In this document: positions 1 through 64,000 of the stretch, one piece after another
Layout of the letters: the number at the start of each line of letters is the position of its first letter
Numbering within the stretch: position 1 is the first letter of the stretch
Assembly: GCF_018139485.1 (NCBI RefSeq)
Contig: NZ_JAGSNF010000015.1
Span: 1 to 64,000, forward strand
Direction: 5' to 3'
Source: Phycicoccus avicenniae
Lineage (GTDB): Bacteria; Actinomycetota; Actinomycetes; Actinomycetales; Dermatophilaceae
DNA length: 64,000 nucleotides
Made by a program: the position numbers and the translations under genes
Notes under the pieces: generated by a model
Database searches by the model: none
Seen by the model: the letters and a program-made list of their open reading frames with translations, nothing else
Told to the model about the DNA's origin: nothing

Positions 1-236
1 GTTCTGTGACCCCGGCGCTCCCTGGCAGCGCGGGACCAACGAGAACACCAACGGCCTCCTGCGCCAGTACTTCCCCAAAGGCACCGACCTGTCCAAGCAC
101 ACCCAGGAAGACCTCGACACCGTCGCCGACGGCCTCAACAACCGCCCCCGGATGACCCTCGGCTGGCACACCCCCGCCGAAGCCCTCGCCGACGTAGCCT
201 GACACCCCCGTTGCACTCACCGATTGAATCCGCCAC
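1..236 (+). mobile_element. IS30-type insertion sequence, 3' end (truncated by window edge)
   Basis: The window opens inside an insertion sequence. It holds the end of the transposase (2-202) and about 30 bp of non-coding DNA before chromosomal sequence resumes. The stretch around 208-234 (from CCGTTGCACTCACCGATTG onward) lies where the right terminal inverted repeat should be, but the left end is outside the window, so neither the repeat nor a target duplication can be confirmed. It ends about 100 bp from the 3' end of the convergent hydroxyacyl-CoA dehydrogenase gene and so does not visibly break it. Confidence 0.6.
2..202 (+). CDS. IS30 family transposase, C-terminal fragment
   Basis: This is the last 66 codons of a DDE transposase, reading in from upstream of the window and ending at TGA 200-202. 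The segment [20 protein letters not shown] holds the third catalytic acidic residue (Glu in NEN) in the context typical of IS30 transposases. It is followed by the family's usual ending, [18 protein letters not shown]. The enzyme would cut and join element ends during transposition. Only the C-terminus is visible, so whether the full gene is intact cannot be judged. Confidence 0.85.
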
Positions 237-334
237 CCCGCCGTTCTGCGTGTTGCCCGATCTCGACGAGTGGTGAGGCGTCGCGGCCGTGGGGTGGCGT
301 CGCGGGGAGGGGTCGTCGGTCGAGACGGTATCGG

Positions 335-2113
335 TCAGGCGTAGGTGCGGAAGCCGCGGCCGGTCTTGCGGCCGAGGTATCCGGCCGTCACGAGGTGCTC
401 GAGCAGCGGCGCGGGCGCGAGGCCCCGCTCACGGAACTCGACGTACAGCTCCCGCTCGATGGCGAGCGAGACGTCGAGCCCGACGACGTCGAGCAGCTCG
501 AAGGGCCCCATCGGCAGCCCGCAGCCGGTCTTCATCGCCGTGTCGATGTCGTCGGCGGTCGCGTAGTTCGCCTCGAGCATCTTCACCGCGTCGTTGAGGT
601 ACGGGAAGAGCAGCGCGTTGACGATGAAGCCCGCCCGGTCGCCGCACGTCACGGCCGTCTTGCCGACCGTCTCGCACAGCCCCTGCACCGTCGCCGTGAC
701 GTCGGCGGACGTCGCGATCGTGTGCACGACCTCGACGAGCCGCATGACCTGCGCCGGGTTGAAGAAGTGCATCCCGATGACGTCCTGCGGGCGCGAGGTG
801 ACCTTCGCGCAGTCGATGACCGGCAGTGAGGACGTCGTCGTCGCGAGGATCGCGCCGGGCCGGCAGATCCGGTCGAGGTCGCGGAACAGGTCCTGCTTGA
901 CCTCCAGGTTCTCCGCGACGGCCTCGACGACGAGGTCGACGTCCGCGAGCGCCTCCCGCGCGGTCGACCCGGTGAGCCGGCCGAGCACCGCCTCGGCCTC
1001 CTCGGCGGTCATCCGCCCCTTCTCGACCGCCCGCGCCGTGCTGCGGGCGACCGACGCCCGCACCCCCTCGACCTTGTCCTCGGTCCGGGCGACGTACGTG
1101 ACCGGCAGCCCGGCCTTCGCGAGCACCTCGACGATGCCGGTCGCCATCGTGCCGCTGCCGACGACCCCGACGGACCCGATGTCCCGCAGCTCGACCCCCT
1201 CCGGCACCCCGGGCCGCGGGGTGCGCGCGTCCGGCACGACCTCGGGCGAGCCCGGCGTCGCGTAGGTGTAGAAGCCGCGGCCGGTCTTGCGGCCGAGCAT
1301 CCCGGCGCTCACCATCTGCTTGATGATCGGGCTCGGGGCGTGCAGGCGGTCCCGCCCCTGCTTGTACATCGTGTCGAGGATCTCGTAGGCGGTGTCGATG
1401 CCGATGAGGTCGAGCAGCTGCAGCGGCCCCATCGGGTACCCGCAGCCGAACCGCATCGCCGCGTCGAGGTCCTCGCGCGTCGCGTACCGGCTCTCGAGCA
1501 TCGACACGGCGTGGTTGAGGTAGCCGAAGAGCAGCCGGTTGGCGATGAAGCCGGCCTTGTCACCGACGACGACCGGCTTCTTGCCGAGCCGCTCCGCGAG
1601 CGCCTTGACGTCGTCGAAGACGTCCTCGGCGGTGATGACGGTCCGGATGACCTCGACGAACTGCTGGACCGGCGCCGGGTTGAAGAAGTGCATCCCGACG
1701 ACGCGCTTGGGGTCGGCCGTCGCGACGGCGATCTCGGTGACGGACAGCGACGAGGTGTTCGTCGCGAGGACCGCCTGCGGGGCGACGATCGCGTCCAGGG
1801 CCCCGACGACGCGCTGCTTGAGGGCGAGCTGCTCCGGGACGGCCTCGACGACGAGCATGCAGTCGGCGAGGTCGCCGAGGTCGCTCGTGTAGCGCACGCG
1901 CGCGTGGAGGGCGTCGTGCTCCTCCTGGGTGATCTTCCCGCGGGACAGGGCCCGGCCGGTGCTGCCGGCGAGCACCTCCCGGCCGTGCGCGACGCCGGCC
2001 TCGTCGGCGTCCACCGCGACGACGTCGACGCCGTTGCGGGCGAACACCTCGACGATGCCCGCGCCCATCGTGCCCAGTCCGATCACACCGACGGTGCTGA
2101 AGTCTCGCGCCAT
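335..2113 (-). CDS. Tandem 3-hydroxyacyl-CoA dehydrogenase (3-hydroxybutyryl-CoA dehydrogenase type)
   Basis: A 592-residue protein made of two complete PaaH/FadB-like 3-hydroxyacyl-CoA dehydrogenase units joined head to tail. Each has its own Rossmann NAD-binding motif (GLGTMGAG near residue 12 and GSGTMATG near residue 315). Each also has an HFFNPAP/HFFNPAQ segment with the catalytic His, and a C-terminal helical domain ending in [12 protein letters not shown] or [12 protein letters not shown]. Single-unit enzymes are about 285 residues, so this is a true duplication-fusion, a form also found in other actinobacteria. It interconverts 3-hydroxyacyl-CoA and 3-ketoacyl-CoA in the cytoplasm. 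MeaA and an adenosyltransferase nearby suggest C4 acyl-CoA metabolism. It has no close operon partner. The second Rossmann loop differs from the first (ATG for AGI), so the halves may have diverged in activity. Confidence 0.9.
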
Positions 2114-2194
2114 GTCCGGGATCCTCGCAGAGCCCCCGGCGGCGGACGAGGCGCCGACGGCGTGATGCTCCTTACCCCGGACGGCGCTCCGTCG

Positions 2195-2650
2195 TCACCA
2201 GTCGACGCCGGACGCGACGAGGTCGGCCTCGAGGGCGAGCCGCTCCCGGGGGTGGAGCGGGAGCAGCCCGACCGGCGGGACGAGGTCGGCGTGCCGACAC
2301 AGGTCGACGAGGACGCTGTCGTAGGCGGCGAACGCGGCGCTGAGCCGGGCGGCGCGATGCGGCATGTCACTCGCGTCGATGCGCCGGATGTCGGCGGCGA
2401 GGCGGCGCAGCTCGAGGGCGAGCAGGACGGGCGGGACGGGCTCGGGACGGTCCCGCCGGACGACGCCGACGCGCTCGAGCCCGTCGACGAGCACGGCGAG
2501 CCGGTCGAGCACCCACCGTCCGGGTCCCGCGAGCGGCCGCAGCACCCGCGGCGGCTCGCCGTCCCCGGCCCACCGGATGAGCTCGAAGAGGACGACGTAG
2601 ACGAGCCCGGGCAGCAGGACGATCCCCAGCGGCACCAGCGCAGCCCTCAT
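2195..2650 (-). CDS. Hypothetical membrane-anchored protein
   Basis: A 151-residue protein of unknown function. The ATG at 2650 is chosen because GAGGTGAG lies a few bases upstream. Residues 1-25 form one hydrophobic helix ([20 protein letters not shown]), probably an N-terminal anchor with the remainder in the cytoplasm. The rest is Arg- and Leu-rich and mainly helical, with no recognisable catalytic motif. It is divergent from nucS with 93 bp between the starts. A much longer reading frame upstream of this ATG runs antisense to nucS and is not credible. Confidence 0.6.
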
Positions 2651-2743
2651 CGGCCTCACCTCTCCCCGCCAGTGTGCGTCGCGGCGCGGCCCCCGGCAAG
2701 GGCTGCGGCGACGACCGCGCAGGTCGTCGGTAGGGTGCCTGCC

Positions 2744-3439
2744 GTGCGGATGGTCATCGCGACGTGCTCGGTCGACTACGAGGGGCGGCTCACGGCCCAC
2801 CTGCCGCTCGCGACCCGGCTGCTGCTCGTCAAGGCCGACGGCTCGGTCCTCGTGCACTCCGACGGCGGGTCGTACAAGCCGCTCAACTGGATGTCGCCCC
2901 CGTGCGCGATGGCCGAGGTCGCCCCGGACGAGACCGAGGCCGCCGAGGGGGTCACCGCCGTCTGGGTCGTCCAGCACGCCAAGTCCGAGGACCGGCTGCG
3001 GGTCCGCCTCCACGAGGTGGTCCACGACGCCTCGCACGACCTGGGCGTCGACCCGGGCCTGGTCAAGGACGGCGTCGAGGCGCACCTGCAACGGCTGCTC
3101 GCCGAGCACATCACGACGCTCGGCGAGGGCTGGACGCTCTCCCGGCGCGAGTACATGACGGCGATCGGGCCCGTCGACATCCTCTGCCGGGACGCGGCGG
3201 GCACGCACGTGGCGGTCGAGATCAAGCGCCGCGGCGAGATCGACGGCGTCGAGCAGCTGACCCGCTACCTCGAGCTGATGAACCGCGACCCGCACCTCGC
3301 CCCCGTCACCGGGGTGTTCGCCGCCCAGGCCATCAAGCCGCAGGCCCGCACGCTCGCCGAGGACCGCGGCATCCGGTGCGTCGTCCTCGACTACGACGCC
3401 CTGCGCGGCATCGACGACAGCGAGCACCGGCTCTTCTGA
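2744..3439 (+). CDS. nucS: Endonuclease NucS (mismatch-specific)
   Basis: A 231-residue protein matching NucS/EndoMS over its full length. The GTG at 2744 gives the family's usual opening ([21 protein letters not shown]). The N-terminal beta-sandwich DNA-binding/dimerisation domain includes [11 protein letters not shown] near residue 45. The C-terminal RecB-like nuclease domain carries GPVDILCRD followed by VAVEIKRRG, which supplies the Asp and Glu-x-Lys of the active site, and then EQLTRYLE. The C-terminus DSEHRLF resembles the sliding-clamp-binding tail reported for the family. In actinobacteria lacking MutS/MutL, NucS makes double-strand cuts at mismatches and starts non-canonical mismatch repair. 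The gene is monocistronic and divergent from a small membrane protein. Confidence 0.95.
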
Positions 3440-3644
3440 GCCCTTGCCCACGGGCGCCTCCTCCTGCGAGCAGCGCCGGGCGACGGCCCCTCGAGCGTCC
3501 GACCTGCGCTCATCGTCCGTTCGGTGCGGGGCCCTGACCGATCACCCCATGCCCGGCGGGACCACCCGTTCCTAGACTCGAGGTGTCGGCACGACCCGTG
3601 CACGACCGCCGGGGACGAACCCCACGAGGACGCAGGAGAGGCCG

Positions 3645-3905
3645 ATGACACTGCTCGTCGTCTACCTCGGCATCGCCCTCGCCGTGGCGCTCACGGGTCT
3701 CGCCGTGCGCTCCTCGTCGTCCCGGTCCGAGGACACCCGATGCGTCGGGTCGTGGTGCGTCCTCACCTGCCTCGCATGGCCGCTCACCGTGTTCACCGCG
3801 ACCGCGATGCTCCTGCGCGACGACACCCGCCGCGAGGACGACGCCGCCGAGGACCCCTTCCTCGGCGCCCACGGGCTCGTCCAGCCCGGCACCGGCGTCC
3901 GCTGA
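3645..3905 (+). CDS. Small membrane protein of unknown function
   Basis: An 86-residue protein preceded by AGGAGAG at good spacing from ATG 3645. It has two predicted membrane helices (about residues 3-21 and 38-57) joined by a Ser/Arg-rich loop, then an acidic, charged tail (RREDDAAEDPF). The two Cys residues of CVGSWCVLTC lie at the start of the second helix. I do not recognise a family. A -10-like TAGACT lies about 70 bp upstream. The SD, the third-position GC bias and the hydrophobic pattern support a real gene. Confidence 0.55.
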   Translation: MTLLVVYLGIALAVALTGLAVRSSSSRSEDTRCVGSWCVLTCLAWPLTVFTATAMLLRDDTRREDDAAEDPFLGAHGLVQPGTGVR

Positions 3906-4014
3906 CCGAACCCGCGAATCGGGTCGCGCGTCCTGGAATGACCCGCGCCCGCACCCTGTTGGCGCTGGTGAGAGGCCTGAGCGGGTCTCGATCGTCATCG
4001 ATCGAAAGGACGCC

Positions 4015-4551
4015 ATGACCGACACGCAGCACAAGGTCGCCTTCCTCGTCGCCCCCGAGGGCATCGAGCAGGTCGAGCTGACCGAGCCCTGGAAGGCCGT
4101 CGAGCAGGCGGGCCACACCCCGGTGCTCGTCTCCACGGCCTCCGGCGAGGTCCAGGCCTTCAACCACCTCGACAAGGGCGACACCTTCCCCGTCGACGCG
4201 CTCGTCGCGGAGGTCGACGTCGCCGACTTCGCCGCCCTCGTCCTGCCGGGCGGGGTCGCCAACCCGGACGCCCTGCGCACCGAGCCCGACGCCGTCTCGT
4301 TCGTGCGCACCTTCCTCGAGTCCGGCAAGCCGGTCGCGGCGATCTGCCACGCGCCGTGGACCCTGGTGGAGGCCGACGTCGTCCGCTCCCGGACGCTCAC
4401 GTCCTGGCCGAGCCTGCAGACCGACCTGCGCAACGCCGGCGCCACGTGGGAGGACCGCGAGCTCGTCGTCGACGACAACCTCATCACGAGCCGCAACCCC
4501 GACGACCTGCCGGCCTTCTGCAAGGCCGTGACGGACGCACTCGCCGGCTGA
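4015..4551 (+). CDS. DJ-1/PfpI family protein (type 1 glutamine amidotransferase-like)
   Basis: A 178-residue single-domain protein of the DJ-1/ThiJ/PfpI superfamily. The nucleophile-elbow motif AAICHAPW places the conserved Cys at residue 111 followed by His112. A Glu in VAPEGIE near residue 15 sits where the family's conserved acidic residue lies. Members include YhbO/YraA/general stress protein 18, linked to stress protection and deglycase or glyoxalase-type activity; the exact activity here cannot be read from sequence. The AAAGGA sequence before ATG 4015 acts as ribosome site. The gene ends at a strong bidirectional terminator shared with meaA. Confidence 0.85.
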   Translation: MTDTQHKVAFLVAPEGIEQVELTEPWKAVEQAGHTPVLVSTASGEVQAFNHLDKGDTFPVDALVAEVDVADFAALVLPGGVANPDALRTEPDAVSFVRTFLESGKPVAAICHAPWTLVEADVVRSRTLTSWPSLQTDLRNAGATWEDRELVVDDNLITSRNPDDLPAFCKAVTDALAG

Positions 4552-4561
4552 CCGCCGACCG

Positions 4562-4602
4562 CACACCGACGCCCACCCCGTCCGCGGGGTGGGCGTCGTG
4601 TG
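4562..4602. terminator. Bidirectional hairpin terminator between PfpI gene and meaA
   Basis: A 13-bp perfect stem (GACGCCCACCCCG, loop TCCG, CGGGGTGGGCGTC) is extended by five more pairs across a one-base bulge. It sits 10 bp after the PfpI stop and 13 bp beyond the meaA stop, between convergent genes, and can serve both strands. There is no long T run, as is usual in high-GC actinobacteria. Confidence 0.8.
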
Positions 4603-4615
4603 TCCCGTGGCCCGG

Positions 4616-6679
4616 TCAGACGACGGCGCCGTCGGGCACGTCGAGCCCGCGGGAGGCGCGCACGACGTCGACGAAACGGTCCATGATCTCGGTGAGCCCG
4701 AAGTCCTTGGGGGTGAACACCGCCGCGACGCCCATCTCGCGCAGCCGCGCGGCGTCGGAGGACGGGATGATCCCGCCGACGACGACGGGGATGTCGCCGG
4801 CGTCGGCCGCACGCAGGCGGTCGAGCACCTCGGGGACGAGCTCCATGTGCGAGCCGGACAGGATCGAGATCCCGACGAGGTGGACGTCCTCGGAGACGGC
4901 CGCGGCGACGATCTGCTCCGGGGTCAGCCGGATGCCCTGGTAGACGACCTCGAAGCCGGCGTCCCTGGCCCGCACGGCGACCTGCTCCGCCCCGTTGGAG
5001 TGCCCGTCGAGGCCGGGCTTGCCGACGAGGACGCGGAGGGTCTCGCCGAGCTCGGCGCCGGTGGCGCGTACTCGGTCACGGACGCGCTCGAGCGCCTCGG
5101 TCCCCGTCGCGGCGCCGACCGAGCCCCCGACCCCCGTCGGCGCCCGGTACTCCCCGAAGACCTCCCGCAGGGCCCCGGCCCACTCCCCCGTCGTGAGACC
5201 GGCGCGGGCGCACTCCAGCGTCGCCGGCACGAGGTTCTCCTCGCCGCCGGCGGCCTCCCGCAGCCGAGTGAGGGCGGTCGCCGCACGGGCGGCCCGCTCG
5301 GGGTCGGCGTCCCGCTCCTCCCGCCACCGGCGGACGGCCGCGACGGCGGCCTGCTCGACGTCGGCCTCGACGGTCTGGATCGCCGTGCCGAGGTCGGCCG
5401 TCAGCGGGTTGGGCTCGCTCGACTCGAACCGGTTGACCCCGACGACCACCTCCTCGCCCGCCTCGATCCGGCCGCGTCGGCGGGCGTGCGACGCGACGAG
5501 CTCGGACTTCATGTAGCCGCTCTCGACGGCGGCGACCGCCCCGCCGGCCTCGGCGACCCGCTCCATCTCGGCGCGGGCACCGGCGACGAGCTCCTCGACC
5601 TTGGCCTCGACGACGACCGACCCCTCGAAGAGGTCCTCGTGCTCGAGGAGGTCGGACTCGTAGGCGAGCACCTGCTGGATGCGCAGCGACCACTGCTGGT
5701 CCCAGGGGCGCGGCAGGCCGAGCGCCTCGTTCCACGCGGGCAGCTGGACCGCGCGCGCCCGGGCGTCCTTGGACAGGGTGACGGCGAGCATCTCGAGGAC
5801 GATCCGCTGGACGTTGTTCTCCGGCTGCGCCTCGGTGAGCCCGAGGGAGTTGACCTGCACGCCGTAGCGGAACCGGCGCTGCCTCGGGTCCTGCACCCCG
5901 TACCGCTCGCGGGTGATCTCGTCCCAGAGCCGGACGAAGGCCCGCATCTTGCACATCTCCTCGACGAAGCGCACCCCGGCGTTGACGAAGAAGGAGATCC
6001 GGGCGACGACCTCGCCGAAGCGCTCCGGCGGCACCTGCCCGGAGTCGCGGACGGCGTCCAGGACGGCGATCGCCGTCGACAGGGCGTACGCGACCTCCTG
6101 CACCGGGGTCGCCCCCGCCTCCTGGAGGTGGTAGCTGCAGATGTTCACCGGGTTCCACCGTGGGACGTGCGCGACGGTGTACGCGATCATGTCGGTGATG
6201 AGCCGCATCGACGGCTCCGGCGGGAAGGCGTAGGTCCCCCGCGACAGGTACTCCTTGATGATGTCGTTCTGGGTCGTCCCGGTGAGCCCGCGGACGACCT
6301 CGGCGGCGTCCTCGCCCGCCTCGCCGGCCTGCTCCTCGGCGACGACCTCGTAGAGCGCGAGGAGCCACATCGCCGTCGCGTTGATCGTCATCGAGGTGTT
6401 CATCCGGTCCAGCGGGATCCCCTCGAGGAGGGCCCGCATGTCGCCGACGTGCGACACCGGGACGCCGACCTTGCCGACCTCGCCGCGGGCGAGCGGGTGG
6501 TCGGGGTCGTAGCCGGTCTGGGTCGGGAGGTCGAAGGCGACCGACAGGCCGGTCTGCCCCTTCTCGAGGTTGCGGCGGTAGAGGGCGTTGCTCGCGGCCG
6601 CGCTGGAGTGCCCGGCGTAGGTACGCATCACCCAGGGGCGGTCCCGCTCGGGGCGCGGGGCGGCGCTGCTGTCGACCAT
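4616..6679 (-). CDS. meaA: Protein MeaA (ethylmalonyl-CoA mutase type, B12-dependent)
   Basis: A 687-residue adenosylcobalamin-dependent acyl-CoA mutase. The N-terminal TIM-barrel opens with RTYAGHSSAAASNALYR and GLSVAFDLPTQTGYD, the signature of the MeaA/Ecm branch rather than of MutB. The C-terminal cobalamin-binding domain (from about residue 545) has the base-off motif D558-x-H560-x-x-G563, followed by GxS and GG elements (VGISILSGSH, VVVGGIIPS). It should isomerise ethylmalonyl-CoA to methylsuccinyl-CoA in the ethylmalonyl-CoA pathway; the other pathway genes (ccr, mcd) are not in this window. Alternatively it serves another branched acyl-CoA. A cobalamin adenosyltransferase at 13839 could supply the cofactor. 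No cobalamin riboswitch is visible upstream. Confidence 0.93.
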   Translation of the reverse strand: MVDSSAAPRPERDRPWVMRTYAGHSSAAASNALYRRNLEKGQTGLSVAFDLPTQTGYDPDHPLARGEVGKVGVPVSHVGDMRALLEGIPLDRMNTSMTINATAMWLLALYEVVAEEQAGEAGEDAAEVVRGLTGTTQNDIIKEYLSRGTYAFPPEPSMRLITDMIAYTVAHVPRWNPVNICSYHLQEAGATPVQEVAYALSTAIAVLDAVRDSGQVPPERFGEVVARISFFVNAGVRFVEEMCKMRAFVRLWDEITRERYGVQDPRQRRFRYGVQVNSLGLTEAQPENNVQRIVLEMLAVTLSKDARARAVQLPAWNEALGLPRPWDQQWSLRIQQVLAYESDLLEHEDLFEGSVVVEAKVEELVAGARAEMERVAEAGGAVAAVESGYMKSELVASHARRRGRIEAGEEVVVGVNRFESSEPNPLTADLGTAIQTVEADVEQAAVAAVRRWREERDADPERAARAATALTRLREAAGGEENLVPATLECARAGLTTGEWAGALREVFGEYRAPTGVGGSVGAATGTEALERVRDRVRATGAELGETLRVLVGKPGLDGHSNGAEQVAVRARDAGFEVVYQGIRLTPEQIVAAAVSEDVHLVGISILSGSHMELVPEVLDRLRAADAGDIPVVVGGIIPSSDAARLREMGVAAVFTPKDFGLTEIMDRFVDVVRASRGLDVPDGAVV

Positions 6680-6790
6680 GCGGGCACGCTAGCCCCGGGC
6701 CCCCGGGGCGGGTAGGCGCTCCCGCGGTGAGAGTGCCCACATCCCGGGGTGTCGGGCGGTGACCCTCGTCACCCGCGCCCGGGCGGCGGC

Positions 6791-7153
6791 TCAGCCGGCG
6801 ACGACGGGGGCCGGGGTGGCGGGGTGGGGCGGGACGAGCAGCCCGTGCAGCCGCGCTCGGCGCAGCAGCCGCAACGTGCGGGGGCAGGCCTCGACGACGT
6901 GGACGACACAGCCGACGCGTCGGGCGTGCCGGCGGACCTCGACGAGCAGTCCCAGGGCGGTCGCGTCGCCGATCTCGGCCCCGGCGAGGTCGACGAGGAC
7001 GGGACCGCCGTCGGCGCCGGCGACGACCTCGTGGAGGGCGATGCGGATGTCGGCCACGGTGCTCGCGTCCAGCCTCCCCTCGACGACGACGCGCAGCGCG
7101 TCCCCCGTCCGACACGTCGTCATCGACGCGACGCCTCGCCCCCGTGCGGCCAT
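6791..7153 (-). CDS. STAS domain protein (anti-anti-sigma-like)
   Basis: A 120-residue protein that is essentially one STAS domain, the fold of SpoIIAA-type anti-anti-sigma factors. VVVEGRLDASTVADIRIALHEVV matches the first strand and helix; VLVDLAGAEIGDATALGLLVEVRRHAR matches the core. Canonical members have D-S-S/T at the phosphorylated site. Here the corresponding residues are D-A-T, so the usual phospho-serine is missing, though the Thr could substitute. The ATG at 7153 has AAAGGGG upstream; an internal ATG ten codons in is an alternative. No partner kinase is adjacent. It may act in partner switching or as a stand-alone scaffold. Confidence 0.7.
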   Translation of the reverse strand: MAARGRGVASMTTCRTGDALRVVVEGRLDASTVADIRIALHEVVAGADGGPVLVDLAGAEIGDATALGLLVEVRRHARRVGCVVHVVEACPRTLRLLRRARLHGLLVPPHPATPAPVVAG

Positions 7154-7286
7154 CGTCGGCCCCTTTCCCTCTGCGGTGCTCCCCTATGGACGCACGAGCA
7201 GCCCCTGCGGATACCGACGCCACGGTAAAGGTTCGGCAAAGAGTTGCCGCTGGCCGCTTCCTGCCACGCGTCGGGCCCCGGGCCGG

Positions 7287-7372
7287 CCCCCCCCCCCCCC
7301 CCGGGCGCCCCCCCCCCCCCCCCCGGGGGGGGGGCCGCGCCCCCCCCGCCCCCCCCCCCCCCCCCCCCCCCC
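7287..7372. repeat. Homopolymeric C/G tract just beyond the adhesin stop codon
   Basis: This 86-bp stretch is almost only C and G on the + strand: C16 (7287-7302), C17 (7308-7324), G10 (7325-7334), C8 (7340-7347) and C24 (7349-7372). The C17/G10 junction is a 20-bp perfect palindrome. It starts 3 bp after the stop codon of the large surface protein, so the mRNA of that gene carries very long G runs able to form G-quadruplexes. It may act as a terminator, or the run lengths may be sequencing artefacts. Confidence 0.75.
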
Positions 7373-7375
7373 GCC

Positions 7376-10300
7376 TCACCCGAGGGTCGGGGACCCTCCG
7401 GGACGACCCCGGTGACCGCTCGCGAGCGAGAGCCCGATGCCGAAGCAGAGGAGCACCAGCCCGAACCCGGCGAGGGGCAGCAGCTCGGAGCCCGTCTGCG
7501 CGAGCGACCCGCCGGAGCCACCGGTGCCACCGCCGGTGGACCCGCCGGCCGGCGGCGTCCCGCCGCCGGAGCCGACCGCGGCCTGCACCGAGAACCGCAC
7601 GGAGTCCGGGTCGCTGACGTTGCCGGCGGCGTCCGTCTGGGTCGCCGTGACGACGTGCGACCCGTTGCCGAGCGCGTTGGGCACGGTCACCGACCACGAC
7701 CCGTCCTCGTCGACGACCGTCGTCCCGACCGTCGTGCCGTCGACCGTCACGGTGACCGTGGCGCCGGGCTCACCGGTGCCGGTGACCTCGGGCGTCGGGT
7801 CGTCCGTCGTCTCCCCCTCCTCCGGGGTGACGATGACCGGGGGCTCCGGTGCGGTGACGTCCACGGTGAAGGTGACCGGGGACGAGACGGCGGACACGTT
7901 GCCGACGGCGTCCCGGGCCTGTGCCGTGACGGTGTGCGGACCCTCCAGGAGCGGGATGACCGGGGTCAGCGACCACCGCCCGTCCTCGTCGGCCGTGACG
8001 GTCCCGTACACGACCCCGTCGAGGGTGACCGTGACGAGGTCGCCCGGGTCGGCGGTGCCGGAGATCGTCGGCGTCGTGTCGTTCGTCGACGACCCGTCCT
8101 CCGGCGAGGTCACGACCGGCGTCGCGGCGCTCGTGTCGACGACGAAGGCGTTCGTCGTCGCCGGAGAGACGTTCCCGACGGCGTCCGTCGCCGTCGCCGA
8201 CGCCGTGTGCGGACCGTCGACGAGCGGGGTGGTCAGCGGGAAGGTCCAGCTGCCCGAGCCGCTCGCGGTCGTCGTGCCCACGGGCTCGCCGTCGACGAGG
8301 ACGGTGACGGTGGAGCCGGGCTCCGCCGTCCCGGACACCGTCGGCGTCGGGTCGGTGACCGTGCTGCCGTCGGCGGGGAGGGCGATGACCGGGGCCGCCG
8401 GGGCCGTCGTGTCGACGGTGTACTGCTCCGCCGCCGACGGGCCCGAGACGTTGCCGCCCGCGTCCTCCTGGGTCGCCGTGAAGGTGTGCGTCCCGTCCTC
8501 GAGCGGCGCGCCGTCCGGGACGGTGACCGACCAGGTGCCGTCGCCGGCCACCGTCACCGGCCCGTACGTGACCACGGTGCCGACGTCGGTGACGGTGACC
8601 TCCGCCCCCGGCTCGCCGGTGCCCGTGATCGTCGGCGTCGCGTCCGAGGACACCGCCGGGTCGAACGGGTCGATGACCGGGGCCTCCGGAGCCGTCGAGT
8701 CGACGACGAAGGACTCGGGGTCCGACTCGTCGGAGACGTTGCCGACGGCGTCGGTCTGCTCGGCGACCGCCGTCCACGTGCCCTCGGCGAGCCCGGTGAG
8801 CTCGACCGACCACGTCCCGGCGCCGGACACCGTCGTCGAGGCGGTGGCGGTGAGGCCCCCGCTCGTCGCGGTGACCTCGAGCGCGGCGCCCGGCTCACCG
8901 GTGCCCGTCACCGTGACGTCCGGACCGGGGTACGTCGGCGTCCCCGTGGGCGAGGTGATGACCGGCGCGTCCGGTGCCGTCGTGTCGACGGTGAACGTCG
9001 TCGTGTCCGACACCGGCGACTCGTTGCCGGCCTCGTCCGTCGCCGTGGCGGTCACCGTGTGCGGGCCGTCGGCGAGCGCCGTCGGCTGGTCGAGGGACCA
9101 GTCCCCCACGCCGTCGGCGGTCGTCGTCCCGACGGGGGTGCCGTCGACCGTGACCTCGACCGTCGAGCCGGGGTCCGCGGTGCCGACGTAGGTCGGCGTC
9201 GCGTCCGCGGTCGTCGAGCCGTCGGCCGGCTCGACGATGACCGGGGCGTCCGGACCGGTCACGTCCACCGTGAAGGTGTTGGTGTCCGAGTCGGGCGAGA
9301 CGTTGCCCGCCGCGTCGGTGGCCGTGGCGTAGACGGCGTGGTCGCCCTCGGCGAGGTCGGCCGGCTGGTCGATCGACCAGTCACCGGCTCCGTCCGCCGT
9401 GGTGGTCCCGATCGACGCGTCGTCGACGAACACCTCGACCGTGGCGTTCGGCTCGGCCGTCCCGACGTAGGTCGGGGTGGTGTCGTTCGTGCTCGAGCCG
9501 TCCGCCGGGGCGGTGACGACCGGGGCGTCCGGTGCCGTGAGGTCGACGGTGAAGGTGTTGGTGTCCGAGTCGGGCGAGACGTTGCCCGCCGCGTCGGTGG
9601 CCGTGGCGTAGACGGCGTGGTCGCCCTCGGCGAGGTCGGCCGGCTGGTCGATCGACCAGTCACCCGCCCCGTCGGCGGTCGTCGTCCCGATGCTGGCACC
9701 GTCGACGAACACCTCGACCGTGGCGTCCGGCTCGGCCGTCCCGACGTAGGTCGGGGTCGTGTCGTTCGTGCTCGCCCCGTCCGCGGGCTCGACCACGACC
9801 GGAGCCTCCGGAGCGACCGTGTCGACGGTGAACGTGTTGGTGTTCGAGCTCGGTGAGACGTTGCCCGCCGCGTCGGTGGCCGTCGCGGAGACGGTGTGGT
9901 CACCCTCGGCGAGGTCGGTCGGCTGGTCGATCGACCAGTCACCCGCGCCGTCGGCGGTCGTCGTCCCGATCGACGCGCCGTCGACGAACACCTCGACCGT
10001 GGCGTCCGCCTCCGCGGTGCCCACGTACGTCGGGGTCGCGTCACTCGTCACGTCGCCGTCCGCCGGCTCGACGACCACCGGGGCCTCCGGAGCGACCGTG
10101 TCGACGGTGAACGTGTTGGTGTCGGAGTCGGGCGAGACGTTCCCGGCCGCGTCGGTCGCCGTCGCGAAGACGGTGTGCTCACCCTCGGCGAGGTCGGCCG
10201 GCTGGTCGATCGACCAGTCACCCGCCCCGTCGGCGGTCGTCGTCCCGATCGACGCGCCGTCCACGAACACCTCGACCGTCGAGTCCGCCTCGGCCGTCCC

Positions 10301-13300
10301 GACGTAGGTGGGCGTCGCGTCGGCGGTCGTCGAGCCGTCCGCCGGAGCGGTGACGACCGGGGCCTCCGGAGCGACCGTGTCCACCGTGAAGGTGTTGGTG
10401 TCCGAGTCGGGCGAGACGTTGCCCGCCGCGTCGGTCGCCGTCGCGAAGACGGTGTGCTCACCCTCGGCGAGGTCGGCCGGCTGGTCGATCGACCAGTCAC
10501 CGGCACCGTCCGCCGAGGTGGTCCCGATGCTCGCGCCGTCGACGAAGACCTCGACGCTCGAGTCCGGCTCGGCCGTCCCGACGTAGGTCGGGGTCGTGTC
10601 GTTCGTGCTCGACCCGTCCGCCGGGTCCGTCACGATCGGGGCCAGCGGCGCCGCCGTGTCGACGACGAAGCTCGTCATCCCGGACATCGGCCCGGTGTTG
10701 CCGGCCTCGTCGGTCGCCTGTGCCGCCACGACGTGGTCACCGTCCGCCAGGTCGGTCGGCTGGTCGAGGGACCAGTCACCGGCGCCGTCGGCGGTCGTCG
10801 TCCCGACGGACGCGCCGTCGACGAAGACCTCGACCGTGGCGCCCGGCTCCGCGGTGCCGACGTAGGTCGGGGTGGAGTCGCTCGTCACGTCGCCGTCCGC
10901 GGGCTCGATGATGACGGGCGCTGCGGGGCCGGTGACGTCGACGGTGAAGGTGTTGGTGTTCGAGCTCGGCGAGACGTTGCCCGCCGCGTCGGTCGCCGTC
11001 GCGGAGACGGTGTGCTCGCCCTCGGCGAGGTCGGCCGGCTGGTCGATCGACCAGTCACCGGCACCGTCCGCCGTGGTCGTCCCGATGCTCGCGCCGTCGA
11101 CGAAGACCTCGACGCTCGAGTCCGGCTCGGCCGTCCCGACGTAGGTCGGGGTCGTGTCGTTCGTGCTCGACCCGTCCGCGGGCTCGAGGACCACCGGGGC
11201 GTCGGGTGCCGTGAGGTCGACGGTGAAGGTGTTGGTGTTCGAGTCGGCCGAGACGTTGCCCGCCGCATCGGTCGCCGTCGCGGAGACGGTGTGCTCGCCC
11301 TCGGCGAGGTCGGCCGGCTGGTCGATCGACCAGTCACCGGCTCCGTCCGCCGTGGTCGTCCCGATGCTCGCGCCGTCGACGAGCACCTCGACCGTGGCGT
11401 CCGGCTCGGCCGTCCCGACGTAGGTCGGGGTCGTGTCGTTCGTGCTCGACCCGTCCGCGGGCTCGACGACGACCGGCGCGGCCGGTGCCGTGAGGTCGAC
11501 GGTGAAGTCGGTCTCGGCCGACTCCGGGCCGGCGTTGCCCAGCGCGTCCGTCCCCTGGGCGGTCACGACGTGGTCGCCCTCGGCGAGCTCGGCCGGCTGG
11601 TCGATCGACCAGTCACCCGCCCCGTCGACCGGGGTCGTGCCGATGCTCGCGCCGTCGACGAACACCTCGACGCTCGAGTTCGGCTCGGCCGTCCCGACGT
11701 AGGTGGGCGTGGTGTCGTTCGTGCTCGACCCGTCGGCGGGCTCGACGATGACGGGTGCGGCCGGTCCCGTCGTGTCGACGGTGAAGGTGTTGGTGTTCGA
11801 GTCGGCCGAGACGTTGCCCGCGGGATCGGTCGCCGTGGCCGAGACGGTGTGGTCACCGTCGGCGAGGTCGGCCGGCTGGTCCAGCGTCCAGTCACCCGCC
11901 CCGTCCGCCGTGGTGGTCCCGATCGACGCGCCGTCGACGAACACCTCGACCGTGGCGTCCGCCTCCGCGGTGCCCACGTAGGTCGGGGTCGCGTCGCTCG
12001 TCACGTCGCCGTCGGCCGGCTCGACGACCACCGGGGCGCCCGGCGCGACCAGGTCGACGGTGAAGGTGTTGGTGTCGGAGTCCGGCGAGACGTTGCCGAC
12101 CGCGTCCGTGGCCGTCGCGTAGACGGTGTGGTCGCCGGCGCCCAGGGGGTCGGTGCCGTCGATCGTCCAGTTCCCGTCCCCGTCCGCCTGGGTCGTGCCG
12201 ATGCTGGCGCCGTCGACGAAGACCTCGACGCTCGAGTCCGCCTCGGCAGTCCCGACGTAGGTGGGCGTCGTGTCGTTCGTGCTCGACCCGTCCGCAGGGT
12301 CGGTGACGACCGGGGCGTCGGGAGCGGTGAGGTCGACGACGAACGTGCGCACCGGCGTCGGCGGGCTCTCCGCGCCGTTGACGGTCTGCGTCGCCGTCAC
12401 CTCGTGCGACCCCTCGGCGAGCTCCGAGCCCGGCGGGACGGCGTAGGACCAGTCACCAGAGGCGTCGGCCGTGACCGGGGCCAGCTCGGTGCCGTCGAGG
12501 GTCAGGGTGACCGAGGCGTTCGGCTCGGCGGTGCCGCTGATCGTCGGGAGGGGACCGGTGGCCTCGCCCTCGGCGGGCTGCTCGATGACGGGGGCCGGCG
12601 GCGGGCAGTCGATCCCGCCCGTCGGGGCCGTGGCCGACACGGCCAGCGGGAGGAGTGAGACGTCGGCGGACGTCAGACCCAGAGCAGTCTCCACCTGGAC
12701 CTCGAGGAAGTCCCACGTGGCCGAGGCCGACAGCCCGTCGGCCGACTCCGAGACGGCCGGCGGGTTGAGGGTCACGACGACGCTTGCAAGACCGAGACCG
12801 GTCACGTCCACGAACGCCTGGGCGCCGAGCTGCAGGGTGCTCGACCCGTTGGGTCCCGTCACCGTGACCACGGGGTTGTTGCGGGTGACGCTGGCCGTGC
12901 CCGCCACGCCCGTGGCCTCCGCGGTGATGACGGGGCTCTCACTCACCGTGATCGTGACGAGGCCTCCGAGGGCGGAGACGCCGGCCAATGAGCCGCTGGC
13001 GGTCGAAGTGACGGCGCGGTTGTAGGTCCCCGTCCCGGCCGACAGCCCGGTGCTCGTCGAGGACGACGAGACGCCGGTCGAGAGCAGCCCGGTGAGGTTG
13101 AGCCCCGCCGTCTGCGTCGCCGACTCGGAGAAGGTCTCCGACGGCACGCACTGGTCGTCGCCGGTCCACCGGGCGAGGTTGGAGTACGTCAGGGCACCGA
13201 GCGACAGGATGCCCGCGTTCACGCCCAGCAGGGCTCCGGTCTCGGCAGCGGGGTCGTCGGGCGGGGCGGTGTTCGTGTTCGCGCTCACCGAGATCGGGAG

Positions 13301-13570
13301 CCCGAGGACGTCGGCGTCGACGTTCGACGAGCCGGCACTGACCCGCGGGGTCGCTTGGCTGTCGGTGACGTCCTCACTGACGACGAGGCCGAGGTCGGCC
13401 ACGCTGATCCCCAGCAGGTCCGTCGACACCCGAGCCACGCTCGACGAGGCCTGCGCCGTGAACGGCGCCGGCAGCGGCGCCGCCTCCGCGGGCCGTATCG
13501 CCGCCCCCGGCCACACCAACAGCACGATCATGCCGAACGCAATGAATGCATACCCCGAGAATCGCTTCAT
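7376..13570 (-). CDS. Secreted, sortase-anchored protein with 18 Ig-like repeats
   Basis: A 2064-residue surface protein. Residues 1-30 are a signal peptide ending AEA|AP. Residues 31 to about 350 form a Ser/Thr/Gly/Val-rich domain resembling actinobacterial cell-surface N-terminal domains. Then come 18 bacterial Ig-like domains of 92-96 residues, each beginning PxAPV and ending (T)FTVDxTA. Repeats 2-13 are exactly 93 residues each and nearly identical. After a Gly-rich linker the C-terminus has L2023-A-Q-T-G2027, a hydrophobic helix and a short basic tail, which is a cell-wall sorting signal of the LAxTG type used by class E sortases. GAGGG precedes ATG 13570. The likely role is adhesion or a surface-layer stalk. 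No sortase gene lies in the window. The sequence after the anchor looks natural, so the homopolymer tract seems to be 3' UTR. Confidence 0.85.
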   Translation of the reverse strand: MKRFSGYAFIAFGMIVLLVWPGAAIRPAEAAPLPAPFTAQASSSVARVSTDLLGISVADLGLVVSEDVTDSQATPRVSAGSSNVDADVLGLPISVSANTNTAPPDDPAAETGALLGVNAGILSLGALTYSNLARWTGDDQCVPSETFSESATQTAGLNLTGLLSTGVSSSSTSTGLSAGTGTYNRAVTSTASGSLAGVSALGGLVTITVSESPVITAEATGVAGTASVTRNNPVVTVTGPNGSSTLQLGAQAFVDVTGLGLASVVVTLNPPAVSESADGLSASATWDFLEVQVETALGLTSADVSLLPLAVSATAPTGGIDCPPPAPVIEQPAEGEATGPLPTISGTAEPNASVTLTLDGTELAPVTADASGDWSYAVPPGSELAEGSHEVTATQTVNGAESPPTPVRTFVVDLTAPDAPVVTDPADGSSTNDTTPTYVGTAEADSSVEVFVDGASIGTTQADGDGNWTIDGTDPLGAGDHTVYATATDAVGNVSPDSDTNTFTVDLVAPGAPVVVEPADGDVTSDATPTYVGTAEADATVEVFVDGASIGTTTADGAGDWTLDQPADLADGDHTVSATATDPAGNVSADSNTNTFTVDTTGPAAPVIVEPADGSSTNDTTPTYVGTAEPNSSVEVFVDGASIGTTPVDGAGDWSIDQPAELAEGDHVVTAQGTDALGNAGPESAETDFTVDLTAPAAPVVVEPADGSSTNDTTPTYVGTAEPDATVEVLVDGASIGTTTADGAGDWSIDQPADLAEGEHTVSATATDAAGNVSADSNTNTFTVDLTAPDAPVVLEPADGSSTNDTTPTYVGTAEPDSSVEVFVDGASIGTTTADGAGDWSIDQPADLAEGEHTVSATATDAAGNVSPSSNTNTFTVDVTGPAAPVIIEPADGDVTSDSTPTYVGTAEPGATVEVFVDGASVGTTTADGAGDWSLDQPTDLADGDHVVAAQATDEAGNTGPMSGMTSFVVDTAAPLAPIVTDPADGSSTNDTTPTYVGTAEPDSSVEVFVDGASIGTTSADGAGDWSIDQPADLAEGEHTVFATATDAAGNVSPDSDTNTFTVDTVAPEAPVVTAPADGSTTADATPTYVGTAEADSTVEVFVDGASIGTTTADGAGDWSIDQPADLAEGEHTVFATATDAAGNVSPDSDTNTFTVDTVAPEAPVVVEPADGDVTSDATPTYVGTAEADATVEVFVDGASIGTTTADGAGDWSIDQPTDLAEGDHTVSATATDAAGNVSPSSNTNTFTVDTVAPEAPVVVEPADGASTNDTTPTYVGTAEPDATVEVFVDGASIGTTTADGAGDWSIDQPADLAEGDHAVYATATDAAGNVSPDSDTNTFTVDLTAPDAPVVTAPADGSSTNDTTPTYVGTAEPNATVEVFVDDASIGTTTADGAGDWSIDQPADLAEGDHAVYATATDAAGNVSPDSDTNTFTVDVTGPDAPVIVEPADGSTTADATPTYVGTADPGSTVEVTVDGTPVGTTTADGVGDWSLDQPTALADGPHTVTATATDEAGNESPVSDTTTFTVDTTAPDAPVITSPTGTPTYPGPDVTVTGTGEPGAALEVTATSGGLTATASTTVSGAGTWSVELTGLAEGTWTAVAEQTDAVGNVSDESDPESFVVDSTAPEAPVIDPFDPAVSSDATPTITGTGEPGAEVTVTDVGTVVTYGPVTVAGDGTWSVTVPDGAPLEDGTHTFTATQEDAGGNVSGPSAAEQYTVDTTAPAAPVIALPADGSTVTDPTPTVSGTAEPGSTVTVLVDGEPVGTTTASGSGSWTFPLTTPLVDGPHTASATATDAVGNVSPATTNAFVVDTSAATPVVTSPEDGSSTNDTTPTISGTADPGDLVTVTLDGVVYGTVTADEDGRWSLTPVIPLLEGPHTVTAQARDAVGNVSAVSSPVTFTVDVTAPEPPVIVTPEEGETTDDPTPEVTGTGEPGATVTVTVDGTTVGTTVVDEDGSWSVTVPNALGNGSHVVTATQTDAAGNVSDPDSVRFSVQAAVGSGGGTPPAGGSTGGGTGGSGGSLAQTGSELLPLAGFGLVLLCFGIGLSLASGHRGRPGGSPTLG
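8975..12322 (-). repeat. Tandem repeat array, 12 x 279 bp, inside the surface protein gene
   Basis: Repeats 2-13 of the Ig-like protein run from the Pro codon ending at 12322 down to 8975. That is 3348 bp, exactly twelve units of 279 bp (93 codons) with no indels. Units are strongly conserved at DNA level, for example the recurrent block encoding GDWSIDQPADLAEG. Two sequence classes alternate irregularly: units beginning ADGSSTNDTTPTYVGTAE and units with ADGDVTSDATPTYVG. This pattern indicates recent duplication or gene conversion, and copy number may vary between isolates or be miscounted in assembly. Confidence 0.9.
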
Positions 13571-13703
13571 GCCAGTCCCTCACCCGACGAAATTGTCTGC
13601 GAATCCCCTGCTGCCGTGGACCGTACAGGCGTCGAGGAGGCCCCGCCCGTCGATCACGACATTCCTGCTGCAATTTTCCCGACATTGTTCGCCAGGCGGA
13701 GAA

Positions 13704-13733
13704 TTGACACCGTTGTCAGACCGCGTGCATTCT
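13704..13733 (+). promoter_or_regulatory. Possible promoter with small dyad in the divergent intergenic region
   Basis: The 268-bp gap between the surface protein (leftward) and the adenosyltransferase (rightward) is visibly more AT-rich than its surroundings. It contains TTGACA (13704-13709), an 18-bp spacer and CATTCT (13728-13733). A TGACA-CCGT-TGTCA dyad (13705-13718) overlaps the -35 box and could be an operator. The -10 match is weak. Confidence 0.3.
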
Positions 13734-13838
13734 GCAACTCTCCACGCGGCGAATTATTAAATGTCTACGCACGGCGAATTCGTGGTCCGGGCTGGCCGCG
13801 TCCTGGGACGACGGACCCGCCTCGGTAACAATGGGCGG

Positions 13839-14459
13839 ATGGTCAACCTCACCCGCATCTACACCCGGACCGGCGACGACGGCACGACCGCACTCGGCGA
13901 CTTCAGCCGCACGTCGAAGACGGACGCCCGGCTCGCGGCCTACGCGGACGTCAACGAGGCGAACGCGGTGCTCGGCGTCGCCCTGGCGTCCGGCGGGCTG
14001 AGCGAGGACGTGCGGACGGTGCTGCTGCGGGTGCAGAACGACCTCTTCGACGTCGGCGCCGACCTGTGCACGCCGCTGCAGCAGACGTACGAGTTCGAGC
14101 CGCTGCGGGTGAAGGAGGCCTGGGTCTCCGAGCTCGAGGCCGACTGCGACCGCTACCTCGAGCCGCTGGAGAAGCTGCGCTCGTTCATCCTTCCCGGCGG
14201 GACCGCCGGCTCGGCGTACCTGCACCAGGCGCTCACCGTCGTCCGGCGCGCGGAGCGCTCGACGTGGGCCGCCATCGACGCGTACGGCACGGACCCCGGC
14301 ACGACCAGGGGCGAGGGCGGCGTCAACCCGACGACCGCGCGGTACCTCAACCGCCTGTCGGACCTGCTGTTCGTCCTCGCCCGGACGGCGAACGTCGACG
14401 CGGGCGGCGACGTCCTGTGGAAGCCCGGCGGCGGTCGGGACGACGCTCCCGAGCGCTGA
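13839..14459 (+). CDS. Cob(I)alamin adenosyltransferase, PduO type
   Basis: A 206-residue protein of the PduO-type ATP:cob(I)alamin adenosyltransferase family, which makes adenosylcobalamin for mutases such as MeaA. The N-terminus has the ATP-binding signature YTRTGDDGTTALGD. The middle has RSFILPGGTAGSAYLHQALTVVRRAER, and the C-terminus YLNRLSDLLFVLAR, both family hallmarks. Length is normal (about 190-210). The ATG at 13839 begins MVNLTRIYT as in relatives. A TAACAAT -10-like box ends only 6 bases before it, so the mRNA may be leaderless. In mycobacteria the orthologue also lies just beyond the atp operon, so its place is ancestral. Confidence 0.93.
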   Translation: MVNLTRIYTRTGDDGTTALGDFSRTSKTDARLAAYADVNEANAVLGVALASGGLSEDVRTVLLRVQNDLFDVGADLCTPLQQTYEFEPLRVKEAWVSELEADCDRYLEPLEKLRSFILPGGTAGSAYLHQALTVVRRAERSTWAAIDAYGTDPGTTRGEGGVNPTTARYLNRLSDLLFVLARTANVDAGGDVLWKPGGGRDDAPER

Positions 14460-14845
14460 GCGGCACGGCGGTCGTGCGGCACGCGGAGCTCACGGACCCT
14501 CCGGGGGTCCGTGTCCTCCCGGACCTGCCTCGAGGCACCGGCGCCCTCGTCCTCGCCGGGTCCAGCGGGCGGGTCGATGCAGACCGCGGGTCTGCCGAAG
14601 CGCCGCGGCGGCACCCAGGAATGGGGCCGGACGCTCGGGGCCCTCGCCCGGGACGCCATGCTGCCCCTGCTCCGAGACCCGGGATGTGTGTGCTCACGGG
14701 ATCCTCCGGATGCGGAGCATGTACTCCGGATCCGGAGGTTCTCGGACGAGACCACATCGGGTCAGGGGGTCGGGACGCGGCCGGGCACCGGCTCACGGCG
14801 ACCGCACCCCTGTCAGGAGGCGCCCGGAGCTCGGCCGGGCGAGCG
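14460..14845. other. Intergenic stretch between convergent genes
   Basis: These 386 bp separate the adenosyltransferase from the DUF2550 gene. I see no credible gene: the one open frame on + (about 14511-14909) overlaps the end of DUF2550 antisense and has no plausible composition. The stretch holds the terminator at 14491-14513 and a second inverted repeat at 14703-14738 (CCTCCGGAT and ATCCGGAGG, 18-base loop), with extra GGATCC/CCGGAT repeats around it. Confidence 0.5.
14491..14513 (+). terminator. Hairpin terminator after the adenosyltransferase
   Basis: CACGGACCC and GGGTCCGTG pair perfectly (9 bp) around a 5-base loop, 31 bp after the stop codon. It is followed by TCCTCCC, with no T run, as expected for this GC content. 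Confidence 0.65.
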
Positions 14846-15277
14846 TCAGGCGACGTTGACGTTGTACCCGGGCGGGCTGGACTCGATCCACGCCCGCACC
14901 GCGGTGTAGGCGGCCGGCGCGAAGGCGAACTCGCACGTGCGCCCCGCGGCGGACCCGGTCACCGCGACCGGCTCCGCGAGCCCGGGGATGACGTCCGACG
15001 TCGGCTGCGGGCCGCCGAGGACGACCTCACCGCGCAGCCACGACACCTCGGGGCGCAGCGACGGCCCGACGACGCTGAACCACTCGAACCGGCTCGCCCC
15101 CAGCCGCGCCAGCCCGAGCCGCCACCGCTGCCCCCCGTCGTCCCGCAGCGCGCACAGCATGACGGGCCGCCCGTCCCCCGCGATGAAACGACGGCGCGCC
15201 CACACGAAGGTGAGCGCGCCGACGAGGAGGAGCACGACGAGGGCGAGGACGATCTCGGTGACCAGTACCGCATCCAT
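14846..15277 (-). CDS. DUF2550 family protein
   Basis: A 143-residue protein with one N-terminal membrane helix (about residues 3-23, VLVTEIVLALVVLLLVGAL) followed by a basic WARRR and a cytoplasmic beta-rich domain of about 110 residues. Its place directly after atpC is that of DUF2550 genes across actinobacteria, and it probably shares the atp transcript (26-bp gap). ATG 15277 is chosen because it starts exactly at the membrane helix; the upstream frame runs into atpC. Function is unknown. Confidence 0.8.
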   Translation of the reverse strand: MDAVLVTEIVLALVVLLLVGALTFVWARRRFIAGDGRPVMLCALRDDGGQRWRLGLARLGASRFEWFSVVGPSLRPEVSWLRGEVVLGGPQPTSDVIPGLAEPVAVTGSAAGRTCEFAFAPAAYTAVRAWIESSPPGYNVNVA

Positions 15278-15303
15278 CCGAGTGACCGCCCCCGCCCGCG
15301 TCG

Positions 15304-15569
15304 TCAGGAACCCATGCCGGAGGCGTCGACCGTCTCGGCGACGATCGTCACCCGGTCGTGGTCCACCGAGATGAACCCGCCGTCGACGACCGCCGTCTTC
15401 CACCCGCCGGCGTCGATGCGCACCTCACCCTCGGCGAGGACGCAGAGCATCGGCTGGTGGCCCGGGAGCACACCCAGCTCGCCCTCTGTCGACCGGGCGC
15501 TGACCTGGCTGGCCTCGCCCTCCCAGACCTTGCGGTCCGCGGCGACGAGCTCGACCTGGAGCGCAGCCA

Positions 15570-15570
<1 letters not shown>
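15304..15570 (-). CDS. atpC: F0F1 ATP synthase subunit epsilon (short form)
   Basis: An 88-residue epsilon subunit from the central stalk. ATG 15570 overlaps the atpD stop (TGATG), which fixes the start. The sequence covers only the N-terminal beta-sandwich (LQVELVAADRKVWEGEASQV, GELGVLPGHQPML, VDGGFISVDHDRVTIVAE). It stops where the C-terminal two-helix domain would begin, about 45 residues shorter than E. coli or Bacillus epsilon. Short forms like this are known in several actinobacteria. The helical domain mediates ATPase inhibition in other bacteria, so latency here must depend on something else. Confidence 0.93.
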
Positions 15571-17937
<2,367 letters not shown>

Positions 17938-17979
17938 GTCATTCCGCCTTTCGTGGTGTCTGCTCGGTGGACCGCGCGC

Positions 17980-19620
17980 TCAGCGCTTCTGCTTGACGAT
18001 CTGCTCCTGGTCGGAGTCCATCGCCTCGGCGCCGTCCTCCTCCTCGGAGCCGACCGGCACGGCGTCGTCCTCCGAGGCGTCGAACTGCTTGTCCTTGAAG
18101 GACTCGACCTCGGCGGTGAGCGCCTGCTCGGTCTCCTCCTCGAACTTGCCCGACTCGCGGATGGCGGTGAGCAGGTCGGCCTTGGAGCGACGCAGGTGGT
18201 CGAGGAACTCGGCCTCGAAGCGGCGGACGTCCTGGACCGGGACGGTGTCGAGCTTGCCCGTCGTGCCCATCCAGATCGAGACGACCTGCTCCTCGACCGG
18301 GTACGGCGCGGCCTGCGGCTGCTTGAGCAGCTCCACGAGCCGCTCGCCCTTGGCGAGCTGGGCGCGCGAGGCCGGGTCGAGGTCGGAGGCGAACATCGCG
18401 AACGCCTCGAGGGCGCGGTACTGCGCCAGGTCGAGCTTGAGGCGGCCGGAGACCGACTTCATCGCCTTGACCTGCGCGGCACCACCGACCCGGGAGACGG
18501 AGATACCCACGTCGATGGCGGGCCGGACGTTGGCGTTGAACAGGTCCGCCTGGAGGTAGATCTGGCCGTCGGTGATGGAGATGACGTTCGTCGGGATGAA
18601 CGCCGAGACGTCGCCGGCCTTGGTCTCGATGATCGGCAGGCCGGTCATCGAGCCCGCACCGAGCTCGTCGGAGAGCTTCGCGCAGCGCTCGAGGAGCCGG
18701 CTGTGCAGGTAGAAGACGTCACCCGGGTAGGCCTCGCGGCCCGGCGGGCGGCGCAGGAGGAGGGAGACGGCGCGGTAGGCCTCGGCCTGCTTGCTCAGGT
18801 CGTCGAAGACGATGAGGACGTGCTTGCCCTCGTACATCCAGTGCTGGCCGATGGCGGAGCCGGTGTACGGCGCGAGGTACTTGAAGCCCGCGGAGTCCGA
18901 GGCGGGGGCCGCGACGATGGTCGTGTACTCCATCGCGCCGGCCTCCTCGAGCGTGCCCTTGACGGACGCGATCGTGGAGCCCTTCTGGCCGATGGCGACG
19001 TAGATGCAGCGGACCTGCTTCTCCGGGTCGCCGGTCTCCCAGAACTCCTTCTGGTTGATGATCGTGTCGACCGCGACGGTGGTCTTGCCGGTCTGGCGGT
19101 CGCCGATGATGAGCTGGCGCTGGCCACGACCGACCGGGGTCATCGCGTCGACGGCCTTGAGGCCGGTCTGCAGCGGCTGGTGGACCGACTTGCGCTGGAC
19201 GACGGTCGGCGCCTGCAGCTCGAGCGCGCGGCGGGTGGCGGACTCGATGTCCCCCATGCCGTCGATGGGGTTGCCGAGCGGGTCGACGACGCGGCCCATG
19301 AAGCCGTCGCCGACGGGGACCGAGAGGACCTCGCCGGTCCGCTTGACCTCCTGGCCCTCCTCGATCTTCGAGAAGTCACCGAGGATGACGACGCCGATCT
19401 CGTGGACGTCGAGGTTCAGCGCGAGGCCGAGGGTGCCGTCCTCGAACTGGAGCAGCTCGTTGGTCATGGCCGAGGGCAGGCCCTCGACGTGCGCGATGCC
19501 GTCACCGGCGTCGGTGACGCGTCCGACCTCCTCGCGGGAGGCCGCGCCCGGCTCGTAGGAGCGCACGTAGCTGTCCAGCGCGTCCCGGATCTCGTCCGGA
19601 CGGATCGAGAGCTCCGTCAT
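17980..19620 (-). CDS. atpA: F0F1 ATP synthase subunit alpha
   Basis: The 546-residue non-catalytic nucleotide-binding subunit of F1. It has Walker [12 protein letters not shown], the [20 protein letters not shown] lead-in, the arginine-finger region [11 protein letters not shown], and [11 protein letters not shown]. The C-terminal ~30 residues are strongly acidic ([21 protein letters not shown]), an extension typical of high-GC actinobacteria. In mycobacteria a comparable alpha tail suppresses ATP hydrolysis, which could matter here because epsilon lacks its helical domain. 96 bp separate it from atpH. Confidence 0.97.
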
Positions 19621-19716
19621 GTCTGATCTTCTCCTCGGTCACCGGCCCCTCGTGGGCCGAACGTTTCGTGTCGACTGGTGGTGCGTGTGCAGTTGTGGCC
19701 GTGACGGCCGTCCGGG

Positions 19717-20531
19717 TCAGCCCCCGGTGACGTGCCGCCGGGCCTCCTCGAGGCGCCGGAGCACGGTCCCGTCGACGACCTCGTCGCCGACCTGGACCCG
19801 GATGCCGCCCATGACCGTGGGGTCCTGGACGACCTGGAGGGTGACGGCCTTGCCGTAGTGCTTCTCGAGCGCGCTGCGCAGCCGGGCCGACTGCTGCTCC
19901 TCGAGCGGCGCGGCGACGGTGACGAGCGCCGTGAGCTCGTCGCGCCGCCGGGACGCGAGCTCGAGGTAGGCCTCCATGACCCGGTCGAGCCGGCGGCCGC
20001 GGGGCACGCGGACGGCCTGCTCGGCGAGGCGGACCGTCTCCGGCGCCGCCTTGCTCTCGAGGAGGGTGCGCACCAGCCCGGCCTTGCCGTCGGCGTCGGT
20101 GTTGCGGCTCGAGAGGGTGTCGCGCAGCGCGGGGTCGGCGGCGACGATCCGCTCGAAACGGAACAGCTCGTCCTCGACCCGGTCGATGCGGCCGGTGCCC
20201 TCGGCGTTCGCCAGGAGGGCCTGGACGGCCAGGCTCTCGAGGGTGTCGGACATGTCGCGCTCGGCGGCCCACCGCTGCCCGGCGACGGTCGCGACGAGGT
20301 CGCTCGTCGCCTGGCCGACACGACCGCCGAAGAGCGACCGGGCCAGCCCTGCCTTGGCCTCGCCGTCCCGGGAGGGGTCGGCGAGGGCCCGGCGCAGCGA
20401 GGCGTTGCCGTCGACGACGGACGTCACCGCGAAGAGCTCCTCGGCGAGGGTGGTGCCGTCCGCGCTGCCGGCCAGGGCGGCGTCGAAGGCCTCCTGGGAC
20501 GCGCGGGCGGCGCCGCGGGACGAGCCACGCA

Positions 20532-20532
<1 letters not shown>
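19717..20532 (-). CDS. atpH: F0F1 ATP synthase subunit delta
   Basis: The 271-residue peripheral-stalk subunit (OSCP homologue) linking the b subunits to the top of F1. It is longer than the ~178 residues of E. coli delta because of the extended N-terminal helical region usual in actinobacteria. The conserved C-terminal part includes VTVAAPLEEQQSARLRSALEKHYGKAV and DPTVMGGIRVQVGDEVVDGTVLRRLEEARR. ATG 20532 shares one base with the atpF stop (TGATG), indicating coupled translation. Confidence 0.95.
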
Positions 20533-21134
<602 letters not shown>

Positions 21135-21166
21135 CTAGTGCCGGTGGGACGGGTGGGCGAAGAGGG

Positions 21167-21376
21167 TCAGCGGATCGGCACGAAGTAGAGGACCAGGCCG
21201 AAGATGGCGAGGGCCTCGGCGAGCGCGAACCCGAGGATCGCGATCGGCTGGAGCAGCGGGCGGGCCTCCGGCTGGCGGGCGACACCGCTGATGTAGGCGG
21301 CGAAGATCAGGCCGACGGCGATGGCCGGGCCGATGGTCGCGAGGCCGTAGCCGACGAGGGAGAGGTTTCCGAACAC
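21167..21376 (-). CDS. atpE: F0F1 ATP synthase subunit c
   Basis: A 69-residue proteolipid of the rotor ring. It has two membrane helices joined by the polar loop ARQPEARP. The proton-carrying acid is Glu54 in [14 protein letters not shown], as in other actinobacteria and the mycobacterial drug target. The Gly/Ala-rich first helix ([23 protein letters not shown]) is normal. The residues around Glu54 resemble H+-coupled rather than Na+-coupled rings. Confidence 0.97.
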
Positions 21377-21461
21377 CGTGATGTCCTCTTTCTTGTGGTC
21401 CGCGCCGGCTCGTCCGTCGCGGGCGTGTGATGGGCGTATGAAGTTGTGGGGTGGTTCCTGC

Positions 21462-22271
21462 TCAGTGGTCGTCGGCGACCGCGCCCGCGATGTAGCTCGC
21501 GGCGAGCAGGGTGAAGACGTAGGCCTGGAGGAACTGGACCAGGCCCTCGAAGAGCACCATCGCGGCCGCCATGATGAAGGTCGGCACGGACAGCAGCTGG
21601 AAGACGATGCCCTGGGTGAGGAAGTAGGCGCCGGCGCTCACGAACAGCACGATGAGCATGTGGCCGGCGAACATGTTGCCGAAGAGCCGCAGGGCGAGGG
21701 TGAGCGGCCGGGTGATGAAGAAGGTGATGAACTCCAGCACCCAGATCGGGCCCTTGATCCAGCCCGGCAGGCCCGGCGGGACGAGCCCGGCGAGGTAGCC
21801 GCCGAGGCCCTTCCGGCTGATCCCGACCCAGTGGTAGACGACGTAGACGACGACGGTGAAGGCGATCGGGAAGCCGATCCGGCCGGTCGTCGGGTTCATC
21901 ACCGGCGGCAGGATGCCGAAGAGGTTGTTGAGGAGGATGAGCGCGAAGAGCGTGAAGAGCAGTGGGACGAACCTGAGGAAGTCCTTGCTGCCGATCATGT
22001 CGCGGGCGATGCCGTTGCGCGCGAAGTTGTAGAAGCCCTCCATCATCCACTGGCCCTTGGTCGGGACCACGGCCGCCTTCGCGGACAGGCGGACCATGAC
22101 GAGCGACAGCAGCAGGACGGAGACGCCGCCCCAGAACATCTGCTCGGTGATGGCCCAGTCGCCCTCACCGATGATCGGGAGGTAGAAGATGGCGGGCGTG
22201 GGGGTCTCGAAGCTGTCACCGCTCGCGGTGGACAGGGTCGCCAGGCCCCCGAGGGCAGCGGCCATGCTCAC
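21462..22271 (-). CDS. atpB: F0F1 ATP synthase subunit a
   Basis: A 269-residue membrane subunit forming the proton half-channels. Five to six helices are visible. The essential Arg sits in [20 protein letters not shown], and the C-terminal helix [22 protein letters not shown] is typical. ATG 22271 overlaps the upstream AtpZ-like gene by four bases (ATGA); a second ATG two codons later is possible. It is followed by atpE after 85 bp. Confidence 0.96.
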
Positions 22272-22564
22272 AAGGTCTCCTCATGGGTCGTGTCGGCCCG
22301 GGACTCGTCGGAGCCCTGCGGGTCGGTACCGGTCATACCGTACCTGAGCCAGATCGTGTAGACGGACAGCGCCATCCCGCCCAGGATCCCGAGGACGACG
22401 AGCCCCCGGATGCCCAGCAGGTGGTCGGCGAGCAGCCCGAGACCGCCGAAGACCATCGGGCCCGTGACGAGGTAGGCGACGGCCGTGGCGCCCATGGCGT
22501 CGGCCGAGACGAACTCGCTCGGGCCCTGCCGGTGCTCGGCGTCGGAGAGGTGGCGCTCGCTCAT
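22268..22564 (-). CDS. AtpZ/AtpI-like small membrane protein of the ATP synthase operon
   Basis: A 98-residue protein with two membrane helices (about residues 25-48 and 54-73; VTGPMVFGGLGLLADHLLGIRGLVVLGILGGMALSVYTIW). The GGLGLLADHLLG pattern resembles AtpZ-type F0F1 accessory subunits, which are suggested to aid c-ring assembly or Mg2+ uptake. ATGA overlaps join it to the genes on both sides (22561-22564 and 22268-22271), so the three are translationally coupled. Confidence 0.75.
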   Translation of the reverse strand: MSERHLSDAEHRQGPSEFVSADAMGATAVAYLVTGPMVFGGLGLLADHLLGIRGLVVLGILGGMALSVYTIWLRYGMTGTDPQGSDESRADTTHEETL

Positions 22565-22986
22565 CGGGCCTCCATCACCGCGTCGTCGAAGCCGTGCCGC
22601 GCGCGGACGAAACCGAGGACCTGGGCGCCGACGACGAGCAGGCCCTCGGTGACCCCGCCGAGCGCGACCGCGGTGCCGGCGAGCCAGGCGGCGTTCTCGA
22701 GGACGGCGATGGCCGCGAGCACGAGGACGAGCTGGCCGATGTAGACGATCGCGGCGCCGGCCAAGCTGAGGCCGACGGGCCCCTGGACGACGCTCGTGAT
22801 GCCGAGCAGGCCGGCGAGCATGACGACGAAGACGAGGAACGCCCCCGCGGCGGCGGACAGCGCGGCCTGCGGCGAGCCGAGGAGGAGCCCGACGAGACCG
22901 GCCAGCGCGATGCCGGGCAGACCGACGACGAGGACGTGGCGTCGCATCGAGGCGACGGGCGTCCGGGCCGCGGCGGCGAGGCTCAT
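22561..22986 (-). CDS. ATP synthase protein I-like membrane protein (first gene of atp operon)
   Basis: A 141-residue protein with four predicted membrane helices, starting with a basic N-terminus (ARTPVASMRRH). Size, topology and position as the first gene of the operon match the AtpI-like proteins of actinobacteria, thought to help assemble the c-ring or stabilise the enzyme. GGAGG/TCCGAGGAAG lies upstream of ATG 22986. The Rex-like operator lies 31-50 bp further upstream. Confidence 0.75.
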   Translation of the reverse strand: MSLAAAARTPVASMRRHVLVVGLPGIALAGLVGLLLGSPQAALSAAAGAFLVFVVMLAGLLGITSVVQGPVGLSLAGAAIVYIGQLVLVLAAIAVLENAAWLAGTAVALGGVTEGLLVVGAQVLGFVRARHGFDDAVMEAR

Positions 22987-23016
22987 GGGATGGCTTCCTC
23001 GGAGGTCGGGGAACGT

Positions 23017-23036
23017 CTTGTGAAAACTATCACAAG
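23017..23036 (-). promoter_or_regulatory. Rex-like operator over the atp operon promoter
   Basis: CTTGTGAAAACTATCACAAG is a 7-bp perfect inverted repeat around 6 bp. Its inner 18 bp match the Streptomyces Rex operator TTGTGAANNNNTTCACAA at 13 of 14 defined positions. On the operon's strand the same bases contain TGT-GATAGT, an extended -10-like element, so a bound repressor would block RNA polymerase. Rex senses the NADH/NAD+ ratio and controls respiratory genes in actinobacteria. It lies 31 bp before the first ATG. Rex itself is not in the window. Confidence 0.8.
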
Positions 23037-23092
23037 CGCCGTTCGGGCGGCAACGGCGCGGTCGTGCGACGGACTCGGGGTGCCCTCACGGG

Positions 23093-24493
23093 TCACACCC
23101 GGCGGGCGAGCACGACCCAGATCGTCCGGGCGATGATCTCCAGGTCCAGGACCGGGGACCAGTTGACGAGGTACTGGAGGTCGTAGCCCAGCTTGTACTC
23201 CGCGTCAGTGTGGTACCGACCGTGGATCTGTGCCAGTCCGGTGAGACCGGGGGGCACCTCGTGCCGCCTCGTGTACCCGGCGATCTCCTGCTCGAACCCC
23301 GCCGTGAGCTCGGGACGCTCGGGGCGCGGGCCGACGACCGACATCCGTCCGGTGACGATGTGGAGGATCTGCGGCAGCTCGTCGGCCCGGGTCGCCCGCA
23401 CCCAGCGGCACGCGGGGATGACCCGGGGGTCGCCGTGGCTCGACAGCTGCGCTCCCCCGGCGGCCTCGGCGTCGGTCCGCATCGTGCGGAACTTCACCAT
23501 CTCGAAGGTGCTGCCGCCGACACCGACGCGGGTCTGCTGGTAGATGAGCGGCGCCCCGACGACGACGAGCTGGTGCACCGCGACGCCCGCGAGGATGAGC
23601 AGCCACACGGGGGCGGTGACGATGACGAGGAAGAGGTCGAAGAGCCGCTTGAAGTGCCGCTGCGACGAGGCCATCGTCTGCGGCATGAGGAGGACGAACG
23701 GCAGCCCCGCGACCTCCCGCAGCCGGTGCAGCCCGAAGAGGGTCTCGCGGCCGCCCACGCGCAGCAGCACCGTGACGCCGGCCGCGTCGAGACGTCCGAT
23801 GGTCCGCGGGTACCAGTCGTCCAGCCAGGCCCCGGTGAGGAGCAGGACGTCGGTGGCGCCGGTGCGTTCGACGACGTCGACGACGGAGTGCGGCTCGTCG
23901 ACCTCGGCGACGACCTGGAGGTCCGAGCCGTTGACCGCGACGTGCTGGCGGGCGAGCGCGATGTCCTCGGGCCGACCCGCGAGGACGACCCGGGGGTGGC
24001 CCTCCCGCCGGGTCCGCAGCGTCTGGACGATCGCCCGGTTGAGGGCCACGGCGAGCGCCGCGAGGACGATGACGATGACGAGGTTGCCGATCGGGAAGGG
24101 CAGCGCCCGACCGATGAGCGAGCCGCGCTGGCGCGCCAGGCCGCTGAGGGCGAGGTTGAGCAGGGCGACGAAGCTGCCCGCGGCGAGCGAGAGCCGGGCC
24201 GCGCGCGGCAGCAGGCCGGCGGCGCCGCCGAGCCGGGGCTCACGCTCGTAGAGGCCGCCGAAGTAGAAGGCGCTGAGGAAGATGAGCGTCGAGACGGCGA
24301 ACGACGTCGCGTACTGCGAGAGCGTGTAGACCGACCACGGCGGCGTGCCGAAACGCCAGAGCATCGAGCCGACCATGAGCCCGAGGACGGCGAGGCCGTC
24401 CAGGAGCATGACGAGCCGGAACCCCCGCCGGTTGAGCCGCGCGAGCAGGGGCGCCTGGCCCGGGCGTCCGTCGCGGGGGTGGGGGTCGGTCAC
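23093..24493 (-). CDS. Polyprenyl-phosphate sugar-1-phosphate transferase (exopolysaccharide type)
   Basis: A 466-residue WbaP/CpsE-like initiating glycosyltransferase that loads a sugar-1-phosphate onto a polyprenyl phosphate carrier at the membrane. Residues 25-170 hold about four to five membrane helices, followed by a CoA-binding-like Rossmann domain (about 175-285). The C-terminal catalytic domain (from about 295, KRLFDLFLVIVTAPVWLLIL) has VKFRTM, RATRADELPQ, VGPRPERPE and PGLTGLAQIHGRY. The start is GTG 24493, 19 bp after glyA. In Mycobacterium this slot before the atp operon is held by the MraY-type WecA, so the functional class is similar but the family is different. Confidence 0.9.
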   Translation of the reverse strand: MTDPHPRDGRPGQAPLLARLNRRGFRLVMLLDGLAVLGLMVGSMLWRFGTPPWSVYTLSQYATSFAVSTLIFLSAFYFGGLYEREPRLGGAAGLLPRAARLSLAAGSFVALLNLALSGLARQRGSLIGRALPFPIGNLVIVIVLAALAVALNRAIVQTLRTRREGHPRVVLAGRPEDIALARQHVAVNGSDLQVVAEVDEPHSVVDVVERTGATDVLLLTGAWLDDWYPRTIGRLDAAGVTVLLRVGGRETLFGLHRLREVAGLPFVLLMPQTMASSQRHFKRLFDLFLVIVTAPVWLLILAGVAVHQLVVVGAPLIYQQTRVGVGGSTFEMVKFRTMRTDAEAAGGAQLSSHGDPRVIPACRWVRATRADELPQILHIVTGRMSVVGPRPERPELTAGFEQEIAGYTRRHEVPPGLTGLAQIHGRYHTDAEYKLGYDLQYLVNWSPVLDLEIIARTIWVVLARRV

Positions 24494-24512
24494 GGGCTGT
24501 GGTGACGGTCGG

Positions 24513-25793
24513 TCAGGCGGGGCGCGGGTAGGCCGGGAAGGCCTCGACGAGCTCGGTGACCCCGGCGCGGACCTCGCGGCTCACCGCGTGCTCCGGGTCG
24601 GCGTCCCCGTCGACGACGGCGCGGGCGATGAGCTCGCCGATCCGCTGCATCTGCTCCTCGCCCATCCCCTGCGTCGTGACGCACGGGGTGCCGACGCGGA
24701 TGCCGGAGGCGATGTTCGGCTTCTGCGGGTCGAACGGGATCGCGTTCTTGTTCAGCGTGATGCCGGCGGCGTCCGAGCGGGCCTCGGCGTCGACGCCGGT
24801 GACCCCGACGCCCTGGAGGTCGTGCAGGCTCAGGTGGGTGTCCGTGCCGCCGGTCGTCGGGCGGATGCCCTTCTCGCCGAGCGCGGCCGCGAGCGCGCGG
24901 GCGTTCGTCACGACCTGCTCGGTGTACGCGGCGTACTCGGGCGTCGCGCACTCCTTGAAGTTCACGGCCTTCGCCGCGATCGTGTGCATCTGCGGACCGC
25001 CCTGCATCATCGGGAAGACGGCCTTGTCGATCGCGGCGCGGTGCTCCTCGCGGCAGACGATCGCCCCGGAGCGCGGGCCGCGCAGCACCTTGTGCGTCGT
25101 GAAGGAGACGACGTCGGCGTGCGGGACCGGGCTCGGGATGGCCTTGCCGGCGACGAGGCCGATGAAGTGCGCGGCGTCGACCCAGAAGACCGCCCCGACC
25201 TCGTCGGCGATGGCCCGGAAGCGGGCGAAGTCGATCTGTCGCGGGATGGCGGAGCCGCCGGCGAGGATGACCTTGGGCCGGTGCTCCTTGGCGAGCCGCT
25301 CGACCTCGTCGTAGTCGACGTCCTCGGTGTCCTTGTCGACGCCGTAGTGGACGGCGTCGAACCACTTGCCGGAGAACGAGACCTTCGTGCCGTGGGTGAG
25401 GTGCCCGCCGTGCGGCAGGCTCATCGCGAGGATCGTCTCGCCCGGCTTGAGGAAGGCGCCGTAGACGGCCTGGTTCGCGCTCGCGCCGGAGTGCGGCTGG
25501 ACGTTCGCGTGGTCGGCGCCGAAGAGGGCCTTGCACCGCTCGATCGCGAGGTTCTCGGCGACGTCGACCTCGGCGCAGCCGCCGTAGTACCGGCGGCCGG
25601 GGTAGCCCTCGGCGTACTTGTTCGACAGCGTCGAGCCGAGCGCGGTGAGGACCTCGGGGCTGGAGAGGTTCTCGCTCGCGATGAGCTGCAGACCCCCGCG
25701 GATGCGGCCGAGCTCGGCGGTGAGGACGCCGGCGATGTCGGGGTCGAACGCCTCGAGCGCGGCGAAGTCGGATCCGTAGAACGTGTCACTCAT
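24513..25793 (-). CDS. glyA: Serine hydroxymethyltransferase
   Basis: A 426-residue PLP enzyme that converts serine and tetrahydrofolate to glycine and methylene-tetrahydrofolate. The PLP lysine lies in VSFTTHKVLRGPRSG; LIASENLSSPEVLTALGS, NKYAEGYPGRRYYGG and the C-terminal RVGTPCVTTQGM are family signatures. ATG 25793 (MSDTFYG) overlaps the end of the upstream YrdC/Sua5 gene by 8 bp (ATGAGTGA), which supports this start over an upstream in-frame ATG. Its presence between the Sua5 gene and the sugar transferase is an insertion relative to the mycobacterial order. Confidence 0.96.
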   Translation of the reverse strand: MSDTFYGSDFAALEAFDPDIAGVLTAELGRIRGGLQLIASENLSSPEVLTALGSTLSNKYAEGYPGRRYYGGCAEVDVAENLAIERCKALFGADHANVQPHSGASANQAVYGAFLKPGETILAMSLPHGGHLTHGTKVSFSGKWFDAVHYGVDKDTEDVDYDEVERLAKEHRPKVILAGGSAIPRQIDFARFRAIADEVGAVFWVDAAHFIGLVAGKAIPSPVPHADVVSFTTHKVLRGPRSGAIVCREEHRAAIDKAVFPMMQGGPQMHTIAAKAVNFKECATPEYAAYTEQVVTNARALAAALGEKGIRPTTGGTDTHLSLHDLQGVGVTGVDAEARSDAAGITLNKNAIPFDPQKPNIASGIRVGTPCVTTQGMGEEQMQRIGELIARAVVDGDADPEHAVSREVRAGVTELVEAFPAYPRPA

Positions 25794-26634
25794 CGGTGGA
25801 GGTCTCCCGCGGCTCGTCCTGGGTCGGTGCGTCGGTCTCGGCACCGCTGTCGGTCTGGGCGTCGGTCTGGGTGCCGGCGTCGGTCTGGCTGTCGGCGGCG
25901 GCGTCGTCGGCCGCGGCGCGCGTCCCGTCGTCGGTCTCGGCGGCGGGGTCGTCGTCGGCAGGGCCGTCGTCGGCGTCCGACAACTGTAGGGCGTCGGCGC
26001 GGCTGCGCTCCACGACGGCCATGACGTCCTCCTCGGACAGGGCCCCGAGGCGCAGGACGACCGGCTCGTCCCGGGTGCAGTCGACGATCGTCGACGCGAG
26101 GCCGCCGGTGGACGGCCCGCCGTCGAGGTAGAACTCGACGGCGGCGCCGAGCTGGCTGGCGGCGTCGAGCACCGTCCGGCTCGAGGGGTACCCGTGCCGG
26201 TTGGCGCTGCTCACGGCCATCGGGCCGACGGCGCGCAGGACCTCGAGGGCGACCTCGTCGTCGGGCATCCGCAGCGCGACGGTCCCGCCGGTCTCGCCGA
26301 GGTCCCACACGAGCGAGGGCTGGGCCTGGAGGACGAGGGTGAGCGGCCCGGGCCAGAACTCCTCGACGAGGGCGCGGGCGTAGGCCGGGACCTGCGTCGC
26401 GAGGCCGTCGATGGTGCGCGCCTCCGGGACGAGGACCGGCGGCGGCATGTCCGGGCCGCGGCCCTTCGCGGCGAGGAGGGCCTTGACGGCCTCGCCGTCG
26501 AACGCGTCGGCGCCGATGCCGTAGACGGTGTCGGTGGGGAGGACGACGAGGGCACCGCGCCGGACGCCCTCGGCCGTCTTGGTGACGGCCTCGGAGCGAC
26601 CCGCCTCGGTGGTGCAGTCGAAGACCGGGCTCAT
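25786..26634 (-). CDS. L-threonylcarbamoyladenylate synthase (YrdC/Sua5)
   Basis: A 282-residue enzyme that makes threonylcarbamoyl-AMP for t6A37 modification of ANN-decoding tRNAs. The YrdC domain covers about residues 15-210, with LPTDTVYGIGADAFD, K(G)RGPDMPPPVLVP, WPGPLTLVL and AVSSANRHG. The remaining ~70 residues are a low-complexity acidic tail rich in Asp, Ala and Thr, with QTDAGTQTDAQTD repeats; it is not the usual Sua5 C-terminal domain and is probably disordered. It follows prmC in the conserved actinobacterial order, but here a divergent membrane protein separates them. Confidence 0.92.
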   Translation of the reverse strand: MSPVFDCTTEAGRSEAVTKTAEGVRRGALVVLPTDTVYGIGADAFDGEAVKALLAAKGRGPDMPPPVLVPEARTIDGLATQVPAYARALVEEFWPGPLTLVLQAQPSLVWDLGETGGTVALRMPDDEVALEVLRAVGPMAVSSANRHGYPSSRTVLDAASQLGAAVEFYLDGGPSTGGLASTIVDCTRDEPVVLRLGALSEEDVMAVVERSRADALQLSDADDGPADDDPAAETDDGTRAAADDAAADSQTDAGTQTDAQTDSGAETDAPTQDEPRETSTDE

Positions 26635-26778
26635 GGTGGCCCAGCCTAGGACTCGGTCGGCGGCGGGGCGTCGTCGGCTCGCCCCACGACACCCGCGCGA
26701 CGCGGTCGGGCCGCCGGGTGCCGCCCGGATGGCGGGCAGGGTCTGCCGCGGCGGCGGGCGGCGGTCCTACGGTGCAGC

Positions 26779-27198
26779 ATGGACGACGCGGGGAGCCTCG
26801 AGTTCTGGCAGCCGATCCTGGGGCCCGTCGGGTTCCTCGTCGCGGCGGGGCTGCTGCTCCTGCTCCTGCTGTTCCTCGCGGCCGTCGCCGCCCGTCTCGT
26901 GCTGTTCGTCGTCCGGGTGCTGCTGCGGCCGTGGTGGCACGCCCTGCTGACGCTCGGGGCGACGGTGGCGCTCGTGGCCACCGACGTCGTGACGACGACG
27001 ACCGCCGTCCTCGCGTGGGTCGCCCTGCTCGGCGCAGGGCTCGTCTCGTGGCTGTTCCTCACGGTGACGGGGCGCGGTGCCCGGGCGGGGAAGGGGTCCG
27101 GCGGCTCGTACCGGCCCTGCTCGTACTGCCACGGGTCGGGGTGGCGGGACGGACAGATGTGCGGGCTGTGCGGCGGCCGCGGCGCGGAGCCCGCCTGA
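26779..27198 (+). CDS. Small membrane protein with DnaJ-type zinc-finger motif
   Basis: A 139-residue protein with three hydrophobic helices (about residues 17-45, 55-72 and 76-96). A short Gly-rich cytoplasmic tail follows, holding two CxxCxGxG motifs: C114-x2-C117 (CSYCHGSG) and C128-x2-C131 (CGLCGGRG). Two such motifs form one zinc centre of the DnaJ cysteine-rich kind. No J domain or substrate-binding domain is present. It lies on the opposite strand between prmC and the Sua5 gene and interrupts a normally collinear cluster. Function is unknown; a membrane-tethered thiol or zinc-binding role is conceivable. Confidence 0.7.
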   Translation: MDDAGSLEFWQPILGPVGFLVAAGLLLLLLLFLAAVAARLVLFVVRVLLRPWWHALLTLGATVALVATDVVTTTTAVLAWVALLGAGLVSWLFLTVTGRGARAGKGSGGSYRPCSYCHGSGWRDGQMCGLCGGRGAEPA

Positions 27199-27221
27199 CG
27201 CCGACGCGCCGCCGCCCGACG

Positions 27222-28097
27222 TCAGCGGCGGACGGCGCGGACCGACCGAGGCCGCCCGGTGAGGTCCCGGTGGTCGACGACGTCGGTCCACTCCCCCGTC
27301 GCCCGCAGCGCGGTGGGCAGGGACTCGCCCTGGGCGTCGGCGTGCTCCATCACGAGGACGCCGCCGGGACGCAGGAGGACCGCGGCCCGGGCGGCGACGG
27401 CGAGCGGGACGGCGAGCCCGTCGGCCGAGCGACCGTAGAGCGCGACCTCGGGGTCGTGGTCGCGGACCTCGGGGTCGACCGGGGTGGCGCCGTCGGGGAT
27501 GTAGGGCGGGTTGCTCACGACGACGTCGACGGTGCCCTCGAGCTCGGGGAAGGCGGTCGTCGCGTCGCCGAGCCGGAGGTCGACGCGCAGGGGGAGGTCG
27601 CCGACGTTGCGCGTGGCCCAGGCATGGGCTTCGGGGCTCAGCTCGACGGCGTGGACGTCGGCTCCCGGGACCTCGTCGGCGACGGCGAGGGCGAGGGCAC
27701 CCGAGCCGGTGCAGAGGTCGACGACGACGGGGTGGTCGCCGGCGGCGCGGGCGGCGTCGATGGCGTGCTGCGCCGTCACCTCCGTCTCGGGGCGGGGCAC
27801 GAAGACACCGGGACCGACGGCGAGGGTGAGCCGGCGGAAGTACGCCCGCCCGGTGAGGTGCTGGAGCGGGACGCGGGAGCCACGGGCCTCGACGAGCCGG
27901 TCGAGGGTGTCGAGGAACGCGGGATCGACCGGGTCGCGCATGACCATCCGGCGCCGGACGTCCCCCGCGTCGGTGTCGAGGACGAAGGCCGCGAGCTCGA
28001 CGGCGTCGACGTGCGGAGAGGCGATGCCTGCCGCGGCGAGCGTGGCGCGGGCGCCGGTGACGGCGGCGGCGAGCGTCGGGCGGTCAGCGGCGGTCAT
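27222..28097 (-). CDS. prmC: Peptide chain release factor N5-glutamine methyltransferase
   Basis: A 291-residue SAM-dependent methyltransferase that methylates the Gln of the GGQ motif in RF1 and RF2. The SAM-binding motif is VVDLCTGSGALALAVA and the catalytic NPPY motif is VVSNPPYIPDG. The N-terminal helical domain (about residues 1-95) positions the release factor and includes PLQHLTGRAYFRRLTL and VFVPRPETE. ATG 28097 overlaps the stop of a 17-codon mini-ORF that in turn overlaps the prfA stop, so the substrate and its modifying enzyme seem to be translated as a relay. Confidence 0.95.
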   Translation of the reverse strand: MTAADRPTLAAAVTGARATLAAAGIASPHVDAVELAAFVLDTDAGDVRRRMVMRDPVDPAFLDTLDRLVEARGSRVPLQHLTGRAYFRRLTLAVGPGVFVPRPETEVTAQHAIDAARAAGDHPVVVDLCTGSGALALAVADEVPGADVHAVELSPEAHAWATRNVGDLPLRVDLRLGDATTAFPELEGTVDVVVSNPPYIPDGATPVDPEVRDHDPEVALYGRSADGLAVPLAVAARAAVLLRPGGVLVMEHADAQGESLPTALRATGEWTDVVDHRDLTGRPRSVRAVRR

Positions 28098-28147
28098 CGG
28101 TCGGTGCTGCTCATCGGTCGGTGTCGCTCATCGGTCAGGCCGGTCAT
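28094..28147 (-). CDS. 17-codon mini-ORF linking prfA and prmC
   Basis: An ATG overlapping the prfA stop (ATGA, 28144-28147) opens a frame of 17 codons ([17 protein letters not shown]). Its TGA overlaps the prmC ATG (ATGA, 28094-28097). The 46-bp gap is built of imperfect direct repeats of CATCGGTC spaced about 17 bp, so it probably arose by local duplication of the stop-start junction. The peptide itself need not be functional. The arrangement would let a terminating ribosome restart twice and reach prmC. Confidence 0.45.
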
Positions 28148-29220
28148 CGGTCCGCGAGCGCGGCGAGCTTCGCGGCCTCGTCGGCGTCGACGGCCGAGGT
28201 GACGACGGCGTCGAGGTCGCCGTCGAGGACGCCGTCGAGGGCGTGCGCCTTGTAGCCGGTGCGGTGGTCGCTGATCCGGTTCTCGGGGAAGTTGTACGTG
28301 CGGATGCGCTCGGACCGGTCGACGGTGCGGACCTGGCTCGCCCGGGCGGTGGCGTCGGCGGCGTTGCGCTCGTCCATCGCCATCCGGTGCAGCCGCGCGC
28401 GCAGCACCCGCAGGGCGGCCTCGCGGTTCTGCAGCTGGGACTTCTCGTTCTGGCACGAGACGACGACGCCGGTCGGGAGGTGGGTGATGCGGACCGCGGA
28501 GTCGGTCGTGTTGACGCTCTGGCCGCCGGGGCCGCTGGAGCGGAAGACGTCGATGCGCAGGTCGTTCGGGTCGATGCTCACCTCGACCTCCTCGGCCTCC
28601 GGCATGACCCAGACGCCGGCGGCGGAGGTGTGGATGCGGCCCTGGCTCTCGGTGACCGGCACGCGCTGGACGCGGTGCACGCCGCCCTCGTACTTCAGCA
28701 GGGCCCACGGCGCCTCGCCGGGCTGGGGCGTGCCGCGGGACTTCACGGAGACGCGGACGTCCTTGTAGCCGCCGAGCTCGGCCTCGGTCGCGTCGAGGAC
28801 CTCGGTGCGCCAGCCGCGGCGCTCGGCGAAGCGCAGGTACATCCGCAGCAGGTCACCGGCGAAGAGGGCCGACTCGGCGCCGCCCTCCCCCGCCTTGACC
28901 TCGAGGATGACGTCGCGGTCGTCCTCCGGGTCGCGGGGGACGAGCAGCCGGCGCAGCCGGTCCTCGGCGGCGGTGACGGCGTCCTCGAGGGCGGGCAGCT
29001 CGTCGGCGAACGCGGGGTCCTCGGCGGCGAGCTCGCGGGCGGCGTCGAGGTCGTCACGCGCGGCGGTCCAGGCGCGGTGCCCGGCGACGACCGGCCCGAG
29101 GGCGGCGTAGCGGCGGTTGACCTCGCGCAGGCGGTCCGGGTCGGGCGCGACGGCGGGGTCGGCCATCTCCCGCTCCAGGGCGGCGTGCTCGGCGACGAGC
29201 GCCTCGGCGGACTCGAGCAT
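28144..29220 (-). CDS. prfA: Peptide chain release factor 1
   Basis: A 358-residue class I release factor recognising UAA and UAG. The catalytic GGQ lies in [18 protein letters not shown]. The PxT codon-recognition tripeptide of RF1 is present as PVT in [20 protein letters not shown] 29220 has GGGAGGAGG upstream and gives the normal length; an upstream in-frame ATG would add 11 residues and runs into a hairpin. It lies downstream of rpmE beyond a terminator and two further perfect hairpins, and is coupled to prmC by a mini-ORF. Confidence 0.96.
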
Positions 29221-29251
29221 CCGACCTCCTCCTCCCACCTCATCCGTCTCC

Positions 29252-29276
29252 ACATTTCGGGGTCACCCCGAAATGT
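29252..29276. repeat. Near-perfect 25-bp palindrome before prfA
   Basis: ACATTTCGGGGT-C-ACCCCGAAATGT: two 12-bp arms around one base, 32 bp before the prfA ATG. As RNA it would form an 11-12-bp hairpin within the prfA leader, ending just upstream of the ribosome site. It is too close to the start and too symmetrical to be only the rpmE terminator. It could be an operator or a regulatory leader hairpin. Confidence 0.7.
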
Positions 29277-29281
29277 CCGGT

Positions 29282-29328
29282 GAGACAAGGGAACGGTTGT
29301 CGTGTGTCGCGGGACGTTCCCTTGTCTC
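29282..29328. repeat. 14-bp perfect inverted repeat upstream of prfA
   Basis: GAGACAAGGGAACG and CGTTCCCTTGTCTC are exact reverse complements separated by 19 bp. The element lies only 5 bp from the 29252-29276 palindrome and 58 bp past the rpmE terminator. The arms are less GC-rich than their surroundings. The function is unknown: a second terminator, an attenuator for prfA or a small mobile or repetitive extragenic element are all possible. Confidence 0.7.
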
Positions 29329-29385
29329 GATGACCGCGAGGCGCCGACGCCCCGTGACCCGTCCTGCCGCCCGCCGGCAGACGAC

Positions 29386-29423
29386 GATGCGCCGGCCCAC
29401 CCGCAGGGGTGGACCGGCGCATC
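29386..29423 (-). terminator. rpmE terminator hairpin
   Basis: GATGCGCCGGCCCACC pairs with GGTGGACCGGCGCATC (16 bp with one mismatch) around a 6-base loop. It begins 7 bp after the rpmE stop codon, a typical place for an intrinsic terminator. Confidence 0.8.
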
Positions 29424-29430
29424 GGGGGTG

Positions 29431-29646
29431 CTACTTGGCGGCCTTCTTGCCGTAGCGGGCCTCGAACCGGGCCACGCGGCCACCGGTGTCGAGGATCTTC
29501 TGCTTGCCCGTGTAGAACGGGTGGCAGGCCGAGCAGACGTCGGCGTGGATGACGCCGTTCTCCGCCGTGCTGCGCGTGGTGAACGTGTTGCCGCACGTGC
29601 AGGTGACGGTGGTCTCCCCGTACGCGGGGTGGATGTCCTTCTTCAC
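29431..29646 (-). CDS. rpmE: 50S ribosomal protein L31 (zinc-binding form)
   Basis: A 71-residue ribosomal protein beginning [19 protein letters not shown] 29646 is the start: AGGAGAG lies just before it and length matches the family, whereas the upstream ATG would add an unrelated extension. Four cysteines (C16, C18, C38, C41) make this the zinc-containing L31 type, which can release zinc and be exchanged for a Cys-less paralogue during zinc starvation. A SigR-type promoter lies about 160 bp upstream. In Streptomyces coelicolor rpmE is a known SigR target. Confidence 0.96.
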
Positions 29647-29808
29647 GATTCTCTCCTTGGATGTCCCCGGGTCGGCGGGCCCAGCACCGTGCTGCAAACC
29701 CTGTGGCGCCCCGCCTGCGACCCTCGTGGGGAGGTCGCTCAGGAAACGCGTCTGTGCCGTGAACCGGTCCAGCGGTCAAGTGTGCCAGAGCAGGCACACG
29801 GTGACCTA

Positions 29809-29835
29809 AACGGCGGCCCCTCCCCCGGCATTCCC
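29809..29835 (-). promoter_or_regulatory. SigR/SigH-type (thiol-oxidative stress) promoter for rpmE
   Basis: Read leftward, GGGAAT (29835-29830), exactly 18 bases and GTT (29811-29809) match the S. coelicolor SigR consensus GGGAAT-N18-GTT in every defined position. It faces rpmE, whose start lies about 160 bp downstream, within the gap between the GHKL gene stop and rpmE. Zinc-thiolate L31 is a reported member of the SigR regulon, so the target makes sense. Confidence 0.75.
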
Positions 29836-29858
29836 GCCGAAGGGGGCACGAGCGACCC

Positions 29859-30308
29859 TCAGACGGCGCTGAGGTGACGGCGCGCGGGAGCGGCGACGGG
29901 CACCGGCCACCAGATCCGCACGGAGGTCCCGACACCCTCGACGGAGGCGACGTTGACCTGCCCGCCGTAGGACTCGACCGCGAGCGCCATCGCCCGCGTG
30001 TCGGCGCGGTCGGCGTGCGTGCCGGAGCCGGTGTCGACGATGTCGAGCGCGACGCCGTGGTCGGTGCGGTGGAGGTCGAGGACGACGGCCGTACCGGAGG
30101 CGCACGTCGACACGGCCTGTCCGGCGACGTCGAGGACGGCGTCGTGGACGTACCGCTCGACCCCGGGGACGGCGAGGTCACCCGACCCGAGCTCGAGGCT
30201 CAGCTGCACCCCGCGCGCGGTCGCGACGGGACGCAGCGACTCCACGACCCGCACGAGGACGGAGGTGAGGTCGCAGGTGTCGGGGCGGGCGGTCGGGTCG
30301 GTGAGCAT
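29859..30308 (-). CDS. Stand-alone GHKL/HATPase_c domain protein
   Basis: A 149-residue protein that looks like only the ATP-binding half of a histidine kinase. The N-terminal part (LTSVLVRVVESLRPVATARGVQLSLEL) is the lead-in helix and strand. VALDIVDTGSGTHADRADTRAMALAVESYGGQVNVASVEGVGTSVRIWWP holds the G1 (DTGSG), F/G2-like (GVGTSV) elements and final strand. The usual N-box Asn is not evident (AVLDVAGQAVS), and there is no phospho-acceptor His domain. It may be an anti-sigma-type kinase relative, or a degenerate sensor that no longer binds ATP. Nothing adjacent is an obvious partner. Confidence 0.65.
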   Translation of the reverse strand: MLTDPTARPDTCDLTSVLVRVVESLRPVATARGVQLSLELGSGDLAVPGVERYVHDAVLDVAGQAVSTCASGTAVVLDLHRTDHGVALDIVDTGSGTHADRADTRAMALAVESYGGQVNVASVEGVGTSVRIWWPVPVAAPARRHLSAV

Positions 30309-30483
30309 CGGGCGCTCCTCTCGGGTCCGGCGCCGGACGGGCGCCGCTGCTCGTGAACGTAGTGAGGCCGCGGCCCGCCCCGTCCACGGATCGCCCGTCG
30401 CTCCACCCGAACGGCCGAGCGGCCCATCACCCGCTCACCGCGACCGGGTGGCCTGTCGGTGGAGGCCGCTACCGTCGCGCGTC

Positions 30484-31338
30484 ATGAGGTTCGGAGCCGT
30501 CCTGCCGTTCGTGTCCGAGAAGCAGTTCGTCGACCTGGCCCGGATCGCCGAGGACTCCGGGTGGGACATGGTGCTCACCTGGGAGGCGGTCTGGGCGCAG
30601 GACGCGTGGGCGACGCTCGCCGCCGCCGCGACGGTCACCGAGCGCATCCGGCTCGGCACGCTCATCACCCCGGTGTCCCGGTACCGGCCGTGGGACCTCG
30701 CGAGCCGGGTGGGGTCGGTCGACCGGCTGTCCGACGGCCGGGTCACGCTCGGCGTCGGGCTCGGGGCGCTCCACGACAACTGGCTCGCCTTCGAGCCGGA
30801 CGAGGGACGCGGGGTCCGGGCGGCGAAGGTCGACGAGGGGCTGGCCGTCTACGCCGGGCTGCTCGGCGGCGGACCGTTCGAGTTCTCCGGCGAGCACTGG
30901 ACCGCCCGGCCCGTCGAGATGCTCGCCCCTCCCCCGCCGGTCCAGCGCCCGCACCCGCCGGTGTGGTGCGTCGGGGCGCTCGTCCCCGGCGTGGACCGGC
31001 AGCGGTCGCTCGAACGGGCGGCCCGGTGGCAGGGCGTGCTGCCGGCCGTGGTCGGCGGCACTGTGGACGACCCGGGGTCCCGGCTCACGCCCAGCACCCT
31101 GCGCGAGGTCGTCGACCGCATCGCGGCGCTGCGGGCCGAGGCGGGCCACACGATGGACGGCTACGACGTCGTCGTCGAGGGCGACAGCCACGGCGACTTC
31201 GGCGACGTCCGGCCACCGGTCGAGCCCTGGCGCGAGGCCGGTGCGACGTGGTGGGTCGAGTCGTGGTGGGACCTGCCGGACTCCGACGAGGGCCGCACCG
31301 AGCTGCGCCGCCGCCTCGAGCTCGGTCCGCAGCGCTGA
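30484..31338 (+). CDS. LLM class flavin-dependent oxidoreductase
   Basis: A 284-residue luciferase-like monooxygenase family protein (F420 or FMN TIM barrel). MRFGAVLPF opens the first strand. WDMVLTWEAVWAQDAWATLAAAATVTERIRLGTLITPVSRYRPWDLASRVGSVDRLSDGRVTLGVGLGA is the classical central block, which includes the substrate- and flavin-facing strands. It is shorter than the 330-350 residues of full bacterial luciferase relatives but within the family range. The substrate is unknown. The gene faces rho across a strong shared hairpin. Confidence 0.85.
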   Translation: MRFGAVLPFVSEKQFVDLARIAEDSGWDMVLTWEAVWAQDAWATLAAAATVTERIRLGTLITPVSRYRPWDLASRVGSVDRLSDGRVTLGVGLGALHDNWLAFEPDEGRGVRAAKVDEGLAVYAGLLGGGPFEFSGEHWTARPVEMLAPPPPVQRPHPPVWCVGALVPGVDRQRSLERAARWQGVLPAVVGGTVDDPGSRLTPSTLREVVDRIAALRAEAGHTMDGYDVVVEGDSHGDFGDVRPPVEPWREAGATWWVESWWDLPDSDEGRTELRRRLELGPQR

Positions 31339-31375
31339 CCCCCGCGACCCGGCGCCGCGCGAGGATCCGGGGCAA

Positions 31376-31416
31376 CGGAACACGCCGCCCGCGAAAGTCG
31401 CAGGCGGCGTGTTCCG
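31376..31416. terminator. Bidirectional terminator between flavin oxidoreductase and rho
   Basis: CGGAACACGCCGCC pairs perfectly with GGCGGCGTGTTCCG (14 bp). The loop itself pairs GCGA with TCGC around AAG, continuing the stem after one mismatch. It sits 37 bp after the oxidoreductase stop and 25 bp past the rho stop. Confidence 0.85.
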
Positions 31417-31440
31417 GTCACTCGAGCGGTGAGGCGCTCG

Positions 31441-33354
31441 TCACTCGTCCTCGTCGTCGAGCTTGATCGAGCTCGTCTGCTGCACCTGCATGAGGAACTC
31501 GTAGTTGTTCTTCGTCTTCTTCAGGCGGTCCAGGAGCAGCTCGATGCCCTGCTGGCTGTCGAGCGCGGCGAGCACCCGGCGCAGCTTCCACATGATCTTC
31601 AGCTCCTCGGGGGCGAGGAGGATCTCCTCGCGGCGCGTGCCCGAGTTGTTGACGTCGACCGCGGGGAAGATCCGGCGGTTGGCCAGGCCACGGTCGAGCT
31701 TGAGCTCCATGTTGCCGGTGCCCTTGAACTCCTCGAAGATCACCTCGTCCATCCGCGAGCCGGTCTCGACGAGCGCCGTCGCGAGGATGGTGAGCGAGCC
31801 GCCGTTCTCGATGTTGCGCGCCGCACCGAAGAACTTCTTCGGCGGGTAGAGCGCGGCCGAGTCGACACCACCGGAGAGGATGCGCCCGCTCGCCGGGGCG
31901 GCGAGGTTGTAGGCGCGGCCGAGCTTGGTGATCGAGTCGAGGAGCACGACGACGTCGTGGCCCATCTCGACGAGGCGCTTGGCCCGCTCGATCGCGAGCT
32001 CGGCGACCGTCGTGTGGTCGTCGGCCGGACGGTCGAAGGTCGAGGAGATGACCTCGCCCTTGACGGCCCGCTGCATGTCGGTGACCTCCTCGGGACGCTC
32101 GTCGACGAGGACGACCATGAGGTGGCACTCGGGGTTGTTCGTCGTGATGGCGTTCGCGACGGACTGCATGACCATCGTCTTGCCGGCCTTGGCCGGGGCG
32201 ACGATGAGCCCGCGCTGGCCCTTGCCGATGGGGGCGACGAGGTCGATGATCCGCGTCGTGATGATGCTGCCCTCGGTCTCCAGCCGCAGGCGGTCCTGCG
32301 GGTAGAGCGGGGTCAGCTTGCCGAACTCGGGGCGGCGGCGGGCGTCGTCGACCGACATCCCGTTGACCGTCTCGAGCTTGGCGAGCGGGGTGTACTTCTG
32401 GCGGTTGTTCCGCGAGCCGACGGTCTGCTGCTGCGGCTCCTCGCCGTCGCGCGCCGCCTTGATCGACCCGGTGACGGCGTCGCCCTTGCGCAGCCCGCTG
32501 CGCTTGACGACCTGCATCGGGACGTAGATGTCGCTGCCGCCCGGCAGGTAGCCGGTCGTGCGGACGAACGCGTAGTTGTCGAGGATGTCGAGGATGCCGG
32601 CGACGGGGACGAGCACGTCGTCCTCGCGGACCTGGATCTCGCCGTCGTTCTGGCCGCCGCCCTGGTTCTGGCCGCCGCCGCCCTGGTTCTCGCGGCGCTT
32701 GTCGCGGTTGCGCCCGCGGTTGCGACGCCGCCGGCCGCGGCCGCCGCCGTCCTCGTCGTCGTTGCGGTCGTTCCGGTCGTTGCGGTTGCCCTGGTCGCGG
32801 TTGCCGCCCTGGTTCTGGTTGCCGCCCTGGTCGTTCCCGCGGTCGCGGTTCCGCTCGCCGCGGTCGTTCCGGTCGCCACGGTCCCCACGCTCACCGCGGT
32901 CGCGGTTCTGCTCGTCGCGGTCGTCGCGGGAGGAGTCCCCGCGGTCGTTCCCCCGATCCTCACGACCCTGCTGGTCGCGGTTCTTCTCGCGCCCGCCATG
33001 GTCGTCGCGGGCCCGGCCGTTCTCGCCGTCGCCCCGGCCGCGGTCGCGGCTGCGCCGGCCGCCGTCGTCCTGACGGGACTCGCGGGCCTCGCCGCCGGCA
33101 CCGTTCTCGGTGAGGGCGGGCTGCTCGGCGCGCGGCGCGGGGGCCTCGGCGGCCTTGGTCGAGGCGGCGGGGCCGCTCTCGCCGTTCTGCCGGGCGCGGA
33201 TGGCGGTGACGAGGTCGCCCTTGCGCATCTTCGCCGTGCCGGTGATGCCCATGCTCGACGCAAGGCCCTGCAGCTCGGCGAGGCGCATCGCGGAGAGTGC
33301 TCCGGAGCGGCGCTGGCCGGCGGGCGCCGACGTCTCGATGGTGGTGTCTGTCAC
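31441..33354 (-). CDS. rho: Transcription termination factor Rho with large Arg/Asn/Gly/Asp insertion
   Basis: A 637-residue hexameric RNA helicase that ends transcription. GTG 33354 (MTDTTIETS) has AAGGATCC before it. Residues about 17-55 form the N-terminal helical subdomain (MRLAELQGLASSMGI...KGDLVTAIRARQ). Residues about 56-237 are a low-complexity insertion with DRGERGDRGDRNDRG- and QNQGGGQN-like runs. From 238 the OB-fold RNA-binding domain (DNYAFVRTTGYLPG), Walker A (APAKAGKTMV), Walker B (VVVLLDSITKLGRAYN) and Q/R-loop regions are all normal. Extended disordered inserts are typical of actinobacterial Rho and add RNA affinity. The 223-bp upstream gap may be an autoregulatory leader. 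Confidence 0.97.
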   Translation of the reverse strand: MTDTTIETSAPAGQRRSGALSAMRLAELQGLASSMGITGTAKMRKGDLVTAIRARQNGESGPAASTKAAEAPAPRAEQPALTENGAGGEARESRQDDGGRRSRDRGRGDGENGRARDDHGGREKNRDQQGREDRGNDRGDSSRDDRDEQNRDRGERGDRGDRNDRGERNRDRGNDQGGNQNQGGNRDQGNRNDRNDRNDDEDGGGRGRRRRNRGRNRDKRRENQGGGGQNQGGGQNDGEIQVREDDVLVPVAGILDILDNYAFVRTTGYLPGGSDIYVPMQVVKRSGLRKGDAVTGSIKAARDGEEPQQQTVGSRNNRQKYTPLAKLETVNGMSVDDARRRPEFGKLTPLYPQDRLRLETEGSIITTRIIDLVAPIGKGQRGLIVAPAKAGKTMVMQSVANAITTNNPECHLMVVLVDERPEEVTDMQRAVKGEVISSTFDRPADDHTTVAELAIERAKRLVEMGHDVVVLLDSITKLGRAYNLAAPASGRILSGGVDSAALYPPKKFFGAARNIENGGSLTILATALVETGSRMDEVIFEEFKGTGNMELKLDRGLANRRIFPAVDVNNSGTRREEILLAPEELKIMWKLRRVLAALDSQQGIELLLDRLKKTKNNYEFLMQVQQTSSIKLDDEDE

Positions 33355-33577
33355 GAAGGATCCTTCCCCTCGCTCGTGGACCGGCGAACACGCCGGTCTG
33401 GCTGGAAGAGGCCACACCCGGTCCGAGCAGCCGTGATCGGCCACGTCGTCAAACCCTGAGGTGTGGGGAGCGCTCCGCCGCAGGCAACGGGCCTGGGGCC
33501 CGGCATCGGCTGCGGGCGCCCCTCAACCGTACCACCGACGGGCCCGGAACCCGAGGAAGGTCAACGGGATCGGCCGT

Positions 33578-34516
33578 TCAGCCCCCGGCGAGCACCTCGA
33601 CCTCGGCCCCGCACGCCGGGATGCCGGGGGTGTGCACGCGCCAGCGGTCGTCGCCGTGCGCCCGCACGTCCTCGACCCGGTCGCGCGCGGCGAGGACGAG
33701 GACGGACGGCCCGGCGCCGGAGATCGCCGCCGCGTGCCCGGCCGCCCGGAGCGCGTCGACGAGCGCCATCGACTCGGGGTAGGATCCGCGCCGCGCCTCC
33801 TGGTGCAGCCAGTCCCGGGTCGCCTCGACGAGGTGCTCGGGTGCGGCCCCGACGGCGTACGCGAAGAGCGCCGCCCGCGCCGAGTTGGAGGCGGCGTCGG
33901 CGAGCCGGACCTGCTGCGGCAGGACGGACCTCGCGCGTGCCGTCGACAGCTGGACGTCCGGCGCGAAGACGACCGGCTCGACGTCGGGGTGCACCGGCAG
34001 GTGCACCGTCGTCGTCCGCTCGCCCTCGGTCCACGACAGCGTGACGCCCCCGTAGACGCTCGCCGAGGCGTTGTCCGGGTGCCCCTCGAGCCGGGCCGCG
34101 AGGCTGTTCGCCCGGTCCCGGTCGACGTCGCCCGACCACTCCCCCGACGACACGTCGACGAGGGCGAAGGCGGCGACGATCCCCGTGACGATGGCCGTCG
34201 CCGACGACCCCATCCCCCGCCCGTGCGGCACCGCGTTCTCGCAGGACAGGCGCAGCCCGGCCGGCGGCTCGACGCCGATCTCCGACCACGCCGCGCGCAT
34301 CGCCCGGTGGACGAGGTGGGTCTCGTCGAGCGGGACCGCCCCCTCCCCCTCGCCACTGACCTCGACGACGAGGCCGGGCTCCTCGGTCACGACCGCCCGG
34401 CAGACGTCCCACACCCCGAGGGCGCAGCCGACGGAGTCGAACCCCGGGCCGAGGTTCGCGCTGCTCGCCGGGACCCGCACCTGGACGGCGACCCCGGGAC
34501 GCAGCACGACGCTCAC
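33578..34516 (-). CDS. thrB: Homoserine kinase
   Basis: A 312-residue GHMP kinase that phosphorylates homoserine with ATP. The N-terminus has [25 protein letters not shown], the ATP loop is [14 protein letters not shown], and the C-terminal motif is [17 protein letters not shown] 34516 overlaps the thrC stop by four bases (GTGA), which sets the start. Last gene of the argS-lysA-hom-thrC-thrB operon. Confidence 0.95.
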
Positions 34517-35616
34517 CCCTCGAGCCCCAGCGCCGTCGCGACCGAGTAGGCGTCGACGGGCACGCGGACCGGCTCGACGTCCGCGCCGTCGGCGGTGCGC
34601 AGCGCCCACTGCGGGTCCTTGAGGCCGTGCCCGGTGACGGTGCAGACGACCGTCGCGTCGGCCGGCACCCGGCCGGCGCGGGACATCTTGACCAGGCCGG
34701 CGATGCTCGCCGCCGACCCGGGCTCGACGAAGACGCCCTCGGTCGAGGACAGCAGCCGGTGCGCCTCGAGGATCTCCTCGTCGGTCACGGAGTCGATGGT
34801 CCCGCCGGACTCGTCGCGGGCGGCCTCGGCCTGCTTCCACGACGCGGGGTTGCCGATCCGGATGGCCGTCGCGACCGTCTCCGGCTCGTCGACGGGGTGG
34901 CCGAGGACGATCGGCGCGGCGCCGGCGGCCTGGAAGCCCCACATCTGCGGGCGCCGGGTCGCGACAGCAGCGAGCTCCACCCCGTCCACCCCGGGCGTCG
35001 TCGTCGCGTACTCCGTGTACCCGCGCCAGTACGCGGTGATGTTGCCGGCGTTGCCGACGGGAAGGACGTGGATGTCGGGGGCGTCGCCGAGCGCGTCGAC
35101 GACCTCGAAGGCCGCCGTCTTCTGCCCCTCGATCCGCGCCGGGTTGACGGAGTTCACGAGGTCGACGGGGTAGGACTCGGCGAGCTTGCGGGCGACGGTG
35201 AGGCAGTCGTCGAAGTTCCCCTCGACCTGGATGAGCTGGGCGCCGTGGGCGATGGCCTGGCTCAGCTTGCCCATCGCGATCTTGCCGTCGGGCACGAGGA
35301 CGGCGCACGTCATCCCGGCCTTGACGGCGTACGCGGCGGCGGAGGCGGAGGTGTTGCCGGTGCTCGCGCAGATGACGGCCTTGGCGCCGGCGAGCTTGGC
35401 CGCCGAGATCGCCGCCGTCATCCCCCGGTCCTTGAACGACGCCGTCGGGTTGAGCCCCTCGTACTTGACGAGGACGTTGGCCCCGGTGCGCTCGGACAGC
35501 CCTTCGCACGGGATGAGCGGGGTGCCGCCCTCGTGGAGGGTGACGACCGGCGCCCCGGCGAGGCTCGGCAGCCGCTCGGCGTACTCGCGGATGACCCCGC
35601 GCCACTGGTGTGCCAT
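34513..35616 (-). CDS. thrC: Threonine synthase
   Basis: A 367-residue PLP enzyme turning O-phosphohomoserine into threonine. The PLP lysine is in [26 protein letters not shown] and [17 protein letters not shown] bind the cofactor phosphate. One base separates it from hom and four overlap thrB, so the three threonine genes are translated together. Confidence 0.96.
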
Positions 35617-35617
35617 G

Positions 35618-36931
35618 TCAGGCCCCTTCCACGCGCATGACGGACGCGACGGCCGCGACCGACTCCAGCGCCGCGAGCGCCGTCACCGTCGCGGACAGCG
35701 CGGCGTCGGTCGCCCGGTGCGTCACGACGATGAGCCGCGCCCGGTCCTCGCCCTCCGGCCCGGGCTGCTGACGCACCGTCTCGATGGACACCCCCTGCTC
35801 GGCGAAGACCGCCGCGACCTGGGCGAGGACGCCCGGGCGGTCGGCCACGTCGAGGCTGATGTGGTACCGCGTGACGGCCTGGCCCATGTCGACGACGGGC
35901 AGGTCGGCGTACGCGGACTCGCGCGGGCCGTGGCCGCCGGCGACCCGGTGCCGGGCGGCGGCGACGACGTCACCGAGGACGGCCGACGCGGTGGGGTCTC
36001 CCCCCGCGCCGCGGCCGTAGAACATCAGCTCGCCGGCGGCGTCGGCCTCGACGAAGACGGCGTTGAACGCCTCGCGGACGCTGGCGAGCGGGTGCGAGCG
36101 CGGAACCATCGCCGGGTGGACGCGGACGCTCACGGCGTCCTGGCCGTCGGCGGTGACCCGCTCGCAGATGGCGAGCAGCTTGACGACGCAGTCGTTCTCG
36201 CGGGCGGCGGCGATGTCGGCGGCGCCGACCTCGGTGATGCCCTCGCGATGGACGTCGGCGGCGGAGACGCGGGTGTGGAAGGCGAGGCTCGCGAGGATGG
36301 CGGCCTTCGCGGCGGCGTCGAAGCCCTCGACGTCGGCGGTCGGGTCGGCCTCGGCGTACCCGAGGGCCTGCGCCTGCTCGACGGTCTCGGAGAAACCGGA
36401 GCCGGAGACGTCCATCGCGTCGAGGACGAAGTTCGTCGTGCCGTTGACGATGCCCATGACCTTGCGGACGTGGTCGCCGGCGAGCGACTCCTGGACCGGG
36501 CGGAGGATCGGGATGGCGCCGGCGACGGCGGCCTCGTAGGACAGGTCGACGCCGTGCGCGGTCGCGGCCTCGAAGAGCGTCGGGCCGTCCTCGGCGACGA
36601 GCGCCTTGTTCGCCGAGACGACGGACGCGCCGTGCTCGAGCGCGCGGAGGATGAGGCCGCGGGCGGGGTCGATGCCACCGATGACCTCGATGACGATGTC
36701 CGCCCGGGTCACGAGGTCCTCGGCGTCGGCGGTGAAGAGCGCGGGGTCGACGGGGACGTCCGGCCGGGGCCGCTGCGGGCGGCGGACGGCGATGCCGACG
36801 ATCTCGAGCGGGGCGCCGGCGCGGGCGGCGAAGTCGTCCGCCTGCTCGACGAGCATCCGGGCGACGGACGACCCGACGACTCCGCAGCCGAGCAGCGCGA
36901 CGCGCAGGGGGGCACCGGGTTCGTTGGCCAT
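35618..36931 (-). CDS. hom: Homoserine dehydrogenase
   Basis: A 437-residue NAD(P)-dependent enzyme reducing aspartate semialdehyde to homoserine. It has a Rossmann motif [13 protein letters not shown] near residue 15, the catalytic core ([55 protein letters not shown]), and a C-terminal ACT domain (about 350-437, [30 protein letters not shown]) that allows feedback inhibition by threonine. ATG 36931 follows GGAGACACC. A longer upstream frame overlaps lysA and is rejected. Confidence 0.96.
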
Positions 36932-36959
36932 CGGGAAGGTGTCTCCTCGTGGGTCGGGC

Positions 36960-38399
36960 TCAGGCGTCGGCCACGTCGAGGGCGAGCAGGTCGTCGATCG
37001 TCTCACGACGGACGACGACCCGGCTCTCGCCCTCGCGGACGACGACGACGGGGGGCCGCGGGGTGTGGTTGTACTGGCTGGACAGGCTGCGGCAGTAGGC
37101 GCCGGTGCCGGGGACGGCGAGCAGGTCACCGGGGCGCAGGTCGCTCGGCAGGTACTCGTCGAGGACGACGATGTCCCCGCTCTCGCAGTGCCGCCCGACG
37201 ACGCGCACCTGCATCGGCTCGGCGTCGCTCGTGCGGTTGGCGAGGCTGCACGAGTAGTCGGCCTCGTAGAGCGCGGGGCGGGCGTTGTCGCTCATCCCGC
37301 CGTCGACGGACACGTACGTGCGGGTGCGGCCGCCGCCGAGGTCGACCGGCTTGACGGTCCCCACCTCGTAGAGGGTGAACGTGCCGGGGCCGACGATGGC
37401 GCGGCCGGGCTCGATCGACACCTTGGGGACGCGGCGGTTGTCGCCGTCGCCGAGGACTGTGAACTCGCGCTCGACGATGTCGGCCATCGCGTCGGCGAGC
37501 GTCTCGGGACCGAGCGGGGTGTGCTGGGAGGTGTACGCGATGCCGTAGCCGCCGCCGAGGTCGACCTCGGGCAGCTCGACGCCGTGCTCCTCCTCGATCT
37601 CGGCCTGGAGCCCGACGAGCCGGTGGATCGCCGCCTCGAAGCCGCCGGTGTCGAAGATCTGGCTGCCGATGTGGCTGTGCAGCCCGAGGAGGCGGACGGC
37701 GTCGGGGCGGGCGAGCAGCCGGCGGGCGGCCTCGGCGGCCTGTCCCCCGGCGAGGCTGAAGCCGAACTTCTGGTCCTCGTGCCCGGTCGCGATGAACTCG
37801 TGGGTGTGCGCCTCGACGCCGACGGTGACGCGGACCATGACGGGCGCGACGACGCCGAGCTCGGCCGCGACGGCGAGCACCCGGTCGATCTCGTGGAAGG
37901 AGTCGACGACGATGCGCCCGACGCCGTACTCGAGCGCGGCGCGCAGCTCGTCGACGGTCTTGTTGTTGCCGTGGAACGCGAGCCGCTCCCCCGGGAAGCC
38001 GACCCGGCGGGCGACGGCGAGCTCGCCGCCGGTGCACACGTCGAGAGCGAGCCCCTCCTCGGCCACCCAGCGGGCGACGGCGGTGCAGAGGAAGGCCTTG
38101 CCGGCGTAGTAGACGTCGGCGCCGCCGAACCGGTCGAACGCCCCGGCGAAGGCGTCGCGGAAGCCGGAGGCGCGGGCGCGGAAGTCGGCCTCGTCCATGA
38201 CGTACGCGGCGGTGCCGTGGCGCCGGGCGATCGTGTCGACGTCGAGCCCGGCGACGCAGAGTCGGCCCTGCTCGTCGCGGGTGACCGAGCGGCCCCACAG
38301 GATGGGGATGAGCTCGGAGACGTCACCGGGCGTCGGGAGGTAGAGCGGGGGTCCGCCGTAGCCCTCGGCGTGCAGGACCCCGGCCTCGTGGGCGCGCAT
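36960..38399 (-). CDS. lysA: Diaminopimelate decarboxylase
   Basis: A 479-residue PLP enzyme of fold type III that makes L-lysine from meso-diaminopimelate. PLP-binding Lys lies in DVYYAGKAFLC, followed by FHGNNKTVDEL and LHSHIGSQIFD. The active-site Cys of the second half is in VVGRHCESGDIV, and GAYCRSLSSQYN ends the barrel. The N-terminal ~35 residues (HEAGVLHAEGYGGPPLYLP) are the actinobacterial extension. Linkage of argS to lysA is conserved across actinobacteria. Confidence 0.96.
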   Translation of the reverse strand: MRAHEAGVLHAEGYGGPPLYLPTPGDVSELIPILWGRSVTRDEQGRLCVAGLDVDTIARRHGTAAYVMDEADFRARASGFRDAFAGAFDRFGGADVYYAGKAFLCTAVARWVAEEGLALDVCTGGELAVARRVGFPGERLAFHGNNKTVDELRAALEYGVGRIVVDSFHEIDRVLAVAAELGVVAPVMVRVTVGVEAHTHEFIATGHEDQKFGFSLAGGQAAEAARRLLARPDAVRLLGLHSHIGSQIFDTGGFEAAIHRLVGLQAEIEEEHGVELPEVDLGGGYGIAYTSQHTPLGPETLADAMADIVEREFTVLGDGDNRRVPKVSIEPGRAIVGPGTFTLYEVGTVKPVDLGGGRTRTYVSVDGGMSDNARPALYEADYSCSLANRTSDAEPMQVRVVGRHCESGDIVVLDEYLPSDLRPGDLLAVPGTGAYCRSLSSQYNHTPRPPVVVVREGESRVVVRRETIDDLLALDVADA

Positions 38400-38410
38400 C
38401 GGTCAGTGCC

Positions 38411-40057
38411 TCACATCCGCTCGGGCGCCGAGACGCCGAGCAGGTCGAGGCCGTTGGCGAGCACCTGGCGGGTGGCGTCGTTGAGCCACAGCCGGGTGCG
38501 GTGGAGGTCGGTGACCTCCTCGTCGGCGGTCATCGGGCGGACCCGGCACGTGTCGTACCACTTGTGGAACCGCGCGGCGAGCTCCTCGAGGTAGCGGGCG
38601 ACCCGGTGCGGCTCGCGCAGGTGCGCCGCCTGGGCGACGACCCGGGGGAAGTCGCCGAGGACGGCGAGCAGGGCGGCTTCCGTCGGGTCCGACAGCAGCG
38701 AGGCGTCGAAGCCGTCGGCCCGGTCGACCCCGTCCTCGGCGGCGAGCCGGGCGACGTTCGCGGTGCGGGCGTGGGCGTACTGGACGTAGAAGACGGGGTT
38801 GTCGTTCGTCTGCTTCCGCAGCTCCTCGCCGTCGAGGCTCAGCGGGCTGTCCGCGGGGTAGCGCGCGAGGGAGTAGCGGATGGCGTCGGAGCCGATCCAC
38901 GAGATGAGGTCGCGCAGCTCGATGATGTTGCCGGCGCGCTTGGACAGCCGGGCGCCGTTGAGGTCGACGAGCTGGCCGATCCGGACCTCGATGTTGTGCT
39001 CGGGGTCGTCGCCGGCGCAGGCCGCGATGGCCTTGAGCCGGTTGATGTAGCCGTGGTGGTCGGCGCCGAGGAGGTAGATCTTCTCGTCGAAGCCGCGGTC
39101 CTTCTTGCTGAGGTAGTACGCGGCGTCGGCGGCGAAGTATGTCGGTTCGCCGTTGGCCCGGATGAGCACCCGGTCCTTGTCGTCGGCGAAGTCGGTGGTC
39201 CGCAGCCACACGGCACCCTGGTCGTCGAACACGTGCCCCTGCTCGCGCAGCCGGGCGACGGCGTCCTCGACGGCGGCGGCGTCGTGCAGGCTCTTCTCGG
39301 AGAACCACACGTCGAAGTGGACGCCGAAGTCGGCGAGGACGTCCTTGATGTCCTGCAGCTGGGCGGCGTAGGCGAGGGTGCGGGCCTCGGCGAGCCCCTC
39401 GGCGTCGTCCATCGCGAGCAGGTCCGGCCGCTGCTTGAGGGCAGTTGCGGCGAGGTCGTCGACGTACGCGCCGGGGTAGCCGCCCTCGGGGGTCGGCTCA
39501 CCCTTGGCGGAGGCGAGGACGGACGCGGCGAACTTGTCCATCTGGGCGCCGGCGTCGTTGATGTAGTACTCGGTCGTCACGGTGGCGCCGGAGGCACGTA
39601 GCAGCCGGGCCATCGCGTCGCCGAGCGCGGCCCACCGGGTGTGGCCGAGGTGCAGCGGGCCGGTGGGGTTGGCCGAGATGTACTCGACGTTGATGACGTG
39701 CCCGGCCTCGGAGTCGTTGCGGCCGTAGGCGGCGCCGGCCTCGACGACGCTGCGGGCGAGCTCGCCGGCGGACGCGGCGTCGAGGGTGATGTTGAGGAAG
39801 CCGGGCCCTGCGACCTCGACGGCCTTGACGCCCGGGACGTCCCCGAGCCGCGTCGAGAGGGCGGTCGCGAGGTCGCGCGGGGGCATCCCGGCGCCCTTCG
39901 CGAGCTGCAGCGCGACGTTGGTCGACCAGTCCCCGTGGTCCCGGTTCTTCGGTCGCTCGACCCGGACCTCGTCGGGCACGGCGACGGAGAGGTCACCGGA
40001 GTCGACGGCGGCCTGGAGGGCACCGCGGATGGCGGCGGAGAGCTCTTCGGGGGTCAC
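38411..40057 (-). CDS. argS: Arginyl-tRNA synthetase
   Basis: A 548-residue class I synthetase. The HIGH motif appears as HLGH in NPTGPLHLGHTRWAALGD. The KMSKS-equivalent is LSKRAGN. An N-terminal additional domain (residues 1-110) and the C-terminal DALR anticodon-binding domain (YVQYAHARTANVARL to the end) are intact. ATG 40057 overlaps the response regulator stop by four bases. A tRNA-Arg gene lies just beyond the regulator, divergently oriented. Confidence 0.96.
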   Translation of the reverse strand: MTPEELSAAIRGALQAAVDSGDLSVAVPDEVRVERPKNRDHGDWSTNVALQLAKGAGMPPRDLATALSTRLGDVPGVKAVEVAGPGFLNITLDAASAGELARSVVEAGAAYGRNDSEAGHVINVEYISANPTGPLHLGHTRWAALGDAMARLLRASGATVTTEYYINDAGAQMDKFAASVLASAKGEPTPEGGYPGAYVDDLAATALKQRPDLLAMDDAEGLAEARTLAYAAQLQDIKDVLADFGVHFDVWFSEKSLHDAAAVEDAVARLREQGHVFDDQGAVWLRTTDFADDKDRVLIRANGEPTYFAADAAYYLSKKDRGFDEKIYLLGADHHGYINRLKAIAACAGDDPEHNIEVRIGQLVDLNGARLSKRAGNIIELRDLISWIGSDAIRYSLARYPADSPLSLDGEELRKQTNDNPVFYVQYAHARTANVARLAAEDGVDRADGFDASLLSDPTEAALLAVLGDFPRVVAQAAHLREPHRVARYLEELAARFHKWYDTCRVRPMTADEEVTDLHRTRLWLNDATRQVLANGLDLLGVSAPERM

Positions 40058-40494
40058 CCGTCAAGTCTAGGGCGGCGCCTGCTGACCCTGCCGCCGGCCG
40101 CGAGTCGTGAGACGGTCGCGACGAGGTCGTCGGGGTCGAACGGCTTGCCGACGAACGCGTCGAAGCCGGCGCCGCTCGTCTCGGGCTGGTCGGTCTCGCT
40201 CGTCGCGGCCGTGACGAGGACGACGGGGACCTCGTCGAGCGCCGGGTGGGAGCGGATGGCGGCGATGGCCCACCAGCCGTCGTAGGGCGCCATCTGCTGG
40301 TCGAGGACGATGACGGCCGGGCGTGGCTTGTCCGGGTCGATGAGTCGGGCCATCGCCGCGTGGCCGTCCTCGGCCTCCTCGACGGTGAAACCACCGATCT
40401 CGAGGTTGATCCGCAGCAGGCGGCGGATGGCCTCGGTGTCATCGCAGACGAGGACGAGGGGTGCTGCCCCGGGGTCCTCCATCCCGGATTGCAT
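40054..40494 (-). CDS. Single-domain response regulator (CheY-like)
   Basis: A 146-residue receiver domain with no output domain. The acidic pair is D18-D19 (VLVCDDTEAIRR), the phospho-acceptor is D65 (VIVLDQQM), the conserved Thr is in VVLVTAATS and the Lys in FVGKPFDPDD. The usual Pro after D-x-x-M is replaced (QQMAPYDG), a minor change. The C-terminus is basic (GGRVSRRRPR). It heads the argS-lysA-hom-thrC-thrB operon through an ATGA overlap. No histidine kinase is adjacent, so its partner acts in trans. Confidence 0.85.
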   Translation of the reverse strand: MQSGMEDPGAAPLVLVCDDTEAIRRLLRINLEIGGFTVEEAEDGHAAMARLIDPDKPRPAVIVLDQQMAPYDGWWAIAAIRSHPALDEVPVVLVTAATSETDQPETSGAGFDAFVGKPFDPDDLVATVSRLAAGGRVSRRRPRLDG

Positions 40495-40563
40495 GATGGC
40501 AAGCCTAGGCTGCTAACCTCACCGAGCGCCGCAGAAACGGGACTTCCCGCACGCGGCGAGCCC

Positions 40564-40635
40564 GCCCCCGTAGCTCAGGGGATAGAGCACCGCCCTCCGG
40601 AGGCGGGAGCGCAGGTTCGAATCCTGCCGGGGGCA
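40564..40635 (+). tRNA. tRNA-Arg (anticodon CCG)
   Basis: A full cloverleaf is visible: acceptor arms GCCCCCG and CGGGGGC with discriminator A, D-arm GCTCAGGGGATAGAGC, anticodon stem CCGCC/GGCGG with loop CTCCGGA (anticodon CCG, reading CGG), and T-arm GCAGG-TTCGAAT-CCTGC. CCA is not encoded. TTGCAT and TAACCT upstream (40489-40494 and 40514-40519) may be its promoter. A lower-GC island begins right after it, so its 3' end may have served as an integration site. Confidence 0.96.
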
Positions 40636-40643
40636 CGTTCCGA

Positions 40644-40687
40644 AAGGGCCCGGTCCATCGCGCGAAGCGCGTGCGGACCGGGCCCTT
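40644..40687 (+). terminator. tRNA-Arg terminator
   Basis: A 13-bp perfect stem (AAGGGCCCGGTCC and GGACCGGGCCCTT) starts 8 bp after the tRNA. The 18-base loop itself contains the small dyad CGCGCGAAGCGCG. TTCATCACG follows. Confidence 0.85.
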
Positions 40688-41306
40688 CATCACGTGCGAC
40701 CGGCAGAAGTATCAGGCGCCTCGAACGGAGTGAGAGCGCCGACGGGCGTGTCCTGCCAGGAAGCGGTACGAGGTCGACATACTGGTCGAAGGTCATCGAC
40801 TGATTTTCACGAATGCCCGTAGCTGCCTGCGCAACGCACGTCGCGGGGAGACAGGCCTCGTTGGCGTGCATTTCGGTTTTACGCCGATCATCCCCAATGA
40901 GGTGTCCCTAGACCTACTTGGACGCACGCGGGTGTGGCGGTGCAGCATCCGACACGCATCGCTCTCCAACTAACGAGAGAGCATTCCTCTCGCACCCCTG
41001 ACTCCTGAGCCCCCGACGTTCACGGTCAAGCTGTACTGGCCCTGAGAAGTGCTCTCCGCTAGTCGAGTTCTTTTCCGCAGGACAGTGATCGACTATCGAG
41101 CTCAATCATCGGCGCTGCGCTCCGGTAGCGCAGGCATTGGTCGGCCACTCCACCCATCACGCACTCGCGCCTTCGTGGCGCTGCGGGCGCGAGAGGGATG
41201 AGCCATGCGGCGCCAACGGCGGTGGTCTTCTACCACCTCGGATGCTTCACCGTTGCAGGGCCCTCCCGGTCGTCCAGCGGCACTCGAGGGCAGGCATACT
41301 AGGCAC
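40688..41306. other. Island left flank, no gene recognised
   Basis: These 619 bp between the tRNA terminator and the methylase start have clearly lower GC than the core genome, and the short frames on both strands have no coding bias. I find no integrase or phage remnant I can name. Short inverted elements are present (for example CTCTC...GAGAG around 40970-40995). This is best seen as acquired or decayed DNA beside the tRNA. Confidence 0.5.
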
Positions 41307-42896
41307 ATGGCGTTGAGCGGACCAGAGCACCTCAAGGTTCGGCTACCAGTAATCGACGCGCTCAAAACGCTTGGCTGGGAAGACGGGCAGCTGCAGTGGC
41401 GGCCAGAGTGGCGTGTCCCCCAGTCTCCCAACGAGGCGGCGAAGCGCGAGGGGGGGCGCTCGTTCTCACACTGGCCGGTGGATCTCGTGGTATTCAAAGA
41501 CCCCGAGATGCCCGCCGACTGGCAGAACGTGGTCGGGCTGTTCGAGTTCAAGAAGCCCACACTCAACGAGGGTGTATCGCAGCTCGAGATCTACCTGGCC
41601 CGCGAACCGCGGGCGCGATTCGGCGTCTGGACCAACGGCACTAAGTCCGCCACGGTCTACAAGCTGCCAGACGGCACCTTCAAGACTGTCAAGCGCAACG
41701 ATCTTCGCCTCCCAACCGCGTCCGACGATTTCGAACGAGCTACCAGCAAGGCGCTCACGTTCGCCGACCTCTCGACGCCCTCCGAGCGCGAACTAAAAAT
41801 GTCGTTCCAAGCACTGCTGGACGCTGTTGTCGCGCGTGACTCCATCGTTACCCGGTCGGAGAATCAGCTCGACCAGTTGTGCAATATGCTGTTGCTGAAA
41901 CTTGAGTCGGACATCACTGCCTCTTACGTCAAGACGAAACCGGTCATGTTCCAACTTGGCAAGACCGAGAATGAAACCGGCACGAAGATCCGCGAAGAGT
42001 TCGACCAGATGGTGAACCAGCGGGAAGAGGTGTTCCGCGAAGAGCAGTCACCTCAGCTGCTCTTGGACGATCACACGATCAAGGAGATCGTCTTCGCCTG
42101 GTCGGGATGGAACCTGGTCGGCGTCGGGGCGGAAGCTGTGTCCTCAGCTTTTCAGGTGTTCAGGCGCGCCAATCTCAAAGCGGGTGAAGGTCAGTACTTC
42201 ACGCCCGCTCGCGTCGTCGAGGCGGCGGTACGCGTGATGGACATTCAACCGACGGACAAGATCATCGACCCTGCTTGCGGGACTGGAGGCTTTCTCATCG
42301 AGGCGTTCCGCGACATAAACGAACGAATTGGCAACGAAGCAGCAGTCACCAAGTGGGCGAACCGGCAAGTCTTCGGAGTCGATAAGGACTCCATTAACGT
42401 CAAGCTCGCCCGCGCGATGATGCTCGTTCTCGGTGACGGCTCCACGCACATACACATCGGCGACTCACTACGTGAGGACCGCTGGTCATCTGATTATCCG
42501 TACCTCTCACCAGCGCTCCGAGACGGTGCCTTCACGGTGGTGCTCACGAACCCGCCCTTCGGTCGGCGCCTGAGGTTGTCCGCTCGCGAGTGCGAGCTGA
42601 ACCACTACTCAATCTCTTGGGCAGCGGGCAAGGAGCAGCGGTATGTCGACCTGGAGCTGGGGCTCGTGTTTCTCGAGCGGTCCTACAGACTGCTCGCGCC
42701 CGGGGGCAGGGTCGGAATCATCCTGCCTGAGACCTACTTCTTCTCGCCAACCTACGCATGGCTTCACGAGTGGATGCAATCTCGCTTCATCGTGCGCGGC
42801 CTGGTTAACGTCCCGATGGAGGCGTTCCAGGGGTTTTGCCGAGCCAAGACGAACCTCTACATCTTCGAGAAGAAGACCACAAGAAGGAGAGCCTGA
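41307..42896 (+). CDS. Restriction-modification protein: HsdR_N-like nuclease domain plus N6-adenine DNA methylase
   Basis: A 529-residue protein. Residues 1-130 resemble the HsdR N-terminal nuclease domain: D59 in PVDLVVF and E80-x-K82 in GLFEFKKP fit a PD-(D/E)xK site, followed by SQLEIYLAREPRARFGVWTNG. Residues about 280-525 are a gamma-class N6-adenine methylase with motif I D321-PACGTGGF and motif IV N415-PPF. Nuclease plus methylase in one chain without a helicase motor is the design of type IIG/IIB enzymes such as BcgI A. Base composition is foreign. Translation ends at TGA 42894-42896, yet the missing methylase C-terminus continues in the same frame in the next gene, so this may be one interrupted gene. 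Confidence 0.85.
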   Translation: MALSGPEHLKVRLPVIDALKTLGWEDGQLQWRPEWRVPQSPNEAAKREGGRSFSHWPVDLVVFKDPEMPADWQNVVGLFEFKKPTLNEGVSQLEIYLAREPRARFGVWTNGTKSATVYKLPDGTFKTVKRNDLRLPTASDDFERATSKALTFADLSTPSERELKMSFQALLDAVVARDSIVTRSENQLDQLCNMLLLKLESDITASYVKTKPVMFQLGKTENETGTKIREEFDQMVNQREEVFREEQSPQLLLDDHTIKEIVFAWSGWNLVGVGAEAVSSAFQVFRRANLKAGEGQYFTPARVVEAAVRVMDIQPTDKIIDPACGTGGFLIEAFRDINERIGNEAAVTKWANRQVFGVDKDSINVKLARAMMLVLGDGSTHIHIGDSLREDRWSSDYPYLSPALRDGAFTVVLTNPPFGRRLRLSARECELNHYSISWAAGKEQRYVDLELGLVFLERSYRLLAPGGRVGIILPETYFFSPTYAWLHEWMQSRFIVRGLVNVPMEAFQGFCRAKTNLYIFEKKTTRRRA

Positions 42897-42899
42897 TCC

Positions 42900-43823
42900 G
42901 TGGTGCACAAGCCCGCATGGTTCAAGGATGATCAGATCTTCGTCTCGTTCGCGGAGACCGTGGGCATCAATAAGGATGGGCTCGACCTCTTTGTCATAGA
43001 CCCGATTACTGGTGCTCGCACATCGACGATCGACGATCGGGTGAGCGCGGACGTCGATGCGTTGCTCGAGGGCGAGCTTGGGCCAACGTCTCGTTGGGTC
43101 CCAACGCGAGAGTTCCCGGTTGCAGTGCCGGCGTACTACGACGACCGGCACACAGCGGCACTTGACGACCTACTGGCCGAGCCTGCGTTCACCACTTTCA
43201 CTTCGCGCAGCCTTGGTGAGCTTATCAGGGATGGCAGCATCGAGCGCCGGGCTGGCCACGGATCGCCTTCGGCGGACATGAGGAACAGCAACGTTCCCTA
43301 CATCAAGGTCTCTGATATTCGAGCGGGCCAAATAAACATCAACCCGTCCAATCTCGTCCCGGAAGTTGTTGCGAAGCGCTTCTGGCGTGGAGGCGACTCG
43401 GGTATTCGGCCATTCGATCTAATCACCCCCATTCGCTCCAGCAAGAATATTGGCGAGTTTGCCGTAATTATGCCAGGGCAGGAGCGGATAGTTCTCACAA
43501 AAGAAGTCCTGATCCTTCGAGCAACAGCGGACGCAATCGCGGACAACTTCTACCTGCTCTGGGCTCTATCCCTGAAGGTCGTTCGCGACCAGTGGCGACG
43601 GGTGGTCTTCATGCAGACCAACCGTGAGGACGTGGGCGAAAGATTTCTCGAGATCCGCATCCCGTGGCCCCACGAGGAGAAGATTGGCACCCGCGTCTCG
43701 GCAGACTTCCGGGAGTATTACCAGGGCGTCGAAGCACTTCGATCGCGATTTGTCGGGTCGCTCGAGAGAGGCGGACTGCATCACGTTTTCTTGGGGCAAG
43801 CCCTGGATTCGCCTGACGAATAG
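42900..43823 (+). CDS. Methylase C-terminus plus single-TRD specificity (S-like) domain
   Basis: A 307-residue protein starting at GTG 42900, one codon beyond the upstream TGA and in the same reading frame. Residues about 8-60 (DDQIFVSFAETVGINKDGLDLFVID, then TIDDRVSADV) resemble the end of N6-methylase proteins, not the start of an S subunit. The rest is one target-recognition domain with an S-subunit-like spacer (RSLGELIRDGS, VPYIKVSDIRAGQI, FDLITPIR, FLEIRIPWPHEEKIGTRVSADFREYYQGVEALR). AAGGAG lies 10 bp before the GTG, so separate translation is possible. It should give DNA sequence specificity to the nuclease-methylase. Confidence 0.8.
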   Translation: MVHKPAWFKDDQIFVSFAETVGINKDGLDLFVIDPITGARTSTIDDRVSADVDALLEGELGPTSRWVPTREFPVAVPAYYDDRHTAALDDLLAEPAFTTFTSRSLGELIRDGSIERRAGHGSPSADMRNSNVPYIKVSDIRAGQININPSNLVPEVVAKRFWRGGDSGIRPFDLITPIRSSKNIGEFAVIMPGQERIVLTKEVLILRATADAIADNFYLLWALSLKVVRDQWRRVVFMQTNREDVGERFLEIRIPWPHEEKIGTRVSADFREYYQGVEALRSRFVGSLERGGLHHVFLGQALDSPDE

Positions 43824-44078
43824 GCAGAGGGATGTGGTCGCGGCTGTCTACGTAGACTTCGCGTGATGCCGCCCAGCCTTGGCGAGTGGTCATGCCCGGC
43901 CCCTCGTCGTGCAACATCCGTGCAATAAGCGGGTCACGAAGGTCCTTCTGAATCCGTCTTTGTCCACCGCGGATTACGCTGTCCTGGAATGCTACTCGCG
44001 AGACTGTGAGCACACCATAAGCGCCTGCGACACGCCGGGTCAGGGAGTTCGAATGCTGTCTTGCGTGGACGAGTCGTT
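43824..44078. other. Island right flank with tRNA-like T-arm sequence
   Basis: This 255-bp non-coding stretch is still of low GC. At 44047-44058, GTTCGAATGCTG matches 11 of 12 bases of the T-arm of the tRNA-Arg at the island's left end (GTTCGAATCCTG). Such a partial copy is what an old attachment site can look like, though 12 bases is short. A 74-codon frame (43879-44103) runs antisense over the end of the next gene and is not credible. Confidence 0.4.
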
Positions 44079-44702
44079 CTACTCTCGCTGGCTCACCGCG
44101 TAGGTCAGGTGGGTCGTACGGGGAGACGTCTGGGCGTGGACCTGCTCCGGCGCCACTCGCTCACTATCAACGCCGTCGAACAGCCGGACGCCTGCACCGA
44201 AGATCACGGGCGACACCGACACCGTGAGCTCGTCGAGCAAGCCGGCGTTCAAATACTGCTGGATGGTCTCGGCCCCACCGGACACCCGTACGTCCAGGTC
44301 GTCGGCCGCCTCGCGCGCCTGGTCCAGCGCAGACTCGATGCCGTCGGTGACGAAGTGGAAGGTCGTCCCGCCGGCACGCACCCACGGCTCGCGCTCGCGG
44401 TGCGTGAGAACGAAGACCGGCGAGCGGAACGGCGGCTCCTCGGGCCACATCGCCTCCCCCGCGTCGATCATCCGCCGCCCCATGATGTTGGCGCCGGTCC
44501 GCTCGCACGTCGCGCGGACGAGGTCGTCGTCCTGGCCAGTTTCACCGCCGGCGCCCATCGAGAGCCGCTCCCGGAACGTCCGCGTCGGGAAGACCCACGC
44601 CTGCAGCTCCATCCACTGCCGGCCCATGAGCTCGCCCGCGGACCCCGGCGCGACGTACCCGTCGAGCGACATCGAGACGCTCGCGAACACCGTGCCGGCC
44701 AT
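44079..44702 (-). CDS. Dihydrofolate reductase family protein (RibD C-terminal domain)
   Basis: A 207-residue protein with the RibD-C/DHFR-like fold. VFASVSMSLDGYVA is the first strand and helix, GANIMGRRMIDAGE the NADP contact region, DVRVSGGAETIQQYLNAGLLDELTVSVSPVIFGAGVRLFDG the conserved C-terminal half. These proteins are NADPH-dependent reductases of mostly unknown substrate. Its ATG shares one base with the stop of the SRPBCC gene (TGATG). It is the last gene of an ArsR-controlled three-gene operon. Confidence 0.88.
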   Translation of the reverse strand: MAGTVFASVSMSLDGYVAPGSAGELMGRQWMELQAWVFPTRTFRERLSMGAGGETGQDDDLVRATCERTGANIMGRRMIDAGEAMWPEEPPFRSPVFVLTHREREPWVRAGGTTFHFVTDGIESALDQAREAADDLDVRVSGGAETIQQYLNAGLLDELTVSVSPVIFGAGVRLFDGVDSERVAPEQVHAQTSPRTTHLTYAVSQRE

Positions 44703-45205
44703 CAGCCCGCCCCTTCATCGGCCATGCCCGTGACGTAGTCGGCGAGGTTGCCGAGCGTCTGCCGCCCACCCTCGACCGCACCGAACTGATCGACCGCCCG
44801 GTCACGCAGCGCCTTCGTCGTAAACACCGTGTGCAGCTCGACCTGGGTCGAGTCACCGACCTCCTCGAAGGTCAGCACGGACTCGAACGCGTCCGGGTCG
44901 TCCGCCCGCTCCCCGTGCAGCATCGCGATCCGCGACGGCGGGTCGATCGCCGTCCACCTGATCCACTCCGGGTAGTCGGTCCCGTCCGGACCGTGCATGA
45001 CGAACTCCCACACCCCGCCGACGCGGAACTCGAAGGCGGCGGTCGTCGTCGTGAACCCGTCCGGCCCCCACCACCGCGACAGGTGTCGCACCGCCGTGAA
45101 CGCCTCGAAGACCGCCTCACGCCGTGCGGCGACGAGTCGTGAGACGACGACCTCCCGGTCCGCCGTCTTTGTCGACGCCGCGTCCTGACCACCTGTACTG
45201 CTCAT
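44702..45205 (-). CDS. SRPBCC/AHSA1 family protein
   Basis: A 167-residue START-like hydrophobic-pocket protein of the AHSA1 group. VVVSRLVAARREAVFEAFTAVRHLSRWWGPDGFTTTTAAFEFRVGGVWEFVMHGPDG is the signature N-terminal half. The pocket-closing helix lies at the C-terminus (GGRQTLGNLADYVT). ATG 45205 overlaps the ArsR stop (ATGA). ArsR-AHSA1 pairs are common, and the ligand is generally unknown. Confidence 0.88.
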   Translation of the reverse strand: MSSTGGQDAASTKTADREVVVSRLVAARREAVFEAFTAVRHLSRWWGPDGFTTTTAAFEFRVGGVWEFVMHGPDGTDYPEWIRWTAIDPPSRIAMLHGERADDPDAFESVLTFEEVGDSTQVELHTVFTTKALRDRAVDQFGAVEGGRQTLGNLADYVTGMADEGAG

Positions 45206-45552
45206 CGCTGCTCCTCCTCGTCGTGTCCGGCCTCGAGCTCCTGCGCGTACGCCTCGAGCCGGTCGAACGCCCCGTTCCAGAACTCCTCGAAGCCCCCGGT
45301 CCACTCGTGCACCGGTCGCAGCCCGTCGGCCTCGAGCCCGTAGAGCCGCCGGCGCCCCACCTGCCGGTCCCGCACGAGCCCGACGTCACGCAGCACCCGC
45401 AGGTGCTTCGACGCCCCCGGCTGCGACATCCCCAGCTCGCGGGCGACCTCGGTGACGGGCCACTCCCCCGACCGCAGCAGCACGAGGATGTCGCGGCGCT
45501 GCGGCTCCGCGATCGCGTTGAAGACGTCCGACGTCGTCGCTGCACGGGCCAT
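45202..45552 (-). CDS. ArsR/SmtB family transcriptional regulator
   Basis: A 116-residue winged-helix repressor. VFNAIAEPQRRDILVLL, VTEVARELGMSQPGASKHLRVLRDVGLV (recognition helix) and VGRRRLYGL (wing) are the family pattern. The metal-binding ELCVCDL motif is absent, so it belongs to the non-metal sensing subgroup that precedes AHSA1 genes. ATG 45552 is chosen over the ATG at 45579 because a strong promoter with a dyad operator covers 45559-45586, which would otherwise lie in the coding region. Confidence 0.88.
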   Translation of the reverse strand: MARAATTSDVFNAIAEPQRRDILVLLRSGEWPVTEVARELGMSQPGASKHLRVLRDVGLVRDRQVGRRRLYGLEADGLRPVHEWTGGFEEFWNGAFDRLEAYAQELEAGHDEEEQR

Positions 45553-45558
45553 GCGGAC

Positions 45559-45586
45559 AACATATACCGATATCGGCATGTGTCAA
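45559..45586 (-). promoter_or_regulatory. ArsR-operon promoter and operator, probably leaderless
   Basis: Read leftward: TTGACA (45586-45581), 16-bp spacer, TATGTT (45564-45559), then the regulator's ATG at 45552, only 6 bases beyond the -10 box. A 24-bp imperfect dyad (45560-45583; half-sites ACATATACCGAT and ATCGGCATGTGT, 10 of 12 symmetric) fills the space between the boxes. The layout fits autorepression by the ArsR protein and a leaderless transcript. Confidence 0.75.
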
Positions 45587-45638
45587 CTGAGCGGGCGCGC
45601 CTCCAATCGCCGACGATCGACGTCGCAGGCTCACGGCG

Positions 45639-46139
45639 ATGCCGGATGATGCAGTCGTGAACCGGTCCGATGCGGTAGACGTCCTCGTCGACGCCGCCGC
45701 GCTCTGCGAGCTGGACAGCCCGCACACCGTCGACGCCGTCGTGGCCGCGGCCGCCGAGGCCATCGCCGCCGGCGTCGACTCCCCCGACCTCGGAGAGCTG
45801 GCCGGCGCCTCGCCGTCAGAGGGCTACGGCGCACTGCGGCCTCTCGTCAGCGACGTGCTGATCGGCCTGCGCCGCCCCCTCCCCTCCGACCCCGGCGACC
45901 TCCAGGTCGCCGCGGCCAGGGCCATGTGCCGTCGGTTGGTGACCGGGACCATCACTCCACGCGAGCTCACTCGATGGGCCCACTCCGCCGCCGGCCACGA
46001 CGGGGCCGAAAATCTGCAGCCGCTCGTCCTCGCGGACGACGAGTACGACGACGCCGACGAGCTCGCCTCATCGACGGCCGACATCGACGAGAAGGTCCGC
46101 GAGGAGGCTGCCGCCCTCCTCACGTCACCCAGCGGGTGA
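45639..46139 (+). CDS. Hypothetical protein
   Basis: A 166-residue, Ala- and Asp-rich protein, probably all-helical and cytoplasmic, with no motif I recognise. The middle (ARAMCRRLVTGTITPRELTRWAHSAAGHDG) looks like a small folded helical unit; the C-terminus is acidic (ADDEYDDADELASSTADIDEKVREEA). This resembles small immunity-like or NTF-like actinobacterial hypotheticals, but that is only an impression. A GTG at 45658 is an alternative start. Confidence 0.6.
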   Translation: MPDDAVVNRSDAVDVLVDAAALCELDSPHTVDAVVAAAAEAIAAGVDSPDLGELAGASPSEGYGALRPLVSDVLIGLRRPLPSDPGDLQVAAARAMCRRLVTGTITPRELTRWAHSAAGHDGAENLQPLVLADDEYDDADELASSTADIDEKVREEAAALLTSPSG

Positions 46140-46254
46140 TGCCTCCCCGAGCGCGGCAATGCCGGGATGCCCCCTTCACGGCAGGCCCGGTTCGGAGTGA
46201 CAGCGCAGGCCGGGCGGCCGCATAATCAGGCACCGCTGAGAGGCAGGAGAGGCC

Positions 46255-47226
46255 GTGGCGCTCGACAGTCGCACCGTCACCACGCTCGCCGTCGTCGTCG
46301 CGGCCCTGGCTGCCGCCGTCTCCGCGCCCGTCCTGTCCGGGGACACGACCGACCCCCCAGCGGTAAGCGCGCCCGCCACCGCGGCCGACGACGAGACCAC
46401 CAGCGCTCCGCCCGAGGTCTCGCCCTTCGCCCAGGACGAGGTCGTCTTCCGGCACACGCCCTCCTGGGGCGCCCTCCTGCTCGGCCGGTCCGACGACGTC
46501 AGCGCGCGAGGGCTCTGGCGCGCGGGGTGCGACGACGCCGGCGGCGATGAGCTCGTCGCCGTCCACCGCAGCGCCCGCACCGCCGTCAAGACCGTGGTGC
46601 CCGAGACGTCGGACACGACGGAAGGCCTCTACCCGTGCCCCGTCACGCTGACCATCCCCGCGACCGTCGGCGACTCCCCCGGCGGCTGGCTCGTCGCCGC
46701 CCGCGACGGCACCCCGGCCGTCGGGGCGGACGTCACCGAGTCCCTCACCGCGTTCCGCATCGCCCGTGTCATGGGCCCGGATGCCTACGGCCTCCTTGCC
46801 CTCTCGGCCGCCGTCGTGGCGCTCGTCGCCGCCGGGATCGGCAGCCGCAGGAGACGGCGGCGGACGGCGTGGCCCAGCGTGGCGAACGCGCCGGTGGTGT
46901 CGGCCGTCCTCGGCGCCCTCACCGCCGTCTCGGCGGGGACCTTCGCCTTCTCGGGCCTCGCCCCGGGCCTCGACCTCGGTGGCGTGCTGGTGCTCGGCCT
47001 CGTCGGGGCCTTGCTCGTCGCCGTCGGCCAGGCGATGAGCACGACGGCGCGCAAGGTCGGCGGTGCGGTGTCCGTCATCGGGATGGCCGTCATCGCGCTC
47101 CTGCTGCCCCTCGTCCTGCTCCACGCGGCGACGGTCGGGTCCCTCGCGTGGCTCGCGTGGCTCCTCGTCGTCGCCCTCCTGGGCATCGCGGTCGGCCTCG
47201 GACCCGACGCCGAGCCGGCCGCGTGA
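46255..47226 (+). CDS. Membrane protein of unknown function
   Basis: A 323-residue protein starting at GTG 46255 after AGGAGAGGCC. Residues 8-28 form an N-terminal helix or signal anchor. Residues about 30-175 are extracellular, with two Cys (GCDDAGG and YPCPVT) that may form a disulfide. Helices follow at about 178-200, 215-235, 240-260, 270-290 and 295-312. The RRRRRR stretch after the first of these fixes that loop in the cytoplasm. No family is recognised. It is convergent with the YihY gene with only a 6-bp gap. Confidence 0.65.
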   Translation: MALDSRTVTTLAVVVAALAAAVSAPVLSGDTTDPPAVSAPATAADDETTSAPPEVSPFAQDEVVFRHTPSWGALLLGRSDDVSARGLWRAGCDDAGGDELVAVHRSARTAVKTVVPETSDTTEGLYPCPVTLTIPATVGDSPGGWLVAARDGTPAVGADVTESLTAFRIARVMGPDAYGLLALSAAVVALVAAGIGSRRRRRRTAWPSVANAPVVSAVLGALTAVSAGTFAFSGLAPGLDLGGVLVLGLVGALLVAVGQAMSTTARKVGGAVSVIGMAVIALLLPLVLLHAATVGSLAWLAWLLVVALLGIAVGLGPDAEPAA

Positions 47227-47232
47227 CGCCGC

Positions 47233-48318
47233 TCAGTCCGTCGACGACTCCTGCGACCGGCCGCGGCTGAGCCGCAGCCGCCGTCCGCGCTCGACGTCGT
47301 CCTGACGCTTCTCGGCCGCCTTGTCGATGCCGTGGTCGTCCCGCGGCGGAAGTTGGATGGACTCCTCCGCGGCGATGCCGGCCTGCAGCTCACGGCTGCG
47401 CTCCAGCTCCGCGTCGAGCTCGGCGCCGAACAGCAGCGCCAAGTTGGTGATCCACAGCCACAGCAGGAAGACGATGACACCGGCCAACGAGCCGTACGTC
47501 CTGTCGTAGCTGGAGAAGTTCGCGACATAGAACCCGAAGGCCGCGGACGCGAGCACCCAGACGACGATCGCGAAAACCGCCCCGACGCTGATCCACCGGA
47601 ACTTCGGCTGCTTGACGTTCGGGGTGGCCCAGTACAGCAGCGCGACGACGAGGACCACTACGAGCAGGAGCACCGGCCACTTCGCGATGCTCCACACCGT
47701 GACGACGGTCGAGCCGAGACCGACGGCGTCCCCGACGGCCTGCGCGGCCGGACCGGTGAGCACGAGTGCCACGGCGACGAGCGCCACGAGGACGACGAGC
47801 ACGAGCGTCACGACGAGCATGACCGGCCGCAGCTTCCAGAACGGCCGGCCCTCCTCGACCTCGTAGACGTCGTTGAGCGCCCGGCCGAACGAGGTCACGT
47901 ACCCCGAGGCGGACCACAGGGCCGCGGCGAGGCCGGCGACGAAGGCGAAGCCCGCGGCCGGCGCCTCGCTCAGCGCCATGAGCGTCGGTTCGAGGGTGTC
48001 GGCGACCGAGCCCGCCCCGACGTCGGACAGGATCCCGGTGAGGGTCTGCACCGTGCTCCGCCCCTGGCCGACGAGCCCGACGAGCGACAACAGGGCGATG
48101 GCCGCCGGGAACAGCGCGAGCACCCCGTAGTACGTCAGGGCAGCCGCGAGGTCGGTGCACCGGTCGCGGGAGAACTCCCGCATCGTCTTGCGGACGACGT
48201 AGAGCCACGACGGCTTCGTGAGGTCGCCCGGGGAGTCCGGCTTGCCCCCCGCGTCCGGTCGCGGTCGGGCGTCTTCCCTCGGGGGCGCCGCCCGGCCCTC
48301 GCCGGCGGTCGGGGTCAT
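47233..48318 (-). CDS. YihY/virulence factor BrkB family membrane protein
   Basis: A 361-residue membrane protein with six predicted helices and the family pattern (DRCTDLAAALTYYGVLALFPAAIALLSLVG; ALWSASGYVTSFGRALNDVYEVEEGRPFWKLR; GSLAGVIVFLLWLWITNLALLFGAELDAELER). Both tails are charged and likely cytoplasmic. Function is unsettled; related proteins were once called ribonuclease BN in error. ATG 48318 overlaps the DUF3618 stop (ATGA) and follows GGAGGGG, so it is preferred to the upstream GTG. Confidence 0.88.
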   Translation of the reverse strand: MTPTAGEGRAAPPREDARPRPDAGGKPDSPGDLTKPSWLYVVRKTMREFSRDRCTDLAAALTYYGVLALFPAAIALLSLVGLVGQGRSTVQTLTGILSDVGAGSVADTLEPTLMALSEAPAAGFAFVAGLAAALWSASGYVTSFGRALNDVYEVEEGRPFWKLRPVMLVVTLVLVVLVALVAVALVLTGPAAQAVGDAVGLGSTVVTVWSIAKWPVLLLVVVLVVALLYWATPNVKQPKFRWISVGAVFAIVVWVLASAAFGFYVANFSSYDRTYGSLAGVIVFLLWLWITNLALLFGAELDAELERSRELQAGIAAEESIQLPPRDDHGIDKAAEKRQDDVERGRRLRLSRGRSQESSTD

Positions 48319-48623
48319 CGGCCCCTCCGCCACACGAGGACGGCGGCCGTAGCGGCGGCGACCGCGACGACACCGGCCAGCGCCGCGCGGATGGTGGCGC
48401 TCGGCCGGGTGTGGCCGTCATCGGCGACCCCCACCGTCTCCCGCCAGCGGTCCCGCGCCCTGGACCGGACGTCGAGCTTGGCGCCGAGCGCGTCGACGGT
48501 CTCCGCGAGGTCCTGCCGGGTCTCCTCGATGTGGGCCTCGATCCGCTCGGTGTCGGTCCGGGCGTCCGGGCCCGCGGCGTCGGCCGCAGCCTCGGCGTGG
48601 GGATCCTGGGGGGTGTCGCTCAT
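48315..48623 (-). CDS. DUF3618 family protein
   Basis: A 102-residue protein. The conserved block is DTERIEAHIEETRQDLAETVDALGAKLDVRSRARDRWRE, an amphipathic helix typical of DUF3618. One C-terminal membrane helix follows (AALAGVVAVAAATAAVLVW) with a basic end. ATGA overlaps join it to the holin-like gene before and the YihY gene after. Confidence 0.85.
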   Translation of the reverse strand: MSDTPQDPHAEAAADAAGPDARTDTERIEAHIEETRQDLAETVDALGAKLDVRSRARDRWRETVGVADDGHTRPSATIRAALAGVVAVAAATAAVLVWRRGR

Positions 48624-49099
48624 CGCCGTCCCTCCTGTCCCGTCGGGGCGTGCTCGGTGCCGTGGTGGCCGTGGTGACGGACGGCGTCGACGTCGGCCTT
48701 GACGCTCTCGACGCTGTGCTGGACCGGAGGGGTGCTGCGCGCGACCTCCCGCTTGCCGACGAGCGCCGCGACACCGGCCGCGACGAACAGCACGACCGCG
48801 ACGATGAGCGCGGCCAGCCACGCGTCGAGCACGAGCGACAGCGCAAGGATCGCCGCGGCGACGAGGGCCCCCACGCCGTAGAGCGCGACGACCCCGCCGG
48901 TGCCGAAGAGGCCGGCACCCCGTCCGGCGTGCTTGACGGACTCCTGGATCTCGGTCTTGGCGAGCGCGATCTCCGAGCGGACGAGGTCCGACAGGTCGGA
49001 GCTCATCCGGCTCAGCAGCTGCCCGGTCGAGGCCGGCTCCTGCGAGCGGTGCGTGCCGGGAGGCGACGCGGGGTCGCCCGGCCCTGTGGTCCTGCTCAT
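48620..49099 (-). CDS. Phage holin superfamily III-like membrane protein
   Basis: A 159-residue protein of the actinobacterial holin-III group found in the holin-DUF3618-YihY operon. An amphipathic helix (QLLSRMSSDLSDLVRSEIALAKTEIQESVKHAGRG) precedes two membrane helices (about 65-90 and 93-113). The C-terminus is His-rich (RHHGHHGTEH). Despite the family name, these chromosomal copies are not linked to phage genes and probably serve in envelope homeostasis. AGGAGCAC precedes ATG 49099. Confidence 0.8.
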   Translation of the reverse strand: MSRTTGPGDPASPPGTHRSQEPASTGQLLSRMSSDLSDLVRSEIALAKTEIQESVKHAGRGAGLFGTGGVVALYGVGALVAAAILALSLVLDAWLAALIVAVVLFVAAGVAALVGKREVARSTPPVQHSVESVKADVDAVRHHGHHGTEHAPTGQEGRR

Positions 49100-49238
49100 C
49101 GTGTGCTCCTGTCGACGGTGTCGTGCCTTCCCTACCCGCCCCCGGGGTCGGTCACGCCGACGACCCGGGCGCCGGAAGAACCGGGACCGGCCGGGGTGTT
49201 CATCGACTGGACCAACCCCAAGCAACGCCGACCCGTTG

Positions 49239-49255
49239 GATAACGTCGTGTTATC
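49239..49255. promoter_or_regulatory. Palindrome between divergent holin operon and korAB
   Basis: GATAAC-GTCGT-GTTATC is a perfect 6-bp inverted repeat in an AT-rich patch, within the 281-bp divergent intergenic region and 126 bp before korA. It could be an operator for either side. TACGAT at 49311-49316 is a candidate korA -10 box, without a clear -35. Confidence 0.4.
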
Positions 49256-49380
49256 GGAACGTGCATGCCGCGTCGTGGGACGTCGAATGAGGGCATCCTC
49301 ACCGAAGACTTACGATGGAAGACGGCCCCGGCTTCACGTCGCCGCCGCACACCAGCCCCGATCCCCCAGGGAGATCGCCC

Positions 49381-51246
49381 GTGACCAGCAAGACCGCCCA
49401 GACGCTCGACCGTGTCGTCATCCGGTTCGCCGGTGACTCCGGTGACGGGATGCAGCTGACGGGTGACCGCTTCACGTCGGAGACGGCCGCGCTCGGCAAC
49501 GACCTGTCGACGCTGCCGAACTTCCCCGCCGAGATCCGCGCCCCCCAGGGCACGCTGCCCGGCGTCTCGTCCTTCCAGCTGCACTTCGCCGACCACGACG
49601 TCCTCACCCCCGGCGACGCCCCGGACGTCCTCGTCGCGATGAACCCGGCCGCGCTCAAGGCGAACATCGGCGACGTCCCGCGCGGCGCGACCGTCATCGT
49701 CAACACCGACGAGTTCACCAAGCGCAACCTCGGCAAGGTCGGCTACGAGACCTCCCCGCTCGAGGACGGCAGCCTCGAGTCCTGGCACGTCCACCCCGTC
49801 GCCCTCACCTCGATCACCGTCGAGGCGCTCGCCGAGTTCTCCGGGCTCTCCCGCAAGGAGAAGGAGCGCGCGAAGAACATGTTCGCGCTCGGGCTGCTGT
49901 CGTGGATGTACACCCGCCCGACGACCGGCACCGAGCAGTTCCTCAAGTCCAAGTTCGGCGCCCGCCCCGAGATCCTCGAGGCCAACCTCACCGCGCTGCA
50001 CGCGGGCTGGAACTACGGCGAGACGACCGAGGACTTCGCCTCGACGTACGTCGTCGCCCCGGCCCCGATGCCGCCCGGCACGTACCGCAACGTCACCGGC
50101 AACACCGCCCTCGCGCTCGGCCTCGTGTCCGCGTCGCACCGCGCCGGCCGCCCGCTCGTCCTCGGGTCCTACCCGATCACCCCGGCCTCGGACATCCTCC
50201 ACGCGCTGTCGAGCATGAAGCGGCACGGCGTGACGACGATCCAGGCCGAGGACGAGATCGCCGGCGCCGGCATCGCGCTCGGCGCCGCGTACGGCGGCGC
50301 CGTCGGCGTGACGACGACCTCCGGCCCGGGCATCGCGCTCAAGGCCGAGACGATCGGCCTCGCCGTGGCGCTCGAGCTGCCGCTCGTCGTCGTCGACATC
50401 CAGCGCGGCGGCCCCTCGACCGGCCTGCCGACGAAGACCGAGCAGGCCGACCTGCTCCAGGTGATGTACGGCCGCAACGGCGAGTCCCCGCTGCCGGTCA
50501 TCGCCGCGCAGACCCCCGCCGACTGCTTCGACGCCGCGCTCGACGCCGTCCGCATCGCGACGACGTACCGCACCCCGGTCGTCCTGCTCTCCGACGGCTA
50601 CCTCGCGAACGGGTCCGAGCCGTGGTCGGTGCCGTCCGTCGACGACCTGCCGCAGATGCACGTCGACCTCGCCTCCGAGCCGAACATGACGGACGACAAC
50701 GGCGAGCCGGTGTTCCGGCCCTACCTGCGCGACCCCGAGACGCTGGCCCGGCCGTGGGCCGTCCCCGGCACCGCCGGCCTCGAGCACCGCATCGGCGGCA
50801 TCGAGAAGGCCGACGTCACCGGCGACATCAGCTACGACCCGGACAACCACGAGAAGATGGTCCGGCTGCGCCAGGCCAAGGTCGACGGCGTCACCGTCCC
50901 CGACGTCGAGGTCGACGACCCGACGGGCGACGCGCGCATCCTCGTCCTCGGCTGGGGCTCGACGTACGGCCCGATCGCCGCCGCGACCCGCGTCGTGCGC
51001 AACGCCGGCCAGCCCGTCGCCCGCGCCCACGTCCGGCACATCAACCCGTTCCCTGCGAACCTCGGCGACGTCCTGCGCCGCTACGACCGGGTGCTCGTCC
51101 CCGAGATGAACACCGGCCAGCTCGCGATGCTGCTGCGCTCGAAGTACCTCGTCGACGTCCGCTCGCACACCGCGATCCGGGGGCTGCCGTTCACGACGGT
51201 CGAGCTCGCCGGCGCCATCACCACCACGCTGCAGGAGGTCCAGTGA
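49381..51246 (+). CDS. korA: 2-oxoglutarate:ferredoxin oxidoreductase, alpha (gamma-alpha fusion) subunit
   Basis: A 621-residue subunit of a CoA-dependent 2-oxoacid:ferredoxin oxidoreductase. The N-terminal ~190 residues are the gamma domain (VIRFAGDSGDGMQLTGD). From about 215 the alpha pyrimidine-binding domain follows (GNTALALGLVSASHRAGRPLVLGSYPITPASDILH, QAEDEIAGAGIALGAAYGG, TTTSGPGIALKAE). GTG 49381 with AGGGAGA upstream is chosen over ATG 49315, which lacks an SD and would add a low-complexity leader. With KorB it converts 2-oxoglutarate to succinyl-CoA and reduces ferredoxin, bypassing the dehydrogenase complex, as in mycobacteria. Confidence 0.93.
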   Translation: MTSKTAQTLDRVVIRFAGDSGDGMQLTGDRFTSETAALGNDLSTLPNFPAEIRAPQGTLPGVSSFQLHFADHDVLTPGDAPDVLVAMNPAALKANIGDVPRGATVIVNTDEFTKRNLGKVGYETSPLEDGSLESWHVHPVALTSITVEALAEFSGLSRKEKERAKNMFALGLLSWMYTRPTTGTEQFLKSKFGARPEILEANLTALHAGWNYGETTEDFASTYVVAPAPMPPGTYRNVTGNTALALGLVSASHRAGRPLVLGSYPITPASDILHALSSMKRHGVTTIQAEDEIAGAGIALGAAYGGAVGVTTTSGPGIALKAETIGLAVALELPLVVVDIQRGGPSTGLPTKTEQADLLQVMYGRNGESPLPVIAAQTPADCFDAALDAVRIATTYRTPVVLLSDGYLANGSEPWSVPSVDDLPQMHVDLASEPNMTDDNGEPVFRPYLRDPETLARPWAVPGTAGLEHRIGGIEKADVTGDISYDPDNHEKMVRLRQAKVDGVTVPDVEVDDPTGDARILVLGWGSTYGPIAAATRVVRNAGQPVARAHVRHINPFPANLGDVLRRYDRVLVPEMNTGQLAMLLRSKYLVDVRSHTAIRGLPFTTVELAGAITTTLQEVQ

Positions 51247-52346
51247 CCACCACGACCGACCTCGGGATGCCGACGACCGGCACCCCCGACGGCCTCGCCC
51301 ACGTCCCGCACCTGCCGCAGGACGAGCCGAAGCAGACCAAGCGCGACTTCACCTCCGACCAGGAGGTCCGCTGGTGCCCCGGCTGCGGCGACTACGTCAT
51401 CCTCGCCGCCGTCCAGTCCTTCCTGCCCGACCTCGGGCTGCGCCGCGAGAACATCGTCTTCGTCTCCGGCATCGGCTGCTCCTCGCGCTTCCCGTACTAC
51501 CTCGACACGTACGGGATGCACTCGATCCACGGGCGCGCCCCGGCCATCGCCACCGGCCTCGCGACGTCGCGGCCGGACCTGTCGGTGTGGGTCGTCACCG
51601 GTGACGGCGACGCGCTGTCGATCGGTGGCAACCACCTCATCCACGCGCTGCGCCGCAACGTCAACATGACGATCCTGCTCTTCAACAACCAGATCTACGG
51701 GCTGACGAAGGGCCAGTACTCCCCCACGTCCCGCCCCGGCACGGTGACGAAGTCCAGCCCGCTCGGGTCGGTCGACGCCCCGTTCAACCCGGTCTCGCTC
51801 GCGCTCGGTGCCGAGGCGACGTTCGTCGGGCGGGCGATGGAGTCCGACCGCGACGAGCTGAAGTCCGTCCTGCGGGCCGCCGCCGAGCACCGCGGCGCCG
51901 CGCTCGTCGAGATCTACCAGAACTGCCCGATCTTCAACGACGGCGCGTTCGAGGCCCTCAAGGACCGCACCCAGCAGGCCGCCCGCATCGTCCGCCTGCA
52001 CTCCGGCGAGGCCGTCACCGTCGGCACCGAGGAGGACCGCCGCGTCCTCGTCCGCACGACCGGCGGCGGCAGCGAGTTCGTCCCCGAGGCCGAGGTCGGC
52101 GCCCGCGACGTCGTCGTCCACGACGCCCACGCCGACGACCCGTCCGCGGCGTTCGCCCTCTCCCGGCTCGACACCCCGGAGATGTCGCACGTCCCGATGG
52201 GCATCTTCCGGCAGGTCGAGCGGCCGACGTACGACGACCAGGTCCGCGCCCAGGTGGACGCCGCCGTCGACACCGCCGGCGGCCCCGCGACCGACGACGA
52301 CCTCCAGGCGCTGCTGCGCGGCAAGGACACCTGGACCGTCGGCTGA
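51243..52346 (+). CDS. korB: 2-oxoglutarate:ferredoxin oxidoreductase, beta subunit
   Basis: A 367-residue ThDP-binding subunit. WCPGCGDYVIL and GIGCSSRFP carry the cysteines of the [4Fe-4S] cluster. VVTGDGDALSIGGNHLIHALRRNVNMTILLFNNQIYGLTKGQYSPTS is the Mg-ThDP motif (GDG...NN). GTG 51243 overlaps the korA stop by four bases (GTGA). Residues 270-367 are a C-terminal extension usual in the actinobacterial KorB group. Confidence 0.94.
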   Translation: MTTTTDLGMPTTGTPDGLAHVPHLPQDEPKQTKRDFTSDQEVRWCPGCGDYVILAAVQSFLPDLGLRRENIVFVSGIGCSSRFPYYLDTYGMHSIHGRAPAIATGLATSRPDLSVWVVTGDGDALSIGGNHLIHALRRNVNMTILLFNNQIYGLTKGQYSPTSRPGTVTKSSPLGSVDAPFNPVSLALGAEATFVGRAMESDRDELKSVLRAAAEHRGAALVEIYQNCPIFNDGAFEALKDRTQQAARIVRLHSGEAVTVGTEEDRRVLVRTTGGGSEFVPEAEVGARDVVVHDAHADDPSAAFALSRLDTPEMSHVPMGIFRQVERPTYDDQVRAQVDAAVDTAGGPATDDDLQALLRGKDTWTVG

Positions 52347-52404
52347 CGGCTCGATCCGCTCCGCCGCGCCGACACACCTCGGCGAGGTGCGGCACGATGG
52401 TCAC

Positions 52405-53064
52405 ATGTACCGAGAGTGGGACCTGCCGTCACCGCTCGTTCGCTGCGCCTGGTCGGCGACGGTCGAGGTGAACGGCACCTGGCTCCAGCCGGCGACCGAG
52501 TTCTGGGGCCTGGGCTTCAGCTCGACCGCGGACGGACCGACGGCGGAGCTGCTGGGTCCTGCGGCGGCACCCCAGGAGATGTGCCTGCGCGCAGGAGACA
52601 CGTCGTGGGGCGTGGAGTTCGCGGCGCACGTCTTCTTCCGGGGCGTCAGCAAGGACGCCGCGACACAGGTGATGCCCCTGCCGGTGCACGAAAGCACCTT
52701 CGAGCTGGCCGGGTTCGCGCTGACGCTCCCGGCACCCACCGAGCTGTCGACCCTCGTCGACGATCTCCGCCGTCGCGGACTGCTTACCGCCGAGGAGCAG
52801 GTCGCCGCGGCCCTGGACGGTCGCGTGGACCGCACCGTGTCCACGAGGACCCTCCGACGGAGGGTGCATTCCACCGTCGGCCTGAATCGGCAGCAGGTCG
52901 CCGTGATCGTGCGCGCCCGACAGGCGTTCGCCCTCCTGAGCGAGGGCGTCCCTGTCGCCGAGGTCGTCGTACGGGCCGGCTACAGCGACCAAGCACACCT
53001 CACACGTTCGCTGCGAACGCTGGCGGGACGCACTCCTCGGGAGATCCTGCTCACCGACCGTTGA
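52405..53064 (+). CDS. AraC family transcriptional regulator
   Basis: A 219-residue regulator. Residues 1-110 form a sensing domain of the DUF6597 type (FWGLGFSSTADGPTAELLGPAAAPQE). The C-terminal ~90 residues are the AraC DNA-binding domain with the second HTH well conserved (VPVAEVVVRAGYSDQAHLTRSLRTLAGRTPREI). The first HTH (STRTLRRRVHSTVGLNRQQV) is recognisable. The epoxide hydrolase gene begins 73 bp downstream on the same strand and is the likely target or operon partner. Confidence 0.85.
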   Translation: MYREWDLPSPLVRCAWSATVEVNGTWLQPATEFWGLGFSSTADGPTAELLGPAAAPQEMCLRAGDTSWGVEFAAHVFFRGVSKDAATQVMPLPVHESTFELAGFALTLPAPTELSTLVDDLRRRGLLTAEEQVAAALDGRVDRTVSTRTLRRRVHSTVGLNRQQVAVIVRARQAFALLSEGVPVAEVVVRAGYSDQAHLTRSLRTLAGRTPREILLTDR

Positions 53065-53136
53065 GCTGTCCGGATCGTTCAAGACAGCCGGGCTCCGACG
53101 GACGAGGCTGGACATCCCATCGAGAAGGAGTCCACC

Positions 53137-54273
53137 ATGATCCGCCCGTTCACGATCCACGTCGACGACGACCGGCTGGCGCTGCTCGCACAGCGGCTCT
53201 CCACGATCACCTGGCCCAACGTCCCCGAGGGGACAGACGGTCACGGCATCCGCGTGGCCCGCGTGCGCGAGCTCGTCGAGCACTGGCGCAGTGGGTTCGA
53301 CTGGCGAGTGTTCGAGGCAACGCTGAACGAGTGCTCCCACGTCATGAGCGACGCGGGCGAGTACCCACTGCACCTCGTCCACGAGCGTGCGCACGAGGCC
53401 AGCGGCGTCCCGATCGTGCTGCTGCATGGATGGCCGGACGGCTTCCTGCGCTACCGCAAGCTGATCCCGCGGCTCGTCGACGCCGGACACGACATCGTGG
53501 TCCCATCGCTTCCCGGTTTCGGCTTCTCCGGCCAGCCGCAGGGCCCGGTGACCACGGCTGCCGCGGCGACCCGGCTGCATGAGGCGCTCGTCGAGCTCGG
53601 CGTCGAGCGGTACGCCGTGCACGGTGGGGACTGGGGGAGCGTGGTGGCCGACGAGCTGGCGCGGACCTACCCCGACGAGGTGCTTGCCCTTCACCTGACG
53701 GACGTGCCGTTCCACAAGTTCTTCGAGCTCGACCGAGCCACGCTCACCGAGGCGGAGCGCGCGTTCGTCGCCGAGAACGACGCGTGGGTGGAACAGGCCG
53801 TGTACTACAGCGTTCAGTCCGCGGAACCGCTGACCCTCGCCTACGGGCTCACGGACTCCCCGGTCGGCCTCCTGGCGTGGATCGCGGACAAGTTCGACGC
53901 GTGGAGCGACGAGGTGGACCCGGACGACGTCGTGGGGCTGGCCGCTCTGACGTGGCTCACGAACACGACGTGGTCGGGGATGCGGCTGTACGCGGACGAC
54001 GCCGGCGACTGGAGCGAGGACGGATCTCTCGAGGACGCCTGGAGTGCCGGGCAGGACTCGGAGAGTGACGGGCCGCTGGACGTTCCGACCGGGTTCTCGA
54101 TGTTCCCGCGCGACATCACCCGTCCCCCGAGGGAGTACGCCGAGCGGTTCTACCGTGTCGTCGACTGGCACGACCACGACACGGGTGGTCACTTCGCCGC
54201 CACCGAGGTCCCTGATCTCCTGGCCACGGACCTCGTCGGATTCCTGGACTCGGTGGTCCCGACCCGTTTGTGA
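53137..54273 (+). CDS. Epoxide hydrolase
   Basis: A 378-residue alpha/beta-hydrolase of the microsomal-type epoxide hydrolase group. The N-terminal EHN domain (residues 1-105; PFTIHVDDDRLALLAQRLSTITWP, VRELVEHWRSGFDWRVFEATLNE) covers the active site. The oxyanion element is H97-G-W-P, and the nucleophile is D165 in HGGDWGS. The cap contains the candidate Tyr residues, and the final His is probably the one in HFAATEVPDLL. It adds water to epoxides; the natural substrate is unknown. AGAAGGAG precedes ATG 53137. Confidence 0.9.
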   Translation: MIRPFTIHVDDDRLALLAQRLSTITWPNVPEGTDGHGIRVARVRELVEHWRSGFDWRVFEATLNECSHVMSDAGEYPLHLVHERAHEASGVPIVLLHGWPDGFLRYRKLIPRLVDAGHDIVVPSLPGFGFSGQPQGPVTTAAAATRLHEALVELGVERYAVHGGDWGSVVADELARTYPDEVLALHLTDVPFHKFFELDRATLTEAERAFVAENDAWVEQAVYYSVQSAEPLTLAYGLTDSPVGLLAWIADKFDAWSDEVDPDDVVGLAALTWLTNTTWSGMRLYADDAGDWSEDGSLEDAWSAGQDSESDGPLDVPTGFSMFPRDITRPPREYAERFYRVVDWHDHDTGGHFAATEVPDLLATDLVGFLDSVVPTRL

Positions 54274-54431
54274 GGTCCGTCCTCAGCGACGCCGGGCGGG
54301 GGTCGGCGGCCAGGAGCGTCGAGGCGTGCGACGGCACGAACGAGTGCCACCGCAACCTGGACGTCCGCGCCCTCGCCCTGGAAGACGAGACGAGAGATGG
54401 GCGCACCGCCCCGCGATGGTGAGGTGCGGGG

Positions 54432-55184
54432 TCAGGCGTGCCGACTGTCCTCGTCGAACGCCTCGCGGCCGGCGGCGAGGCTCTCGACGAGGCGGACGGT
54501 GGCGTCGTGGGCGCGGACGTCGTCGTGCTCGGCCAGGGCAGCGGCGACGGCGAGCGGTGACCGCGCGTACCTCGCGAGGTCGACTGCCTCCGCCCGCTCG
54601 GCGGCCACGACGTGGAGGACGACACCCGCCCGGGCCCGGTCGGCGCGCTCGAGGAGGTGGTCGTCGACGACCCCGGCGAGGTCCGCGGAGGACACGTACC
54701 CCTCCACGACGTCGCCGGACGACAGGTCGGCCTCGGATGACGACAGCCCGGACGGAGCGATCCGGGGGTCACCGCGCAGCTCGGGCAGGTCGCGCGGCGA
54801 CGCCGCGAAGAGGGCCCGGACGGAGCGTCGGCCCAGCGCGCGCTCGATCCGCGGCACGGCCTCCTCGATCGGAGCGGAGGCCACGCCGGCGACCAGCTCT
54901 CGCAGCCGGGAACGCGCGCGTGAGCGTGACGAGGGGCTGAGGGCGGCGACCGACGGGACGTCGTCCGCCGCGACCGCGAGCAGGTCCCAGGCCGACTTCT
55001 CGGACAGCGGCCGCCCGGGGTCCCGGTGACGCCGCAGGCGTCGCACGTCGCCCTCCTCCACGACCCACTGCCGCCCGATGCGCATCGCGGGCAGCGACCC
55101 CGAGCGGATGCGCTGGTGGATGCGCTGCGGGTGGACGCCGAGCAGCGCGGCGGCGTCGACGACGCTCAGCTGCCTGCGGTCCAT
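54432..55184 (-). CDS. Helix-turn-helix (excisionase-type) DNA-binding protein
   Basis: A 250-residue protein. Residues 1-55 are a MerR/excisionase-like HTH (LSVVDAAALLGVHPQRIHQRIRSGSLPAMRIGRQWVVEEGDVRRLRRH). The remaining ~195 residues are helical, Ala/Arg/Asp-rich and unidentified (RERALGRRSVRALFAASP, GYVSSADLAGVVDDHLLERADRARAGVVLHVV). ATG 55184 with GGGGAG upstream is chosen; a longer frame would run through the divergent promoter. Such proteins are sometimes antitoxins or gene-specific regulators. It is divergent from the GlcG/HbpS-like gene, which it may control. Confidence 0.7.
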   Translation of the reverse strand: MDRRQLSVVDAAALLGVHPQRIHQRIRSGSLPAMRIGRQWVVEEGDVRRLRRHRDPGRPLSEKSAWDLLAVAADDVPSVAALSPSSRSRARSRLRELVAGVASAPIEEAVPRIERALGRRSVRALFAASPRDLPELRGDPRIAPSGLSSSEADLSSGDVVEGYVSSADLAGVVDDHLLERADRARAGVVLHVVAAERAEAVDLARYARSPLAVAAALAEHDDVRAHDATVRLVESLAAGREAFDEDSRHA

Positions 55185-55202
55185 GACTCCCCGTCCGATC
55201 AG

Positions 55203-55230
55203 TACGTTCCCGCAATAGTAGAGGGACGTA
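55203..55230. promoter_or_regulatory. Candidate operator between HTH gene and GlcG-like gene
   Basis: TACGTTCCC (55203-55211) and GGGACGTA (55223-55230) form an inverted repeat with one extra base in one arm. A third related half-site, GGGAAACGT, follows at 55240-55248. A -10-like TACTAT for the HTH gene lies between the first two arms (55220-55215). The AT-rich patch and repeated half-sites suggest autoregulation. Confidence 0.4.
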
Positions 55231-55301
55231 TAGGTATCCGGGAAACGTCGTGCACTACCGTCGACGACATCAGCCGTAGACCGGGCGGTGGTGGAGATGC
55301 T

Positions 55302-55730
55302 GTGACGATGAAGAACGCCCCGCCTCCGCCGACCCTGTCGGCCCAGGCCGCCCGGCGCGTCGTCGATGCCGCTTTCGCCGAGGCGGAGCGGCTCGGGACG
55401 CACGTCGTCGTGTGGGTGCTCGACCCCGACGGACACGACGTCGCGATGGTCCGGATGGACCGCTCCCCGCCCGAGGCCCGGCAGGTGGCCCGCGACCGGG
55501 CGTGGAGCGCCGTCGCGTTCGGGCAGCCGACGACGTGGTGGCGGTCCATCGTCGACGACGACCCGACGCACGACGCCGTGACGCGCGGTGACCGGCTCTC
55601 GCCCGTCGGCGGCGGGGTACCGCTCCGGATCGGCGGCACCGTCGTCGGCGGCCTCGGGGTCGCCGGGGGGACCGGCGACGAGGACGAGGGTGTCGCGGAC
55701 GCCGGGGCGGCCGCGGTCGACGGGTCGTAG
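55302..55730 (+). CDS. GlcG/HbpS family heme-binding-type protein
   Basis: A 142-residue DUF336 protein. LSAQAARRVVDAAFAEAERLGTHVVVWVLDPDGHDVAMVRMD matches the conserved first half (in relatives AxxxGxxVSVAVVDxxGxLVAFxRMD). PVGGGVPLRIGGTVVGGLGVAGGTGDEDEGVADAGAAAV is the conserved second half. HbpS of Streptomyces binds heme and modulates a sensor kinase; GlcG relatives occur in glycolate loci. GTG 55302 is spaced best to GGAG; ATG 55308 is an alternative. Confidence 0.85.
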   Translation: MTMKNAPPPPTLSAQAARRVVDAAFAEAERLGTHVVVWVLDPDGHDVAMVRMDRSPPEARQVARDRAWSAVAFGQPTTWWRSIVDDDPTHDAVTRGDRLSPVGGGVPLRIGGTVVGGLGVAGGTGDEDEGVADAGAAAVDGS

Positions 55731-55750
55731 CCGACCGGATCCTGAACCGG

Positions 55751-58744
55751 TCAGGAGGTCGGCAGGACGAGCGACTCCGGGGACTCCGGCGCCGGGACGT
55801 CACCGAGGTGCGCCGCGACGAACTCGTCGTAGGCCACCGGACGCCCGACGAAGTAGCCCTGCGCGTAGTCGACGCCGAGGTCGCGCACCATCGTCAGCTC
55901 CTCCTGCGAGGACACGAACTCCGCGACGGTCCCCTTGCCGAGGTTGCGCGCGACGTCGACGATCGAGCGCAGCAGCTGCCGGTCCGTCGTCGACGCCAGG
56001 GCGTCGGTGACGAACTCGCCGTCGATCTTCACGTAGTCGAAGACGAGGTGCTTGAGGTAGTAGAACGAGCCGTACCCGGCGCCGAAGTCATCGAGCGCGA
56101 AGTGCGTGCCGAGCGCCCGCAGGCGCTCCCCGAACCCCTTCGCCGCGGGCACGTCGCCGACGGCGGCGGTCTCGGTCACCTCGAGGACGAGGGACGACGG
56201 GGCGACGCCGTGCTCCTCGAGCGCCTCGAGCAGCGCCCGCTCCACGTCCGGGTGGCCGATGCTGTGCCCGGACACGTTGACCTCGAGCGTGAAGTCGGGG
56301 TCGACCCGCTGCAGGTCGGCGAGCATCGCGACGGAGTGCCGCAGCACCCACGCGTCGAGCGCCGGTGCCAGGCCGGTGAGCTCGGCGACGTAGACGAAGC
56401 GCGCGGGCGGGACGAGCTCGTCCCCGAGCCGGAGGCGGACGAGGCTCTCGGCCCGGGTGACCGAGCCGGTCCGGATGTCGAGGATCGGCTGGAGGTGCAG
56501 CTCGAAGCCGTCGTGCGCGAGCGCGTGCTCGATCCGCGAGCGCCACTCCATCCGGGCCCCGATGCGCGGGTGCCGGTTCTCGCCGCTGGACATCATGACG
56601 TAGCCGTCGCGGCCGGCGTCCTTCGCGTCGTACATGAGCATGTCGGCGAGGACGAGGACGTCGGAGCCGTCCTTCGCGGCACCCTCGAAGGTCACGACGC
56701 CGATGCTCGCCGTGACCCGCTGGTGCACGCCGTCCAGGGAGGCGCAGTGCTCGCGGATCGCGTCCACCATGGCCCGCGCCACGGTCTCCGCGCCGGCCTC
56801 GTCGGACTCCGGCAGGAGGACGGCGAACTCGTCCCCGCCGAGCCGGACGACGATGTCGGACTCGCGCGCCCGGCCTCGCAGGATCGAGCCGACCGAGGTG
56901 ATGAGGGTGTCGCCGACGGCGTGGCCCAGGGTGTCGTTGACCTCCTTGAAGTGGTCGAGGTCGACGAGGAGGAGCGCCCCCCGCGGCCCGTAGCGGTCGC
57001 ACACCGACTGGTGCTGGGCGAGGGCCTGCTCGAAGAAGCGACGGTTCGGCAGACCCGTGAGGGCGTCGTGGTCCGCCACGTACGCGAGCCGCTCCTCGTA
57101 CCGCCGACGCTCCGAGACGTCGACGACGTTGACGATGATCTCCTCCCCGCCCTCGGGGTCCGGGACGAACCGGCTGCTCGTCGCGACGTGGACGATCGCG
57201 CCGCCCGGGCCGGGAACGGCCCACTCGGCCTCGACGAGCCGGCCGGCGCTGAGGATCGTGTCCTCGACAAAGGCCTCGACGTCGGCGGCCGCGAGCGGGA
57301 CGAGGTCGCTCGCCCGCAGCCCGACGATCTCCGCCGCCGGGCGGCCGAGCATCGCGACGAGGGCCCGGTTCGCCTGGGTGATGACCCCCATCGTGTCGAG
57401 GACGGCGACCCCCTGCGGCGAGTCCGCGATGAGCCGGTCCGCGCGGGCCCGCTCCCGGCGCAGCCGCTCCAGGGCGACGTGGTCCTCGGTGACGTCCTGC
57501 CACATGAGCACGGCCCGGCCGGGGACGTCGTCCCCGTGGCTCAGGGGGACCGCGTCGACGGACATCACCCGGGTGCGCCCGTCGCGGTCGGTGCTCGCGA
57601 TCCGCTCGCCGACGACCCGCTCCCCTCGCAGGGCCCTCGTCGACGGGCGCTCCTCGAGCGGTATCGGCAGCCCCGACGGGGTGTGCTTGCGCACGACCTC
57701 CTCGAGCATCACCGGCTCCTCGCCCTCGGTGGCGAGCGCGTCCCCGAGCAGGGTGCGGGCGCTCTCGTTGTGCAGGTCGACCCGGCCGTCGGGACCGAGG
57801 AGGAACAGCCCGACGGGCAGGGCCTCGACGATCGTCCGCAGGTCCTGGGACGCCTCCTCCGCACGGGTCCGGGCGGCGGCCTCCCCGTGCAACGCCTCGT
57901 CGACCTGGGCCCGGACGGTCGCGATGACCATCGCGAGCAGGCCGGCCAGCAGCATGAACGCCTGAAGGACCAGCGCTCGCTCGCCGTAGGGCCCGATCCG
58001 GCCGAAGGGTCCGCCGTCGAGCCCGTGGACCATGACGAGGGTGACGACCCCGACGAGGGCGCCCTCCGCGGCCGCGATCGGTGTGGGGAGCCGCAGGCCC
58101 GCCCACACGACGAGGACGAAGGGCAGGAACGCGAGCGGCAGCGTCTGTCCGGGCCCGAAGACCCATCCGACGAGGAGGACCGTGCCGACGGCGAGCAGGA
58201 GCGACTCGAGGACGACGGGGCGGGTCAGCGTGCGGCGGCCGTTGTGCAGCACCCAGGGTCCGGCGATGACGACGACGGCGGTCATGTTCCGCATCCACCA
58301 GCCGATGCCGGTGCCCCAGCCCACCTGCGCGTCGGTCGTCGAGATGGCGAGGACGCCGACGACGGCGCTCGCGGCCGAGCCCGCGGAGGCCGCGATGGCG
58401 AACCGGTAGAAGGCCGCGAGGTAGCGCAGCCGCGTCGTCCCGGGCCGGCGGGCCCGGTACACGTCCCGGGTCACGACGACGAGGACGACGTTGGCGGCAC
58501 CGAGGAGTGCGGCGGCGAGGAGCGGGGCGCCGGTGAGCCCGTTGCCGATCGCGGCGAGGGCCCCGACGAGGGCGGCGGACAGGGCGACCTCGCGACGCCC
58601 CCGGGCCCCGAGGAGCCACAGCGCACCGACCCCCGCGGCAGGCCAGAACAGCGCGAGACCCGAGCTGGAGAGGACGGTCTGGCGACCCACGACGATCGCG
58701 AGCGCGAAGAGCACGGCGAACAGAGCGGCCCGGCGGAACATCAT
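55751..58744 (-). CDS. MASE1-PAS-PAS-GGDEF-EAL cyclic-di-GMP protein
   Basis: A 997-residue membrane signalling protein. Residues 1-290 hold eight or so membrane helices of MASE1 type (SSSGLALFWPAAGVGALWLLGAR; WWMRNMTAVVVIAGPWVL). Two PAS domains follow (about 315-435 and 445-560). The GGDEF domain (about 565-725) has an intact RLGGDEFAVLLP. The EAL domain (about 740-985) has ESL in place of EAL, but keeps NVSG, VTET, DDFGAGYGSF, VKID and AQGY; the AEGVE loop reads AEFVSS. It probably makes c-di-GMP, and phosphodiesterase activity is uncertain. ATG ATG at 58744/58741 follows GGGAG; the large upstream frame is antisense to other genes. Confidence 0.9.
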   Translation of the reverse strand: MMFRRAALFAVLFALAIVVGRQTVLSSSGLALFWPAAGVGALWLLGARGRREVALSAALVGALAAIGNGLTGAPLLAAALLGAANVVLVVVTRDVYRARRPGTTRLRYLAAFYRFAIAASAGSAASAVVGVLAISTTDAQVGWGTGIGWWMRNMTAVVVIAGPWVLHNGRRTLTRPVVLESLLLAVGTVLLVGWVFGPGQTLPLAFLPFVLVVWAGLRLPTPIAAAEGALVGVVTLVMVHGLDGGPFGRIGPYGERALVLQAFMLLAGLLAMVIATVRAQVDEALHGEAAARTRAEEASQDLRTIVEALPVGLFLLGPDGRVDLHNESARTLLGDALATEGEEPVMLEEVVRKHTPSGLPIPLEERPSTRALRGERVVGERIASTDRDGRTRVMSVDAVPLSHGDDVPGRAVLMWQDVTEDHVALERLRRERARADRLIADSPQGVAVLDTMGVITQANRALVAMLGRPAAEIVGLRASDLVPLAAADVEAFVEDTILSAGRLVEAEWAVPGPGGAIVHVATSSRFVPDPEGGEEIIVNVVDVSERRRYEERLAYVADHDALTGLPNRRFFEQALAQHQSVCDRYGPRGALLLVDLDHFKEVNDTLGHAVGDTLITSVGSILRGRARESDIVVRLGGDEFAVLLPESDEAGAETVARAMVDAIREHCASLDGVHQRVTASIGVVTFEGAAKDGSDVLVLADMLMYDAKDAGRDGYVMMSSGENRHPRIGARMEWRSRIEHALAHDGFELHLQPILDIRTGSVTRAESLVRLRLGDELVPPARFVYVAELTGLAPALDAWVLRHSVAMLADLQRVDPDFTLEVNVSGHSIGHPDVERALLEALEEHGVAPSSLVLEVTETAAVGDVPAAKGFGERLRALGTHFALDDFGAGYGSFYYLKHLVFDYVKIDGEFVTDALASTTDRQLLRSIVDVARNLGKGTVAEFVSSQEELTMVRDLGVDYAQGYFVGRPVAYDEFVAAHLGDVPAPESPESLVLPTS

Positions 58745-58893
58745 CACTCCCACGTGTTGTCGACGGCCCCTGCCGTCCCGCGAGTATCGCCGCCGCGGAC
58801 CGCCAGGCGCCAGCCCGGGGGCCGGGATCCCGGACGCTCGCCGGTCATCGTGACCCAACGGCCCGCCGTCGGGTCGTCCGAACGGCGGAGCCC

Positions 58894-59922
58894 TCAGCGC
58901 TGGGACGCGTCCGAGACCTCGCCGACGAGCTCCTCGATGACGTCCTCGAGGAAGACGACCCCGACGACGCTGCCGTCGGCGCGCACGACCCGCGCGAGGT
59001 GGGAGCCGGTGCTCTGCATCGTCTGGAGCACCGACTCGACCTCGTCGTCCGGTCGGACGGTCGCCATGTGCCGGAACCGCTTGGCCGGCACCGGCTCGTG
59101 CCGCTCGTCGTCGTCGGCGTAGAAGACGTCCTTGAGGTGGAGGTAGCCCGACATCTCGCCGGAGGCGTCGAGCACCGGGAACCGGGAGAAGCCGTGCTTG
59201 GCGACGAGCCGCTCGAGGTCGTCCGGCGTCGCCGTCGGGGTGAGCGTCACGAGCGCGTCGAGGGCGACCCCGACGTCGGCCGCGTCCTTGTCGCTGAACT
59301 CCAGGGCCGCGCCGAGGCGCTCGTAGTCGTCGTCGCCGACGAGGCCCTCCTCGCGGGACTCGTCGAGGATGTGGGCGACCTCCTCGGCGGTGAACGTCGA
59401 GGAGACCTCGTCCTTGGGCTCGACCCCGAAGAGCCGGATGACCGCCTTGCTCACCCAGTCCATCGCGAGGATGACCGGCGCGACGACGCGGGCGACCATG
59501 ACGAGCGGCGGGACGAGGACGATCGCGGCCCGCTCCGGCTTCGCGATGGAGATGTTCTTCGGGATCATCTCGCCGTAGACGACGTGGAGGAAGACGACGA
59601 TCGCGAGGGCGAGGAGCAGGGCGACGACGTCGGCGACGGCGTCGGGGGCCCCGAGCGCGTGGACGACGGGCTCGAGGGCGTGGTGCAGCGCGGCCTCGGA
59701 GATGGCGCCGAGCAGCACCGAGCACACGGTGATGCCGAGCTGCGCGGTCGCGAGCAGGATGCCGGTCCGCTGGAGGGCGTGGAGGGCGACCTGGGCGCCC
59801 TTGCTCCCGGCCTCGGCGAGCGGCTCGAGCTGGCTGCGCCGGGCCGACATCGCGGCGAACTCGGCGCCGACGAAGAAGGCGTTGGCCGCCAGGAGCAGGA
59901 CGGTGACGGCGACGGTGGTCAC
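58894..59922 (-). CDS. CNNM/DUF21 membrane protein with CBS pair (hemolysin C-like), short form
   Basis: A 342-residue protein. The N-terminal DUF21 domain (to about residue 190) has three helices and AANAFFVGAEFAAMSARRSQLE, LGITVCSVLLGAISEAA and VYGEMIPKNISIAKPE. A CBS pair follows (about 205-335; SRFPVLDASGEMSGYLHLKDVF, ARVVRADGSVVGVVFLEDVIEELVGEV). The CorC/HlyC C-terminal domain is absent. GTG 59922 overlaps the stop of the upstream paralogue (GTGA). Family members move or sense Mg2+ or Co2+; here the two genes probably form one hetero-oligomer. Confidence 0.9.
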   Translation of the reverse strand: MTTVAVTVLLLAANAFFVGAEFAAMSARRSQLEPLAEAGSKGAQVALHALQRTGILLATAQLGITVCSVLLGAISEAALHHALEPVVHALGAPDAVADVVALLLALAIVVFLHVVYGEMIPKNISIAKPERAAIVLVPPLVMVARVVAPVILAMDWVSKAVIRLFGVEPKDEVSSTFTAEEVAHILDESREEGLVGDDDYERLGAALEFSDKDAADVGVALDALVTLTPTATPDDLERLVAKHGFSRFPVLDASGEMSGYLHLKDVFYADDDERHEPVPAKRFRHMATVRPDDEVESVLQTMQSTGSHLARVVRADGSVVGVVFLEDVIEELVGEVSDASQR

Positions 59923-61277
59923 GGGCGGGCCTCCGTCGCGGTCCCCGCGCCGTCGTCCGTCGCGGTCCCCGCGCCCTCGTCCGACCCGGTGGGGGTGAGC
60001 CGGAGCCGGTCCACGCGGTGGCCCTCCATGTCGACGACCCGGGCGGTCCACCCGTCGACGGCCGCCTCGTCGCCGACCTCGGGCACCCGGCCGAGGGCGG
60101 CCATGACCCAGCCGCCCACGGTCTCGTAGGCGGGGCCCTCGGGGACGGGGGCGCCGATCCGGGCGCGGACCTCGTCGGGGCGCCACAGCCCGGGCACGGT
60201 CCACGAGCCGTCGGGCAGGCGCCGCCCGGTCGTCTGGCCGCGGTCGTGCTCGTCGCTCACCTCACCGACGATCTCCTCGACGAGGTCCTCGAGGGTCACG
60301 ACGCCGGAGGTGCCGCCGTACTCGTCGACGACGACGGCGAGCTGCATCCCGCCGCCGCGCAGCCGGACGAGGAGCGGGTCCAGGCGCAGCGTCTCCGGGA
60401 CGAACACGGCCGGCGTCATGAGTGCGGACACCGGGACGTCCGCCCGGCGCTCGAAGGGGACGGCGATGGCCCGCTTCACGTGGACGATGCCGTCGACGTC
60501 GTCCCAGTCCGAACCGAGGACCGGGAAGCGCGAGTGACCGGTGTGCCGGGCGAGCGCGACGAGGTCGGCCGCCGTCTCGGTGCGCTCGATCGAGGTGGCC
60601 CGCGACCGCGGGGTCATGACGTCGGCGGCGGTCTGGTCGCCGAACCCGAGCGAGGCGGTGACGAGGCGGGCCGTGCCGCTGTCGAGGGTGCCCGCGGCGG
60701 CCGAGGTCCGCACGAGCGAGGCGAGCTCGGCGGGGCTGCGGGCGGCCGACAGCTCCTCCTGGGGCTCGATGCCCATCGCCCGGAGGGTCCGGTTGGCGAC
60801 CCCGTTGAGCAGGGCGATGAGCGGCTTCGCGGCCGCCCCGAACCAGTAGACCGGCGCCGCGGACACCTTGGCCGTCGCGAGTGGCAGGGACACGGCGAGG
60901 GTCTTCGGGACCATCTCGCCGACGATCATCGAGAAGAGCGTCGCGATGACGAACGCCGCGGCCGACCCCACGGACGAGGCCGCCCCCTCCCCGAGGCCGA
61001 GGCCCTGGAGCGGACCGCTGAGCAGCACGCCGACCGACGGCGCGGCGATGAAGCCGAGGATCAGCGTCGTGAGGGTGATCCCGACCTGGCAGGCGGACAG
61101 CTCGGTCGAGAGCTGCCGGTGCGAGCGGAGCACGGACCGGGCGCGCGGCTCCCCCGCGTCGACGGCCCGCTGCACGGCGGGACGGTCCAGGGCGACGAGC
61201 GAGAACTCGGCCGCGACGAACAGGGCGGTGCCCACCGTGAGCGCGACGCCCACGAGCAGGAGGAGCCAGGGGGTCAT
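59919..61277 (-). CDS. CNNM/CorC family hemolysin-like protein, long form
   Basis: A 452-residue paralogue of the downstream gene. It has a DUF21 domain (LFVAAEFSLVALDRPAVQRAV; LTTLILGFIAAPSVG; IVGEMVPKTLAVSLP), a CBS pair (about 205-330, MTPRSRATSIERTET; VVDEYGGTSGVVTLEDLVEEIVGEVSDEHD) and a CorC/HlyC domain at the C-terminus (about 345-430, WTVPGLWRPDEV). The last residues repeat DEGAGTATDDGAGTATE. Likely an Mg2+ efflux or sensing protein. ATG 61277 begins directly at the first helix. Confidence 0.9.
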   Translation of the reverse strand: MTPWLLLLVGVALTVGTALFVAAEFSLVALDRPAVQRAVDAGEPRARSVLRSHRQLSTELSACQVGITLTTLILGFIAAPSVGVLLSGPLQGLGLGEGAASSVGSAAAFVIATLFSMIVGEMVPKTLAVSLPLATAKVSAAPVYWFGAAAKPLIALLNGVANRTLRAMGIEPQEELSAARSPAELASLVRTSAAAGTLDSGTARLVTASLGFGDQTAADVMTPRSRATSIERTETAADLVALARHTGHSRFPVLGSDWDDVDGIVHVKRAIAVPFERRADVPVSALMTPAVFVPETLRLDPLLVRLRGGGMQLAVVVDEYGGTSGVVTLEDLVEEIVGEVSDEHDRGQTTGRRLPDGSWTVPGLWRPDEVRARIGAPVPEGPAYETVGGWVMAALGRVPEVGDEAAVDGWTARVVDMEGHRVDRLRLTPTGSDEGAGTATDDGAGTATEARP

Positions 61278-61354
61278 CGGGCCGGATGTCGGTAGTGGTC
61301 CATGGTGGGGACCAGCGTACGGCCCCGCGCGCCGCCGCCCCGCTCCCGACGCCG

Positions 61355-61380
61355 GGGGCTCCCCCCGACGGGGGAGCCCC
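61355..61380. repeat. Perfect hairpin in divergent intergenic region
   Basis: GGGGCTCCCCC pairs with GGGGGAGCCCC (11 bp) around CGAC. It lies between the CNNM gene start (61277) and the ABC gene start (61454), where no terminator is needed because the genes diverge. TTGACC at 61396-61401 next to it may be a -35 box for the ABC operon. Confidence 0.6.
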
Positions 61381-61453
61381 GGATCCACCGGGGGGTTGAC
61401 CCCCACGCCGGGTGAGGCTGCCAGGATCGAGGCATGACACCAGGGGCACACGC

Positions 61454-62461
61454 ATGACCGCGACAGCACCGACCGGCGGCCGGATCGAGATCGCCGGCCT
61501 CACGAAGCGCTTCCGCGGCTTCTCCGCCGTCGAGGACCTGAGCTTCGACGTCGAGCCCGGACGGATCACCGGCTTCCTCGGGCCGAACGGGGCGGGCAAG
61601 ACGACGACGCTGCGGATGGTCCTCGGCCTCGTCCGGCCGACGTCCGGCTACGCGACGATCGGGGGCTACCGCTACGGCGAGCTCGAGCGCCCGCTGTCGA
61701 CGGTCGGCGCCGCCCTCGAGGCGACGAACTTCCACCCCGGCCGCAGCGGCCGCGACCACCTCCGGGTGCTCGCCGACGCCGCGTCCATCCCGACGGCCCG
61801 GGTCGACGAGCTCCTCGAGCTCACCGGCATCCCCGCCGCGGCGCGCAAGCGGGCCGGGGCCTACAGCATGGGGATGCGCCAGCGGCTCGGCCTCGCCGCC
61901 GCGCTGCTCGGCGACCCGCAGGTCCTCGTCCTCGACGAGCCGACGAACGGTCTGGACCCCGAGGGCATCCGGTGGCTGCGCGGGTTCCTGCGCCGGCTCA
62001 GCGACGAGGGCAAGACGATCCTCGTCTCCAGCCACCTCCTGCGCGAGGTCGAGGCGACCGTCGACGACGTCGTCATCATCGCCAACGGCCGACTCGTCCA
62101 GGCCGGGACGATGGCCGACCTGCGCGGCACCGCCGGTGCGCTCGTGCGCACCTCCGACGCCGAGGCGCTCGCCGGGGCGCTGCGCGTCGCCGACGTCACG
62201 AGCAGCCCCGGGGAGGAGCCGGACACCCTCGTCGCCGAGACGACCGACCTGCGGCTCGTCGGCGACGTCGCCCTGCGGGCCGGCCTGCCGGTCTACGGCC
62301 TCGAGCCGCGCAGCACCGACCTCGAGCAGCTGTACTTCTCGCTCACCGAGGGCACGAACCGCAACGAGGGCGCGCAGTCCGCCGCCGACCAGCAGGTCCC
62401 CCACCAGCCCGCCCCCGACCAGGATCCCGGCGCCGCGAGCGCCGAGGAGGTGTCCTCGTGA
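61454..62461 (+). CDS. ABC transporter ATP-binding protein
   Basis: A 335-residue ATPase of the drug/lantibiotic-export (DrrA/BcrA-like) kind. Walker A is GPNGAGKTT, the signature motif is YSMGMRQRLGLAAALL, Walker B is VLVLDEPTNGLDPEG, and the switch His is in VSSHLL. Residues after about 215 form the regulatory tail seen in this group; the last 30 are low-complexity (QQVPHQPAPDQDPGAA). It powers the permease encoded next, with a GTGA overlap. Confidence 0.93.
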   Translation: MTATAPTGGRIEIAGLTKRFRGFSAVEDLSFDVEPGRITGFLGPNGAGKTTTLRMVLGLVRPTSGYATIGGYRYGELERPLSTVGAALEATNFHPGRSGRDHLRVLADAASIPTARVDELLELTGIPAAARKRAGAYSMGMRQRLGLAAALLGDPQVLVLDEPTNGLDPEGIRWLRGFLRRLSDEGKTILVSSHLLREVEATVDDVVIIANGRLVQAGTMADLRGTAGALVRTSDAEALAGALRVADVTSSPGEEPDTLVAETTDLRLVGDVALRAGLPVYGLEPRSTDLEQLYFSLTEGTNRNEGAQSAADQQVPHQPAPDQDPGAASAEEVSS

Positions 62462-63264
62462 TCCCCGCCGTCCGCTCCGAGCTCCGCAAGTTCTTCAGCA
62501 CCCGGCTCTGGTGGGGCATCGGCGCCGCCATGTTCCTCGCCGGGGCCGGCTTCGCGGTCATCCTCGCGATCGTCCTCACCCTCGAGGCGTCGCCCGAGGC
62601 CGTCGCCGCCGGGCAGCCGACCGGCTCCCCGACCCAGGTCGCCAACAGCGTGTACACCGGCGGCATCACGATCGGGCTCACCCTGAGCCTCGTCATCGGC
62701 ATCCTCCAGATCGGGTCCGAGTACCGCCACAAGACGATCACCGGCACCTTCCTCGCGATCCCCCGGCGCGGCCGCGTCATGGGCGCCAAGGTCGTCGCGC
62801 TGCTGCTCATCGGGGCGGTGTACGGCGTCGTCTCGCTGCTGGGCTCCGTCGCCGCGGGTGCGACCGTGCTGAGCCTGCGCGGCGCCGACCCTTTCCCGGA
62901 CGCCGAGGTGCTCCGCGCGCTGGCGCTCAGCCTCCTCGTGCTCGGGCTGTGGGCGCTCATCGGCCTCGGCATCGGCATTCTCATCCCGAACCAGGTCGCG
63001 GGACTGCTCATCTCGATCGGTGTCGTGTGGATCGTCGAGCCCCTCGCGACGTTCGCGCTCACCTTCTGGGAGTTCGGCCGCGACCACGTCGTCGCGCTGC
63101 TGCCCCAGTCGGCGACGAACGCGATCGTCGGCGGGGTGACGCAGCAGACGCCCACCGCCGCCGAGCCGCTCAGCTGGTGGGTCTCGGCCCTCGTCCTCGC
63201 GGCGTACGCCGCCGTCCTCGCGGGCGTCGGGACGGTCCGGACCCTGCGCAGCGACATCGGCTGA
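62458..63264 (+). CDS. ABC-2 type transporter permease
   Basis: A 268-residue membrane protein with six helices. It begins IPAVRSELRKFFSTRLWWG, the amphipathic lead typical of ABC-2 permeases, and has GSEYRHKTITGTFLAIPRRGRVMGAKV between helices 2 and 3. GTG 62458 overlaps the ATPase stop. With the ATPase it forms an exporter of unknown substrate. A terminator follows at 63289. Confidence 0.9.
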   Translation: MIPAVRSELRKFFSTRLWWGIGAAMFLAGAGFAVILAIVLTLEASPEAVAAGQPTGSPTQVANSVYTGGITIGLTLSLVIGILQIGSEYRHKTITGTFLAIPRRGRVMGAKVVALLLIGAVYGVVSLLGSVAAGATVLSLRGADPFPDAEVLRALALSLLVLGLWALIGLGIGILIPNQVAGLLISIGVVWIVEPLATFALTFWEFGRDHVVALLPQSATNAIVGGVTQQTPTAAEPLSWWVSALVLAAYAAVLAGVGTVRTLRSDIG

Positions 63265-63288
63265 CGGCTCTCGACCACCGGAGACCAC

Positions 63289-63321
63289 CGGCGACCGGCG
63301 CGGCCCTCGCGCCGGTCGCCG
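63289..63321 (+). terminator. Terminator of the ABC exporter operon
   Basis: A 13-bp stem (CGGCGACCGGCGC and GCGCCGGTCGCCG) around a 7-base loop, 24 bp after the permease stop and 110 bp before kgd. Confidence 0.75.
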
Positions 63322-63430
63322 CGTGTTCGAGACCACTCGGCGTGCGCCCGCTCATGGACACGGGCGAGGTAATAGGCTGGACTGGTCGTTTCCCGCCACC
63401 GAGACCAGCCGAGAAAGAGGCGCATAGCCC

Positions 63431-64000
63431 GTGGCCGAGCAGTCCCCGTCCAGCGATCCCCTGACAGCCTTCGGCCCCAACGAATGGCTCGTCGACGAGC
63501 TGTACGAGCAGTACAAGAGGGACAAGCACAGCGTCGACAAGGCCTGGTGGGAGTTCTTCGAGGACTACGACCCCGAGGCCGGCGCCGCACGGAGTGGCTC
63601 CGGAGGCAGCGGCTCGGGCAACGGGTCGACGAACGGCACCTCCGGCTCGCACTCCTCCGCCTCGGGCGGCGCGGAGCAGAAGGCCCCCGCCCCCGAGCGG
63701 AAGGCCGGCGCGCAGCAGAGTCCGGCGCCCGAGAAGGCGCAGGGCACCTCCTCCGCCGCGCCCGCCACCGGAGAGGACTCCGCCGGGCCCGGCAAGGAGT
63801 CGGCGAAGGACGACGCGTCGGCCAAGGAGAGCGCGAAGCAGGAGACGGCGAAGAAGGAGACGGCAGCGCCGGACACCGCGACGAAGGAGAGCGCGAAGCA
63901 GGAGAGCGCGAAGCAGGAGACCGCCACGCAGAGCGAGGAGAAGTCCTCCTCCCCCACCCCGCGCGAGCCGCAGACCCAGAAGCGCACCGGCCCGCTCGAG
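63431..64000 (+). CDS. kgd: Multifunctional 2-oxoglutarate decarboxylase/dehydrogenase (Kgd/OdhA type), N-terminal part
   Basis: The first 190 codons of a long gene cut by the window end. The N-terminus (FGPNEWLVDELYEQYKRDKHSVDKAWWEFFEDY) is the signature of the actinobacterial Kgd/OdhA proteins, which fuse a succinyltransferase-like domain to the ThDP-dependent E1. The next ~130 residues are a Gly/Ser then Ala/Lys/Glu-rich linker with repeats of KESAKQE(T/S)A, unusually long and likely flexible. GTG 63431 has AGAGG ten bases upstream. It oxidises 2-oxoglutarate in the TCA cycle, alternative to KorAB at 49.4 kb. In relatives the OdhI/GarA FHA protein inhibits it. Confidence 0.93.
   Translation, partial: MAEQSPSSDPLTAFGPNEWLVDELYEQYKRDKHSVDKAWWEFFEDYDPEAGAARSGSGGSGSGNGSTNGTSGSHSSASGGAEQKAPAPERKAGAQQSPAPEKAQGTSSAAPATGEDSAGPGKESAKDDASAKESAKQETAKKETAAPDTATKESAKQESAKQETATQSEEKSSSPTPREPQTQKRTGPLE

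Follow-up and report, generated by a model that had tools for sequence, protein, structure and literature searches.

A probable two-gene restriction-modification operon in Phycicoccus avicenniae whose S subunit is predicted to carry a methylase tail and one recognition domain

Two adjacent genes and the parts they encode

The window, by which we mean the whole 64,000-nucleotide stretch of Phycicoccus avicenniae DNA analysed here, carries two adjacent forward-strand genes, RM and S, whose features are collected in Table 1. The two meet in a single reading frame: after the RM stop one TCC codon precedes the GTG that opens S, and 838 codons, the TGA counted, come before the S stop. An earlier note on this DNA had described this in-frame restart together with an AAGGAG ahead of it; its coordinates are exact, and 10 nt separate the AAGGAG from the GTG. 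The RM start has MALSGPEH in common with the ATG start of the Corynebacterium faecale gene (L030), the frame is also open further upstream to an ATG at 41205, and the RM orthologue in genome G335 (L021) is 72% identical.

Table 1. Features of the operon in window coordinates
Feature	Position	Strand	Remarks
RM subunit gene	41307..42896	+	Nuclease, helical connector and N6-adenine methylase core (Pfam N6_Mtase E 3.8e-28); ATG start, 529-aa frame 41307-42893, stop TGA 42894-42896
Predicted PD-(D/E)xK nuclease region, N-terminal, residues 12-120	41340..41666	+	Conserved residues; HSDR_N_2
Nuclease residues D59, E80, K82	41481-41483, 41544-41546, 41550-41552	+	Also Q92, Y96
Methylase core, residues 276-525	42132..42881	+	DPACGTGGFL 42267-42296, NPPF 42549-42560
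Shine-Dalgarno-like AAGGAG, within RM gene end, ahead of S start	42884..42889	+	
S subunit gene, 307 aa	42900..43823	+	GTG start, stop TAG 43821-43823; separate gene in 35 loci
S residues 1-58, predicted C-terminal segment of the methylase domain	42900..43073	+	Alignment to one-chain and late-split relatives
Predicted recognition-domain core, single, S residues 119-257	43254..43670	+	Mean identity 0.731; PADLOC Specificity_I E 2.1e-4
S C-terminal region, residues 258-307	43671..43820	+	S alignment; putative helix

By sequence, RM joins an N-terminal PD-(D/E)xK nuclease to a gamma-class N6 methylase, which is a feature of Type IIG enzymes. Among 37 near relatives D59 is kept in 36, whereas E80, K82, Q92 and Y96 are kept in all 37, as are N415, P416, P417 and F418 of the methylase. 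The nuclease profile HSDR_N_2 matches the window protein below its cut-off (E 0.033) and the one-chain relative L072 at E 1.3e-12. Among solved chains the best match is RM.BsaXI (8w0p, E 3e-50), which over profile positions 176-525 covers the connector and methylase core and not the nuclease, and no helicase or motor domain was found among the Pfam matches of the window RM and S proteins.

In RM the N6_Mtase match ends at profile position 236 of 311, and in the one-chain L072 it reaches position 295. The family alignment places the VFVSFAETVGINKDG-type sequence on an IFMxxAxxCGHDxRG-type segment that comes after the methylase core in one-chain relatives; this segment lies on the RM chain in 11 distant ‘late-split’ relatives and opens S in the window family. 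Moreover, the family profile runs across the border along the single HsdM chain 7vru_A, and in Pfam the window S searched alone has no N6_Mtase match. We infer that S residues 1-58 complete the methylase domain, and with its tail on S, RM alone should be incomplete. The earlier note had taken some 55 residues at the S start for the end of an N6-methylase, a reading that the extent of the L072 match and the family alignment bear out at about 58.

Behind this tail a single recognition domain had been proposed as well, and weak profile matches combined with homology point the same way. The PADLOC Type I specificity-subunit matches in S are weak (the best, at the E value in Table 1, spans residues 124-258), Methylase_S from Pfam is found in 2 of 25 S proteins of the family below its cut-off (best E 0.025) and at the corresponding place in L072 just under it (E 2.7e-4), and the S alignment alone reaches only E 0.11 against solved structures. 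The S-family profile matches both repeats in the two-domain S proteins of L071, L073, L074 and L078; the 307-residue window S has one such region and not the two of a BcgI-like S. These four loci, from Bacillota and Chloroflexota, are distant and split late; their layout, with an S of two domains and some 500 aa, is BcgI-like. Residues 258-307 of the window S are possibly a dimerisation helix.

A nearly constant recognition domain in a foreign setting

Relatives were gathered with RM only, through a scan of genome contigs (the best 80 of 146 confirmed loci), the genomes of the order and plasmids. In a comparison of 25 S proteins the recognition core was the most conserved region of the system, its mean pairwise identity of 0.731 (minimum 0.59) standing above the methylase core (0.635), nuclease (0.57), methylase tail (0.54), connector (0.45), and the S linker and C-terminus (0.38-0.39). 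The same is seen when pairs of loci, picked by their methylase and not by S, are compared at increasing distance. Across the 595 pairs of 35 family members the least similar methylases (16 pairs) are at identity 0.3-0.4, but no pair has an S identity past residue 60 of less than 0.42, and 0/595 fall below 0.30, a line of our own choosing. In the sister group, with 496 pairs from 32 one-chain members, S identity lies below 0.30 in 184/288 pairs at methylase identity 0.5-0.6, in 41/89 at 0.6-0.7, in 26/85 at 0.7-0.8 and in 0/7 above. At 0.4-0.5 only 2/27 pairs do so (median S identity 0.41), which goes against a simple contrast between family and sister group at that distance, and it is the larger bins that carry the contrast. 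The pair comparison was made without L031, L032, L033, L034, L054, L056, L064, L068, L070, L103 and L116-L118, and its sister group without 11 late-split loci.

The family with this constant domain spans Actinomycetota, Pseudomonadota, Bacteroidota, Thermodesulfobacteriota, an Eremiobacteraeota genome and a viral contig, and a Thermus plasmid copy outside the count keeps the recognition domain too. Apart from the genome of the window, searches within the phylum and the class gave homologues in 2/396 genomes (31-33% identical, distant) and 0/394, too few to enlarge the comparison from there. Judged from these alignments the specificity of the family looks frozen. In enzymes of this kind a single reading domain serves both cutting and marking, and specificity should therefore be free to change, as it does in the sister group. 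The MmeI family has likewise been described as extensively diversified in its specificities, and that of Eco57I as confined by its partner methylase (PMC3874165). We would only tentatively suggest that the target sequence of the family is fixed and held by something other than an arms race, for instance a nuclease whose own sequence preference matches it, or some target feature that stays the same in invading DNA. A constant recognition domain predicts one identical m6A motif in distant carrier bacteria, among them Pedococcus bigeumensis, Dyadobacter beijingensis and Streptomyces hoynatensis.

The base composition of the operon is foreign: GC is 58-60% in 41500-43999, 64-68% in the adjoining bins and 70-77% further out. 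The operon begins 670 bp past a tRNA-Arg (40564-40636), and the stretch from argS to this tRNA is kept at 81-84% in 11/11 congeners searched. Divergence lies beyond 40688, since window positions 40689-52000 had nothing in common with the 11 congeners within the roughly 10 kb fetched; for 43830-46200 there was no match in 10 of the 11 and a 175-bp piece in one. The region 40564-46200 is a strain-specific stretch after the tRNA-Arg. Further on, the 4 congeners in which argS and the counterpart of the gene at 49315 fall on a single contig have them 337-415 kb apart, and a rearrangement border or an assembly join must therefore be nearby. None of the 11 congeners yielded a close homologue (the best match, a partial one, is at E 1e-17), and close copies of the operon are rare in the order: counting the window's own genome there are 4 among 396 genomes, and one of them, G335, is assigned to the same family as the host.

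Around the related operons any one neighbour gene is conserved in at most 2 of 37 loci, ORFs overlapping the operon excluded; neighbour clusters from a first comparison were judged antisense or low-complexity artefacts. A motif-pattern search for a linked second methylase gave 1 candidate ORF in the flanks of the 37 loci, several of which end at contig ends, and this 1896-aa antisense frame was judged spurious. For a linked HsdR, a protein of about 1000 aa, no gene was common to more than 2/37 flanks and no frame of that size was among those listed at 36-50 kb. A separate linked REase gene, as in Type IIH systems, was likewise not found in the flanks of the 37 loci, and the nuclease residues sit on the methylase chain.

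These observations bear on whether the locus might instead be a methylation-based defence or a regulatory methylase, MADS- or BREX-like, in which the nuclease-like residues have another role. We regard this as improbable: conserved partner genes were not found in the flanks, the PD-(D/E)xK residues are conserved, and MAD2, although it is the best NCBIfam match of RM (E 2.2e-51) and although the unusual constancy of the recognition domain would suit such a role, scores 174.9, far under its cut-off of 720.

The border among relatives and the proposed system

Methylase and S are separate genes in at least 35 loci from 34 genomes, L063 and L064 sharing one genome. In 35/35 split loci S begins 3-6 residues ahead of an invariant P-x-W, with ATG in 31 and GTG in 4 (starts were chosen close to the profile start, at most a few residues away, and with preference given to ATG). 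The methylase stop is TGA in 25, TAA in 5 and TAG in 5, and S is in the same frame as the methylase in 10 and in a different one in 25; since chance predicts 1 in 3, the same-frame junction of the window is not unusual. The spacing from stop to start ranges from -4 to +7 nt, at -4 (9 loci), -1 (8), +6 (6), +3 (4), +5 (3), +2 (2) and +1, +4 and +7 (1 each). By a lenient list and with no background control, a Shine-Dalgarno-like word of 4 or 5 letters lies within 20 nt upstream in 28/35 and is absent in 7. Among the closest relatives the Corynebacterium faecale plasmid has TAA plus 3 nt in frame, Pedococcus has overlapping genes in another frame, and Okibacterium an ATGA overlap. Against Pedococcus (L035) dN/dS is 0.22/2.0 for RM, 0.28/3.2 for S and 0.31/1.9 for S residues 1-60, with dS at or near saturation, which suggests from these values that purifying selection acts on S, its methylase tail included.

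Because stop, frame and spacing vary freely in these homologous junctions, they exclude an obligatory readthrough, a recent nonsense mutation and a sequencing error alike, and the description of the locus as a gene interrupted by a single in-frame TGA, as the earlier note was titled, is misleading given that in 35 loci the S start falls at one and the same point of the protein. The stable two-subunit split that it listed as its third reading is what the relatives display. A weaker form of its readthrough proposal, in which some fused R-M-S protein is made besides the two subunits, seems very unlikely: with all three stop types in use and 25/35 junctions out of frame, readthrough is not required by the family, even though the window and 9 other loci share a frame, five (L022, L036-L039) have TGA and two codons before ATG, and one-chain relatives are natural examples of a fused form. 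At the 10 same-frame loci occasional readthrough is possible. We give almost no credence to a recent nonsense mutation or sequencing error at 42894-42896 in one continuous gene, which the in-frame junction with its single TGA and the existence of one-chain relatives might suggest, but which is opposed by the nearest relatives (L035, L030, L022, L036 and others), where the split comes at the identical protein position, by the out-of-frame S genes and by the apparent purifying selection on S.

The methylase frame itself is broken in 2 of the 35 split loci, L056 (2-2056, in-frame stop) and L070 (5953-7663, frame change), and by a frame change in the one-chain Rubneribacter locus L068 (5971-8470); decay, phase variation or sequencing errors may account for these. 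Other one-chain near relatives are from Bacteroidales (L045), Bifidobacterium (L046 and L047), viral contigs (L115 and, partial, L116) and a Thermus plasmid (L031), and at the position of the window border one-chain relatives have a stretch of variable length. In the Thermus thermophilus plasmid (3923-7557) an IS630 lies inside the recognition domain, and the record annotates no methylase gene. The IMG/VR contigs L115 and L116, classed as viral, encode one-chain proteins whose recognition domain is of the kind found in the family. On a plasmid of Aerococcus urinaeequi, roughly 500 bp separate a predicted optrA resistance gene from L033 (2866-5316), another one-chain relative but a distant one.

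On an 82-row tree the early split takes 2 changes, one for a 31-row clade (SH-aLRT 95) and one for Dyadobacter L065, which is sister to the fused L045. The tree was built without L021 and L023 (same genomes as L035 and L069), L064 (same genome as L063), L056, L068 and L070 (broken methylase), L103 (partial), L116-L118 (partial or duplicate) and L034. The methylase tree rejects one common origin for the early split (p-AU 0.0013; a ‘quick’ tree with long branches), which leaves two fissions, or one fission with re-fusions. Since one-chain relatives exist, the single ancestral R-M-S polypeptide of the earlier note is plausible, although unproven, as the tree gives no direction of change.

Taken together, our comparisons make it very probable that 41307-43823 is an intact, self-contained two-gene restriction-modification operon of a Type IIG/IIB-like kind. 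The first gene would give an RM subunit with a PD-(D/E)xK nuclease, a connector and a gamma-class N6-adenine methylase core minus its last segment. The second, probably translated via re-initiation just beyond the stop, would give S, in which the first 58 or so residues complete the methylase and are followed by one recognition domain and the C-terminal region. RM and S would have to assemble for activity, and by analogy to HaeIV or M.AhdI we favour, at about even odds, an assembly of two RM.S pairs on a bipartite, symmetric site; a single pair that reads one continuous, asymmetric site, as MmeI does, we hold to be somewhat less likely. In either case the complex would methylate adenine with SAM and, with no need of ATP, cut unmethylated DNA a fixed distance away. 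Seen as an interrupted gene the locus would be ordinary; as a two-chain restriction-modification variant with one recognition domain it appears little described and of moderate interest.

Comparison with known systems

Among the closest known systems are the Type IIB enzymes BcgI and BsaXI, which also have a nuclease-methylase RM chain and a separate S chain. Their S carries two recognition domains in a 2RM:1S complex (PMC3874165; PMC11997821), whereas the window S has one recognition domain and a methylase tail and the border between RM and S comes earlier than in BcgI-like enzymes; the BcgI-like A and B subunits of the earlier note thus hold for the separate chains and not for the make-up of S. 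HaeIV is described as one R~M~single-TRD chain that cuts on both sides of a symmetric site (PMC3874165). It has, like the window system, one recognition domain per RM, and L045-L047 and L115 share its order of parts, but the window system has two chains. M.AhdI (Type IIH, ‘Type 1 1/2’) combines 2M with 2 single-domain S subunits, its nuclease being a separate protein (PMC3874165; PMC4081073); methylase and single-domain S are again separate chains, and the window differs in having the nuclease-like domain on the methylase chain. MmeI (Type IIL/IIG) has an N-terminal nuclease, a methylase and one shared recognition domain in one chain (PMC3874165; PMC4833311). This order and the single domain serving both activities are as in the window system, which differs from the single-chain, diversified MmeI in its nearly constant recognition domain.

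In Helicobacter pylori a two-gene Type IIG system has a single-TRD S allele that has been explained by a deletion at repeats (PMC3077401). There too an RM gene accompanies a separate one-TRD S gene, but the single TRD is one allele, and in the window family it is the rule. The combination of RM with a one-domain, methylase-completing S is absent from the 17 rows of Table 4 in the 2013 review of Type I enzymes and their relatives (PMC3874165), and literature searches did not turn it up either, which is weak evidence for its being undescribed. For a catalytic domain finished by a second chain there are likenesses outside the adenine methylases and within Type I. M.AquI and M.EcoHK31I, which are not known to have a fused nuclease, share this property with the window system but are cytosine-5 methylases. 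They are two-chain enzymes in which the second chain completes the catalytic domain (PMC3404938). Type IB differs from Type IA/IC in that the hsdM/hsdS border is shifted upstream, with the M tail on S (PMC3510504). Neither the ATP-driven HsdR of Type I systems nor their usual pair of TRDs was found in the window system, and yet the same kind of border shift is seen here; the arrangement in the window thus parallels, inside Type II, the shift of the border between Type IA and Type IB.
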